In this document: positions 1-64,000 of the stretch, piece by piece | How positions within the stretch are numbered: position 1 is the first letter of the stretch | Layout: every line of letters begins with the position of its first letter | NCBI GenBank assembly: GCA_017506865.1 | Contig: JAFCMP010000279.1 | Coordinates: 558,001-622,000 of the forward strand | Direction: 5' to 3' | DNA length: 64,000 bases | Origin: Tribonema minus | Taxonomy: Eukaryota > Sar > Xanthophyceae > Tribonematales > Tribonemataceae | The notes under the pieces: generated by a model | What the model was told of the DNA's origin: nothing | What the model saw: only the letters and a program-made list of their open reading frames with translations | Database searches by the model: none | Made by a program: the position numbers and the translations under genes

Positions 1-780
1 ACGCACACTGGCAACATCATGAAAGCGCTCTCACAGCCACAACTTGCATACTTGCCGCAATGTCAGCTGTGGGTGCAATTAAACCTATCTGCTGACGGGG
101 CCGTCCTGAACAGCAGTAGAAATGATAGCTCAAATCACTGGAATGCTGCAATTATTATATTTATTGTGTAAATTCACTTGCAATTGCTTAAGCACGCTGC
201 CTCATCACACCTTTCAGCGCGCAACCAGCAGAGCAGCAAACATAGAAAGCACAAACATTAAAGACTTCAAGTGCGCATAATGGCGTGCCATGTACTGAAT
301 GCAGCATCTGACCAGTCCTAGAAGGCCAGAGACCTTGAGCTCTTCAAGAAGTTCACATGCAGGTGTCACAGTGAATCAGATGCAGTGCTTGTGGACTTGT
401 ATAGGCATCGCTGAAATATCAACAACTCCTGGGGGCAGCCCCGCTCGCGCTGTGTACATGAAAGCGCCAAAGTACAGCTTCCACTTGCGAGCACTCAGAG
501 GCTCACTGGCAGGCTGCAAGTGCCTGCGAGACTCAGTCCATGGATTCAAGTTGTATGATACCGCCAACTTGTAGTCTGGTACCCACTGTGACCGCCAACT
601 GTGATCAATCCTAGTGTTTTTGTCTGTTTGTTTGACGATGCCCAAGGACGTGGAGTGCTGCCTTGATCCATTGCTTCATCTCTAGTACTGCAGGCGACAA
701 GATGCGAACAGCGTGCCTATAAGCAGCAAGGATGATGACGACGCATGGCATGTGTTTGCCTGAGGCGCAGGTTCCTCCTG
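1..780. repeat. Segmental duplication, copy 1
   Basis: This stretch aligns in the same orientation with about 18830-19570. Shared words include ggcgtgccatgtact, aatgcagcatctgacca, gtgtttttgtctg and cgacgcatggcatg, in the same order and with scattered substitutions and indels. No convincing exon is visible in it. The retrotransposon lies between the copies, so the pre-insertion spacing would have been about 6 kb. Divergence is substantial, so the duplication is older than the retrotransposon insertion. Confidence 0.75.
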
Positions 781-1133
781 TGGCCTCCCCACCCAGCAGG
801 CCAAGTCAGTAGCGCAACAGGATTTTCGAGGCTTGAAATCTGGACCATGAGGCGTACGTCTATCTCACGAGCGGGGTCTGCTTGCCTCTCGCGCCCGTCG
901 ACGGCGACCCCTGGGCCAGCCCCCTCCCGTCCGCCTAAACACCAGCGCGCACGTGCGCCTCTGCTGCGGTGTCGCATTGGCAGCTGCCGTCGACGTCGAC
1001 CATATAAGCGGTCGTGATCCTGGTGTCGCGAGGATGGAGGCCAGCGTGGGCCCAAAAACTTCAGCCTAAACTTCAAGTGACGGTTGGAGAGAGCTGGAGA
1101 GGAAACAGCGAGGGAAGGGAAGGGGGGGAGAGG

Positions 1134-2136
1134 ATGAGTGTGGCTTGCGATGAAAACCATGCTCGCCACCTTCTTGCCGTCGTGGCTGCCGACGTCAACA
1201 GGCTGCAGGAACAGCATCCTTGCCTGGTCGGTCCTCAAGGTGAGCGGCAATTGCAGAAACTGGAGCTTACATGATGATGCAGAAAGCTGTCGAACAAGCT
1301 CGATGAGGGCCATCAGTGTCAGCAGCATGCGGTGCAGCGAGTGCGTGCGCTATATTACACTAGCTGATGTTCGAGGCACAGCTTGCTGCCGGGTGGGACT
1401 GTGTTTGACGTGCTCTTGGTTCTCATCATGAATCTTCAACCAGAGAGTTGCAGCAGACAAATGGCAGCATCAGCGTTCGCATGATTGATCCTGCTCTTTC
1501 AACTCTTGCTTGACCCTGGTCGTGTAACTTTTGCCTCGTTGCGCAGATGATCGGCGGCAGCGTGCACCAGATACTGCAGCCGCATGTGGAATTGCAGCTT
1601 GAGAATGCAGACAAGATTCTGGCGATCCTGAAGGGTGTGTTCGCCTCCTCACCCTCACAGCCTGTCAGGCCCTTAGCCGAGAGGCCGCAACTGATGCTGA
1701 ATTTTGTGCACGCCGCCGTGATCAGTATGCAGGCCTGCTACAAGCGCCCGGGCAAGCAGCAGGCAGTACGCAAGTCTAGTGAACTGGCTTCCACGGAACC
1801 CCCTGTGCAGCGCCACTGCCGGAATGCCCATACCCCACCTGCCACCGCCAGCGCTGTGCTGATATCTGAGCCTGGGCGCGCCGTATTGCAGATGCTGGGG
1901 CGGGGGTACTGGCTGCCTGTGGCAGGGGTGAGCCGCGGCGTGCGTGCGGCGTACACGAGAGAGCTGCTCGAAGGAGGCGGCGACAGCAGCAAAGGCGGCG
2001 GCGACAGCAGCAAAGGCGGCGGGTGTGCGTGGCTGTGCCGCACATCTCTCAGCGCTGTGTTACAGTCAGATGCCGTGTTCCGCATGGCCCTGGACCTGGC
2101 GGTGCCTGCTGGAATGGATTCCGCGGCGAAGATCAA
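1134..2136 (+). CDS. Putative gene of unknown function (partial model)
   Basis: I do not recognise this gene. The best exon is 1547-2136: it follows a good acceptor (ttgcgcag), is open, and ends at a good donor (AAT|gtaagc). It encodes a helical-looking segment (VHQILQPHVELQLENADK), then VISMQACYKRPGKQQAV, and later two direct GGGDSSK repeats. A possible first exon, 1134-1239, begins at an ATG, reads RHLLAVVAADVNRLQEQHP and ends AAG|gtgagc. Its phase does not match the 1547 exon directly, so at least one exon between them is missing or the model is wrong. The final donor opens an intron into which the MITE and retrotransposon would fall. Downstream exons were not identified; a link to the ankyrin-like gene at 15857 is possible but unproven. 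Confidence 0.35.
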
Positions 2137-2263
2137 TGTAAGCCCCAGTAGTGCTTGAATGTAATTTTGAACCAGTGCACCTTTATCCGCTATGTGTCGC
2201 GATTGCCAGGTACCGTCTTTATCGACAATTAAGGCCACTGGACGTCTTTTTGGTACCCAGCGT

Positions 2264-2352
2264 TGTGGTGCTCCTGGCTTTACCACTGAGCTAAAAAGCT
2301 TGTGCACACTTGGCAGGGTAGCCGTCCCCTTCTGGGGTGCCAGGATACCACA
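2264..2352 (-). repeat. 3' LTR (89 bp)
   Basis: Exact copy of 14575-14663. It is flanked outside by gcgt (2260-2263) and inside by a G-rich purine tract in element sense. Confidence 0.85.
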
Positions 2353-2366
2353 TTCCCCCCCCCATT
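2353..2366 (-). other. Polypurine tract of the LTR element
   Basis: Immediately before the 3' LTR the element-sense strand is a run of ten G followed by AA. This is the expected place and composition for a plus-strand priming purine tract. Confidence 0.65.
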
Positions 2367-2604
2367 ACCTAGGCTTGGTCCCTCAAGCCACCGATCGGGG
2401 CTACAGATCGCGACTATTACGGCTTGCTGCCAACGCGACCCGTGCCGGGTCCTCGGAGGATCGCGACTATTACGCTTCGTGCAACGCGCCTCGGAGTGAC
2501 TGATCGGGTGGCTGCTGGAGGTGAATGGTTTTGCCGAACGGGTGTGGGGCTCTCACGGGGAATGATTGACACGTGTCTAATGGGTGGCCGTCTGGGCGCA
2601 AGGA

Positions 2605-2690
2605 AAGAACCTGCCTCCAACAGGATTCGAACCCGGCCGTTTGTAGCGGAACCAACTAACGTGGTTGCACTACACGGTCAATGACGAACA
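2605..2690 (-). other. tRNA-like / PBS-like block in the element's 3' non-coding region
   Basis: In element sense this holds GGGTTCGAATCCTG, a perfect tRNA T-arm/box B, preceded by GTTGGTTCCGCTACAAACGG. The latter resembles the primer-site region at 14550-14574 (GTTGGTTCCCGGTACGAAAG). I could not fold a full cloverleaf because the acceptor strands do not pair, so it is a tRNA-like relic or mimic and not a tRNA gene. Confidence 0.4.
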
Positions 2691-3053
2691 GAGCAGACAG
2701 CACACTGACACCTCACAGCACCTCTAAAGCAAGTGTGTGTGTTATCAGGCTATCGCTCACTCTGCAGTGACAGAAGAGATCACCCAAATCAACCAACTGT
2801 AACCGCCAATCCAAGAACTGTCTTGGAACTGTCCCAAACTTGAAGAAGAGACAAGTTGAACCAGGTGGCACCAATCCAGTGGCACCACAGTCACCCCCCC
2901 TAGGGCTTTGCTAGGCCCGAGAACAGAGAAGCAACCATGACTTCACTATGCGTGATTACGACACGACACAAGTGCAAGACTTGCACCCTAGAACATGTGA
3001 ACTGTCTCTCACCCAGCGCACATGCGCTATGCACGAAACACATGAATGCTATA

Positions 3054-6000
3054 CTACTGCGATGCAATGCCCTCAAACGCAGCAATCTGTGTCTTGCTAC
3101 CACACAGAAACCAAGTGCCTTGCGGTGACGTAGGCTCGGTGCCATACGTGTCAGCGTCAAGTGACAGCAAAGAGTACTTGCCCTCATCAACCCAGAACAC
3201 CCTAAGACGCGGTGCCTGTTTGCGTGCGCGGGCTGCGGACTGCACTATGCCCACGACCTCCCCCTCATGCCACTGTGTATACACTGCACCGTCAGAAGCA
3301 GTCATCTGGTATACCACCATGATCTGCATACCCCTGACAGCGGTGCTGAGCAATGCCTTGCTACTGGGTGCCCACATGACAACATGCGCGCCGGGCGCAA
3401 GCTCGTATGACCCCCGCCCACACACAGCTAAGACGCCTCCGATGCCGCGCTGTTTCTCCGCCTTGCGCAGCGCCCGCCTGACGACCTCCGTGCCGGCGCC
3501 GTCGATCGCGAAGTCATCGCGCAGGTCGGCGGCGCGGCTCAACGAAGTCCAGTACTCGTGCAACGCCGCAGGGCACGCGTCCATGTTGAACGCGTCCTCC
3601 CAAGAATTGGCAACGTCGCCCTCCCAGCGTACGAGGTACTGTAGGCGCTGCCCGCGGCTGCGCGCCTCCGCAACAAGGCGATGGCGCAGCACTGCCTCCA
3701 CTCCGTGACGCTCAGGGTCGGCGATGACGTCATCGGCAGTGAGTGAGCCGGGCGATCGGCCGTGCCAATGCTTGGCAAGCAGGTAGCGGGCAAAGCCGGC
3801 TGGCAGTGTGCCGGGCGGTCCCTCGCTGTCGTTGGTGGGGTCACGGCACAGCTTGACAAGGTGGCGCGTGACGCGCGTGGGGCCCTCCTTCATGTCGATG
3901 ACCAGCACACCGGATTGCACCGGCTTGCCGCCGAAGACGCTTGGACCGACGGCGAGGACACGATAGGGGCCCTGCCAGCGATCGAGCAGCTTCTTGCTGA
4001 ACAGCGTCCGAAGTGGCGTGCCGAACGTAGGTGAAGTCCGGTCGAGGTCGATGTCGCCGGCGGCAGCATGCGTGCGCGGCGCATGGTAGTACCACACGCG
4101 CTCGCCTGCCGCGTAGTGTGTGCGCAAGCCGAAAGCGCGCGCGAGCGCCTCGTTGTCCCGCAGCACACGGTCGCGACGCAGCGCATGCCGCTGAGCAGCA
4201 ACATCGTGCGCGGCACGCTGGCGCTGCGTGAGCTCCTGTACAAGGTGAGCTACGGAGGGGCTCGTGCCTGGGGGCGCTATGGGCTTCTGCAACCTGCCTA
4301 GAAGGAGATGTAAGGCGTAGTGGGCCTCACGACCGGTGGCAAGTAGGTATGGAGTCGCGCCGGTTGCGCGGTTGTGTGCCGTGTTGTGCGCAAAAGCAAT
4401 ATGAGGCAACCAATCTGGCCAATCCCCCGCTGCACTATCGACTGTCATTGCCAACATTTGTGCCAGCTCCTGCATGAAGCGTTCACACTTGCCGTTACAC
4501 TCAGGGTGATATGCGGTAGTGCTCAGCTTGCGCATACCCATCTGCTGATAGAATGCGCGTGCAAGGGCCGACATGAAGATGCTGCCTCTATCGCTCAGGA
4601 GTTTGGCAGGTGTGCCATGGAGTGTGCTGTGCTGGTTGACTAAGATGTGAGCCGTGCCAACAGAGTTGAAGTTGTCTGGGGTGATAGGATAGCACCACAC
4701 CCAGCCACTATACAAGTCCATGACTACTAGAATGTAAGCGTGGCCGCTGTTACTGAGGGGCAACGGGCCAAAATGGTCGATAGCGATGGTATGAAAGGGA
4801 AAGGGGGGTCTCTCACGCCAAACGAGGGGGTGGCGCGAGAGTTTGCCAGTGTTCTTGTACGCCTGGCAAGGCCAACAATGACTAACCCAGTAGTTGACTG
4901 TGCGCGTCCAACTAGGCCACCAACAATGTGCACGTACACGCTCTAGAGTGCGTTTGATGCCCTGATGACCTGCCCATGCACTACCGTGAAAGGCATCTAG
5001 AACAAGGGCACGCAAGGAGCGGGGCACGACGATCTGCGCGACGTTGGGGGCGTCAGGGGGGTTGCGCACTAGCAGCTGACTGTCTCCACAGGCGCGCAGA
5101 GTGCAGTGCTGCGCCCATTGCTTCACCTGTGTAGCAAGCGCCGCGTCATGAGGGAGCGCGCCATCGGCCAAGAAGGCGTGTAACGCGCCAAGCTGCTCAT
5201 CCGCGCACTGCTCACGCTGCCAGTCACCGGGGGTAAGCCGCCCGAGCTCCTCGTGCTGGGCAAATGCATCGCACGCGCCCGGAGCCACGCCCGCCGTCTC
5301 CGACATAGCAGCTATCTCCGCCATGCCGCCCCCTTGCAATGCGTCAACAATGAGCATGCAAACCTCCAAGTACTCGCCGGTTGCGAGTGCCTCAAGGCGG
5401 TGGGCGTCGACGGCCTCCAGGCCGTACGCGTGCAGGAGCCGCTCGCGCGTCGCCTCGGCGGCGTCCGCGGCAGTTGCGGGGAGTGGGTTGCGGCTCGGAC
5501 CGTCGGCGTTGCCGTGAGCGCTGCCCTTCTTGAACACCACGTTGATGTCGAAGGCTGAGAGGAACTCGGCCCAGCGCCCGCCGCGCGCGGTGCGCTCACG
5601 GATGGACTCCATGTACTGCAGTGCGCGGTGGTCGGTGTAGAGCGTGAAGGGGGTACCCCACAGCATGTGGCGGAACTTCTTGATGCCGTTGACGATCGCG
5701 CCAGCCTCCAAGTCCGTGGTAGACCAGTTGCGCTCGTTGGGCAGCGTCGCGCGCGAGGTGAAGGCGATGGGCTGCTCGACGCCATCGACGTCAGCCTGTG
5801 ACAGCACAGCGCCGAAGCCCTCCTTGCAGGCGTCGGTGGCGAGGATGAAGGGGCGCGCGCCGCTGGCGGCAGCAGTGTAGTCGGGGTAGCGCATGACGGT
5901 GTGCAGCGCCAATGCCTCGTTGACAGCGCGCATGGCGCGCCGCTGCTGGCTGTCGATGTTGAACTCCGCGCCTTTCGCCATTAGAGCAGTGAGAGGGGCC

Positions 6001-7511
6001 ACTAGCTGAGCCATGCCGCGCACAAAGCGGCGGTAGTAGTTGGCGAGGCCTAGCCACGCGCGCAGCTGCGAGAGGTTACTGGGCTCAGGCATTTCTAGCA
6101 GGGCTTGGACTTTAGAAGGATCAGGCCTGATGCCATCTACGCCGACAATGTGGCCCAGAAACTTGACGTGCTTGCAGCCTACGTGGAGCTTGGCGGGGGC
6201 CAACTTCATACCGTGCTGCTCAAAACGGGCAAAGACACCCTTAAGGTCGCTGAGGTGCTGATCGATGGATGTGCTGGACACTATGACGTCATCAATGTAG
6301 GGCTGTACGCGATTAAGGCCCGCGAGCACTGTCTGCATGAGGCGTGTGAAATGTCCAGGCGCACCGGCAGCACCCTGGGGGCAACGTAGCCACTCATAGA
6401 GGCCGAACGAGGTCACCATAGCGGTGAGGGGGATGGCGTCAGGGCTGATGGCAGAGGTGAAGTAGCCGCTCGTGATGTCCATGGTGCTGAAGACAGAGGA
6501 CCCACCAAGACTGTTGAGCAAATCCTCAATGTTGGGGATGGGTATCTGTGGCACTATTGTCTGGGCGTTGAGCTTCTTGTAGTTAACAGTGATGCGTGCT
6601 GTGCCGTCTGGCTTGAGCACTGCCACTACAGGGGATGCCCAGTTGGACAGAGAGGGCCGTATGATGCCAGCCGCAAGCAGCTTGTCAATCTCAACTTTGA
6701 TGAGTGCCGTCATCGCAGGGGAGTACCTGTAGGGGCGGTCGTGGCACGGCATAGTGCCCTCCTTTAAGTCAAGGCGGAAAGGCAGGGCATCACAGAACCC
6801 TACATCCCACTTATCCTTAGAGAAGGTTTTGCTGGCGTATTCTGCCAACATGAAGCACAGCCGCGCCACTTGGTCCGCATTCCACCCCTCAAGGTCCACG
6901 CGCACTGCCAACATATGAGCTGGCAAGCACTCGCGAGCCTTGTCTAGTGCTGCATTCACCTTGGGGTCTATGTGAGCATAAGTCCCCAAAGCAACGCCAC
7001 CACTATCAGGTATATGTACTTTTGCATCCCCCTGCTCTGGCTCAAAGGAGATCGACTCACCCAGCTGCTGCTGCAGCGCCTCGCGCACCGCTGCCGCGTC
7101 CATGGGAGCCGCTCCAGCGTCCGCGTCAGTGTTCGCGTCTCTAGTGCGGCTCCACTCCTCCGTGCGCATGTCCAGCGAAAAGATGCCGCTGAGCGCATTG
7201 CCACCACCTTCACCCCCCCCCGAAGAAGTGCCATTTCCCGCCGCTGCGGCGGGCTCCGCCGCCGCAGCGCGCGTTAAAGTAGGCAATGACGGGGCATGCA
7301 CAGCTGCTGCTGCGGCGGGAGCCGCCGCCTCAGTGCTGCGCGCAGGTGATGATGTTGTCGCCGGCGCCACCGCGGCCGCCGAGGCCGCGGCGCGCGCGCC
7401 GTGCGTTGAAGTGCAAGCTGATGCCATCACACGTGCCGCCGCGGCAGGAGCCGCGCGCGCGTGCTGCGAACAAGTAGGCGTCGGTACCGCCGCTGCTGCA
7501 TCCGGCGCAGG

Positions 7512-7542
<31 letters not shown>

Positions 7543-10500
7543 GCTGCTGCTGCTGGCGGCGCCGTCGCCGCCGCCGCTGCTGCCGCGGACTGCGCTGCTG
7601 CTGCGCGCACCTTGTCGGGCGCGCGAGGCAATGCCGACGCGGCAGCACCTGCCGCCATGTCGCGCATGCGCTGCCTTGCTGCAGCTGCGAGCTTGACGCC
7701 GTACGTGCCGAAAGCGACGTGCGTGCCGGTGTTGATCAGCGTCTGAATCTCAGGTGGCAGGGTCCGCGCCGCTTGCTCTGCAGCGTCATGGAAGACGCCG
7801 CTCTGCTGCAGGATGTCGCCAACCAGCTCCGCCATGCGCGGCGCCACCGCATTGGCAAGGTACTGCGCATATGCGGCGACGTCGCCGGCCTCCGGCGCGT
7901 CCCACTTGTAGGTGGCAGGAAAGCTGTGAATTGCGCGCAGTGCTGACCACGGCAGATGCTCAGCGCGCGCAAACTCGGCCGGGTCTTGAGTGGCATCCTT
8001 TGGACGCATGGTGCACTGTACACCAGTTGGCTTGGGGTCGCGACGGTAGGTGCTGCCGCGCGTAGTCGGCGCTGGTCCGTCCATGCTGTAGACCTGCTTG
8101 GAGAGACGGTTGCGGCCAACTGACGTGAAGAGCTGCCGCTGCTGACCGCTGCTGTCGGGTACGTCGCCGGTGACCTCACGCACTGACTCGTACGCGGCTC
8201 CGGCCTTGGCAAAGGCCAATAGCTCGCGCGCGTGCGCCATGGACGCGCGCATGCGCGCGCTGTCATGCTCGCCGCTGCCGGGCCGCGCTAGCACATAGAA
8301 CACGCGATGGCGCGTTTGTGCAAGGTGCGCGTCGTCCCCACGAATGTACAGCGCCTCCTGTAGCGTAAAGCCGCCGTGGTGAGCGCACCGCAAGAACTCC
8401 GTGAGCTCGGGCGCGCTCTGCAAGCCGGGCACGTTCTCCAGCAGAAGCAACCGGCAGCAGTCTGCGCCCATGGCAACCTCCAACATGTAGTACAAGTGCT
8501 GGATGCCAAGTGCCGTTAGCCGCGTGCCGGCATACGAGTAGCGGGTGCATGGTGGGCTGCCAAAGAGCACCTGCGCCTGTAGGCGCTGCATGGCAGTGAT
8601 CAGCTCGCGCCGCGTCTCTGGCAGCGCCATGTCGCGCCGCAGCGTCTGCGTACCGGGGTGATTAGCGCTGTAGATGTCCAGTGCGCGCTGTTCGTGGTCG
8701 ATGGCGAGGGCGATGTCAGCGTAGTGGCGGAGGCCCTCCGCCATACCGCCGGCGCCGCAGTATACCTCCACGGCGCGGGGGCGGTCGGCATGCTCACGGT
8801 GCATGTCGTCGGCAGGTACACTGCGAAGTGGAATCGCCTTGCCGAGCACTGTGCCACGTGGCAGGCTGAATGGAACGTTGGCGCGCTGCTGCAGGAGCAC
8901 TGGCTTGGCAAAGGTGCCCGTAGCTAGCTCCGTGCTGGCGACAGTATCTGCATGGGCTGCTGACACCAGGACCTGTACCATCTGCTCCGCCGGGGCTTGC
9001 ACTGGTGTTACGCCGTCTGCCTCCATGACCTGAATCCACACTGGTGTGGCGGACTCAGCAGGTGTCTCCGGTGAATGCGCGTCCACACGCACTACTGCCA
9101 CCCACTGCTTGTCAGTGTCGTATGCGTAGCACGGGGGCGTAGGAGATGAGTAGGCTGCAGAGTCGCTTTGTGTGGGCTGGGCCTGTGGATGAGCGCTGCC
9201 GAACTTGTACTCAGTGCTGCCAGGTGGTGGGGACTCGTCGCTGCCAAAGCCGTACAAAGGTGTGTTGGCGGCAGTCCAGGGGTGACGGTTGATGAAGTCA
9301 CGCCCCAGAATGAAGTCGTACGGCAGGTGCGGTACCACAAGCGCCATGACGGGAGCTGAAAGGCCATGCGTGCCGACTGCGCCGAACTGTAGGGCCACAA
9401 TGATGGTGACCTTCTGCGGGGCAGCACTGGTGTCGATACCGGCAATGCTGCGCGCTGCAGTCAGCTTCTGGACGTCGGCACTGTCAATGGCCCCACCAGC
9501 TAGTAGACGCTCATAACAGCGCTGTGAGATGGCAGTTACTGACGCACCAGAGTCCCACAGGCTACGCTTGATGAAAGACGACCGCTGCGCGCGGGCTGAG
9601 CGCAGCCTACACCTGAAGAGGGAGTTCAAGTCAGCATGCACAGAGCCGCGCACCGCGTAGTACTGGAAGATGGCAGCGTCGCTGACACCAGGCCCGTGCG
9701 TGCGGCTCTCTGGCGTGTAGAGCGCTGAGATGAGGCCGTTGACATACACCGCGACGCGCGCTGCGTCCACCGCTGCCTCTTCTCGCCCCAAGCTGTCCAA
9801 GCCGTCTTCCGCAACATCGGCCAGCGTAGTGGAACCCCCACTATGATGCAACGTCGGAGTGGCCAGGCCGGCCCACTCGTCCTCGTCAATGCTCGCCTGT
9901 AGCTGACGCTGGGAGCGTGCCTTGGTCTCCTTCTGCTGCGCGTGTCGCTGCGCTGCGCACGCCTTGAAGTCTGCCCATTGCGCGCGCGCCGAGGCGTTGC
10001 TGCTGCCGGTGGCGCCAGTTGAGGGTGTCTCCTTTGGCGCCGCCGCCGCCGCAGCCGCCGCTGCTGCTGCCGGTGCTGCCGGCGCTGCCGGCGCCGGCGC
10101 CGCCGCCGCCGCCGCAGCAGCTGCCGTCGCTGATGGCGCAGCATGCTGGCAGAGGCGCAAATGTGCAGCGTCGGTCTGCCGTTCTTGACATGAGCGCAGC
10201 AGTAGCACGGTATAGTATGGGTCTTCACCGGCTTGGGTGTGCACAGCAAGGATCTTGGCAGGCTCGCCCTCCGCTGCACCCTGCTTCAGATATGTCACCA
10301 GCGCGCCTTTGGTGAAGGTAGCGCTGCCGTCGCCGCATGCGGCTGACCTTGAAGTAGGTGCTGCTGGGCTTGGAGCAGAAGGTGATGAGGTTGAAGTTGA
10401 TGCAGGTCGTGATGAGGTTGAAGTTGATGCAGGTCGTGGTGAAGCTGAAGTAGATGCAGCGTGCGCCATCGCGGGCGCCGCCGTCGTTGATATTGCTGCC

Positions 10501-11240
10501 GCAGTTGATGGGGCAGCCCCCACCCCCCCTTGATCGCGAACGTCCCCTGAGCCAGCGCAGGTCGCTGATGCGCGCCGCGCCGGCGTGCCGCGCTGAAACG
10601 CAGCTGTCCCGCGCGCCGCCGTAGCCGTCGCGGAGTTACTGTAGGGGGTCGCGAAGCCAGCCGTCTTGAGGTCTTGCTGCGCCGCGCGGCGGTGCCACGC
10701 GCGCTGCTGAGCCCCTGATGACGATGCAGGTATGAAGGGCGAGGCGGCGGGGCGCAAGTTGCTACCTGCACGCAGAGAAGATGGTACCTTGGGCGCCGCT
10801 GGCGCCGCAGCGCTCCGTGGCGCTGCTGCTGACAGTGTGTGTGCGGCGCTCACCGGCGCCTTCACCGCAGTAGAATGCGCCGCGAGCGGCGCGGCGCCTG
10901 CGAGCGCCGCTGCCGTCGCAGCGCCTTGGAGCGCAGCTGCTACAGATGTTGCGAGCGGTGGCGCCACCGTAGAAGCTATGCCCGCCGCCGCTGGGGCGGC
11001 GGCCGCAGGCGCCGCCGCCGCCGCAGCTGAGGCGGCGCCTGCCGGCGCCGCTGTCGTAGGGAGATAAGGCGGTTGTTGCCGCAGCTGTGATGCTGCCGCT
11101 GCAACCACGAGCGGCTGCTGCTGCTGCTGCTGTTGACCAGCTGCTGCAACCGCGGGCGCGCCGTGCGCGCTGACTGCCGTCCGGGGCGGGGCGTCACTCC
11201 CGCCCCCCGTAACACTAGGACCCCCAAGTGCTCTCCCCAC
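3054..11240 (-). CDS. pol: pol frame: protease, cytosine-5 DNA methyltransferase, RT, RNase H, integrase, chromodomain
   Basis: An open frame of about 2700 residues. Domains in order with rough residue numbers: Ala/Ser/Pro-rich N-terminus to about 470; aspartic protease with DSGAS at about 560; C5-cytosine methyltransferase at about 820-1160 with motif I (VEVYCGAGGMAEGL), IV (GSPPCTRYS, catalytic PC), VI (LLLENVPG), VIII (QTRHRVFYV), IX-like (ALRAIHSFP) and X-like (YLANAVAPRM); a long poly-Ala/Pro linker; reverse transcriptase with YIDD at about 1648; RNase H (FILATDACKEGFGAV, LYTDHRAL); integrase with an H-C zinc finger and a D,D-E core (IAIDHFGPL at about 2155, LLSDRGS, HPECNGKCERF); and a chromodomain-like end (LQYLVRWEGDVANSWED at about 2537). 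The methyltransferase lies inside the polyprotein frame, not beside it. The family normally has no such domain. Confidence 0.92.
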
Positions 11241-11267
11241 GCCGAGGGCTGGCGTGGGGTCGCACCC

Positions 11268-14200
11268 CTAGGTGTTGCGCCCGCCGCCGCCGCGGCTAGC
11301 GCCGCCACCACTGTAGCCGCCGCGGCAACCACCGCGTCCTCCGCCGTTGCCACGCCTGCTGAATGCCGCCTGCGCCGACCTGCCGCGTTCCCCCCGTTCT
11401 GCACCCTGTACCGCCCGCGCGCATAGCTGCTTGAAGTCTTCAGCGCTGCTCGGCCGGAACTTGACCACCCACGGCTGCCGCTGGACCGCTGCGTCCCAGT
11501 TCTCAGCGCTGTAGTCGGCGTCGCACCGCGCGAACACGTGCTCAGTGCTGCCGCAGTTGAAGCATGCGCAGGTACGTCCCGGGAGAGTGTTGCAGATCTC
11601 GTAGATCGCGTACTGCACTTGGCAGCGCTGCTGCTCCTCGTGCGCGGCCGCCCTGCGCGCCTCCTTCTCAGCAGCAGCGGCGATGTTGTCGCGGTTTGGC
11701 TTGCTAGGCAATGACCTGCCTGCACCGCCGCCGCCGCCGCCGCCTCGGTTGAGCCCTTTGCCGTAGGAGACCAGGTTTGTGGGATAGACAGGGCGGTCTT
11801 CCAGGGGCGCCGTAGAGTAGTGGTCAGCGCCCTGTGCCTCCTCCGCCAGGATCGCAAGTAGATCCGCCGAGCGTGCCGTGGGCTCTAGGATGGCCTGCTT
11901 GTAGGGCCCTGAGATGTAGGGATAGTGGTGGCGTATGATCCGCTGCAGTGCGGTGACCACGATGTGGTCAAGAGACTTGTCCAGCGATGTGGCGATCTGG
12001 GCGGCGTCTGAAAACTCCACGATGAAGTATTTGAGCGCCAGCCCTTGACGCAGTGACCAGTTCATCAGGTTGGCAGCCACCGCGGTGGGCTCCTCAATCT
12101 CCAGGAACTTGGCGATTTTGGTGAAGAGCCATGAGAGTAGCGCGCCGTCGCGCAGGCCCTGCTCACTGCCCTGCATCTCCCACGAGGCTGCCTGACGGGC
12201 CAGCATGTTGAGCCGTGGGTGATCGCCGCCGCCGTCGGCTATGCAGTTTACGATGCTGTAGACCGCGGTGACGTACCACTCGCAGCCAAAGTCGTCTGCA
12301 TTGCACAGGGCAGGCCACAGCGGCCTCTGCTTCTGCCGCAGAGCGAGCGCCGCCGACCGAAACTTGCCAGGAAGCTGCCGCTGCAGAGAGGTGAGAGCAG
12401 AAATGTTTCCCTGGTCGACCTTGGTCTTAGGGAAGTGCTTCTCGTCCAGTGTGACCGCAAACCGCATGTTTGCATACCCCTCTGAGTCGAAGCCTGACAG
12501 GTCTCCCGCCCCTGCTGCCGCCACTGCTGCTGGTGCTGCTGCGGCCATGGAGGCGCGGCGCGCGCCGTCGCCACCACTGCTCGGGGCGCCGCTGCTGGAA
12601 CCACCGTCATCACCACCTTCGCCGCCACCACCATCGCCGCCGTTGCCGCCAATGCCATCGCCGCCGCGGCGCACACCACCTAGACTGGAAGTGCCGCCGC
12701 CGCCGGCGCAACTGTTGCGCGCGTGCGGCCGCTCAGACTTGGCCGCGTCCAGAGCGCGCCATTCAGCGCGTAGCTCAGCCTGTTGCGCGTCCAATGCACG
12801 CTGCTGCGCATCCCTTTCGCGCTGCCACAGCGCAGCCTGCGCGCCAAACTGTGACTGCTCGCTACGAAGCACCTGCTGCTGGTTCAGAGTCTGCTCCTGT
12901 TGAGCCCGCTCGCGCTCGCGACGCGCCGCCGCTGCCAACGCCTCTGCTTTCACGTCACGCTCACGCTGCGCCGCCACTGCCAGCGCCTCTGCATGCATCT
13001 GCTCCGCTAGGCGGCCCTGTGTGGTCTGCGTATGCGTAATCGTGTATGTAGTTGGGTGGCGTGCCTGGCGCGCCGCGCCCTCCAGCTGCGCGCGCGCATC
13101 CGACTTCAGCATGTCCATCTGGTCACGCTGCTGCGATGCCGAGTCAAGGTCAGTGCCGCGAAGGGGCACATATGGCTCTGGTGCGGCGAACATGGATTTG
13201 TAGGCAGCTGGCTGTGGTGCGGGCGCATTGACGGGTATGGTTGCCGCGAGCGATGATGATGGTGCGCCGGCCGAGAGCGCTCGCGCGGGCGCAATAGCCG
13301 CAACAGAGGGCGCCGGTGAAGCAAGCGACGCCGCAGGTAGAGCCGGAGGCCGAGGCAGAAGCGCGGAACGGGCGCTGCGCATGGAGCGTAGGTCAACGTC
13401 CTGACGGATAGCGCCACCCTCGCCAAAAGTGCGCAAGTTTCGCTCACTGAGCTCAGCGCGCGAGGTAGACTCAGGCTGCTCAAGCACGCTGCGGTGTGTG
13501 GACTCCGACGCGGGTGTGGAAGAGCGAGGCGCCCGCGCCTGGCGTAGCTCATCTACCGCCGCCGTCAGCCCGTCTGTACGGCGTGTGAGGTTCTCAACAC
13601 AGTTCATCGCAAGCTGGTGGTTGCCCTTGCCGGTCTTCATCACCTCATTGAGTTGCTGCTGCAGGACCTCAACCACCAGCTCTGCATTATCTGCGCGCGT
13701 TCCGTTGCTTTTGGCCCTAGATTCAGCCAATTCCAGACGCCTCTGGAAGTTATCCATCTCATTACGTAAAGCTGCTGCAAACTGTGCGTGCACGCGCTCC
13801 TGCTCACCTACAATGTCCTGTAGGCCGATGATCTGGTCTGTTGCTGTGGCGTACCTGTGCTGCAGGTCGCCGATCAGGCTGACGGCCATGCTAAGCGGGG
13901 CGAGAGTAAAGCCGGCTCTCAGCATCTCCCTGATTTGCTGGTTATAGTCCAGCTGCTCCTCACCCCCCCTTTCCCGCAGGCCGTCGGGTGTGGAAATGTA
14001 ACCATCATGACGGTGATCGCGGAAGCAGCTGCTGCCGCCGGTATCGACGCTGGCGGTTTCCAGGGCGTCGTTGATGGTGTTGCCGATGCCCACGGCCTCG
14101 CCATGGACAGATATATGCTCCTCGCTACGGGGCGCCCCAGCGGCCAAGCCGAGACCACCACTGGCGATGGAGCTCCTCGCCGATGTGCTAGTTGCAGACA

Positions 14201-14513
14201 ACTGGCGATCGTCTGCTGCTGCACCGACGTAGGTTGCACGAGGAGAGAGACCCAGGCCAACAAGGGCGTCCTGCCGGAGCACAGCAGGCGGCACAGTTGC
14301 GGTCGTTGTCTCGTCGCCGTGGCTAACTGGCTGCAGCGGATCCTCCGCCACAGCAGGGACAGCGAAGAGGCGGTGCCCGGCCTCTCCATTGTCGACTTCA
14401 CGCGCAGTGGTCTCAGTCTTCGCCTTCTCGGCGGACCAATTGCCTAGGAGTGGCGAACCTCGGTCGGCAAGAGACGTGCGCGTGCCATGCGGGCGCTCTC
14501 TGTTAATCGGCAT
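11268..14513 (-). CDS. gag: gag frame of the Gypsy element
   Basis: A long open frame (about 1080 residues) at the 5' end of the element. The N-terminal half contains heptad-rich, probably coiled-coil stretches (LQDIVGEQERVHAQFAAAL and neighbours) and an Arg/Glu/Ala-rich helical region. The C-terminal part has a zinc knuckle, CFNCGSTEHVFARC (C-x2-C-x4-H-x4-C, near 11540-11575), and an RGG-rich tail. By family knowledge it makes the nucleocapsid/particle protein that packages the RNA. It is longer than usual for Gypsy gag. It lies just upstream of the pol frame; the family commonly links the two by recoding. Confidence 0.85.
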   Translation of the reverse strand: MPINRERPHGTRTSLADRGSPLLGNWSAEKAKTETTAREVDNGEAGHRLFAVPAVAEDPLQPVSHGDETTTATVPPAVLRQDALVGLGLSPRATYVGAAADDRQLSATSTSARSSIASGGLGLAAGAPRSEEHISVHGEAVGIGNTINDALETASVDTGGSSCFRDHRHDGYISTPDGLRERGGEEQLDYNQQIREMLRAGFTLAPLSMAVSLIGDLQHRYATATDQIIGLQDIVGEQERVHAQFAAALRNEMDNFQRRLELAESRAKSNGTRADNAELVVEVLQQQLNEVMKTGKGNHQLAMNCVENLTRRTDGLTAAVDELRQARAPRSSTPASESTHRSVLEQPESTSRAELSERNLRTFGEGGAIRQDVDLRSMRSARSALLPRPPALPAASLASPAPSVAAIAPARALSAGAPSSSLAATIPVNAPAPQPAAYKSMFAAPEPYVPLRGTDLDSASQQRDQMDMLKSDARAQLEGAARQARHPTTYTITHTQTTQGRLAEQMHAEALAVAAQRERDVKAEALAAAARRERERAQQEQTLNQQQVLRSEQSQFGAQAALWQRERDAQQRALDAQQAELRAEWRALDAAKSERPHARNSCAGGGGTSSLGGVRRGGDGIGGNGGDGGGGEGGDDGGSSSGAPSSGGDGARRASMAAAAPAAVAAAGAGDLSGFDSEGYANMRFAVTLDEKHFPKTKVDQGNISALTSLQRQLPGKFRSAALALRQKQRPLWPALCNADDFGCEWYVTAVYSIVNCIADGGGDHPRLNMLARQAASWEMQGSEQGLRDGALLSWLFTKIAKFLEIEEPTAVAANLMNWSLRQGLALKYFIVEFSDAAQIATSLDKSLDHIVVTALQRIIRHHYPYISGPYKQAILEPTARSADLLAILAEEAQGADHYSTAPLEDRPVYPTNLVSYGKGLNRGGGGGGGAGRSLPSKPNRDNIAAAAEKEARRAAAHEEQQRCQVQYAIYEICNTLPGRTCACFNCGSTEHVFARCDADYSAENWDAAVQRQPWVVKFRPSSAEDFKQLCARAVQGAERGERGRSAQAAFSRRGNGGGRGGCRGGYSGGGASRGGGGRNT

Positions 14514-14554
14514 GCTGTCGCTACAGCAGTAACTGACGGTCTAATGGAAGGCCG

Positions 14555-14572
14555 CTTTCGTACCGGGAACCA
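14555..14572 (-). other. Primer-binding-type site of the LTR element
   Basis: Two bases inside the 5' LTR the element-sense strand reads TGGTTCCCGGTACGAAAG. The leading TGG is what a site complementary to a tRNA 3' CCA end requires. The primer tRNA is not identified. Confidence 0.5.
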
Positions 14573-14574
14573 AC

Positions 14575-14663
14575 TGTGGTGCTCCTGGCTTTACCACTGA
14601 GCTAAAAAGCTTGTGCACACTTGGCAGGGTAGCCGTCCCCTTCTGGGGTGCCAGGATACCACA
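14575..14663 (-). repeat. 5' LTR (89 bp)
   Basis: Identical to 2264-2352. It has TG...CA ends within a longer imperfect terminal inversion (TGTGGTATCCTGGC against GCCAGGAGCACCACA). In element sense it contains TTTAGCTCAGTGGTAAAGC, which matches the D-arm/box A of a tRNA gene. Eighty-nine bases is very short for the LTR of a 12-kb Gypsy element. Confidence 0.85.
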
Positions 14664-15163
14664 GCGTAGAAAGGGGGGGTGGACGTGGGTCATGTGGTGC
14701 GATATAAAAAGGAGGACGCATTTAACATCCAGCATGAACAATGAGTGCTTGCACTTCGCTCTTGTTGTGATTACTGCCGGGCCACCTCGCCTCCATATAC
14801 CGTCACCGACGTTTTCAGGGTCACGCTTGAAGTTGGCCAGTGTTTTAGGCCAGAGCGGACCCCTGTAAGCCACCGCCAGGCTCTGTAAAAGCCGAGACAG
14901 CTGCTATGCTACTATTGCTGCTTGTTACTACTCGAAAGCAGCGTTTCTGCGGCTTCAGCTTTTTGCTGCTAGCAGCAGCAAGGGAGCATCGCGCTCACGC
15001 TGCATCTATGCGGCGAAGCGACTACAGCATGCAAAAAGGGGGGGGGGGGGGGGGGGGTGAACGTACTTTAGTGCGGGTCAAGAAAGAATGACTTCGATTT
15101 ATGTTGCTTTGATAAAAACTAATAATAAAGCGTCAAGTGGCCTTAATTATCGACAAGACGGTA

Positions 15164-15856
15164 CTGTGGAGACACTCTAGTCAGGCATCTAGTCTAACGA
15201 GGGCTGTGGCATATCAATAAAACAATGATGTACGCATGCTGGGGAGATACACCTCATGGGCTAGCCATGCTCAACACAGGTGCGCAGCCATGCTCAACAC
15301 AGCAGGAACGTATAGGCAACCTGCCCAACTTTCTGCAGATCTCACCAGCGTGGATGTTACGGCTACGACAAATAGGCACATGCTGCAATCTGATGCACTG
15401 CAGTCTGATGCACTGGAAGTAATATTTGAGGGGGGGTAGACAAAACAGAAAACGCACGCAAATGACCTACTTCAAGTTCATGTTGATTATCAGGACTTAG
15501 GTCATTTCAACAACCCCAACTTCCACTGATGCTCATTCAACTTCAGATATATCTTGAATTTTAACACCTTCTGAACTTTTGAAAGAGCAATACCGATATG
15601 CTCTACTTCGGCAAGCCTACCACTACAGTACAAAGTTATGGTGACTTCAACATGATACAGATACTTCAACATGATGCAGATACTTCAACTGGAAGTGCGT
15701 TGTTTGGGCTGATCAGTATTGTTGGCTGTAACCCATGTCCGACTGAGTCGCTTTCTGGCATCCGGGGTCGCTTTCATGCCAATTGAGTCCTGGCCGCCCC
15801 AACCGCAACATCCCTGCATTCATCCATTACAATGCCACTTGCCCATCCCCTATCAG
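15164..15856. other. Intergenic or intronic stretch, no gene seen
   Basis: AT-richer sequence between the MITE and the ankyrin-like exon. It contains a direct repeat (atgctcaacacag at about 15268 and 15291) and short G runs. No exon can be supported. Confidence 0.5.
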
Positions 15857-17203
15857 AACGCTGGTCTGCTGCGGCTGCTTGAGGAGAGCCCAACTGCAAG
15901 GCGGGTGGTGGGCAAAGCGCAGCTGTCGTGCGGCCTGATTCGAGATGCGGTGACAGCAGGACTGCCGCTGGATGGCCACACGCTGGTCGGCGCTGCGGAG
16001 CGCGGCTGCGAGGCAGCGCTCAAATAGTGGCACACGTTGCTGTCAGAGAGCCCTTGGTGGCTCGCACAGAAGGCTTGGGTGCTGCCGGTGATGGCGCTGC
16101 GCGCGTTGGACGCCAAGGAGCGCCCATCGGTGCTGGCAGTACTGCGGTGGGTGTTCAGGACTGCTACATGGCAGGTCGGCGGTTCCACAAGCGAGGTGCA
16201 GTTGCCACCGCTGCTGCTCACGGTGCTGGCCTTCAAGTGTGCGGCAATTGGTGACTTCAATACGTTTCACTGGCTGCACGCAGACGGTCAGCAGCTGACG
16301 AAGCAGGATATACATGCGCAAGTCCCAGTAGCAGACGCCAACGCCTTCAGACAGGCGATGGGTCCGCTTGGCGCTGTCAACGCCTTCGCTCCGGCGATGA
16401 GCTCGTCTGGCACTGTGCACACAGACCTGTTGTACTTTATGCGGAAGAGGCATGACGCCGTCTCGCACACCTTCATGGATATCGCCATCAGCTGTGGGCA
16501 GCAGGAGTTTGTCACATTGCTCAGCCGCTCTGACGTCAGCGCTCCACTGTCGACCTTCACGCACCTCAGCGCAGCAGTTGCTGCTGCCAGCAATAGCTTC
16601 AGCCTGCTGCAGTGGCTCCATGCGCACCCCGGTTGCACATTCAACAACCATCAGGTCACTGACCAATTTCTGATGACGCATATTCATCCACGGCATTTGT
16701 CGGGGACTGCAGCCATGGAACAAAACACCCTAGAGCTGAAGTGGCTGCGCGACATCGGCGCGTTCCAAGCCGTGACGCAGACGGATCTGACGCACTTGGT
16801 CATTATGACCGCAAAGGCTCACGCAGCCTGGCCACGTGGGGTTTACGTGGTCAAGCTCAAGTGGCTGCTGGGTGAGATGGGCGCCGAGTGGCCCGACGGT
16901 GGTGCAGCGCGCATCGTGCGTGCCGTGGCTCACGAGCATCGGGCCCCGGATCCACGCTCCGTGGTGTGCCTGGTGTCAGAGCTTGGCTGCCCATGGGGGC
17001 CGTGGACGTCAGCGGAGTGCGAAATCATGCGTAGTAACGCCGAGCGGATGCGTAGTAACGCCGAGTGGCTCATCGCGTCACCGAGTGAGCGTGCAGAGTT
17101 AATGCGGCGGCTGCATGAGCTGGGTTGCCCGTGCGCGTGCGCGCGGCCCGACGGCGGCGGCGACAACGGTGCTGCTGCTGCGCACGGCGGAGGGGGCGCT
17201 TGA
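15857..17203 (+). CDS. Ankyrin-like repeat protein, interrupted by one in-frame TAG
   Basis: An open frame starts after an acceptor-like tatcag at 15856 (first residues NAGLLRLLEESPTARR), meets a TAG at 16025-16027, and continues in the same frame to a TGA at 17201-17203. From the next ATG (16037) it encodes 388 residues. Degenerate ankyrin-type helix-turn-helix units are visible: FKCAAIGDFNTFHWLHADG, DIAISCGQQEFVTLLSRSD, AAASNSFSLLQWLHAHPG, LELKWLRDIGAF, VKLKWLLGEMGAEWP and LMRRLHELGCPC. This LKWL...GCPW style is common in expanded protist ankyrin families. Near 17028-17063 an 18-bp unit (RSNAEM) is doubled, and the C-terminus is Gly/Ala-rich. The single TAG in otherwise conserved-looking frame means a recent pseudogene, a stop removed by splicing, or readthrough. 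The true first exon is not found. Confidence 0.65.
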
Positions 17204-18829
17204 CACGTCGGCGGGCGCTTGAAGTTACCGCGTGCGAGTGCACGCTCATGCGGAAGCCGCAACCGATGATGCTGCGACTCGGGGGTAGGGTGAGTTCAGT
17301 GGACGGTCGTCAAACATCATCAGCAGCTGCTGAGGTCACCATCAACATCCGTCGGCTTCCTCCTCATGCCCCAAACGGTATTCTTACAGGATTCTCGAGG
17401 CAGCGGCTTCAGGGGTTTTGACGGGCTACAGGCACTACACAGAGGAGTCACAAGTGCTTGGCACAAGTATTTGAAGTCGGTCAGCGCGCGTCAGTCGGGC
17501 ACCGGCGAGTCAGGTTCAACCGAGTCGCGCGAGCATAGCCCTGTGCAGCATGTAGTCTACACCATTTGTGTGTTATGTCTCTGCGGTGGCGTGCACGCAC
17601 TCAATTCCGCATTGCCGATTGCCGGGTCACGGCGAGGCAGTGCATGCAGCATGGTGTTTTGTGATGCATGGTTTGCTGTGTTGAGTGTACCTTTGCGGCG
17701 AGCTGCCGCGCTGTCATTTCAGCTAGTGCTTCCATGTGTGCGCGAGCTCAGTCAATGTCTACATTGTCTTTGCAGCAACACCTGCGGCTTGCATGCATGC
17801 CGTTGCATATGGCAGCAGTTGGGTGCTTTTTGTTGTCTGGCTAATGACCTGCACGTGGCTTCAATGGCTCAATGGCTCCCTGCCATGACCAGCACTGCGG
17901 ACTTCTGCTGGCTGTGCACAGCATCCTTTGCAGCATTGCTTTATAGGCGCTGTGCTGTGCCTGTGCTTTGCCTGCAAAATGTTTGCGGTGGCATCCCTGC
18001 TTGCTGTAAGTTGTGACTTGATTTGCGACACTGCTCATCTCATTCGCCATGTTCGCACAATGGTCATCTGGCTCATGTGCTGCTCGCACATGCGTACGTA
18101 TACTCTAGAGTATAGTCCATTCGACAGGGCTGGGCTGACCACCGCCACCAACAAAGTCTTCACTGCCTTATGATGACAAAGGTAATGTCACTGTTGATTC
18201 GCCACATCTCGAGACCCATACATGCACCAAACAGTCTTTTGCAGATCATGATCACCGGCTCCACTGGCTGTACTTGATATTATGATGCTTGCTTGTTAAA
18301 AAAACACTTGCAAGTCATGGGACTTGAAAGAGTGTAAGGCCGCCAGGCTGATGTTGTCTTGAAGAATTGTGATGTGGGTCTATGCTGAAATATGTGAAGA
18401 GAGAAATGCCGCATGGCGGATACAATTAGCATGTTGAGCATGGTGAAGACTTGCAACAAGCTGACAGGTTGGGCTCTTTCACACACTTGAATAAGAATAA
18501 CAAAAACTGCATGTCAACGTCACCAATGACACAGTAATTTGAAGCTGATGGACGAATAGCAATGCACTCTTCCAATGCGATTGCAATATTTATGCTGTGA
18601 CGCAGAGTCGCGGCACTGCAGGTGCTGCACAGATTACTGCCACGCTTGCTGCCACTGGCATTGTCTGAAAGCCTGGTCAGTATGTACATGAGTGCATATG
18701 CAAATGCGCTGCACATGCAGTACAGCGGTCAAGCTGTCGCCTGCTGTACAGTACCTGCTGAATACACAAGCAAGTAAACGTGCAAGGGTGGGCACACAAG
18801 GAGCAGCCAACCTGCCAGTCACTATGAGC
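17204..18829. other. Non-coding stretch, nothing recognised
   Basis: Downstream of the ankyrin-like gene. A modest open frame at 17366-18016 reads as Cys/Leu-rich low-complexity translation without recognisable domains. No RNA gene or mobile element is evident. Confidence 0.4.
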
Positions 18830-19570
18830 ACAACGCCTACTGCCACATTGGTCAGGATCATAAGAGCTTTCTCACAGTCACAGGTGCTGCTGCAAAGTCT
18901 GCTGGCGCAATTATGCCCTTCTGCTTATAAATGAAGGCCAGCTGGTGGGGCCATCCTGAACAGCAGTAGAAATGATCAATCAAGTTACTGGTGCATATAC
19001 TGCGCTTTTACTTCCAGTTTAGCAAATTCACTTGCCAACACACTGCCTCATCACGCCTTTTGCTCTTCAAGCAGCAGAGCAGCACAAAGAGAAAGCACAA
19101 ACCGCAACAATATCCAGTGAGCGCAATGGCGTGCCATGTACTTGTGGACTTGTATTTATGTGTTGAATGCAGCATCTGACCAAAAGGCCAGAGATCTTGA
19201 CCTCTCCAAATGCAGGTTTGATATAATGCCTGTAGACAACTGTACAGTTCTAGCTGATAGACATATTTCCTGGGGGGGGGAACTCCCGCCCTCTGTACAA
19301 GAAAGCGCCATAATACAGCTTCCATATGCGAGCCCTGCAAGTGCCTGCGGGTCTAGTTTGATGTATGATACCGCCAAGTCTGATACCCCTCCGCCAACTG
19401 TGATCCGACCTTGTGTTTTTGTCTGTGGTTGTGTTGACGCTGCTCGAAGACGCGTAGCGCTGCTTTGATCCAATGCTGCATCACTAGTGCTGCAGACAAC
19501 AAGATGCAAACAGCATGCGTATGAGCAAAGAGGAAGGTGGCGACGCATGGCATGCGTTTGCCCCAGCCTT
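18830..19570. repeat. Segmental duplication, copy 2
   Basis: Diverged direct copy of 1-780 (see that entry). After about 19570 the similarity ends and the sequence leads into the intergenic region before the dehydrin-like cluster. Confidence 0.75.
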
Positions 19571-20147
19571 GACAATATTAAGCTGCCTCGGAGTGACAAA
19601 GGCAAAGCAGCACAGATGAAAACTCATGTGAAGACTAGAGTCGTTGAGCGCTAGTCATGCCGATGCCATCAATACAAGGTGACATAATGAGATGGCGATA
19701 GCGACATGTACAAATAGCTGTAGTGAAACACATAGACTGACATGCTGCTGAAGCGACTGTGAAGCAACCGACGGTGTGCATGTGCATGCATATTGATGGT
19801 GCACCAGCAGTTGCAGCGATTTGAGCCAGAATCCTACTGCGCGGTAGCAGCATAGCATCGTTGCATGTCAGCAGCACAAGCAGGCACATTCGCTGACTCA
19901 TCACACGTTGCGCTACGACTGTTCAGTTGCCTGGCTCAGTTTAAGAAAATAAGAGTATGTCATAATGTTGAGCACTGCCAGCCAACAGCAGCAGTACATG
20001 GCCATCGCACTTAAAATATCATCTTGCAACCATATCAAGCGCAGCTGTCAGCAAACGCATACGCATCTGGGTTACTCACAACAGGCTTTAAAAGCTTGTT
20101 GCCAAGTGACAAATGAGATTACACGTGCCACAGCAGAGGCGACTCAC

Positions 20148-22191
20148 GTGCGCGCCGCCAGCGCTGTCGCCGCTGGACACCTTGGCGGGCAGGTGGTCTT
20201 TCATGCGCCCCAGCAGGGACGTGTGCGGCTTCTTGGGCTTGTAGCCCTGCGCGCGCAGCAGCGGGAGCGGCGGCGCAACCACCAGTCACAATCAAGGCCT
20301 CAGCATCATACATGGAAACGAATCGAAATATCGTAGAGCTTCAGATGACAAGGAGTGGTTAGCCGCAAGTGCCTCTCACCAATAACCGTTGTCGCCGCTG
20401 CCACAAGTTGCATTCCTGATGCAGGTTACGCGCTCGAGATCTGCATGCCTGCCAAGGGGAGTCATCGGCACGTGTGCCTGCAGGCGATTGGCGCAGCCCT
20501 ACGTAGACCTCACGCAGAAATATGAGGAGCGCTGCGCATGTCGCAGCGAGCAGCAACACAACCGAACTGCTTAGTGTGTGTGTGTTGAGTGGCGCTGCAT
20601 TCACGTCGCAGACAGCGGTGTGTCCTTGACGCAATGCGCAATGCCGCTGCGTTCAGTCAGCCGCAACGCTGTGCCATGTGCTAAGTGATAATCCCTCAAC
20701 AAAAAGCACTAATCGGCGTGAAACGCTCAATGCACGGATCAAGCACGGCGCTCGTCATCTGCAACGGTATGGAGCGTCCGCTGTCGCGATCGTACAGTGC
20801 GCGGTGGCCCCAGCGCGCACTCATATTTTCAGCTGAGTATACTACATGGCCTCATGATCTTGAAGCACGTGCAGAATGTCGTTGCGCCAACAACTGCATA
20901 CCTTGATGCCTGCATAAGGGTCTCACCGCATGTACGCTTCTCTGCACCCAGACTCTACTGCGTGGATCTGCCCAAACGCGATCATGCTGATGATGTTGAC
21001 CCTCCTGATGGTGATGATGTTGCCTACGTGAAGTGCACGCAAGACTGCAGTGTGCTCAGGACTAGGGATCGTGGAGCTGCGCCTGCCTGGATCTGCACAG
21101 TTCACGCTTCGTTTGTCAATGCAGTGAAATTCATTGAGTCAAACCTGACCGCTTTTGCATGCGTTCAATCTGACTTGGCGTTACAGGGCAACGCAGTGAG
21201 ATTCACGAGACAAACCTCACCGGCTTCTACATGCGCTCAACCTGCATTGACGTTGCAGGGCAATGCAGTGAGGTTCACGAGACAAAACTCACCGGCTTCT
21301 ACAGGCGCTCAACCTGACTTCAAGTGACTTGACATTACCAGGCAACGCAGTGAGCGTCACAAGTCAAACCGCACCGGCTGCTGCATGCGCTCAATCTGAC
21401 TTGACGTCACCGGGCAATGCAGTGATTTTCATTGAGTCAAACCTCACCGGCTTCCGCATGCGCTCAACTTAACTTGACGTCACCGGGCATGCGCTCAATT
21501 TGAGTTGACGTCACCGGGCAACGCAGTGGTTTTCATTGAATCAAACCTCACCGGCTTCTGCATGCGCTCGATCTGGCGGTGCATGCGCTCCTCCTTGCTG
21601 AGGCGTGCGCGCCTATGCGCCTTGCGCGTGTGCAGGTTGTCATCGCTGGAGCTGGATGAGCTGTCGGAGTTGCCGCTGCCTCCCATTGTCTGCAAAGTAG
21701 GTTGCATAAGTAGCATGGTCTGGCAGCTTATCAGTGACCGAGGATCATGAAATGAGCATGTCCTGCTGCAGCACAGTATAGCTTGCATACAACCCCATGA
21801 AATCAGCTTGCAACAAAAATAGTGACACTACTGTAAAAAAAGTTGGACAACAAGGGCCTCTGCTGCATCAGTACACATCAGCCGCGGCTTGGATGCATGC
21901 TCTGCTCGAGCAGGGGCTAATTCGCTTGAAATGGAACAGCACCTGCCAAACCACGTTGCACTCTGGAAAGGTGTGTCAAGCTTCAGCCAGCGACAATCCA
22001 GGCTTGAGCGAGTAACACTGCACGAAAATCATACACATATCCATCAGTGAGCTCAGTGCGAACAGATCTGCAGAGCTACTCAGGTTTGCTGTTCCGAGGT
22101 GATGTCACAGCAGTGTCTGCAGCCCAAAAACAGCGCTCGTGACTCTGATGTCGAGTGCGCACCTGCGCGAGTCATTGTCACTTACGTGCAT
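20148..22191 (-). CDS. Dehydrin-like protein 3 (three exons; last exon not found)
   Basis: Exons on the minus strand are 22191-22186 (ATGCAC), 21689-21552 and 20246-20148, all phase 0 with GT-AG introns. The product begins MHTMGGSGNSDSSSSSSDD, then a basic-acidic stretch (RKAHRRARLSKEERMHRQ, ERMQKP), then GYKPKKPHTSLLGRMKDHLP. The Ser run followed by an acid pair resembles a dehydrin S-segment. The last part is a degenerate K-segment (canonical KKGIMDKIKEKLPG). Dehydrins are disordered, hydrophilic stress proteins that bind membranes and water. The frame runs to a clean donor at 20147, so a terminal exon is expected downstream; I could not identify it. It is the most diverged of three tandem paralogues, and its exon 2 donor end is amplified in a minisatellite. 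Confidence 0.65.
21112..21560. repeat. Minisatellite made of an exon 2/intron 2 junction
   Basis: About six units of roughly 75 bp, some truncated, each repeat the 3' end of the dehydrin-like exon 2 (minus strand GCATGCAGAAGCCG) plus its splice donor and the following intron bases. The intact exon end is at 21552. The other units, at lower coordinates, lie in intron 2 and carry pseudo-donors such as GCCGgtgagg. Confidence 0.8.
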
Positions 22192-22769
22192 GTCGCTGCC
22201 TCCTGTCCTGTTGTGTACTGCGACCGAGGTTTTGTGATCCGTTCCGTCCCGGATTTCAACTTCAAGTGGGCGAGTTTCCTGGAAGTATCTTCTTGGCTCG
22301 AGCGACCCCATGCTTTTACATGATGCTCTCATTGCGTACCGACTCACCTCACCATGCAGAGACTTGATGCTGACAGTAAGCTGGGTTTGTCATCAAGCTG
22401 AGATGTCTGGCAGCACACATTGAAAAACTCAGCACTCGGTAGACGACGGTGGAACGATCAACTTGATTTGATCTGCAGTCATGACACCTCTCATGCTGCT
22501 CAACTCAAATAAGTTTTAAATGTGACATGTCAGCAGCAAACACATCACTGCCATGCACATGACTGGTTTCTGCACATCTTTTGAGTAGCTGAAGTGCTAT
22601 GTTGAACCCACCTCAAGGATAGGGAAATTGTCACAGCTTCGATTCGCAGAAAGAGGTTGTGATGCACGCCTTCCTGTTCACAATCTCACCAAATCCTACC
22701 TGCCGACTCAATGATTGCTGCACAGCCACGGTGGGGACTGAGATTTGTGCACTCCTACATCTGAGAGTG
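22192..22769. other. Upstream region of dehydrin-like gene 3
   Basis: It precedes the ATG at 22191 on the minus strand and would contain the promoter. I see no clear TATA box or gene here. Confidence 0.35.
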
Positions 22770-23137
22770 TAGGGCTAGCGTCTAAACTCAGACGGCCTTG
22801 GCGCAACTGACTTTGGGTTTGTAGCCCTGGCTAAACTAGTTTAGCCATGGCGCAACTGGCGCAACTCTTATTAAGGCTTCTAGTGCTTCTACAGTCACTA
22901 TTAAGGCCCACAGAGCTTACATGAGGTTAGGGTTACGGGCATGACTAACCCTAGTTAAAGCACTAACCCTAGGCAAGACTCGCGAGTAAACTTGCGAGTA
23001 ATGAGTAATACTCGTGAGTAAATGTGTGAGTATCGCCAGTTGCGCCACGAGTCACTTGCCGGGGCAGCTGGTGCAACTGGCGCAACACGCTGGCACAACG
23101 TATTTGGCGGAAGAGTTTAGTTTAGACGCTAGCCCTG
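22770..23137. mobile_element. hAT-type MITE (368 bp)
   Basis: The right end reads ...TTTAGACGCTAGCCCTG and the left end TAGGGCTAGCGTCTAAA, giving inverted repeats of about 17 bp with the hAT-type CAGGG terminus (first base changed at the left). Flanks tgagagtg (22762-22769) and tgagagta (23138-23145) form an 8-bp target duplication with one mismatch, the hAT length. The inside holds repeated ggcgcaac words, gagtaa-type words and short TTAGGG-like pieces, with no coding frame. Confidence 0.8.
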
Positions 23138-23283
23138 TGAGAGTAAGATCAACACTTCAAATGCATTGAAGCATGCTTACGCTTGGTTGTCCGCCACACC
23201 AATAAATGCTGCACATTGATGCTGTACTGTACACAAGACAGCCTTGTTGCACAACAAAACCGCAATTTTGATGGCAGACACAA

Positions 23284-23748
23284 ATGTACTTTAGTGTAAA
23301 CACCAGCTGCTCGTTAGCACCGAGAGGTGCGGCAGCGCTTGCGGTGGCGCTGATGGTGGCGAGGGTGCATCAGGCAGCTAGGGGATGGGAGATGCTGGCT
23401 CTGACTGTGAGCAGGAGCTGCGGAGTCGCGTGTGGTGAGGATACGGCTTTGGGCAGCAGCAGGGGATATTGGAACATGGGGATGCGGATAGCATCAGGGC
23501 ACACTGCAGATCGTTTGCTTGAACACGCAAGAAAGAGAACCTCGGCCAGGCACGTCAGCGGCGTGCTTATGCAAGGAATCGAGGACCGGGCGCCTCTGGC
23601 CCAAATGTATACTAGAGGCATAACCGCGATCCTCCGGCGTTTTCGCTCAAGAGATGGAGACATCGGCTACGATAGGTGTGGCTCAGACTGGGTGCCGCTG
23701 TGTCTACCCCCCATGAGTCTAGTACAAGCCTGCAACGCAGGGCTCTAA
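23284..23748 (+). CDS. Unrecognised 154-residue open frame
   Basis: An uninterrupted frame from an ATG to TAA in otherwise stop-rich sequence, more G-rich than its surroundings. The product (starting MYFSVNTSCSLAPRGAAAL) has no motif I recognise, and the opposite strand is also fairly open. It may be chance or part of a decayed gene. Confidence 0.2.
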   Translation: MYFSVNTSCSLAPRGAAALAVALMVARVHQAARGWEMLALTVSRSCGVACGEDTALGSSRGYWNMGMRIASGHTADRLLEHARKRTSARHVSGVLMQGIEDRAPLAQMYTRGITAILRRFRSRDGDIGYDRCGSDWVPLCLPPMSLVQACNAGL

Positions 23749-25161
23749 GGGCCCGTCCGATTTTAGTTTTTTGCAATCTTATCCAACGCATCAAGCCCAC
23801 CTTGGGGCTGCTATAAATACAAGATCATAAGTACAACTAAAATGATGTGTTCTTCAAATCTACAGATGCATACACATTACCTCAGTATAACACCCGCAAG
23901 GTGCCTATCACCTCAGTTGCATAACACCCTCAAGGCGCCTTTTGACATGTAGTTTGCAGATGCTGACACATTTCATTTTTGACATGTATCACAATTTGGC
24001 TCACAAGAGCACATTTCCTCTCTCGTTGCTCACAACATCGCCATTATTGCTACAAACATACCAGTTTTGTATTGAAAACTAGTGTGGTCAAACAACACAA
24101 CTACTGACAACAGCAACAATGCCAACCAGCAGCATGCAGTGCCAGTAGCATCTGACAACATCACATCAACATTTTGGCAAATCACATGTGTGTACAAGCA
24201 TCACCTTCGCACAATACAATCATGTGCAGGTTTCATGTGCATGCGCAGCAATGCTTGCATCACAGGTCAGGCAGGAACGCAACAACAGTTTGTCGAAAAC
24301 ACTCGCAAATTCAAGCATGCATGTATATTTACACCACAGGTCAGGTCCATAGGCCACTGTCAATCTGTACTTGAGGCAAGCCAGAGCTAGCCAGTATCTT
24401 CTGGGTTGCCCTTGCCAATGTGCCGCACACTCCTGCACATACTTGATACCCGACATATTCAATGTCAGGATTTCTAGCCCCTTGCCCCCCTTCCTCCCCT
24501 GCGTTCTTGGAATGCCAATCCATCTTATGGTCTAGGTACTTGAGGTAGCAGCGCAGGATCCGCGCTTGATGTGTACTAGCCCAAAGCCTTGTATTTAGTG
24601 CTGCAGGTTCAACATAGAACAGGCAGAGTAAGATGTCATCAGCAACCAAACACAGCTCACCATTGCAAGCATTCGCGGCGGCTGTATACGTCATCACAGC
24701 CTATGATTGTGGCCTGCACTGGTGACAGGTGGCATGAGTGCTGGGACTGCAGTGTGTAACCAGGGGTGGAGTTCCTTGAGCACACAGTGAATGCGCTGCT
24801 GCAGTGGAATGGAGCTACGGCGGTAGCTGGTGTACACCACTCTCTACAGCAACATAGACAACCAGACTAGAGCGCTCACAGCTGAACAAGCAAAATCACA
24901 CTGCTCAGCAGCCTCCAACTGCTCCTGATGCAATAGCAGCTCATTGAGCCCGACTGCACCTGATGCAGCACGCAGCTCATTATACCTGATGGAACCACAA
25001 CCGATCGTGTCATGCACCAAACAAGATTAACACTGGACATGCAAAACCACACTGCTGAACTGCCTTGAGCTGCGCGTGCTGCGATGCAGCATGCAATTCT
25101 TTGAGCCTAATTAGGCAAGCAACCATGTTGTTCATCACACAAGAAAAACACCGCGACTCAC
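23749..25161. other. Intergenic stretch between dehydrin-like genes 2 and 3
   Basis: AT-richer sequence with a short direct repeat (cctcagt...aacaccc...aaggcgcct type, about 23880-23940). It should contain the unseen 3' end of dehydrin-like gene 2. No other gene is supported. Confidence 0.4.
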
Positions 25162-26670
25162 GTGGCCGTGGGCGCCGGCGTGGCTGGGGTGCATGCCGGG
25201 GACCTTGGCGGCGACCTTGTTCATGCCGGGGACCTTCGCTGCGACCTTGTCCATGAGCGAGGCGTGGTGCTTCTTGGGCTTGTAGCCCTGCGCGCAGGGA
25301 CACAATGGCACGGAACAACAGAAGAGCAGTACAGGGGGCGAATCAGATAGCTGTGATAGACCCAGGCAGCAATCAGCCTTGAACCGATTCCAAGTGCGCT
25401 CATGGTCGTGAGGTCAGGAAGGCTGCAAATGCGCTGGCGCTTGGGTGCGCAGGCACTGGAAGTGCAGCGGCACTCTTACCAATGGCACATCAATCACGTG
25501 TGCAAGCCCTGATCCATACCCTGATGCACGCATACATAAAAGTAAAACTTTGTGAAGTTACTTTTGTCATCAAAAGTCTTGGAGCTCTATATATAATTTT
25601 ATGTTCCCCCAACAACATACTACTAGTACGAGAAAAATGAAGTCGACGCTGCTGGTTCTCTGTCATCTCCAATCCCAGCCTGAAGCGAACTGTGCATCAC
25701 AACACGCTCAACTCAAGCAAGCACTCGCATGTCTTCACGCATCTGAAAAACGTGCAAGAGCACATTTCAATCACACATAGCACAGGACAACAATACGCTC
25801 AAGCAAGGCATATCATGTCTTCACGCATCTGAAACATGATCAAGAGCACACTTCAAGCACAACACAGCACAGGAAATGCAGACAGACCCACTCACCGGCC
25901 TCTGCATCCTGTGCATCTGGCGCTGCATGCGCTGCTCCTTGGTCATGTGCTGGCGCCTGTGCTGCTTGCGCATGCGCCCCTCATCGTCGCTGCTGGAGCT
26001 CGAGGAGCTGGAGTAGCCGCTCTTGTTGCCGCCGGGCATGATCTGCAGAATACAGTAGACAACAGAACACACATGGGCAGATCACGAGGCTGCAAGATGT
26101 GAATGCACGCCGCGTGCCGTAAACCTTGCACGCATTTTCTTTGCAGTATTTGTCAAGTCAACAGTCCAGGGGGGGCCTTCCTGTGTACTAAACATGTCAT
26201 GCAAGCTTGTCATATGAGCATCATCACTGCAGGATGTGCAACTGGGTATCTGAACCACTAATCCAAGCAAGCTTGCAAGTAACCGTTGAGTCATGGCACA
26301 TAGCCAGCCCTTGTGCAACGCAATGTGCAACGCAAGTGTGTGAACATCATCACAGAGATAGAAGTGAAGGCTGTTTGATACAAGCCCAAAGATACAGCCA
26401 CAACAGCAGGTCCATGCTGCAGTGAAAAGTCGCGACAAGAACTTGTACATGTAGTCGTGTTGTAGGGATTACGTTGTTGTAGAGATTGCTCGCCTCCGCG
26501 ATGCCGGCGCTGTTGGCGTTACGAGTTGCGTGCACCGCGAACGATCTCATGCACCATAATCAGTTCACAACTGAAACTGACGCTCCAACGGCTTGGCATG
26601 TGCATACTGACGGGCGTACGGCAGGAACGAGTCCGGTGCGGCGGCAAAATGTGTCACTCACGTTGTGCAT
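25162..26670 (-). CDS. Dehydrin-like protein 2 (three exons; last exon not found)
   Basis: Minus-strand exons are 26670-26662 (ATGCACAAC), 26042-25896 and 25287-25162, all phase 0 with GT-AG introns. The product is MHN-IMPGGNKSGY, an eight-Ser run with DDEG, a basic stretch (MRKQHRRQHMTKEQRMQRQ), then GYKPKKHHASLMDKVAAKVP and a second copy of the NKVAAKVPGM core, ending HPSHAGAHGH at a donor. It therefore has an S-segment-like tract and two K-segment-like helices in tandem. The intron 1 length (about 620 bp) matches paralogue 1. It is probably a cytosolic or nuclear disordered stress protein. The terminal exon is not recognised. Confidence 0.7.
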
Positions 26671-29566
26671 GGTGCTTGTTTGGGTGGTGGCTTGCTGGTG
26701 TGCTGTGTTATGTGATCTTGCGCGCTCTACACGTGCAGGTGCGCATGCTCGCTGAGCACTCGGAACACAGCGTGAGCTTGGGCTTCGAAGCTCGGCCAGG
26801 CAAAGATTCCGAGAGCGTTCCCCGGGAACGGTAACGGTGTACACACTCACCAGGTTGACAAATGAACCGTAACACCGTATGAGCGTAAGTATGAGTCCTG
26901 CCACGACAAATATACGGACCGCTGCTGCTTGCAATAGGCAAGCAGCTATTGCAAGCAGCTAGTGCAAGCAGCAGCATGCCCGCAAGGCAGCGCAGCCGGG
27001 ATGCAGAGCACAGATGGTGGTACAATGACTGCATTGAGCAATCATACACGACATGAAGCGCGCAGCTCATGCTGGACAAACAAAAACATGCTCGGCAACC
27101 GCACACAGCCCCTCACGCACGCGAGAGCGAAAAAGGAGAAGTTCAACATGAAGTTAAACGTGTAAAAAAAGATGTGTGAAGTTTTCGGCTAGCGTGTTGG
27201 CACGCCATGCGCATAATTGGCCATCATGGAGCACAACACGATAGGCAATCATCCGAATGTTGGGTGTTTGCAGGTGTGCGGCACATGCATTGTTCGCTGC
27301 GCGCATTCCATAATTAGGGTTGCACGAAACGTATTTGGCCACACAAATACGGTGTAATTTGGGGCATATTTGGCAACCAGGAATACGCCTTGAGCAACCC
27401 TCAACATGATAGTATGCTGCACGAAGGGCGTCATGGAGGGTTATGCGGCGGGTCTGCTCAGTTCTGAGCATACAGTCTGCCACAAAATGGGCACTTAAAC
27501 TCAGAAAAAAACTTCAAAATACGATTCTTTGCAACCCTCAGTATATTGCATATGTATTGGTTTCTCAGGTATAATCACGTATGGCGTAGAACCGACCGTA
27601 TTTGTCAACCCTGCACTCAGTCACTCGGTCACTACACCCCCGGCGGCGATGTAGTGAAAACCGACCATAATTCTTGGGATTTATCCCAACATTACTGAAT
27701 GTATTAGAATGAAGGACCGTTTCTGCGCACTTCGCCCAATCTGACAGCCGTTGTGAGATGCAGTTGACGTGTCGTCCGTTATTACCGGTTGCAGTGCTAT
27801 CCAAAGCGGCTGGACCAGTCTCTGATGTTGATATTGACTCAAGGCATCCATCAATGCACTGCACAGCGCCTGCCAGCCCCAAAACATGTGTATTCTGCTT
27901 GAAACCAGCATCCTCTTTGTGTTCAAAGTTTATTGATTAGACCAGTATAAACCAAACTTTTCAACTGCGCGCACTCACAGTGCCACATTGAGTTGTGACA
28001 TGACTGTGCACTCCAACTAGTAGTCTAGATCTATCATGGTGCATCACTTGCTTATCAAGCACAAACACACAGCCAGGTTTGTGCAAACAGATGTAGGCAG
28101 TCAATATACTCTCTCAAAAACCAACACAGTATTGCAAATCAAGTGTAAAGCTATACTACGTATCAGCCAGACCCTACACCATACTTGACCAAATGATATA
28201 GTGTGTTACACTCCTTTTATGGCAGGTGACTCTATTGCAGAAATGTAGAATTGCATTACAATTGAACATGTGAGTGAAATAACCACTCATTTCCCCCTCC
28301 TACGGCATACATTGCTATGGATTGATCACTCTTAAGACACAGCAATCAAGTCAAGGCACATTTGCAATAATGCAAAAAGCAACATCACTGCCGTACACAG
28401 ACAGCGCAACCACGATTCAGTTTTGTTGGTACTTAGTGCCAGCAGAATGACCCGCTAGAATGCATGCAGAGCTGCACATAACATCATTAAACATATGTGA
28501 ACATCAGCAACATTTAGGGCACAACTTCATGTCAACACTCAACGCTTCGCGGCAAAGTATACACATTCCACTCAAAACATACTGACTTGCTTCAATAGCA
28601 CCCACGTCAGCAGAAAAAGTGCAGCACCATAAGAGAAAGGCAAATGAAGCAAAATTTTGACCTTGGATGGCTGTATTGTGTACCAGGACAAGCCCGTAGG
28701 CCACACCCATCACTTTTCTACATGCAGAAGCTAGCCAATTGTGGCTGGCCTAAACCCCACCCTTTGATGTACTTGTAGCGCCACTCTTGGGTGACAACTC
28801 CGGTTGCTCTAACTCCCCCGAGACAAATTACAGGCGTACTGCTGTCGTTGCAGGTGTGTCTGCGCAGTTCAACACCCCCCACCCGTATAGTTCAAGCGCA
28901 GACATTCCGTGCAGGAGCAACACAGGCGATGCCCTGTGTAGATTTCAGTGCCTACAACCGGTTGAGTGCCTCTCATCAAGTGAAGGCACTAGGCAAGCAG
29001 TGGCAGCCTGTGTTGGGGTCCACGACACTGTTTAGTGCTGCATGGCAAGAACAAAATGCACACAGGAGAAAAGGGGGGGTGAAGGTGGGGGTCAGCTGCC
29101 GCTGGCAAAGGCACACAAGATCAGTTGTATACCTACCCCTCAGTTTTGCGCATTTTCTATTGTGTACTTCCAAATTCCAAAGTATAAATTGACCACTCAT
29201 CGTGCCTACCTACACAAGCACCGCAGAAACACTGCCTTCGGCTCATTTGTGACATGGCATTTTTTGATGCAACATACAGATCAAGGCAACCGCGAGACCT
29301 TTGAAGCAATGAGGGGAACAGCACACCGGCATTTAAGACAAAAGTGCACTACCGCAAGTGGTTCGACCTCACGCCACAAAGAATGGCAGGCTCTCGTGAA
29401 AGCGCCTTTTCGCAATAGAACCCGAGACTACTACAACGGTTGAGATGCATTGGCAGCTAGGAAGATGCATCAGCTGGCTCAAAATCATGCTGAGACTACA
29501 CACGCCATCACAGGATCAATAGCACACATTACCCAATACGTAGAGAGGTTTTTGTGAAGCACTTAC
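26671..29566. other. Long stretch without a supported gene
   Basis: It lies between dehydrin-like genes 1 and 2 and should hold the 3' end of gene 1 and the promoter of gene 2. Several open frames of about 100 residues (for example 28791-29192, plus) lack recognisable domains. A short duplication (gcaagcagctattgcaagcagc) is at about 26930-26975. No RNA gene is seen. Confidence 0.4.
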
Positions 29567-30720
29567 ACCGCCGGGCAGCTTGTCCTTGATCTTGTCCATG
29601 AGCCCCTCGTGCTTCTTCTTGGGGGTGTAGCCCTGCACGCACATGAATCGCACACCAAGGAACAGCCAAGCAGCAGTGAGCAGCACATTCTGAGGGGGGT
29701 GATGGGTGCGCATGCGCAGCAGCTCACCGTCATGAGGCAGTAACATGCCCCAGGAAGAAAGCAACAGTACACGAGCCTCAGCAGGAAAGACACTCAGGGC
29801 CCTCACTTCAAAAAATACTCCCTTGCGAAGTGAAAAACCCGCTGCGCGCACTCACACACCTCACCGATTTTTAAGCACTGCAATACCACTGGTCATCATT
29901 GGACCAGTACTGGAACATAACAATGCTAATTAGTACAGCAGTCTGCGCAGCCGTGCTCACCGGCTTCTGCATCCTGCGCTCCTGGCGAGCGCGCCTCTCC
30001 TCCGGGGTCATGTTGGCACGGCGGTGGGCCTTGCGCACGCCGCCGGCGTCGTCGCTGCTGGAGCTCGAGGAGTTGCCGCCGCCGCTGAGAGGCTGATGTG
30101 TGCATGTAAGCGAGAAAGGAAATGTTGCCGAGGGGGGGGGGGGGGGGGGTCAGTGGGGGGTCAAAGTGGGGTACGGGGTGATGCCGAGGCAGCATGCACG
30201 ATGGGGAGGGTGGTTGTGTTTTGGACCGTAACTCAAGTCAAAATTGTATACTTTGTGAAGTATGAGAGCAATCAGAAATGAACATGTCAAACCGTGGACC
30301 AGAATAGCCGCATGAGTTTTGACTATTTAACCCCCCTCGCAGACGCGTGTTGCACTTTTGATGACACCATCATAGAAGCAAGGCAACAGAAACCTTTTTA
30401 GGGCGGCTTGTAAGGCAAGCAGTGGCGATCTCTGCGAGCGCTCGTCGAAGCAATGACACCGACATCGAACGCTATTTGCATGCGCCGCGCATTGCCGCGC
30501 GGCATTCCAAGTAGCACCGGAAGGTGTACTGCGCTTTGCACTCAGCGAGCACGAAGCAGTCGCTAACTGTTGATGCTTCACACGCACAGCAAGCAAGCCC
30601 GCGCTTCCGAACATGCACTGCAGCTGCCGAGGCTGCTGGGTGCGCATGATATCTTTTACAACGTGCGAGAGGCGCGCACGCGGATGTTCCCAATGCTCGT
30701 CAGCCACTTACGTTGTGCAT
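29567..30720 (-). CDS. Dehydrin-like protein 1 with canonical K-segment (last exon not certain)
   Basis: Minus-strand exons are 30720-30712 (ATGCACAAC), 30092-29961 and 29632-29567, all phase 0. The product reads MHN-PLSGGGNSSSSSSDD, then RKAHRRANMTPEERRARQ and RRMQKP, then GYTPKKKHEGLMDKIKDKLPGG. KKHEGLMDKIKDKLPG is nearly the plant dehydrin K-segment consensus (EKKGIMDKIKEKLPG), and the Ser tract plus DD is S-segment-like, giving an S-K architecture. The final codon is followed by a strong donor (GGT|gtaagt). If that donor is unused, the frame would end 12 codons later. The identical exon plan in three copies indicates tandem duplication. Confidence 0.72.
30131..30151. repeat. Poly(G) tract
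   Basis: A run of about 18-20 G in intron 1 of dehydrin-like gene 1, one of many pure G/C tracts in the window. Confidence 0.8.
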
Positions 30721-31886
30721 GATTCTTGGTGGTTGGTAGGTCGCTTGAAGGCTTGCTGTTTGTCGCTCGTGCTGTGGTAGTGAAATCTAAGCTGCAGCAC
30801 AAGGATTGTCGGAACTCCAACCGTCTTCAACCTACCCCCAGGTTCAACTTGGCGCAGGAACGCGCAGGGGCCTCATCACTGACATTGTAATAGCCTGGTG
30901 ACAAAGAAGGGTAATCATGACTTGCCATTGGCCCTGACATAGAGAGCATTCACAACAGATAACATTGATGGCAGTGCAGGCGTCTGCCACTGACACTGAA
31001 AGTGTTGCTTTATATCAGGTCCATTGCAATGGTCATGCACTTCACGAGTCCAACCATCCAGCAACTGCCGATTCTGACCTTGGAACAAGAAACCAAATGG
31101 TGGTCTCCTAAAGGCTTATCCTAAGGTGCAGATTCTGTATTTTGCATGTGTGTACCAATGGCGCGCTCAGCAACAGGAGAGTCAAAGGTGTCATCACTCA
31201 CTTCTACAGCTTCTGGTACCCCAAAATCCTTGACATCACATCAGTGATAGTGCACACAATCCCGCCCTGACAAGGGTAAATATGGCCTTGCCAATGTGAC
31301 TTGTGAATGACACTCAACAGAAAACCACTGGGTTGTGCGGTTCGTGAGCGTTGAAAACATAATGAACTGCCAAGAAGAGCAGGCTGTGCCATGGCCTTTG
31401 CTTGGTTCAGCGAAACCTGAGAGACTAACAGCAACAAAGTGTACCTGTGTACTAGTAGCATTGCTGGATAGTGCTACTAGGGTGGACATACCCATAGGAT
31501 GTACACGGCATGCATGAGATGAGCGCCGCAGGTGGACAAACTGCGTGCTGACCTTTACCAAAGACAGTTTGCACAAACATCGAACACACATTAACTGCGG
31601 GCAGGCACACACACTTCTCTCCGTCTGCTTGGCCTGCAGCCATCATCAACTAGCTACAGGCAGGCACGCTCACGTGCAGGGCCAGCCACTTTCAAACAAG
31701 CCATTGGCCGCATGACGACGACAGCAGCACGAGACAGAACGCAGCATGGAAAACGGGAGCAAGTCGCACCAGTGGCAAGAGCAGCAGCAAGAGCAGGCGC
31801 AAGACAGAACGCAGAGACGGGGACAGGGGCGGAAGTCACACCGGCGGGGCGCCGTTTATTGACGTGGCGCTGCTGAGACGGCGCGT
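30721..31886. other. Intergenic stretch, no gene seen
   Basis: Between the start of dehydrin-like gene 1 and the end of the P1 gene. It holds the promoter of the former and the 3' flank of the latter. Nothing coding is supported. Confidence 0.4.
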
Positions 31887-33928
31887 CTAGTAGTCGCCAC
31901 CCTCGCCGCCGCCGAACATGTCCATGCCGCCGCCCATGTCCACCTCCTCCTCCTCCTGCACACGGGGTAACATACATATGACGCAGGACACATGGACAAC
32001 AATGCGTGAGTTTGCATCACATGTGCGACACCGGCTTTGAGTACATGGTGAATGAAGTGAGGAAAAGGGCATTGTCAAGCACTCCATGCCGCCGCCCATG
32101 TCCACCTGCTCCTCCTGCTGCACGCGTGACGCACGCGGGACGCACGGCGGCCACCGCGTGAGTTTCGCACTTCATGCGCGACAACGGGGTATAAATATGC
32201 GTCAAGTATGTGAATGAAGCCTGCTGTGCGTGTGGCTGAAGAGGGAGTTGTCAAGCCCCACCACATGAAGTTGCGCATTTGGAGGAATAGCATTGTCGTC
32301 CAGCGCAGCTGCATGCAAATGAAGGGGGGCTCTACTGTATGGAACGACCACTGCCTGAACCGCTGAGCTGCAGGATGTGTTGTGGCAGGAGTGCAACCTG
32401 TAACTGCCATTACAGGCGCGCAGCCACCAGCAACCTGTAACTGCCATTACAGGCGCGCAGCCACCTTGCGAATGGAGCATCTCAATCAAATTTCTGATGC
32501 AATTCGCGCTGATTGGTATCACAATGATATGCCAATCAGTGCCCTGTTTGGCGATGAATGATCAAGTGCCTCTGCTGCTGGCGCCCAAGGCGTGCCAGCA
32601 AAGTGCCTGTGCAACCATGATGGGTGTCCAATCAAATGACACTGCACATGGGTGCCGTATGCTGCAGTGCAGCTACTGCTCCGGCACTCCTGTGTGCCCA
32701 TCAGAGGCACCGAATAAACCTACCTACATGAAGACCGCTTTGCGGCGCAAAGTGATGATCCACGCCAGTTGATTTCAAATTTGCTGCATTCGCTACATTT
32801 CCCCTTGTCTGCACAGCTTGCGAGCTTCAGCTGCATAGCCGCGCACCATCGCTGCGTGGAATCATGCTACAAGCCTGACAGCTTCAAGAATGTTTTAGTT
32901 GATGAAAGTTACACGATTCATGATAAAGGCACCAGCCTCGCACATCAAACCCTGGCGAAAGGGCATCCAAAGAACACGCCTCTGGAACATGCCTGCAGCA
33001 TGGCATGCGTGCTGTGTGCATCACTGCCCCCGCTTTCGAGCGGCGCGTTCAGCACAGTGTCACTACCCAACTAAGTGCAGTGCCGCTGCTGCAAGACCAG
33101 TCCTGACGTTTTTTAACTGGCAAGCTGCGCAGCAACGGGCGCTTGTCGCATGCGCCAGTCACAGACAGGACATGCCTGCGTTATATACAAACACGCACTC
33201 TCATTGTACACAGGTGAGCGCGCCCGCAGCAGCTCTGAGCGCTGCTGACACCACAGCGCTCGAGTGCGCTGCGGCCATTACTACTGAGCGCCTTTTGCCA
33301 GCTGTGCATTTTGCCACAGCTGCTGGTGAAGGAGCAGCTTGGACCTTACGAACGCTAGAAGCCTGCTTACAAGGCCTGCCGATCGAGAGTGTAATCCGGG
33401 GATACGGCGCGCTTGCTCACTGCACACCTGGCCCTGTCCTGCATCAAGAACTTCATTCAATTACAAAGTGTCTTGAAATTTAGGCCCCGCAACCCCTGCT
33501 GCAAAAGCTTTGCGGCTCTGGTATTTTTGTGCTCAACAGCGCCTACGCGTGCATCTTGCAGGCGACAGCGGCATGTACAGCGCGTGCTTGCGCAAAGCGC
33601 CGATTAGGGACTCGCAAGCCCTTCCGCAGCATGCACGGTCGACCTTGCTTAGTATACTGTCAGACAGCGTGGTGCACGTGCTGCACTTGTGCACAGGAGC
33701 GGCAGATGTGCCCTTGGAGCCTTCGACAACGCCGTCTTTTCACGGTCTGCAGAGTCCATGATTCATGGACCGTGATCAAACGCATTGCGAAATGTGGGTG
33801 TCGTCTGTTCAGTAGCCCATGTTCGCGACTTCCGTGCATGCCCTCTTGTATCATAATAGTACTTGCACGGTCGCGTGCTCATAGCCCACCTCCTCCTTCT
33901 TCTCCTCAACAGCAGCCTCCGCCGCAGC

Positions 33929-33965
<37 letters not shown>

Positions 33966-34789
33966 CTGGGCGCAGATCCGACAGCCAGGATCAAGTCCTC
34001 AATGCCCGCCTTCGCCAGGTACGAGGCGAACAGGGTGGGCCAGTAGGCCTCTACCTCGTTGCCGGTCGCCTCGATCAGGGTCTTAAGCTGCTCCGAGGTG
34101 ATCTCAGCCTGAAAGCAGTGAGAGATGGTGTTGAAGAAAGTCAATTGCTGATCAGTGCGGCGGGGTCACTTTCAGATGGCAGCCACGAGTTGTTGAAGTT
34201 GCTGATACCCTTCCACTTTTGCTGAACTTATCAATGCAAGTGCAGCATTGAAACCCAGGGAAGTTGAAGTGCTCTCGCTAGAGTGACTCTGGTAAGTTCA
34301 TGACTTAGGTGCGCCCGCCATGCATAGTGCTGCAGGCTGTGTGTGAGGGTGATGTTCAAACTTCAAAAGCAGACACACATGTGGTTTGGGCTGCACAACG
34401 CGGGCTCAGCGTGCAGTGCACAATGCCAGCCATAGCGAAAAATAACAGCATGCCCAGACACGTTGGTATGCCACTTGAGCAGAGAAAACCTCACAAGAAA
34501 CATCAGGCAACGGCAACACGCTCAGCCTGCGAATCGCACTAACCAGGCTGGCAGCACAGCACACACACAGTGGTCGACACTCAATACAAAAACCAGCGAT
34601 ACAAAAAGCTTTTTGCAATATCATTGCAAGCAGAGCACTCAACTTCAGCAGCTGAGTGTGCAACACCAATCTCAAGTCGTCACTGGTGTGGTCAAACACG
34701 GAAAGTCAAGCAAGCCACACACTGACCTCGCCATCGTACAGGGCCAGGGCCGCGTAGGAGGTGCAGAGCTCGTCGTGGATGTCGGCCAT
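31887..34789 (-). CDS. RPLP1: 60S acidic ribosomal protein P1
   Basis: Three minus-strand exons, all phase 0: 34789-34727 ([21 protein letters not shown]), 34108-33890 ([20 protein letters not shown]...[17 protein letters not shown], then a Gly/Ala hinge and EEKKEE) and 31955-31887 ([22 protein letters not shown], stop). The total is 116 residues, normal for P1. P1 pairs with P2 on the P0 stalk of the large subunit and recruits translation GTPases. The N-terminal helical domain is typical. The usual SDDDMGFGLFD-type tail is replaced by a Gly/Met-rich tail ending GGDY, which may be lineage-specific. Intron 2 is long (about 1.9 kb). An alternative or duplicated last-exon start lies at 32117. 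The gene is divergent from the plastid-type gene at 35077. Confidence 0.93.
31920..32215 (-). repeat. Tandem duplication of the P1 last-exon acceptor and exon start
   Basis: Two copies of about 155 bp each contain a 3' splice site followed by [11 protein letters not shown] (from 31955) or [11 protein letters not shown] (from 32117). The upstream copy stays open in the same frame straight into the genuine last exon, so use of its acceptor would give an in-frame longer C-terminus. Confidence 0.75.
32395..32465. repeat. Tandem repeat, 2 units of about 35 bp
   Basis: The unit aacctgtaactgccattaca followed by ggcgcgcagccacc occurs twice back to back. Each unit contains the inverted core ctgtaa...ttacag. 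It lies in intron 2 of the P1 gene. Confidence 0.85.
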
Positions 34790-35076
34790 GGTGCGACTGT
34801 GAATCAGATTAAGCCTGGGATGGCGGACACACAATGCTGCGCAAGCGCCATCCAAACGGCGGAGCCGGTAGCCGCAATAGGTCGGTCATAGCCGATCATA
34901 TTCGCGGTGACTCACCCATTGAAAAAGTTTGCTGTACGGGAAAGCAGGGCATAGCGAGCCGTGGCGACCAGTTTACATTGTTGCGCTCCGTAGTAAGCTC
35001 ATTCGGCTCGTGAAGTGGTAGTGTCGTCTGCGGAGCAGGAGGCCAGGGGGAGGAAAAGGCATCATACTGCCGGAGG
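34790..35076. promoter_or_regulatory. Shared divergent promoter region
   Basis: Only 287 bp separate the start codons of RPLP1 (minus) and the plastid-type gene (plus), so both promoters must lie here or overlap. No TATA box is obvious, and the G-rich stretch near 35040-35056 precedes the plus-strand ATG. Confidence 0.6.
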
Positions 35077-37885
35077 ATGCTTCGAGGCGTGCTGACAGCT
35101 GCGGTGGCGCTGCTGTGCGCGCTGCACTGTGCTACGGCGTTGAAGCCACAAATTCCTCACGGCGCCACTAGCCGCCCGCACGGCAGGCCGGGCACGGCGG
35201 CATTGAGGTAAGTGCAGATGAAATCGTCTTTGCTCGGGCAACACTTTTGTGTTGGCGAACACGTCCGTACCAACTACCGTGCGCATCGCTGTGCGGCTGC
35301 CTATAGCGAACGCCATGTTCTTTCGATGTAACGTCCGGTTGTAGAGAATCCATCTAGTGGCGCAACCCTGCCTTTGCTTACAGCTGTGTGTGCTCCGTTG
35401 TTTCTTCCATGGAGCACAGTCTCGAAGTGTGCTGCGCGGGCTCGTTCAGTACACAAAGCCTTGAAACTTTCAAACAGTGATGGCTGCTTTGGTCAAAGGT
35501 ACGCTGCAGTACAAGTAGTTTTTTCGACAAGGGCCAACGGTAGATGGCCAAACTTCAGGCTTGAAGTTTGTGTGGGGTAAGGCCAATCGTCATGTTCTGA
35601 TGCTGGTTACCAACTGGAGCAATTGGATCACCAACTAGGTATCCAGTATCTTTGGGTCATGCGTGTGATCTGCGCGGTGCCTGCTTTGCTGCGCCGCGTT
35701 GCAGGCTTGTAGTTTCATCCAACATTTAATACGATCATGCTGGGCTATGAACACGTGCACTTTCGTAGTTGTGCAGTCCCCTTGTGGACCAGATAGAAGG
35801 TGTCAAAGCTCAGCTTATGATGGAATCGTCACGAACGATGTCGCTGTGGTCACGATTAGCCGACCTCACGCAGATAGCGCACTTCAGACGCACCATGTTT
35901 CGACACTCGGGGGGGGTTAGTGCCAAGGCATGTTGAATGCGTCAGCTTGCAAGCACCTGAAATCAGCAAGACACAAAAAGTACTGGTGCCTACTGCTGTC
36001 GCTCACCTCGCGCTCTTCTAGAGATTGTGTAAGCGTGCTAGCCCACCGCATGCGTGCAGAGCGTCTTGGCACCCAATTACCGTAAGATGGGCTCACCAGA
36101 TCAGTGACGTATTCACTGCCGCGCAGCTGTAAAATGCTTTCAACACCCTGAACACTGCTGCCGCAGGCGCGCAGGGGTTGCGCCGTCTTGCACGCTTGCT
36201 CTGACTATTGTGCTTGTATCATGGTGATCTGGCAGTTGCTCTGCGTCAGCAACAACGTTCACCCACAGGCGCACACAACCTTCGTCGCTGCTATTGATAC
36301 TGCACCAAACACAACCTTTGTTGCTGCTATTGGTACCGCACAGGAGCCAATGGCTTGCGGTCTTTCATTTTCAGTGTGCGCTCCTCAGAATCCGTGGTGA
36401 TTGCCATACGCCGTGGTGCTGCGCGCCCGTCGCAGATCTGGCTACGGCAGCTGGGACGATGGCCCCGCTGGCAATGACGGCATCATTGGGGACGCGATCG
36501 TGCGCAAAAAGCAGGGGAAGCAGTACAAGGAGTACAAGCCGCGCGACGACAGAGACAGGTCAGCGGCGCCCCGGCATATGATCTGTGCAGCATCATCGCT
36601 GTGTTGAATCTGTGTTTATTCAGAGATCGGAGACCCCGCCATCTGCAATAGTGCCCGTTACCTGTGCCAGACGCATGTGAAGCCTCTCAGTTGTGGAACA
36701 GGATCTGCGGGGTAGCGAACAACTGCTCGCCAGCGCAGCGCAGGCAGTTAGTTGAGCACCTGCCTATCCGACTCAGGACCTCAACACGATTCACAATATG
36801 GCACAAAGAATGGCTGAAGTACCAGCGTGCCAAGGCATCCAGTCATTTTTTGAAGTTCAGTCGCATTGCGCTGAACGCCGCCCACACTATCGGAAACCTT
36901 TGCGACAGCTGACAGTGGGCTGCCGGCACAACGGTGCTTGACCTCACGCGCTGCTCATCGTTCTGTGTCATCGTTCTGTGACCGCCAGGCTGCCCTACGA
37001 CGTGTACAACGCGTCGCCGCCGCGGCGCAAGCTCGGGCGCTTTGCGCTGGACCCCACCACCGGCTGCGGCGACATGATACAGCACGGCATGAAGAGCTAC
37101 GTCGTGGGCAAGGTCTCGTGCCACTACAGGTGGGTCTCAAAGCCGCCAAAATACTCGTTTCAAAGACCTGTTTCGCGCGTCTGCGCAGCCGTGACGGCGG
37201 CCACCGCCGCCGGTGTCGTTCATGCCGCTCGCTCTGCGCACCAAGAAGAGTCGTGCACTAGAGTCGCAAATCAAGTAGGGAGTCATGTGTGGGCGCAGCG
37301 CGCGCTGAGCAGCGCCGATCCCTTCCGCTATGTAGGTCCGCGACAGGGGCCACGCCGCCGTGCAGCAGACGCAGGACCCACTGAACTGGTCTGAAGCGCG
37401 TCGGCGTCGCAGAGGCGCTCATGCCGGCGCAGGCGGTGCACAATCATGCTGGAAGCTCTGCGATGGCCCGCACTCCCTCTGTCTGGCAGCGCGCACGGCG
37501 ACCCCGCATGAAATTTGAAAGTTCGCCACACTGCGCGTCTCGGCGTGACCTGCGCCCACTGCAGCTGCAGACAGGAGCTCGACGGCCGAGTTGCGCTGAT
37601 TCTCCTGCGCTTTGCCTGAACTGCGTCGCCTGTTTCGCATCGCCTGTTGCCACACTGCGCGTCTCGGTGTGAGCTAGGCCGCGGCTCGACGGGCGAATCT
37701 CGCTGATTATTGTGTGCTCTGCCGGAATTGCGTGGCCCGGCAGGTTTGAGGGCGGCGCGTTCAAGATGTTCCGCAAGGAGGCTGACGCGACGGAGCTGCT
37801 GCGCGCGGCCGCGGAGCGCATCGCCGCGCGCATGGCCACGACGCCTGACGAGCCCGTCTATGGCAGCGACGACCTGCTCGCATGA
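35077..37885 (+). CDS. Conserved small protein, probably plastid-targeted
   Basis: Four exons with GT-AG introns join in frame: 35077-35207, 36436-36558, 36989-37129 and 37744-37885 (178 residues; each junction splits an Arg codon AG|N). The N-terminus MLRGVLTAAVALLCALHCAT is a signal-peptide-like hydrophobic core, followed by LKPQIPHGATSRPHGRPGTA, a basic/Ser/Thr stretch like the transit part of a bipartite presequence in complex plastids. The mature part reads SGYGSWDDGPAG, then a Lys/Tyr-rich stretch, LPYDVYNASPPRRKLGRFAL, CGDMIQHGMKSYVVGKVSCHYR and FEGGAFKMFRKEADATELLR. I cannot name the family; the YVV.KV..HYR pattern looks like a small beta-rich domain. A truncated copy lies at 50772-51677. 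Its duplicated half begins between exons 2 and 3. Confidence 0.8.
37510..37743. repeat. Acceptor-proximal tandem repeat in intron 3
   Basis: About two diverged units of roughly 115-130 bp share ctgcgcgtctcggygtgac, gctcgacgg and ctgccggaattgcgt-type ends resembling the true acceptor region. The paralogue has corresponding units at about 51300-51530. Confidence 0.6.
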
Positions 37886-38511
37886 CGCGCTCACGCACAG
37901 CAACACATACGCAGACACACACACGCACACGCACACACTCCACGAGTTCACACAGAGACCTCGCTATTTCATAGCGCGGGTGCTAGCGCTTGCGCGCACC
38001 AACTTGCGCACAGGCACAGCACAGATCTTCTCTCCCTTTACCCGACAGTTATCACCGAAGACGCAGTGCGGTGATCACCGAGCGTGCGGTCTGGAGTTCC
38101 GTCGGGGCGATCATTCACCACGCTGCTGCTGCTGCTGCTGCGCTGCGGTCAAGACGCTGTTACGCTCATGGCCGTCGCCAGCGCTACGCGCACGGCATCC
38201 CCCCCCCCCCAAGTCGTTGTTAGGGTGCAGTGGGCTGGTAGGCTGGGGGGACGGGGTGGGGGGGGGGCAAGTGTGTTATTTAGCCTGTCGTCTCTCACAG
38301 AGCGTGTTGGGGGTGTACATACCACATATACTCTCCATTTTATAAGTATATCAAGCATGCACAGCAGCACGGGGGGCGCGAGGTGCAGTTTCTGCACATG
38401 CAGCCCCCTCCTGTGTGGCACCAACAAAAATTGAACTGGAAATGTGTACTGGTGTACAGCATTCACCAGGGGAGCCATAGGGCGGCAGCAGCTGCAGCAC
38501 TTGCGATGGCT
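37886..38511. other. Intergenic stretch with CA-rich repeat
   Basis: A (CA)n-like tract is at about 37905-37940, and a poly(C) run at about 38200-38213. The counterpart is at 51678-52307. No gene seen. Confidence 0.5.
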
Positions 38512-39645
38512 GGTACCTGCCTGCGCAGATGTTGGCGTGCTCTATTTACAAGGGGTGGCATCATAGCTGCTGTACAGGTGTTTGCATTTTACAACACCAC
38601 AGGCAGTGGTTGGCTCACAATGCTCAGCTATTGTGGCGGGTGGCATGTTGCCGCTCGCCGCGCACCGCAGCTGCTCGACGCATTGCTGAAGCGCAAGTGT
38701 TGTGCTCGTCCGGATCAGTAATAGCAGCGCGAGCAAAACCTGCACGTGCAATTTACGTTGATATCTGATGCCATTCGCCTCTCTTGAACTGCATGAATTG
38801 TACACGTGTATGTTGACGCAGTGCTGTCTAGTATGACGATTTACAGCCTTGCAGGCATGGTGCTGCGCGCTGTTCTTGCTTTGCCCTGGGCTCCGTTGCA
38901 CAGCCGCTTGTGATGCACCATGTCCAAAAAGGCTGTGCAATCAATGGCTGTACCTGCACTAATAGAACGCGACATGGCCAAGTGTGAAGTGCGTGCCTGT
39001 GCTTGCTACATCATGCGTGCTGCTGCATGCCATGCATTACAGCGAGGAGCACACATCAGCGTCGATCACCTGCAGCATCACCTCATCTCGGCCATTAGCA
39101 TTGCCGGTTGCCAGCCACAGCATGTGGCGTTGGCACTCACAACAGCGCCATATGAAGCGTGAAGATGTTTGCATTGCATTGTATTGCATCCTTGTGATCA
39201 GGCCATGGTGTCGGTAATGCGTCACTGCTCTCATTCTTGTCCTCTTGGGCCACCGGGTGCTCAGATGTCATCTTTCTGTTTTACTTCTGAAGTAGAACAA
39301 AAATATGGGCGCCGCCAAGAGCTCTGCTGCTCAGGGTGGATGCCACCACTGACCCAGTGGTCCTCATGCTTATTGGGTGCCAAGGCAGGCACACACTTGT
39401 CCAAGAGATGAGTGCAGCAGGCTTTAGCAGGACGGTCCTTTCAAAAAAAGTGCTTAGGTAGGCTTGAGGTCTTGTTCGTGTGGCCTCATTCAGCTGATTT
39501 AAATTCAACTGGCAACTCGCATCGATGGTCCCCCTGCGCACAGCCTGACAAGTATGTCTGCAGTAGACGAATGAGAGGCGCTTTTTGATGTCCTTCTAGG
39601 ATCCTAGGTCAGTCAACCAAAGGGGGATTCACTGAGCCCCCCCTC
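38512..39645. repeat. Near-identical 1.1-kb intergenic block upstream of GH16 copy A
   Basis: Matches about 52308-53440 with roughly 15-20 differences by eye (about 98-99% identity), although the flanking non-coding DNA of the same duplication is clearly more diverged. No recognisable protein or TIR/LTR ends. It contains several frames of 60-130 residues on both strands conserved in both copies. Confidence 0.75.
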
Positions 39646-39863
39646 CTCCCCGAGATCTCAGCAACGGCGCAGTTTTTTCGGTGACCTGAATCGAAGGTGA
39701 GCGTGCTGCCACGGTGATGCGTACGTGGGGCTGCGGAAGCTGATTCACGGTCAAGCAGTATACCAGTAAGCGTGCAACGACCAGGCAGTGAGGGCCGACT
39801 CTCCTAGTTCAGCCATGGCGCTGTTACTTTGTCAGGGTTCGCTGTGTGCTCCAGGACAGCCAA

Positions 39864-42800
39864 ATGGTTTCGACAAGAATGCTGGCGCCGCTGTTGCTGG
39901 TCAGGTAAGCCCACAGATTCGACGGCAAGCTGAACGCGTTGTGCACGCGGCATCCGGTATTGTGAAAGTGTTGTTGGTCTTTCATTCATCGGTGTCAGCT
40001 CTTCACATTGCTACGTACCGGTATTCTGCTTGCGCTGCAGCGCGTTCAATGCAGCAAGCGGCGTACCTTGCGGGCCTCGCATCGACCCGACCACGCCTGA
40101 AGATGCAGCCACCTTCACATCTCAGTTGACGGGAGCCACACTAACATTGGACTGGAGCGATGAATTCACTTCCGACGACATGGCTCCGATAGACCTCTGC
40201 AAGTGGGTGGTGATGCAGGGCGATGGCTCCAATTATGTGAGTGACACACGTGTGTGTGCCATGCACGCTGAGGTCAAGAGCAAACAAAATGATCGTCACT
40301 GCTGTCGTTTTAGCAGGTGATCGCACTACGTTTACAAAATGCTCTTGACACATTCTACCTTCCAGGAGGTGGGGTGCACCAGCACACACACACACACACA
40401 CACACAGCACCTTCGCGAAAAAAAAACACAGAACGAGGACTGGCCAGTCCAGTTACTCCCTGCAGCATACAGCGTGTTGCTCTGAGCATTGCAGCAGCAA
40501 TGCAACTCCTTGAGACGCTGTTTGAAAACATGATGCTGAGCACACGGCCTGCTCTGCAGCGGTGCAGCCGCCATTGTTATGCCGCGGCTCAGTGCGCGCC
40601 GCCACTGCCGACCGTCGGCCAGCGCTGCACATCAACACACTTACACACTTGCAAACCTAACCTCACCAGAGCGCCTGTCTTACTGCCCCACTATCAGCCA
40701 CCAGTCCTTCCTGCCCCCCCCCCCACATCCCCCCCTTTCTCCCAATGTTTTGACCCCCTGCACGTGCGTGCTTCATTCGCGGTCTGGCCCCCACTAGAAG
40801 ACACTCCCCCCTCCCCCCTCACCCCCTCCCCCCCCATCCCCTGCCCTCCCCCCCCCGTCCCCCCAGTGCAACCCCGGCTGGGGCAACGGCGAGCGCCAGT
40901 TCTACGTCCCCGACGCCGTCTTCCTCATGGAGGACAACCTCTACCTCGAGGCGAAGCGCGTCGCGCCCTTTACGCCGTGTCTCGCGACGCCGGACCAGGT
41001 CTGCACGCCGCCCTGCACGTCGACGTACGAGTACACGTCGGGCAAGGTGTACACGGACGCAGACCTCGCGTTCACGTACGGGCGCGCGGAGGCGAGGGTC
41101 CTGCTGCCCTTCTTCCAGGGCGCGTGGCCCGCCGTGTGGGCGATGCCCGACACGTGAGTGCAGCGCGGAGCGTCTCACTTCAAGTGTCACGCTTCAAGTG
41201 TCGTCCGGGCACGTGAGTGCAGTGCGGAGCGTCGCACTTCAAGTGTCGCCTGAGTGATGTTGTGAGTGCAGTGCGGAAAGTCACGCTTGAAGTGTTGTCT
41301 GGGTGATGTCGTGAGTGCAATGGGGAGCGTCACACTTCAAGTGTACGGGGGCAGAAGCCCGCTAGTGTCTCTGGGCACCGGTCCTGGTCTCGGGCAATTG
41401 TTTGAGTAGGCTGTCACGGTGTGTGAGCCATGGTCGTTGGTAACATAATGTGGTTTCAGCATGCAAATATTTGCTCTTGTCGCAGGGGCGACTCATGTGC
41501 TTCTTGGAGCATACCCACCTCGCCCATGTTAGGATTAAGGGTAGGGTTAGGGCTAGGGTCAGGAGCTGACCAAACAGGGTCAGGAACGAACCCAATTCCC
41601 GTTCCTCGCACATTCTCATCGCTGTGAAATGTGTGCCATTGCCTGCACCATACGCATGAGCTGACGCTGCCCTTGTTGCGTCGCGCCACTTGTCTGCCGT
41701 GCAGCTACCCCGCAGAAGGCGTCTACGGGACTTGGCCGCTGTCAGGTATGTCATGTGCACTGTGGCTCAGCGCCACTTTGAGCAGTATGCATCCCTGTGA
41801 GCAGACCGCTGGTATTGTTGAAGGATGAGCTGTGCTGCACGGCCGGCTTCGGGCCTCTCAGGTGCAGCACGATCACGATGCAGCGCGATCAGGTGCATCG
41901 AGCCTCTGAGCTGAGCTCGCCCGTTGTGCTCACCAAGTGTCAGCGCAGAGGCCCTGGCCGGTGTATATCTTCAGGATCTCCTTGCAGTGACAGCCGCATG
42001 AGCGGTGACTGCATGGGGTGACTGAGGTGCCAGAGAGCCGTGGCACAGGCAGTGACGGTGTGTGCTGTTGTGGTTTTGCTCGGGCGTGAGAACGGCATCC
42101 GAAATTTGATCTGCTGTTGTCCACCCCTGCTCACCGGGGCGCGGCGGATGGGCGCACTGGCGTGTTTACGCAAGAACGCATGCTGGACCAGGCACATCTG
42201 CCTTTGTGCGATCAGACTAAACGTCACGTGCAGCTTTGGCGTTGCCAGCGCAAAGTGGCTTTTTGCTGCTGCAAATGCCGACCCCCTGCAATGACGCAGT
42301 GCATGCATGCCCTTCCGAAGGCTTCAGAACGGCGCTCTGTTATTGCGGCCTGTGTGGGCACGCCCACTACTGGCATTCATCAGATCATCATGTTAAACAT
42401 GCAGATGCTGCCCCCCCCCCCCGCCCCCCCCCTGCCAGGTCCACTTTGTCACAGTAACCCCCCCCCCCCCTTGCCATGTCTACTTGTCACACATATTCCC
42501 ACCCCCCCACCCCCAGGCGAGATCGACGTCATGGAGCACGTCAACTTTGCGGGCTTTGTCCAGCAGAACATCCACTGGTTCGACCGCGACGCCAAGCGCC
42601 CTGCAGAGTCGGCCATCAGGGTCACTAGAGACGACTTCGGGACGGCATACCATACCTACGCCGTGGAGCGCTCAAGCTCGGGGCGCATATTGTTCAGCGT
42701 CGACGGGGTCCCCACTGGGTCGCCGACCTGGCCGCCGGTGCGTTGCGCTGTTGATTTCAAAAATCACCGTGTATTTGTAGCGTGATGAAGCAGCGCCTTG

Positions 42801-45800
42801 TCGATTTGAACTTGAAGTTCAAGCTGCGGTCAGGGGCTTTTGTTCCGAGATAGCGCTGGCTTTATGACGTGATTTGTTTTGTCCAGATAAAAAGCTACCA
42901 TTATGGCAGGGTCAAGACTGTTGGTTTGATGGAACGGTGATTGGCGATGCCAAAGGTGCTTGCTCAGTGGACGCTCACAACCGTCAGTGCTTGAGGGTCT
43001 AGAGGTCAGGGTTTGGGAGCAATGTTGAGCCTTTGCCTGACCCTTGTCATATCTGGCAGTCGCATCAGCTTGTGCTCAAGGTCATAGAGACGTGTGTTTT
43101 TTGTGTGCAACTTGACAGAGTGCGCGAAGTACATACCGCTCTGCTACATACACTGCAAAGTGCACTTGGGATGCAGCACGTTGTCAGCCTGAGGCAGACG
43201 TGAAAACTGATGCCTGCATGTGGTATCGGCTTGTCAGGATGTGGAAATGACATCAACCACTTGAATGGCTGCACCAATGCTGGTACTGGGACAGCGGGTC
43301 TGCTTTATCATACTGTCCCTATTGACTTTTCTATATATATATCTGTAAAGAAGGGCCCCACCCCTGTCGCCGATGGGGCTTTGAGTTGTGTGCAGTGTGG
43401 TCAATTTTTTTGCAGCGTCTGCAGAGCCCATACATAGTGTTTCATCGGAACGCTTGTACTGCAAGAATTGAATGTTGCTTTGACGTCTGTTGTGTATTAT
43501 TGCCTGAAGCACAGCTCATCGCATCAACAGGCAGCCTGCTGGCCGCTGGCGTTCAAGATTTCAATTTATTATTAAACAAACTCAACAGTGAGGTTGGTGT
43601 TGAAGATAAAGTTGCACTGTGCATGACACAACCGCTGCCTGTGCTGTCTGCAAACATCACAAGTGCCATGTTTTGGGTAGCGGACAGCATTACTGCTTTC
43701 TGCGGTCTCACGAAGCCTGTTTCCCATCCCGCTTGCCTGCTGCAGGTGGATCCTACTAGGCCAATATCGCCATATGATCAGGTGAGTCAGGATCTGGGTC
43801 AAAATATTGACTGCAGGGCCAGTCTCAACTCGCGGGGCTGAGTTTGGCGATTCTCAGTGAGCCAAGCACTCCAAATATATGTATTCTAGAAGCGCAGTAA
43901 AATGGCTGCTGCTTACACAATAATGTCAGTGCGTTGATCAAGTCAACAATGCAAAAATGCTACAGTATGCTTCTGGGGTACCTGAAACTGTCACAACCCA
44001 TTACCTGCACGAGGTGGCCTACTTGAGATTTTTGCAACTGAAGTAGTACGCACATTGGGACTAAGCATGAGCAACACATCTGTACTCATTACTCAGCACT
44101 GCTAAAGTTACTCCAGGCCGGCAGCACACGTTGTTTTCCATCACATGCATGCATGAAAGCGCAATGATGTAGGACTGGTTGACCGCTTTCCGCAATGATG
44201 CAACTACGCAGCGACCCTAGGGCATGCGGCGCACACACGTTGAGTTTGAAGTTGCATCAGACGATGCCCATCTTCATCCTTCATGTTCTTCAAGACTGCT
44301 TGAGCTTGACACTCATGTTGCGTCTACATGCACGCTCGTCCACGCAACCACCGTATTTACATCTGTACAGTCATGAGCGCGCGCATGGTTCCGCAGCGCA
44401 GGCAGCAGGCCATGCGCTCGTACTCGACTTAATTTGGTGCTATGCTTTCAATGCATGTCCTGCGCTCATTGCCATGTTGTTTGCACCGCTTCTCCTTCTG
44501 CAGCCATTCGTCATGATACTGAATTTGGCCGTGGGGGGCTCGTTCCCGGGCTTCGTCGACCCCCGTTCATTCGATGGCGGCTCGCAGCGCATGCTGGTGG
44601 ATTATGTGAGTGCGCGGGACTTCTTTCACGTGTAGGTAGAATGTTTGCGAGCACAGTGGGCAGCGGCTGTAATCCTAACCGCAACTCAATCCTAGCCCCA
44701 ACCCAACCCTAACCGAAAAAGCCCGCTGCAGTGGGCGCGACTGGTGCCACTTGCTGTAGGTCTACAAAAAAAACGTACTTCTTCAATTATTACTTCTATC
44801 TAACCCATGTATATGACAGTGTGAAGGCTTGGGGGTGGCACGCAGCTCATGCTGGCGAATTTATTGTATGCACAGGTGCTCGCATCGGGGGTCTGGTGCG
44901 TGCATGCATGTCAACTCAGTTTGGAATGGAGGGGCCCTTCAGACCCGCTCTGATGCAGTGCTCAGCTTCAGGAAGCCAGAAGCGACCTCTGCAAGGCGCC
45001 AATGGCACTGAGCTACACGGATACCATCATGAATTCAATGCGTCACGTCACGCAGGGTTACAGTAGTACCGATTTTGATGCAGCACATGACTTCGCTTGA
45101 ACGGCGGAAACTCATATCATGCACCACGTCGTACACAACACATACGCTCCTGTTGAGCTTGTGCACGCCTTCCCGCTGAGCTACTGGGAGCATACATAAA
45201 CGTTAAAACCACTACAATGATACTTCGAAGTATCTACGAGTGGGACACGGGTGGGACTCCACATGGCCTTCTCTGCTGCTGACACCCAGCTCACTTCACG
45301 AGCTGTGCCATGAGACTAGGGTGCAGCCAAGTAGGGTATGCATGGCTTGCTGCCAAGGCCCCATTCGGAGTGTTGTAGAGAGCGTCCCCCTTATCCTTGC
45401 CACTCGTGAGCTCCTTCAGCCCCCGGCCCGAAGGCGCTGTCCTGATGCGCTGCAAACTCTGAGAGGCTTCCGCCAACTCGTAGATCATTGTGCCCGCTTC
45501 GCCACCACCAACATCACAACAACAAAATGCTGCTGTGGCAAGGGTACAGCATTTTGGGGTCAAAATGGCGCGAATAGTGGCGCATGTACTGTAGGTATGA
45601 GGCAGTGAAGGGCCGGCGCAGTAACGTGATTGGCAATGGTTCTTAATACCCAGCCGCAAAAGTAAGAGGGCAGGCATAATGTTTGCATGCGCTGGCACTT
45701 CCATGTTGATGCCCACTGTTCAGTATTTCTGCTGCTGCAGATGCTGTTACTGTAGCTCACCCCTTTTGGCGATCACACTTGCAGTCAAGTATGCACACAT

Positions 45801-45955
45801 CCGCACACAGTTGCACCAAATTGCTTGTGAATTCACTTTGCCGAGATTTTGAACATTGGGGAAATCAAGTGGAAATCTGACTGTATTGTGCTTTCTCCGT
45901 CCGTTGTGATGAGCTGTGTGCACGGCTGCAGGTCCGCGTGTGGAAGGAAGGCTAG
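39864..45955 (+). CDS. Secreted GH16 beta-glucanase (laminarinase-like), copy A
   Basis: Eight exons: 39864-39904, 40041-40236, 40867-41153, 41705-41745, 42517-42737, 43746-43781, 44504-44605 and 45932-45955 (948 nt, 315 residues). All junctions are GT-AG and in phase. The start is chosen because it gives a signal peptide (MVSTRMLAPLLLVSAFNAAS) in the phase needed by exon 2; an upstream ATG in another frame does not fit. Key features: LTLDWSDEF, CNPGWGNGERQFY, FFQGAWPAVWAMPD, then GEIDVMEH across the exon 4/5 junction, the GH16 active site with two catalytic Glu and the assisting Asp, then YHTYAVE and LNLAVGGSFPG. By family it would cleave beta-1,3 or mixed beta-glucans outside the cell or in a vacuole. 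The product ends VRVWKEG. It is tandemly duplicated as copy B. Confidence 0.9.
40380..40405. repeat. (CA)n microsatellite in GH16-A intron 2
   Basis: About 12 CA units, absent at the corresponding place in copy B (about 54190). Confidence 0.85.
40712..40866 (+). promoter_or_regulatory. Poly(C)-dominated 3' splice region of GH16-A exon 3
   Basis: The acceptor of exon 3 follows long C runs ending ccccccgtccccccag. Copy B has a still purer C run (54645-54663) at the same acceptor. A comparable poly(C) acceptor precedes exon 5 (42450-42516 here; 57941-57961 in copy B). Confidence 0.7.
41145..41345 (+). repeat. Donor-junction minisatellite after GH16-A exon 3
   Basis: About 3 units of 55-70 bp repeat gtgagtgcagtgcggagcgt and cacttcaagtgtc, starting exactly at the exon 3 donor. 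Copy B has a longer version at 54945-55410. Confidence 0.75.
41522..41570 (+). repeat. Interstitial telomere-like repeat (GH16-A intron 3)
   Basis: Degenerate TTAGGG-type repeats (aagggtagggttagggctag). A second short CCCTAA-like patch is at about 44670-44716 in intron 7. Confidence 0.7.
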
Positions 45956-47715
45956 GATGCCAGTGTGTCAACCCCTGGCTAGCTGGTTAACCACCAACGA
46001 CCAACGCACAGCAGCAGTGGCGGAGCCAGCATGTATGACGACAGCAACAAACAGCGCGCTGTACAGGCCCTAACCAGAGTGCCATGTAGTAGACATTTCA
46101 TTACAGTTGTGAAAACACTTGATGACTGGTTTACCACCTCTGTCTCATCTCTGGCGCCTTTGCGCTAGTCGAAGAGATGACCTGCTTTACAAAGCTGATG
46201 GCTTCTACTGAAAGAGGAGCGCTGACTCTTCTTGCTCATGTACTATATGAGCGCTGCCACACGTGTCCCACGTCCCAGGGTCTTCATACACCTACAGGGC
46301 AGCTGGTTGTAACAAGTCCAGTACCGGTGCTGCATCCCCTGTACAGTGTTTTAGCGACATTTAGTGAGACTTGTTTTGAATGACAAGCGTACATGTATGC
46401 AGTGCCCACTGAAGTGTCAGCCAGTGGTGCTAGGCTTTTCCAGTGCACAGCAGCTACAGTTTCAGCCGGTGCCTTGCATAAAATGCAATGTTTCTTGCCA
46501 CTTAAGCTTCAGCTGCTGGAGATGCTCTGAGCAAGAATGTTGTTTGCTGCTGTTGCCTCCCTTTAATTACCTTGGCCCTTGTCTGGTGATGTTGAAAGTC
46601 GTGTTCAAGCTTGTATAAGGTTCCATGACTCGAGCCATGGATCTGAACACAATGCAGGTTGTCAACATAGTATTACCTGCACTGACTGAAGCGTGCATGT
46701 GCCAACAGGAAGATCTATGGATCTACTAACCTACCGTATGCATTGGCGTTAAAGCAACCACTATCTTGATACCTAGTAGATGATCACCAATTAACTTAGG
46801 CTACTAGGTAAGGCACGTGAAATGGTCATGGTGCACTGTCACTGTTCTGAATAATACAGAAATGCAAGCACAGGTACATGACTGATTGCTCAATCCATTC
46901 AATACAACGGTCACACCCCCATTCAGTACTGCAAAGTTAAGCACATATACGTCTGTCCTGCTGCCGAGCGTTCAAATCTGATAATCGCCAGAGCCTGAGT
47001 TCAGCCACCTGATTTGTGAAATTTGAATGCGCACAAGTCTCCATAGGAGCAGATGCGAGGCATATGAAAGCTGCTGCTGCTACGGCGTCGTCTCCGCTGG
47101 TAACACGCACCGTGACGCTCGCGCTCAGCCCCCAGTACGTGCAACTGTGCCATTTCCGGCAGCGCACCATACCTGCGCCGCGTCCACTGTGAGTGCGACT
47201 TCTTGTGATACTCTTAAAAGGACGTGTGCGGATCCTACGGGCAGCTGGGGCTCTGCACCACATGCGCGATGCAATGGGGACCACTCGGCCAGTTCAATGA
47301 CGGTGCACGTTCAGCGGACTGCAATACATGCCATCCCCCCCCCCCCGTCAAAGAACGGCCTTCGCCGACGTCATCACAGAAAGCAGCGGAGCATGGCCAT
47401 TTGAATGGGGCGTGTTGCGCGTTTACCGCGCGGCGGCGAAGGCAACAAGGCGCTTTCCACGGGCGCCGTCCCTTGGACAGTGCCGATGCCGCGCTGTCAA
47501 CTGAGCTGCTGCACGAATGCTGCTACATGCTCTGCTGCACCGTGACAAATGCTGCTACATGCTCCGTAGTGAACATCTGAGCCCCATGGTCTTGCTACAA
47601 GACGTCTGGACATTTTCACCGGTGTATAGTGACTAGAAGAGCTGTGTCATGAGCTATAACAATTTGAATCTGCCTGCGCCAGCAGCAAGACTTGTAGACT
47701 GCGAGGCGGCCTGCA
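45956..47715. other. Conserved non-coding stretch downstream of GH16-A
   Basis: Collinear with 61251-63223 in the second unit, with patchy similarity. Open frames on either strand (for example 47027-47404) are not conserved as protein between copies, so I call no gene here. Confidence 0.45.
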
Positions 47716-48095
47716 CGCCAGCGGCGCTCCGAAAATGATGAGACTGGCTCAGCGCTTGTGCAGGGTCCTCCTGTGCATACCACAAGGCGCCGCCCATCAA
47801 GGTATGTATGCTGCCAGAACATTTGCGCTAATGCTTCAGCTCGCATGCACCTGCCCGTCAGTAAAGCAGTTTGGGATGGTGTTGCTGAAACCAACTGGCG
47901 CACCACCGGCCTCCATGCGCGGCCTCACGCAGTATCAGTGTCATGTGCAGTGTCTGGCTGCAGCTAGCATATTCATTGATGTGCGGCACAGCGCACTCAG
48001 TGTTGGCGCAGCTGCCCATTTTCGCTGCTCTCTGGTGACAAAGCTCCCTCAGTGTCAACTGCACATGCGTCACAGCTGATGGTCCATGGGCCTCT
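47716..48095. other. Highly conserved block, possible exon
   Basis: Compared with 63224-63590, the second half (47890-48095) is about 97% identical and keeps a plus-strand frame (KPTGAPPASMRGLTQYQCHV...RHSALSVGAAAHF) with two silent and two conservative changes. The minus-strand frame is also preserved. It may be coding or a conserved non-coding piece. Confidence 0.35.
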
Positions 48096-48483
48096 AGCAT
48101 CCCGCCTGAACTCCATCTGATTCACTGCCGAGTTCAGAGCAAGCGCTGCATTGGCATTTGCTGAAAGCGCAAGTGCTAGCAGGATTATAAGCTTGGTCGG
48201 TGATGATCATTGAGGAGTCCCGGTCGATTCAGCTTCTGCGGCGGGGGCGGTGCCGCCAGTATGCAAGTCATCGGCTAGCCGGGTTGCTGGCGCTTGGTCT
48301 AACGCAGCTTTGCATCGCCCCACGCACGACAGAGTGCAGTGTAGGAATTTCGAGCTCAAAAATCTGACCAGCGTCAAGTGCCCCACGATGTACACACCAT
48401 CATACTTGCTCACCCCCCCCCCCCCCCCAACCCCCACCCCCCCATACACACACACCCCACACTCACATATAACACCCCCCAAG

Positions 48484-48666
48484 GGTCCACGGACGCAAGA
48501 GGAGGAGGCAATTTTCGTCGAGGCGTGCAGGCATCTACACGAGCTCGGCCACCCCAAATGGTCCATGATCGCCAAGCTGCTGCCTGGGCGCAATGCGAAA
48601 CAAGTTAAGAACAGCTTCACTCATGCACGGATGACAAGGGTGAAGGCAACCAGACCCGCACCTTAA
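48484..48666 (+). CDS. Terminal exon of a Myb/SANT-domain protein
   Basis: An exon preceded by a C-rich tract and acceptor ...cccccaag at 48483 encodes GPRTQEEEAIFVEACRHLHE, then HPKWSMIAKLLPGRNAKQVK and NSF, ending TRPAP and TAA. The spacing of acidic helix 1, W..IA..LPGR and ..QVKN is that of a Myb/SANT repeat, usually DNA-binding or chromatin-associated. Upstream exons are uncertain; the piece at about 48205-48290 (QLLRRGRCRQYASHRLAGLL), conserved at 63700-63793, may belong to it. The second duplication unit lacks the SANT exon because similarity stops near 63815. Confidence 0.65.
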   Translation, partial: GPRTQEEEAIFVEACRHLHELGHPKWSMIAKLLPGRNAKQVKNSFTHARMTRVKATRPAP

Positions 48667-49045
48667 GCGACGCCGCCGCCGCTGCCGCTGCCGCTGCTGC
48701 CACGCTGGACAAGAGTGAAACGGTTCTTATTTATTTCGCATTGCGCGAAGAGAAGCGCGACCCCAGAAAAAAATGATTCGAGACAGCCGTTTCAGCATTG
48801 GCGCCGCTGCGGGCATATAACAGGCCCATATCGCACTGCACACCTGAAGCATTCACATTTGCGGCAGTGGCAGTGCCAATGGCACTGCTGCTCACCGACA
48901 CGTCCTGTAAAATCTAGCTGCATACTATAGTAGTACATGCATGCACTATGTAGACCTGTGCAACCCCTACTGCGACTGCCGCGCCTCATGGCCCTGCCGC
49001 ACCTCATGGCCTCGGCACGCGTGACTTGCGGTCGCTGAGGAGGCC

Positions 49046-49473
49046 ATGGCGCGCGCGCCTGGCGCGCACACAGCTGCTGCTGCTGCTGTCGTCGAGGAGG
49101 AGGACAACGGGTTCTTCATCCTGCAGCCAAGCGACGACGACGACGAGGACGTGCCCCCTGGCGTCTTCGAGGCGCTCCACGCTGCATTCCCATCGCTCAT
49201 GTGGGTGGCAGCCTCGCGCATGGGTGAGCGCTGGCCCTTGCGTGTGCGCATACATCACCTTCCAACGTGCTTTACATACTGCGTGTATGTGAACATCATT
49301 GTGAAGGCCTCATGTGCGCAGTGCGGCATGGGCCCGCGGTATGCCCGCAGCGGCGCCAATGCTGAAACGGCTTTCTTTGGTGCCTGCGCGTGCACGTCCT
49401 GCAGGCGAGGCGACGCAGCGGTACCGCGCGGATGTGCGCACGCTGTGGTTGGAGCTCGCATAGGCGACCGACG
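49046..49473 (+). pseudogene. Arm A gene piece, acidic protein of unknown function
   Basis: Exon-like 49046-49207 encodes an acidic protein start (VVEEEDNGFFILQPSDDDDE). A possible intron follows (donor ATGG|gtgagc, acceptor cctgcag at 49404), then ATQRYRADVRTLWLELA and TAG. Compared with arm B the sequence contains a 217-bp insertion between direct repeats ctgca (49182-49186 and 49399-49403). The later part (LTTDGARLDELVDLVAMASD) is in a different frame, so the copy is likely broken. Confidence 0.4.
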
Positions 49474-49559
49474 ACATCTTTGACCACCGACGGCGCGCGC
49501 CTCGACGAGCTCGTGGACCTGGTCGCCATGGCCAGCGACTGGGGAGTAGACTTTGAGGC

Positions 49560-49828
49560 AGCGCGGCAGCAGGTGCACGAGCTCGTCGAGGCGCGCGCCG
49601 TCGGTGGTCAAGATGTCGTCGGTCACCGGTCTCCGCCGCGAGCTCCAACCACAGCGCGCGCACGTCCGTGCGGAGCCGCTGCGTCGCCTCGCCTGCAGCG
49701 TGGAGCGCATCGAAAATGCCAGGGGGCACATGCTCGTCGCCGTCGCTTGGCTGCAGGATGAAGAACCCACCGTCCTCCGCCTCGGCGGCAGCCAGCAGCA
49801 CTGTGTGCGCGTCGAACGCGCGCGCCAT
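49560..49828 (-). pseudogene. Arm B gene piece, inverted paralogue of arm A
   Basis: It runs from ATG 49828 (minus): MARAFDAHTVLLAAAEAEDG, then FFILQPSDGDEHVPPGIFDA, then directly GEATQRLRTDVRALWLELAAE with no intron-like insertion. The LTTDGARLDELV segment near the centre is again in another frame. Its upstream flank (gcggtcgctgagcaggcc) matches arm A's upstream flank. Confidence 0.4.
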
Positions 49829-49860
49829 GGCCTGCTCAGCGACCGCACAATGTCACGCGC

Positions 49861-50639
49861 GCTGAGGCTGTCGCGGCGGACCGATGCGGCACCTGCATGC
49901 AGCACTACGGGATGCGCCTGAGCTGTGCCATGCAGTTTGGGGTAACATGCGCTGCACAGTCACAAACTCTGAAGCTCAAACGTTGCACTGTGATGATCAG
50001 GGCTTTCCGTAAATGAGACATGTCGCGTCGACGTCTTCTTCCAGTTCATAATGCAAAGCACGTGGCAGACGCATTTTGCGTACAGCATGCATCATGAGCA
50101 GCAGATGTATGCGCAGGGTGTCGACTGCGATCATCTTCAACGGTAGAAATCACCTCTGTATGCGCAGATCAGTCCTGAAAATCACCAGCAGCTCCGCACC
50201 TGGCCTGTTACTAGCCGTACTCAGCATCAAGTTAACAGTTTGCATGCATTGCCATAGTGCAGACACCGCCAGGCGACAGCAGGAAAGATTTTGTTGAACA
50301 GATTGATCCCGCGTCGGCTGCATTATGGCTTCGAATGCACCTTGTCAGGCAGTGGCAGTGTTGCAGCTGCCACGGCCCCACATTCACTATTCAGCAACTG
50401 TTCTGAGTACGCCTGGAAAAGGCGCGCACAAAAAAGTACATATCGTTGCCTCTCGTCCTAGTTGGAGTCCTCGCAGCATAGGATTGAAGCGCCAATTCTG
50501 TCATCTGTTTGGCTGATCGGCAACGGCTCTCATGCGAAACAAAGTTCAGGATTGCCATGAGGTCTTAAAACTGCGAAGAGGTCCCATCGTCGTAAGGCGC
50601 GCCACCCTGGAGTTCATCCAGTCCCTGTCTGGACTTCAT
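49861..50639. other. Spacer before duplication unit 2
   Basis: No gene seen. The part from about 50460 (gcagcataggattgaagcgc, then caattctgtcatct) reappears at about 63880, marking the start of a further unit. Confidence 0.5.
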
Positions 50640-50771
50640 TCGCATTGCAGTGACCGCCGCTTGCAGTGTTGGACGCCTGTGTGGCAGCTGGCAGAGGTCC
50701 GCCGCCGTTAACAACAGTACCCGTATTCACGCGCTGCGCATTATTCTGTGTCATCGTTCTGTGACCGTCAG

Positions 50772-51677
50772 GCTGCCCTACGACGTGTACAACGCGTCGC
50801 CGCCGCGGCGCAAGCTCGGGCGCTTTGCGCTGGACCTCACCACTGGCTGCGGCGACATGATACTGCACGGCATGAAGAGCTACGTCGTGGGAAGGTCTCG
50901 TGCCACTACAGGTGGGTCTCAGAGCCGCCAAAATACTCGTTTCAAAGACCTGTTTCGCGCACCTGCGCAGCCGTGATGGCGGCCATCGCCGCCGTTGTCT
51001 TTCATGACGCGCACTCTGCGCATCAAGGAGAGTCGTCAAGTAAAGTTGCAATCAAGTAGAGAGTCGTGCGTGGGCGCGGCGCGCTCTAAAAGTGCCGATC
51101 GCTTACGCAAGGTCTGCTACAGCGGTCACCGCCGTGTAGCAGATGCAGGACTTTTCAAGCTGGTCTGAAGTGCGACATTGTCGCAAAGACGCCCATGGCA
51201 GCACAGGCTGCGTGCAGTCGTGTGCAGCCTCTGCGATAGCCCGCGCTCCCTCTGTCTGGCAGCGTGCGCGGCGGCGCGCGCATCAAATTTGAAATCTCGC
51301 AGCTGCGCGTCTCAGCGTAACGCGCGCCCGCTGCAGCGGAAGGCAGGGACTCGACGGCCGAGTCGCGCTGAAACTCCTGCGCTCTGCCTGAACTGTGTCG
51401 CCTGTTTCGCATTGCCTTTTGCCACACTGCGCGTCTCAGTGTTAGCTGCGCCGACAGCTGCAGCTGAAGGCAGGGGCCCTACAGCTGAGCTGCGCTGATT
51501 CTCTTGCGCTCTGCCGGAACTGTGTCGCTTGGCAGGTTTGAGGGCGGCGCGTTCAAGATGTTCCGCAAGGAGGCGGACGCGACGGAGCTGCTGCGCGCGG
51601 CCGCGGAGCGCATCGTCGCGCGCATGGCCAAGACGCCCGATGAGCCCGTCTACGGCAGCGACGACCTCCTCGCATGA
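50772..51677 (+). pseudogene. Truncated copy of the plastid-type protein gene
   Basis: Exons equivalent to 3 and 4 of 35077-37885 are present (50772-50911 and 51536-51677) with splice signals, but no exon 1 or 2 is found upstream. The exon 3 copy is one base shorter (gtcgtgggaagg against gtcgtgggcaagg), which shifts the frame before VSCHYR. The exon 4 copy is nearly unchanged (FEGGAFKMFRKEADATELLR). The duplication breakpoint probably left the 5' half behind. Confidence 0.8.
51300..51535. repeat. Acceptor-proximal tandem repeat (pseudogene intron)
   Basis: About three diverged units containing ctgcgcgtctcagygt, ctcgacggccgag and tcttgcgctctgccggaac-type ends. Unit 1 (37510-37743) has the same structure with fewer units. 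Confidence 0.6.
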
Positions 51678-52307
51678 CGCGTTTACGCACCGCAACGCAC
51701 ACGCATGCGCACACACACGCACGCATACGCACACACTCCGCATGCATACACACAGGCACACCTCTCTCTGATAGCGCACCCGCGCGGGTGCGAGCGCATG
51801 CGCGCGCAAACATGCGCACGGATCGTCTCTCCCTTTACCCAACCTGGCAATCGTCGCCGAAGACGCGGGACGCTGATCACCCAAGCATGGTACCTGGAGT
51901 TCCGCGGGGGCGATTATTTACCACGCTGCTGCCCTTTCGCTGCAGCCGAGGCGCTGGTGTGTGCATTGCCCCTGCCAGCGCTACGCACATGGCACCTGCC
52001 CCCGAAGTCTTTGCTAAGGCGTTGTAGGCCGATAGGCTGGAGGGGTGGGGGGTGGGGGGGCGAGCAAGTGTGGTATTTGGTCTGTTGACTCTCACAGAGC
52101 GTGTGTTGGGGGTGTACATATCACAAATACTCTCTATTAAAAGGTATATCAAGCATGCACAGTAGCAAGGGGGGCGCGAGGTGCAGGTTCTGCACATGCA
52201 GCCCCCTCCTGTGTGGCACCAACAAATTGAACTGGAACTGTGTACTGGGGAACAGTATTTACCAGGGGAGCCATAGGGCGGCATCAGCTGCAGCACCTAC
52301 GACAGCT

Positions 52308-53440
52308 GGTACCTGCCTGCGCAGATGTTGGCGTGCTCTATTTACAAGGGGTGGCATCATAGCTGCTGTACAGGTGTTTGCATTTTACAACACCACAGGC
52401 AGTGGTTGGCTCACAATGCTCAGCTATTGTGGCGGGTGGCATGTTGCCGCTCGCCGCGCACCGCAGCTGCTCGACGGATTGCTGAAGCGCAAGTGTTGTG
52501 CTCGTCCGGATCAGTAATAGCAGCGCGAGCAAAACCTGCACGTGCAATTTACGTTGATATCTGATGCCATTCGCCTCTCTTGAACTGCATGAATTGTACA
52601 CGTGTATGTTGACGCAGTGCTGTCTAGTATGATGATTTACAGCCTTGCAGGCATGGTGCTGCGCGCTGTTCTTGCTTTGCCCTGGGCTCCGTTGCACAGC
52701 CGCTTGTGGTGAACCATGTCCAAAAAGGCTGTGCAATCAATGGCTGTACCTGCACTAAAAGAACGCGACATGGCAAAAGTGTGAAGTGCGTGCCTGTGCT
52801 TGCTACATCATGCGTGCTGCTGCATGCCATGCATTACAGCGAGGAGCACACATCAGCTTGGATCACCTGCAGCATCACCTCATCTCGGCCATTAGCATTG
52901 CCGATGCCAGCCACAGCATGTGGCGTTGGCACTCACAACAGCGCCATATTGAGCGTGAAGATGTTTGCATTGCATTGTATTGCATCCTTGTGATCAGGCC
53001 ATGGTGTCGGTAATGCGTCACTGCTCTCATTCTTGTCCTCTTGGGCCACCGGGTGCTCAGATGTCATCTTTCTGTTTTACTTCTGAAGTAGAACAAAGAT
53101 ATGGGCACCGCCAAGAGCTCTGCTGCTCAGGGTGGATGCCACCACTGACCCAGTGGTCCTCATGCTTATTGGGTGCCAAGGCAGGCACACACTTGTCCAA
53201 GAGATGAGTGCAGCAGGCTTTAGCAGGACGGTTCTTTCAAAAAAAGTGCTTAGGTAGGCTTGAGGTCTTGTTCGTGTGGCCTCATTCAGCTGATTTACAT
53301 TCAACTGGCAACTCGCATCGATGGTCCCCCTGCGCACAGCCTGACAAGTATGTCTGCAGTAGACGAATGAGAGGCGCTTTTTGATGTCCTTCTAGGATCC
53401 TAGGTCAGTCAACGAAAAGGGGATTCACTGAGCCCCCCCC
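52308..53440. repeat. Near-identical 1.1-kb intergenic block upstream of GH16 copy B
   Basis: Partner of 38512-39645; see that entry. A poly(C) run at its right end differs in length between copies. Confidence 0.75.
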
Positions 53441-53670
53441 CCCCCCTCCTCCCCGAGATCTCAGCAACGCGCAGTTTTTTCGGTGACCTAGCGAAGCTGA
53501 GCGTGCTGCCTCGGTGATGCGTACGTGGGGCTTGCGGAAGCTGATTGCGGTCAGGCAGTATACCAGTAAGCGTGCCACGACCAGGCAGTGAGGGCCGACT
53601 CTCCTAGTTCAGCCAATGGCGCTGTTCGCATACGTCGTCAGGCGCTCGCTTCGTGCTCCAGGACAGCCAT

Positions 53671-56600
53671 ATGGTTTCGACAAGCATGCTGGCGCTGCTG
53701 CTACTGGTCAGGTAAGCCCGTACACTCGGCGGCGAACTGAACGCGCTGTGCACGCGGCATTCGGCATCATTTATAAAAGTGGTGTTGGTCGTTCACTCAT
53801 CGGTGTCACTCTCACATGGCATTGCCATGTACCGGTTGCTGCTTGCGCTGCAGCGCGTTCAGTGCAGCAAGAGGTGTACCTTGCGGGCCTCGCATCGACC
53901 CCACCACGCCCGAAGATGCATCCACCTTCACATCTCAGTTGACGGGGGCCACTCTAACATTGGACTGGAGCGATGAATTCACCTCCGACGACATGACTCC
54001 GATAGACCTCTGCAAGTGGGTGGTGATGCAGGGCGATGGCTCCAATTATGTGCGTGATGCACCTGTGTGGGGCATGAACGCGGGGGGCAGATGCAATAAA
54101 AACTTGTTTATCACTGCTGGCTTTTTTAACAGGTAATCGCATTATCGTTTACAAAATGCTCTTGAAACATTCAAGCTTCCAGGAGGTGAGGCGCAGCTAC
54201 AGTAGCAGAAAAATCACAGAACGAGGACTGGCCGCTCCTGTGATTCCCTGCAGCATATTAATTGTTGCCCTGAGCAGCATCAAAGTTCGTCATGTGTGCA
54301 ACAACTGCTTGCAGCTCTTATTAAAAAGCATGGTACTGAGCACACGGCCTGCTCCGCACATGTGCCGCCGCCTTTGTTGTGCCGCGGCTCAGTGCACGCC
54401 GCCAGTGCCAACCGCCAGTCAGCGCTGCACATCAACATTCTCACATATTTGCAAACCTGACCTCAACAGGGCACCTGCTTTGCTGCCCCACTAGTATTCA
54501 CTGGAGTTTCCTGCCCCCCCCCCCCCACATCCCCCCCTTTCTCCTGACGTTTTGACCCCGCGGACGGCGTACTCATGTTGTGTTCTGGCCCCTACTTAGA
54601 AAGACCTTCCCTCCTACCCCCTCACCCACCCCCCGCCCCCTGTCCCCCCCCCCCCCCCCCCAGTGCAACCCCGGCTGGGGCAACGGCGAGAGCCAGTTCT
54701 ACGTCCCCGACGCCGTCTTCCTCATGGAGGACAACCTCTACCTGGAGGCGAAGCGCGTCGCGCCCTTCACGCCGTGCCTCGCGACGCCGGACCAGGTCTG
54801 CACGCCGCCCTGCACGTCGATGTATGAGTACACGTCGGGCAAGGTGTACACGGACGCGGACCTCGCGTTCAAGTACGGGCGCGCGGAGGCGAGGGTTCTG
54901 CTGCCCTTCTTCCAGGGCGCGTGGGCCGGCTTCTGGGCGATGCCCGCCACGTGAGTGAATGAGTCACATGTGGAGCGTCACACTTCAATTTGAAGTCTTG
55001 TCAAGTGTTGTACGCGGACGCGTACCTCGCGTTCAAGTACAAGCGGAGGCGCGCGTTCTGCTGCCCTTCTTCCAGGGCGCGTGGCCCGCCGTCTGGGCGA
55101 TGCCCGCCACGTGAGTGCAGTGCGGAGCGTCACACTTTCAGTGTCATACTTCAAGTGTCACACTTCAAGTAACATCTGGGCGATGCCCGACGAGGTGCAG
55201 TGCGGAGCGTCACACTTCAAGTGTCGTCTAGGCGATGCCCGACACGTGAGTGCAGTGCGGAGCATCGCACTTCAAGTGTCACTCTTCGATAAGTATCGTC
55301 TGGGCGATGCCCGACGCGTGAGTGCAATGCGGAGCGTCACACTTCAAGTGTCGTCATTGGCGATGCCCGCCACGTGAGTGAGTGAGTCACATGCAGAGCG
55401 TCACACCTCAAGTGCGCGGTCGCGGAGGGCGTGCAAGGCCGTGAGCCACAGTCACCCGTGATATAACCTAGTCTCGTATCTCGCAGTGTTTCAATGGCGC
55501 AATTCTCCTGCCTTTCTTCCAGGGAGGCCGCTTCACGTAGAGATTGTGCAGCGATACACTCTGTCAGTGAGCGAGTCGCCTCGCCTGGCACTGTCATGAC
55601 TGGCGCACGCAAGCGAGCGTAGAATGGGAGGCGGAGCAGTGCGGTGGTCTCAGCGGCTGCCAACACGTCATGCACGAGAAGATGTCTTTGGCACTGGCCG
55701 CCTCACAGGGACGCGGAGAGTCACACTTCAAGTCGTATACTTCGAAGTATCTTGCAAGAGGTCCAGCTGTCAGGCACTTCCTCATCTGTCACATTGTTTT
55801 CCTCATTGAGCTGAGCATATCGCTGGCGCGGGAGTTGGCGGAGCGCGTCATGGCGTACACACGCGGAGCGCTAATGCTGGGCTGTGTTGCAGCGCCGGTA
55901 TCCAAGCTTCTAGGGCACAGCGCAGACTAGGCTGCTGCGTTGACGCAAGCTTTCCGATTGCATAGGCAACCCGGCCTCCCTTGGGCCTTTATAAATACAA
56001 GTCCATACGTACAAGCCAATGCTAGCCACGTATATGACGCGTGTCCCCTGCCTCCATGACAGCTTCGACCTGTGCGCGTGCTTATTGAGGCATACCTGCA
56101 TACCTACCTGCCCCATCCTGCCTCGTCACTGCACCGCTGTTCGTGCCATGCACGCGCGCTGATCCCGGCCTCGTGATCTCGCGCCGCGTGCTGACCCCAA
56201 CTCTTGCACGCCCTCATCGCCATATATCTGCAGTTGTCTGTGCCAGCCATATGCACAAGCTGACGCTGCCTTTGTTGTCGCACAATTTGTCTGCCATGAT
56301 GCAGCTACCCCGCAGAGGGCGTCTACGGCACGTGGCCGCTGTCAGGTGCCTCTTGGGCGCCGCAGTTAGGTTTTAGGGTCAGGGTTATGGTTAGGGTTAG
56401 GGTTAGGATTAGGGTTAGGGTTAGGGTGAGTTTTAGGGTTAGGGTTAGGGTTAGGGTTAGGGTTAGCAGTTGAGCGCTGCTTTGAGTAACATGTACGCAG
56501 TGGTAGGATTGCTGTTATTGTTGGAGTACACTGGAAAAACGTAATGAGCTATGCTGTCGGGCCAGTTTCAGGCCTGGTATGAAATGCAACGTGATCTCAG

Positions 56601-59600
56601 CGCGATCAGCTGCACGGAGCCCCGTCCCGTTGCGCGCAGTCAGCACACAGGGCCCCCGCCAGTGCTCTTTGCTAGCATCTCTATGTACAGACAGCCGCGC
56701 GAGCGGTGACGGCAGGGGGTAATTGAGGTGCTGGAGAGCCGTGGGGGGGGGGGGGGGGGGGCAATCGGGCAGTTAGGCTGTGTGCTGATGTGTTGCGCGC
56801 ACCGACCAGTCAGCACAGACGGGCCCTCGCCGGTGCCCACTGCCACGGCCTCTGTGTATGTAGCGACGGACGCGCGAGAGGTTACGGCAGGGGGTGACTG
56901 AGGTGCCGGAGAGCCGTGGGGGGGGGCTGCGCAAGCGGGCAGTGCGGATAATGTGCGCTGATGTGATTTTGCTCGGGCGTGAGAACGGCATCAGATGCGG
57001 CTGTATGGTCTTACCCCCCTGCTGGTCGTAGCGTTTCCCCCTGGCCTGGCACCCCCCTCTACCCCCCTCTACATACCCTCCAGGGGGTGTATATAAAAGG
57101 GGGGGGGGGGGCGGGGGACAAATTGTAGCGCAACGGACGGGCGCACTGGCGGTTTCGTGCAAGTACGCATGCTGGCGCATAGGCTTTTGCATGGTCAGAC
57201 TAATATCACACGCTACCAGAATGCAGCTTTGGCGGTGTCGGTGTCGGCGTGAATCAGCTTTCGCGCGAAAAAGCATTGCTTCACCGTCATCGCAGATGAT
57301 ATACGGTTGGGAGGACGGGCACAAGTCGTCATGACATGTCAGTGACCCCGCTAGCTCCAGCTCTCACACACTTCTGAAGTATGGCTCCTTCAATTCTATC
57401 ATACAGTGCTGAAAATGCCGGCCCCTGCAGTTACGCAGTGCATCCGTGCCCTTCCGGAGGTCACACAAAACGGGTGCTCTGCTATTGCGGCCTGTGGGGC
57501 ACGCCCATGACGTACCGGCAATGGTCTCACCAGATCAGCATGTTCAACATGCCAATGCTCGGCGTCGAGTCGGTTGCGTGTGTGGGCATGTAACCTGCCG
57601 TTTGCTGTGAGATAATTCATTTCTGAAGTCAGCATGAGGTAAGGCAGATGTGCGCATGCCGCTCTCGTTGGAAAGACTGTGCACTTGCGGCCTGGTGTGG
57701 CGTGGCGGCCCTCTCTCCGATATCAGAACCAAACAATCCGCCGCACCACCATCACCAACAGGTCTGCAGCACAGCGTGAACGCACCCCACCTAACCTCAA
57801 CCCTAACCCTAACCCTAACCCAACTCCCCCAGGTTGAGGACTATACACCGCACAGTCGAAGCACAGTAGATCGTTTCAGAACAAAGTGTGCGCATTGCAC
57901 ACAACTTCAAGCATGCATACCTACCCCCTTGCCACATTATCCCCCCCCCCCCCCCCCCCAGGCGAAATCGACATCATGGAGCACATCAACTTTGCGGGCT
58001 TCGTCCAGAGCAACATCCACTGGCTCGACCGCGGCGGGAAGAAGAGCGCCATGTCGGCGAACACGTTCACCAGCGAAACGTTCGGGACGGCCTACCATAC
58101 CTACGCCGTGGAGCGCTCCAGCTCGGGACGCATGCTGTTCAGCGTCGATGGGATCCCCTTTGCCTCGCCGACCTGGCCCCCGGTACGTTGCGCTGTTGCG
58201 TTTGACCACTATCAGCGCCTTTTCATTTGAAGTTTAAGTTGAGGTTGAGGCCAGCACTGTTGGGTTCTGTTGGAATATGGACGGTGATTGCTTCTGTCGC
58301 AATCATCTGGTAGGGGGGGGGGGGGGGGGCAGACCCAGTGGTTTCATAGCACGCATCAGGCGTGTTCTCGGGAATGTGTATTATGTGACGGTTTCTTTTC
58401 CACTGGCCGACGGTTACACTCGGCTTTTTGTGTGCTTTTTTATACTGTTCAATCTCGTTGGGTTGTGTGCAGTGTAGTCGATTTGTCGTTGCAGCGTCTG
58501 CAGAGACCGCAGTATAGCATCTAAGCGCATGGCATTGCCTGCAGGAAATGAATGTTGCTTCAAGGTTTGTTGTCCCGTGTTGCCTGAAGCCCAGCGCGTT
58601 GCATCAATAGGCGTCAGCCGGGTGCCCTAGGGTTAGGTTTAGGGTTGAGGTTAGAGTTAGGGTTGGGGAGGGTTAGGATTGGGAGTTGGGGTCGGGGTTG
58701 GTGTCAGGGTGAGAGTTGGCATTGGAGTCATTGTTAAGGTAAGGGTTGAGTTACGGTCAGTGTTACAGCCACTGCGCTTGTGTTCGCAAGCATTCCTAGT
58801 AGCATTTTCCAGGTAGCGGACAGCATTGCTTTTTTTTCGGCCTCATTGAAGCTTGTACTTCTATTCCAATGCGCTTGGCTGCTGCAGGTGGATCCCACCA
58901 AGCCAATATCCCCGTATGATCAGGTGAGTTGGTCGCTGTACACTAATCAGATGTGCAGAGCCAGTCTCGGTTTCTGCAAATGACTTGAGAGGTTCTCAGT
59001 GATCCAAGCACTCTAGAACAATACACACTAGCAGCGCAGTAAAGTGGCTGTTGCTCACACAAAAATATTGCAAATGCGCTGATCTAGTCAACAATGCATA
59101 CGTGCTACTGCTTCTGGAGCACCTGAAAACTGTCGCAAGCAATCACATTTACGAGGTGGCCATCTAGAGATGATGCAGCTGAAATACGTTCATTGGCCAC
59201 AAACATGAGCGACAGATCTGCACTCATTCATGTCGCATGTGTCTCCTCCGGCTATATGCAGCAGTGCTGAAGTTACTTCAGGCCAGCAGTACAAGTGTTT
59301 CCATTGCATGCATGTCAGTTGCAAGATAAAGATCACAGGGGACAAATTGACTGCTGTCCACAAATGACGTGACTCCGCAGCGAACCTAGGGACGCACGAC
59401 GCACACAAGTTGCAGTTGAAGTTGCATCAGACCGTGCCCATCTTCAGCGCGTGTGTGTCACCCCTCTGTGTCTTGCAACAAAAGTTGAAGGCGGCGCTGC
59501 CGTTGCGCCGGCCACGCACGATCGTCCACGCCGCCAGCGATGCCGCACTGTCGAGCAGACATGCAGCCGTTGTTATGATCTGCTCATGAAGCGCACATGC

Positions 59601-61250
59601 AGGGCTCCGCATTGTCTATCATTGATAGGCTATCGACATATGTATTTGCGAGCGCGCGCGCGCTTTCGCAGCGCAGGCGGCAGGCCGTAGGGTTAGGGCT
59701 AACCCTAACCCTAATTCTAACCCTAACCCTAACCCTAAGCTTGTGAGTCCGGCGCGTGTTGGACATGATTACCATAGTGCTATGCAGTCAATGAACGTCC
59801 TGCACTCATTGCCATGTTGTTCACACCGCTCCTCCTGCTGCAGCCATTCGTTATTCTACTGAATTTGGCCATGGGGGGCTCGTTCCCGGGGTTTCCTGAC
59901 CCGCGATCATTCGATGGCGGCTCGCAGCGCATGCTCGTGGATTATGTGAGTACACGATACTTCTAACATATTTGTATTTGAAAGCCTACTGCGAATTGGC
60001 AGTGGGCGCGACTGTTGCCACTTGCTGTAGGCCTACACATAACACAGAAGTCACATCTAGCCCTAGTGTGATGACAGAGTGAGGGCCTGGGACTGGTGCC
60101 ACGCAGCTCATGCTGGTTGATGATACAAGTACGCACAGGTGCTGGCATCGGGGGCTGGAGCATGCCTGAGTGTCGGCTCACTTTGTTATGGAAAGGCCTT
60201 CAGACACGCTTTGGTGCTCAGCAGCTCAGCTTCAGTAAGCCACCTCTGCAAGGCGCCAATATCAGTGAGCTCCACGGATATCACCATGTATCAACGCGTC
60301 ACACAGGGTTACAGTACTACCTATTGTGGCAGCAGCACATGTACTTTTTCACCTCGCTTGAGAAGCGGACGCCATATCATGCACCATGTCATTCGCAACA
60401 CATATGCTCCCATTGAGCTTATGCTTATGCTTATGCGCGCCTTCCCTCTGACCTGCTGGGAGCATACATGAACACCTACTACTACTACGATGCTAAGCTA
60501 CGAGTGGAAATCAAACGAGGCTTCCTCTGCCTCTGCCCCCGAGCCCACTTCACAGCTCTGCCACGAGACTAGGGTGCAGCCAACGAGGGCATGGCTTGAT
60601 GCAATGGCCCCATTTGGAGTGCTGTAGAGAGCGTCCCCCTTATCCTGGCCACTCATGAGCTCCTTCGCCCCCGGCCTGAAGGCGCTCTCCTCATGCACTG
60701 CAAACTCTGAGAGGCTTCCGCCAACTCATTGATGATTGCGCCCGCTTTGCCGCCACCAACGTCACAACAACTAAATGCTGTTGTGGCAAGGGTACAGCAA
60801 TTTGGGAACAGGATGGCGCGCACACACACAGCAGTGCATGCAGCTACCACTGTAGGTATGAGGTAGTAAAGGGGGTGAGGAGAGGGGGCAGACTCCTTGA
60901 TTTGGGCCGGTGCAGTAATGTGATTGGCAATAATTATTATCACCCGGCCGCAGGACGCAGGGCAGGCATAATGATCACCTGCTGGCATTTCCATGTTTAA
61001 TGCCCACTTTTCAGTATTGCTGCTGCTGCGGATGCTGCAGCTCCGCTCAGCCACCCTTCTTGGCAATTGCACTTTCAGTCAAGTATGGACACATCTACAC
61101 ACAGCTGCGTCAAATCGCTTGTGAATTAACATTGCCAAGATTTGGAACATTGGGGAAATCAAGTGGAAACCTGACCGTATTGTGCTTTCTCCGGCCGTTG
61201 TGATGATGCATTGTGCACGGCTGCAGGTCCGCGTGTGGAAGGAAGGCTAG
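53671..61250 (+). CDS. Secreted GH16 beta-glucanase (laminarinase-like), copy B
   Basis: Eight exons of exactly the same lengths and phases as copy A: 53671-53711, 53854-54049, 54664-54950, 56305-56345, 57962-58182, 58888-58923, 59844-59945 and 61227-61250 (315 residues). The signal peptide is MVSTSMLALLLLVSAFSAAR. The active site GEIDIMEH is intact, with CNPGWGNGESQFY, YHTYAVE, LNLAMGGSFPGF and VRVWKEG. Substitutions are modest and mostly conservative, with no stops or frame changes in 948 nt despite strong intron divergence, which argues that both copies are functional. Introns 3 and 4 are enlarged by a minisatellite and telomere-like repeats. Confidence 0.9.
54945..55410 (+). repeat. Donor-junction minisatellite after GH16-B exon 3, with partial exon duplicate
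   Basis: After the exon 3 donor (54951) a partial copy of exon 3 (about 55008-55110, from tgtacgcggacgcg to gatgcccgccac) appears, with a second donor. It is followed by about five more units of 60-70 bp containing tgggcgatgcccgacacgtg, agtgcagtgcggagcgtcac and acttcaagtgtc. Each unit includes the exon end and the GTGAGT donor. Confidence 0.85.
56365..56466 (+). repeat. Interstitial TTAGGG telomeric repeat (GH16-B intron 4)
   Basis: About 15 largely perfect TTAGGG units, the longest telomere-like array in the window. Confidence 0.9.
56736..57112. repeat. G-tract-rich tandem duplication in GH16-B intron 4
   Basis: Two related segments (about 56640-56790 and 56800-56960) share gcgcgcacc/gaccagtcagcaca, ggcccycgccggtgc, cgcgcgag.ggt.acggcaggggg and gaggtgc.ggagagccgtgg followed by a poly(G) run. 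Further G runs occur at about 57096-57115. Confidence 0.7.
57786..57824 (-). repeat. Interstitial CCCTAA repeat (GH16-B intron 4)
   Basis: About four CCCTAA units, in opposite orientation to 56365-56466 in the same intron. Confidence 0.85.
58626..58755 (+). repeat. Degenerate TTAGGG-like repeat (GH16-B intron 5)
   Basis: Starts with near-perfect units (agggttaggtttagggtt) and decays into ggttrgngtt-type repeats. Confidence 0.75.
59686..59742. repeat. Inverted telomeric repeat junction (GH16-B intron 6)
   Basis: gtagggttagggc is followed directly by about seven ctaacc-type units, a head-to-head arrangement of TTAGGG and CCCTAA. Confidence 0.85.
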
Positions 61251-63223
61251 GATGCCAGTGTGTCAGCCCCTGGCTAGCTGGTCAACCACCAATGACCAAC
61301 GCACAGCAGCAGTGGCGGAGCCAGCAGTCATGATGACAGCAATGAACAGCGCGCTGCACAGGTACCATTACCAGTCACGCTTTCAAGTGCCATGTAGTAG
61401 ACATTTCGTGAAAGTTTTGAGAGCTACTTGATGATTGGTTTACCACCCCTGTCTCATCCCTGGCGCCTTTGCGCTAGCCTAAGAGATGACCTGCTCAACG
61501 TAGCTGATGGTTTAAGAATTCTACTGAAAGAGGAGCGCTGACTCTTCTTGCTCATGTCCTATATGAGCGCTGCCACACATGTCCCACGTCCCAAGGTTTT
61601 CATATGCCTACAGGGCAGCTGAGGAAAACACCAGCACCGGTGCTGCACATCCTGTACAGTTTTGCAGCAATATAAATGAGACTTGTTTTGGAACGACATA
61701 TTTGCATGTATGCCCAATGAAGTGTTAGTGTTTGCCTTTGATCCCAAGCTTTTCCAGTGCACAGCGGCTACATTGTCGCGCGTTGCCTTGCCAAAAACAT
61801 CAATGTTTCTCAATTGCCATGTTGGAGTCATTCAGGCTGCCGGAAATGCTCACAGCAAGTGCGTTGTGCAGTTGCAGATGTTTTGCTTCCACTTCATCCA
61901 CGCTTGTCTCTGGCTGGCCTGAATAACGCTGTTGAGGTGTGCAGGGGGTTTCATACCTGCACCATAGTGGACAACAGTGCAGGTCGATGACCGCCCTGTC
62001 CTAAACAAAGGCCGCATGTATGCCGACAGAGCCTGACAAGAAGACACATCAGCCTACTGGTACCCACATGTGTGTATACGTGTCAAAGCAACCACCATTT
62101 TGGGACCTGGATAGTCCCCCAATAACCTTGGCGACTTGGCAAGGCATGTGAATTGACAACACACATTTCACGATTTAACACTAGTACAAGCACATTGGGT
62201 GGGGTGGGGATGCGCTTAGGCGCACCCTGTGTGCACTGGGAGCCAATTGTTAATGGTATGGTGTTATACTGTACATACTCTACATCACACAAGGAGGGTT
62301 CGCCCCTCAAGCAACGATGAATGAAGGACAAGCACGTCACCAGCCACCCGCTCCGGTTGATTTGAATGGTCGCACCACCAGTCGCAGCACCTTAAAGAGA
62401 GAAACGCGTTCCCCACGACCGAGTCATGATGCATGAGAGTTGCCAATGGCCTGAGTTCAGGGCTGAATAAAATCTACTGTGCACAGTCTCAGAAGGGGCA
62501 ACTCGAAACGCCTGTGAGCTGCTGCTACGATGTCGACACTGCTGCGCGGCATGCATGTGCACGCGCACGCACACGCCCCTAAGTCTTCACATACACCATG
62601 GGACCACTGTTGTGCCGCATCATGCCATGATGCACGCGCACGCGCAGCCCAGTTTGTGCAGCTGTGCCAGTCCCAGCAGCATGCCATCTTGCATTCCATA
62701 GTGCACTCCATATGCGCATGCGCCAGCTATCTTCCAATGTTGTCAAGTATGCCTGGGCAGCTGCGGCTCCCGGGGGCACATAGGGCTGCGCACCACACGC
62801 ATGATGCAATGGAATGCCCGTCTGGTTCGATAACGGTGCATCTGGAGCATAATACATGCCCCCCCCTGCCCCCAAAGGCTGGCCAGCACCCACATCGTTC
62901 ACGGCAGCCAGCGGAGCACGGCCATGTACACACGACGCAATTCGCGCGCTTACTGCATAGCAGCGAAGACGACAAGGCGCTTGGCGTCCACGGGTGCCAC
63001 CCTCTGGACAGTGCCGACGCCGCGCTGCCAACTGAGCTGCTGCTCGAATGCTACGTGCTCCGTAATGAACATCTGAGCCTCATGGGCCCTGTACACGACG
63101 TCAGGACGATTTCTCCACTGCAACAATGCCTACAAGGTGCTGCGTATCAAATTACTGCAGGAGTGTTAAGCTGCCTGCGCCAGTAGCAAGGCTCACGGGC
63201 TGCGAGGCCGCCTGCACGCCAGT
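61251..63223. other. Conserved non-coding stretch downstream of GH16-B
   Basis: Partner of 45956-47715. An open frame on the minus strand (62579-63031) is not matched in unit 1, so no gene is called. Confidence 0.45.
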
Positions 63224-63590
63224 GCCCGGAAATGATGAGACTGGCTGAGCGCTTGTGCAGGGTCCTCCTTTACATACCTCAAGGCGCCGCCCATCAAGGT
63301 ATGTATGCTGCCAGAAAATGTGCACTAATCCTTCAGCTCGCATGCACCCGTCCGGCAGTCAATTAGTAGGGTATGGCGTTGCTGAAACCAACTGGCGCAC
63401 CACCGGCCTCCATGCGCGGCCTTACGCAGTATCAGTGTCATGTGCAGTGTCTGGCTGCAGCTAGCATATTCATTGATGTGCGGCACAGCGCACTCAGCGT
63501 TGGCGCAGCTGCCCATTTTCGCTGCTCTCTGGTGACAAAGCTCTCGCAGTGTCAACTGCACATCCGTCACAGCTGACGGTCCATGGGACT
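63224..63590. other. Highly conserved block, partner of 47716-48095
   Basis: See the unit 1 entry. The 63385-63590 half is the best conserved. Confidence 0.35.
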
Positions 63591-63869
63591 CTAGCACCCC
63601 GTCTGAACGGTGTCACCGCCCTGCAGAGTTCAAAACAACCGCTGTGGTGTTGCTGCAGGCGCAAGTACCAGCAGGAGTTCACGTTTGCTTGCTAACGATC
63701 CTTGAGAAAATCCGGTCGATGCAGCTTCTGCGGGGTCGCGGCCGCCAGTATGCAAGTCATCGGCTAGCCGGGTTACTTAGTGCAACGCAGCAACCATCAT
63801 CGCGCCACGCACGACGAACTGCTGTATGACCACTCTGAGCTGAGAAGCCCTTACCAGTCTCCGCTCCTG

Positions 63870-64000
63870 TCGTCAGCGTTTGCAGCATAGGGTTGAAAGC
63901 GCCAATTCTGTCATCTCCTCGGCTGAGCGGCAGCGGCTCTCAAGCGCGACGAAATCCAGGATTCCCATGACGTCTTAATTTAGGGAGGTGCCATTGTCAT
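63870..64000 (+). repeat. Beginning of a third duplication unit
   Basis: Sequence from about 63880 (gcagcatagggttgaaagcg, then caattctgtcatct, ggctctcaagcg and tgacgtcttaa) matches about 50473-50600, the lead-in to unit 2. The array therefore probably continues past the window. The 48.4-50.4 kb interval with the Myb exon and inverted repeat is missing at this junction. Confidence 0.65.

Follow-up and report, generated by a model that had tools for sequence, protein, structure and literature searches.

Evidence for a conserved C5-cytosine methyltransferase in the Pol of chromodomain-bearing Ty3/Gypsy elements of Tribonema minus, and a proposed role in methylation of element cDNA

Sequence comparisons support the presence of a conserved and genuine C5-cytosine methyltransferase (MTase) in the pol of a chromodomain-bearing Ty3/Gypsy retrotransposon of the xanthophyte Tribonema minus. 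We propose, with a probability of roughly 0.55, that this enzyme is a conserved module of Gag-Pol that would be made by translational read-through, packaged, and used to methylate the cDNA of the element itself. The copy from which the analysis departs lies in a stretch of 64,000 nucleotides (hereafter the window), and its features are collected in Table 1.

The initial annotation had placed a cytosine methyltransferase, with its motifs in order, in pol between the protease and the reverse transcriptase (RT), and this has been borne out. The Pfam family DNA_methylase (PF00145) matches pol at an E-value of 2.6e-16 and a score of 60.4 bits, where the cut-off is 22, in the interval between a weak aspartyl protease match and RVT_1. 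Motifs I, IV, VI, VIII, IX, and X are all present and in order, where we take EVYCGAGG, PPC, ENV, QTRHR, PAPTTR, and ANAV, respectively, to be these motifs, and the predicted fold is that of the C5-MTases. The domain had also been described as flanked by linkers rich in alanine and proline; this holds on the downstream side (residues 1143-1440) but not upstream, where residues 655-815 contain 26%, the same as pol overall. The PR-RT-RH-INT order of Ty3/Gypsy elements is present, with RT, RNase H, and the H2C2 zinc site above their Pfam cut-offs; the protease and the rve core fall under theirs, though the protease keeps DSGA. Pfam matches of pol to H2C2 and rve integrase instead of a tyrosine recombinase indicate that this is not a DIRS element. 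The chromodomain after the integrase is borderline (1.1 bits below its cut-off), and the top PDB matches of the region agree with it, being chromodomains (cpSRP43, Swi6, HP1). A study of a brown alga reports, in the sections consulted, that some chromodomain-bearing Gypsy lineages fall outside the chromoviruses (PMC12477816), which weakens the label "chromovirus" given to the element in the initial annotation. The gag frame returned no Pfam match at E-values up to 0.01. Beyond the element, positions 16037-17203 of the window hold a host protein frame with T. minus relatives at 40-73% identity and 64% identity to the protein P0024.

Table 1. Features of the element and its surroundings, in window positions (residues are those of pol)
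Feature	Position	Strand	Basis or remark
Target site duplication GCGT (4 bp), left	2260..2263	.	
Second 89-bp LTR of TRIM-like repeat	2264..2352	-	identical to the first
Internal part of TRIM-like repeat, 304 bp	2353..2656	-	near-identical unit in array L071
Element's own 233-bp LTR, 3' copy	2657..2889	-	sole one in the window copy
pol frame, 2728 aa (PR-MTase-RT-RH-INT-chromodomain)	3054..11240	-	open frame and Pfam
Chromodomain-like region, residues 2514-2565	3546..3701	-	Pfam 24.0 bits, cut-off 25.1
Integrase: H2C2 zinc site and catalytic core	4503..5027	-	rve core 31.1 bits, cut-off 32.6
RNase H	5550..5855	-	Pfam
Reverse transcriptase (RVT_1, residues 1542-1699), YIDD at residue 1648	6144..6617	-	Pfam and motif
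Ala/Pro-rich linker, MTase to RT	6921..7814	-	41% Ala+Pro; dN/dS 0.50-0.56 vs three I-A2 copies
C5-cytosine methyltransferase domain, residues 823-1142	7815..8774	-	Pfam PF00145, motifs, fold, purifying selection
Motif X, ANAV	7845-7856	-	sequence motif
Motif IX, PAPTTR	8058-8075	-	sequence motif
Motif VIII, QTRHR	8304-8318	-	sequence motif
Motif VI, ENV	8430-8438	-	sequence motif
Motif IV, PPC, catalytic cysteine	8547..8555	-	sequence motif
Motif I, EVYCGAGG	8745-8768	-	sequence motif scan of pol
Aspartyl protease, residues 561-652, DSGA at 563	9285..9560	-	E 0.0023, 18.9 bits, cut-off 28.2
In-frame TAG at gag/pol border	11268..11270	-	gag and pol frames in register
gag frame, 1081 aa; CCHC zinc knuckle at 11523-11564	11268..14513	-	open frame and motif
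Internal-region start (GTTGGTTCCCGG)	14563..14574	-	presumed primer binding site
First 89-bp LTR of TRIM-like repeat	14575..14663	-	replaces the element's 5' LTR
Target site duplication GCGT (4 bp), right	14664..14667	.	

The window copy lies inside another repeat, a nesting that the initial annotation had missed. The 89-bp repeats on either side are the LTRs of a TRIM-like unit of 393 bp that is found in tandem elsewhere in the genome, and they were rejected as LTRs of the Gypsy element, two other copies of which have LTRs of 233 bp. The first 89-bp LTR joins the element at the element's own internal start, and the element's single LTR, identical to both LTRs of those two copies (on contigs C66 and C312), leads into the internal part of the TRIM. 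The internal regions of element and TRIM both start with GTTGGTTCC, and the window copy has the look of an insertion in the TRIM at this point (2260-14667); the structure may have arisen when a form with a single LTR recombined with the TRIM at the shared GTTGGTTCC site. The TRIM-like LTR has at least 48 genomic matches (40 of 183 candidates scored). The repeat also carries TAGCTCAGTGG and GGTTCGAATCC, presumably the A box and B box of a tRNA-type promoter, which stand 42 bases apart and span the border of LTR and internal part; this suggests a pol III promoter. ARAGORN found no tRNA in the window or in the TRIM-like repeat, and an Rfam search of window positions 2000-3100 returned no match.

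Related copies, which the initial annotation had proposed to look for, are plentiful. A domain search of the 158-Mb T. minus genome gave at least 122 matches, 119 of the 399 initial candidates having been scored. Five of those listed, the window's included, are 100% identical over 338 aa, and others stand near 94, 80, 65, and 37%. The five identical domains are all on different contigs; over about 4 kb, the C66 copy and each of the other four differ at one or two bases, and the window copy also has a gap of 63 bases. The C66 and C312 copies have simple LTR-internal-LTR ends, with LTRs of 233 bp identical within each copy and between copies, each pair bounded by a 4-bp target duplication (CACT and GTGA, respectively). 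The element has been mobile recently. Outside the assembly, the metagenome proteins P0001-P0009 are relatives at 34-82% identity; the T. minus protein P0011 holds a decayed fragment of the domain.

The domain is moreover found in diverged Gypsy lineages of the same genome, in other positions. The order protease-MTase-RT, which we call type I, covers the window family, I-B, and I-C; in the I-D group (contig C15), with an RT 36% identical, the MTase (33.6 bits) is again upstream of RT and, as judged by eye, follows the protease. Type II elements encode a gag carrying a finger and then, in order, the MTase, protease, RT, and RNase H, as read at two loci (L051 with L073, L061 with L074) where the protease match is weak (23.3 and 14.5 bits); at L077 and L078 the MTase scores 45.5 and 52.3 bits and the protease, judged by eye, is downstream. 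The type II RT has at least 104 genomic matches (103 of 631 candidates scored), one of which (G000:C311:6700-7911) sits within a 6208-aa open frame, roughly double the usual size. At three type III loci the distance from the MTase down to RNase H is about 3 kb, and on contig C509 the MTase (57.8 bits) is downstream of RNase H in the same frame, an order with which the coordinates at a C112 locus agree. At least three polyprotein slots of the MTase are seen: downstream of the protease, between gag and the protease, and downstream of RNase H. Among types I, II, and IV the RT is 28-31% identical, and lineages with such RTs of about 30% identity also have an MTase above the Pfam cut-off. At three loci picked on their RT, where no MTase had been noted beforehand (L076, L077, L078), one was found each time, though elements that lack it may well exist. 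Tentatively, and at somewhat less than even odds, we suggest that a C5-MTase of perhaps prokaryotic or phage origin is a standard module of diverged Gypsy lineages, either captured repeatedly or moved between slots, and that methylation of cDNA, together with the chromodomain, is a regular part of their replication.

The MTase is under purifying selection. By the Nei-Gojobori method, its dN/dS against three I-A2 copies is 0.068-0.076 (335 codons, dS about 0.4), with 0.16 for the protease and 0.03 for the RT stretch, and against I-A3 it is 0.145, the linker reaching 0.765. In type II (L051 vs. L062), the values are 0.128 for the MTase, 0.189 for the spacer, and 0.059 for the protease. Against I-B the contrast between MTase and linker is gone (0.247 vs. 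0.271), and against I-C, where dS is saturated, dN/dS is undefined or 0.71. This constraint bears on where the enzyme may act. Were the MTase to act in trans, on the DNA of the host or of rivals, whether by epigenome spreading, silencing of competitors, or defense against DNA viruses, the benefit to the element would be indirect; the high copy number of both the domain and the type II RT is in keeping with such a role, and an anti-viral function of transposon methylases has been proposed in the sections consulted of one study (PMC6338049). However, a shared gain selects only weakly per copy, yet the constraint on the MTase is strong, and we consider action in trans unlikely.

With respect to the class of the enzyme, the best matches of a PDB profile search were an E. 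coli enzyme encoded by a prophage (E 2.5e-10), DNMT2 (1.1e-9), and DNMT1 (1.2e-8). No DNMT3 was among the 51 PDB sequences found at E-values up to 10, and another C5-MTase query likewise gave none at E-values up to 0.001; the 50 matches listed in the fold comparison also include no DNMT3, which says nothing against a DNMT3 class. Judged from these searches, the element enzyme would appear to have no support for membership in the DNMT3 class. The listed phage and plasmid sequences are 22-31% identical to the element domain. In a tree of 37 sequences over motifs I-VIII, with thin reference sampling and DNMT3, DNMT4, DNMT5, and DNMT6 absent, type I forms one clade with the metagenome proteins P0002 and P0009 (100/99), and types I-D, II, III, and IV form a second (97/91), joined at 96/94 by P0014, a metagenome protein that we take to be bacterial. 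A single clade of all element MTases has a p-AU of 0.38, or 0.47 with P0014, and a tree without the long rows has weak support. In this tree the element domains stand apart from DNMT2. A prokaryotic donor for type I was considered and not adopted: the prophage enzyme is the best match, yet DNMT2 and DNMT1 are nearly equal, and the fork in the tree stays open. Neither a protein-database search with the domain as part of the full-length pol, nor single-sequence and profile searches of prokaryote genomes, nor a search of viral contigs returned a match.

Other C5-MTase genes were met in the T. minus assembly. Three stand-alone frames of 367-390 aa (L001, L002, and L003, on contigs C223 and C181) are possibly viral or host genes; of the PDB chains, M.HhaI is the nearest to L001, and both L001 and L002 lie apart from the element enzymes. 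A further locus (L004, contig C523) holds a DNMT2-homologue exon, which falls in the tree with human DNMT2 (100/99), without any element sequence. The element domain, too, might methylate RNA, either the element's own or its primer tRNA, as DNMT2 does tRNA. DNMT2 is among the top PDB matches, and RNA substrates have been suggested for SymbioLINE in the sections consulted of De Mendoza et al. (PMC5890265). Nonetheless, the half of the domain that matches DNMT2 is the general cofactor-binding half, and the element domains do not fall with DNMT2, which the T. minus exon does. An RNA target is therefore quite improbable.

Conservation of the motifs speaks to catalysis itself. PPC, EN[V/G], and the motif VIII pattern are kept in an open frame in 15 of 15 I-A and 15 of 15 I-B copies examined. 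Motif I is changed in three I-A-like copies (CSAGG in L014, FGAGG in L021, CGACG in L022), and motif IV is changed across lineages, reading STRC in I-D, GSNC in IV, APC in II-d, and TPC in II-b. These changes would suit a domain retained as a non-catalytic module for binding DNA or RNA. Against this, the motifs of the window copy are all intact, PPC is present in all 15 I-A copies examined, and the lineages with an altered motif IV still have a cysteine at that place, so that loss of catalysis is a very improbable account of the family.

The association of MTase and RT was assessed in the best 65 of 106 type I RT matches (E-values up to 5e-152, 60-100% identity), compared with 101 of the at least 122 MTase matches: 60 of the 65 have an MTase on the same strand no more than 6 kb upstream. 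The five RTs without a linked MTase are on contigs C31, where the RT is close to the contig start, C235, where the MTase is on the opposite strand, C19, C109, and C54. Two RTs on contig C522 (C522:1907274-1910122), 0.4 kb apart and in the same direction, share one MTase upstream, perhaps through partial tandem duplication. That the MTase is an assembly chimera, or a passenger trapped once in one copy, is almost certainly wrong, odd as the nested window copy is in structure, given this linkage, five identical domains on different contigs, two of them with their own LTRs and target duplications, and a metagenome protein (P0008) with the same protease-MTase order as judged by eye.

Traces of methylation are mixed. 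Heavy self-methylation could deplete CpG, and pol is not depleted (observed/expected 1.01 vs. 0.81 in window positions 15000-64000), which weakens the reading of self-methylation; the 233-bp LTR is depleted (0.37, five CpG). At synonymous third positions of the C66 copy and an I-A2 copy, C-T differences are commonest before G (39/147), vs. 14/133 before A, 14/63 before C, and 12/67 before T, and G-A differences 28/152 after C vs. 16/124, 4/34, and 15/105 in the other contexts, a slight excess. The type II pair (L051 vs. L062) gives 9/44 for C-T before G vs. 8/76, 2/21, and 2/39, and 18/50 for G-A after C vs. 10/66, 2/26, and 4/73. This excess in CpG context fits some CpG methylation of the copies, whichever enzyme is responsible, and it could come from host enzymes. 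DNMT5, HELLS, and a putative CDCA7 are reported from T. minus in the sections consulted (PMC10538959), so that one can test how methylation by the element and by its host interact.

How methylation of the element's own cDNA might proceed can be outlined. Since gag and pol form one frame split by TAG, the MTase would probably be translated together with RT by read-through, at a low level. It may then be packed into particles alongside RT and integrase, where the element protease may free it or leave it joined, and it would methylate the cDNA before or at integration. The methylated cDNA might pass as host DNA, or might arrive pre-marked for the chromatin sought by the chromodomain. Self-methylation, release by the protease, and insertion guided by the chromodomain had been raised in the initial annotation, and they are put forward here, too, as inference only. 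Methylation of cDNA has been proposed for DIRS elements by De Mendoza et al., who, in the sections consulted, discuss whether it hides the element from host recognition, protects it from editing, or acts on the chromatin of the insertion site (PMC5890265); the last is attractive here because the element has a chromodomain. According to the same sections, CG methylation was seen in yeast with two SymbioDIRS-Dnmt3 domains; with the charophyte relative none was seen, a result held to be inconclusive in that study (PMC5890265).

Cytosine methylation is usually a weapon of the host against transposons, and a conserved enzyme carried by the element contrasts with this. That such an enzyme recurs in one more remote group of eukaryotes, and there at three or more places in the polyproteins, argues that a retrotransposon gains from methylating its own cDNA; the many natural variants of the MTase offer a means to learn why. 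Retrotransposons bearing DNMTs, one Gypsy included, are already known, and the precedents in a charophyte and in dinoflagellates cited in the initial annotation are real (PMC5890265). Ty3/Gypsy and DIRS elements encoding DAM or DCM are said, in the sections consulted and with the elements unnamed, to occur in stramenopiles, among other groups (PMC6338049). The open-licence full texts searched, as far as their consulted sections go and with preprints left aside (PMC12542154 and PMC9998398 among them), describe no C5-MTase in a Gypsy element of Tribonema or another xanthophyte. In Ectocarpus, which lacks cytosine methylation, Gypsy elements likewise have a C-terminal chromodomain and an extra enzyme domain in Pol (NADAR); the main text of the brown-alga study uses "methyltransferase" twice, never for a C5 enzyme in Gypsy (PMC12477816). 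The SymbioLINE-Dnmt and SymbioDIRS-Dnmt3 of Symbiodinium are, like the present enzymes, borne by retrotransposons in many copies, and the two domain orders of SymbioDIRS recall the different orders across Tribonema lineages; their hosts, however, are LINE and DIRS elements, the latter with a tyrosine recombinase, whereas those of Tribonema are Ty3/Gypsy elements with a DDE integrase (PMC5890265). M.HaeIII, M.HhaI, and P0014 share the fold and motifs I-X with the element domain, but P0014 is only 25% identical, in the range of the phage and plasmid enzymes, and the element enzyme lies within a polyprotein. Also among the closest known systems is KnitGypsy-Dnmt3 of Klebsormidium nitens, a C5-MTase carried in Pol by an LTR Gypsy element that similarly has no introns, is under purifying selection, and keeps its key residues, as the consulted sections report (PMC5890265). 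KnitGypsy-Dnmt3 is of DNMT3 class and has DIRS-like repeats (PMC5890265), an arrangement not found at the ends of the C66 and C312 copies, the two in which plain LTRs were read. As far as the literature searched extends, what Tribonema adds to these systems is a xanthophyte, and thus stramenopile, host, a chromodomain partner, an enzyme without DNMT3-class support, and at least three polyprotein positions across the lineages of one genome.
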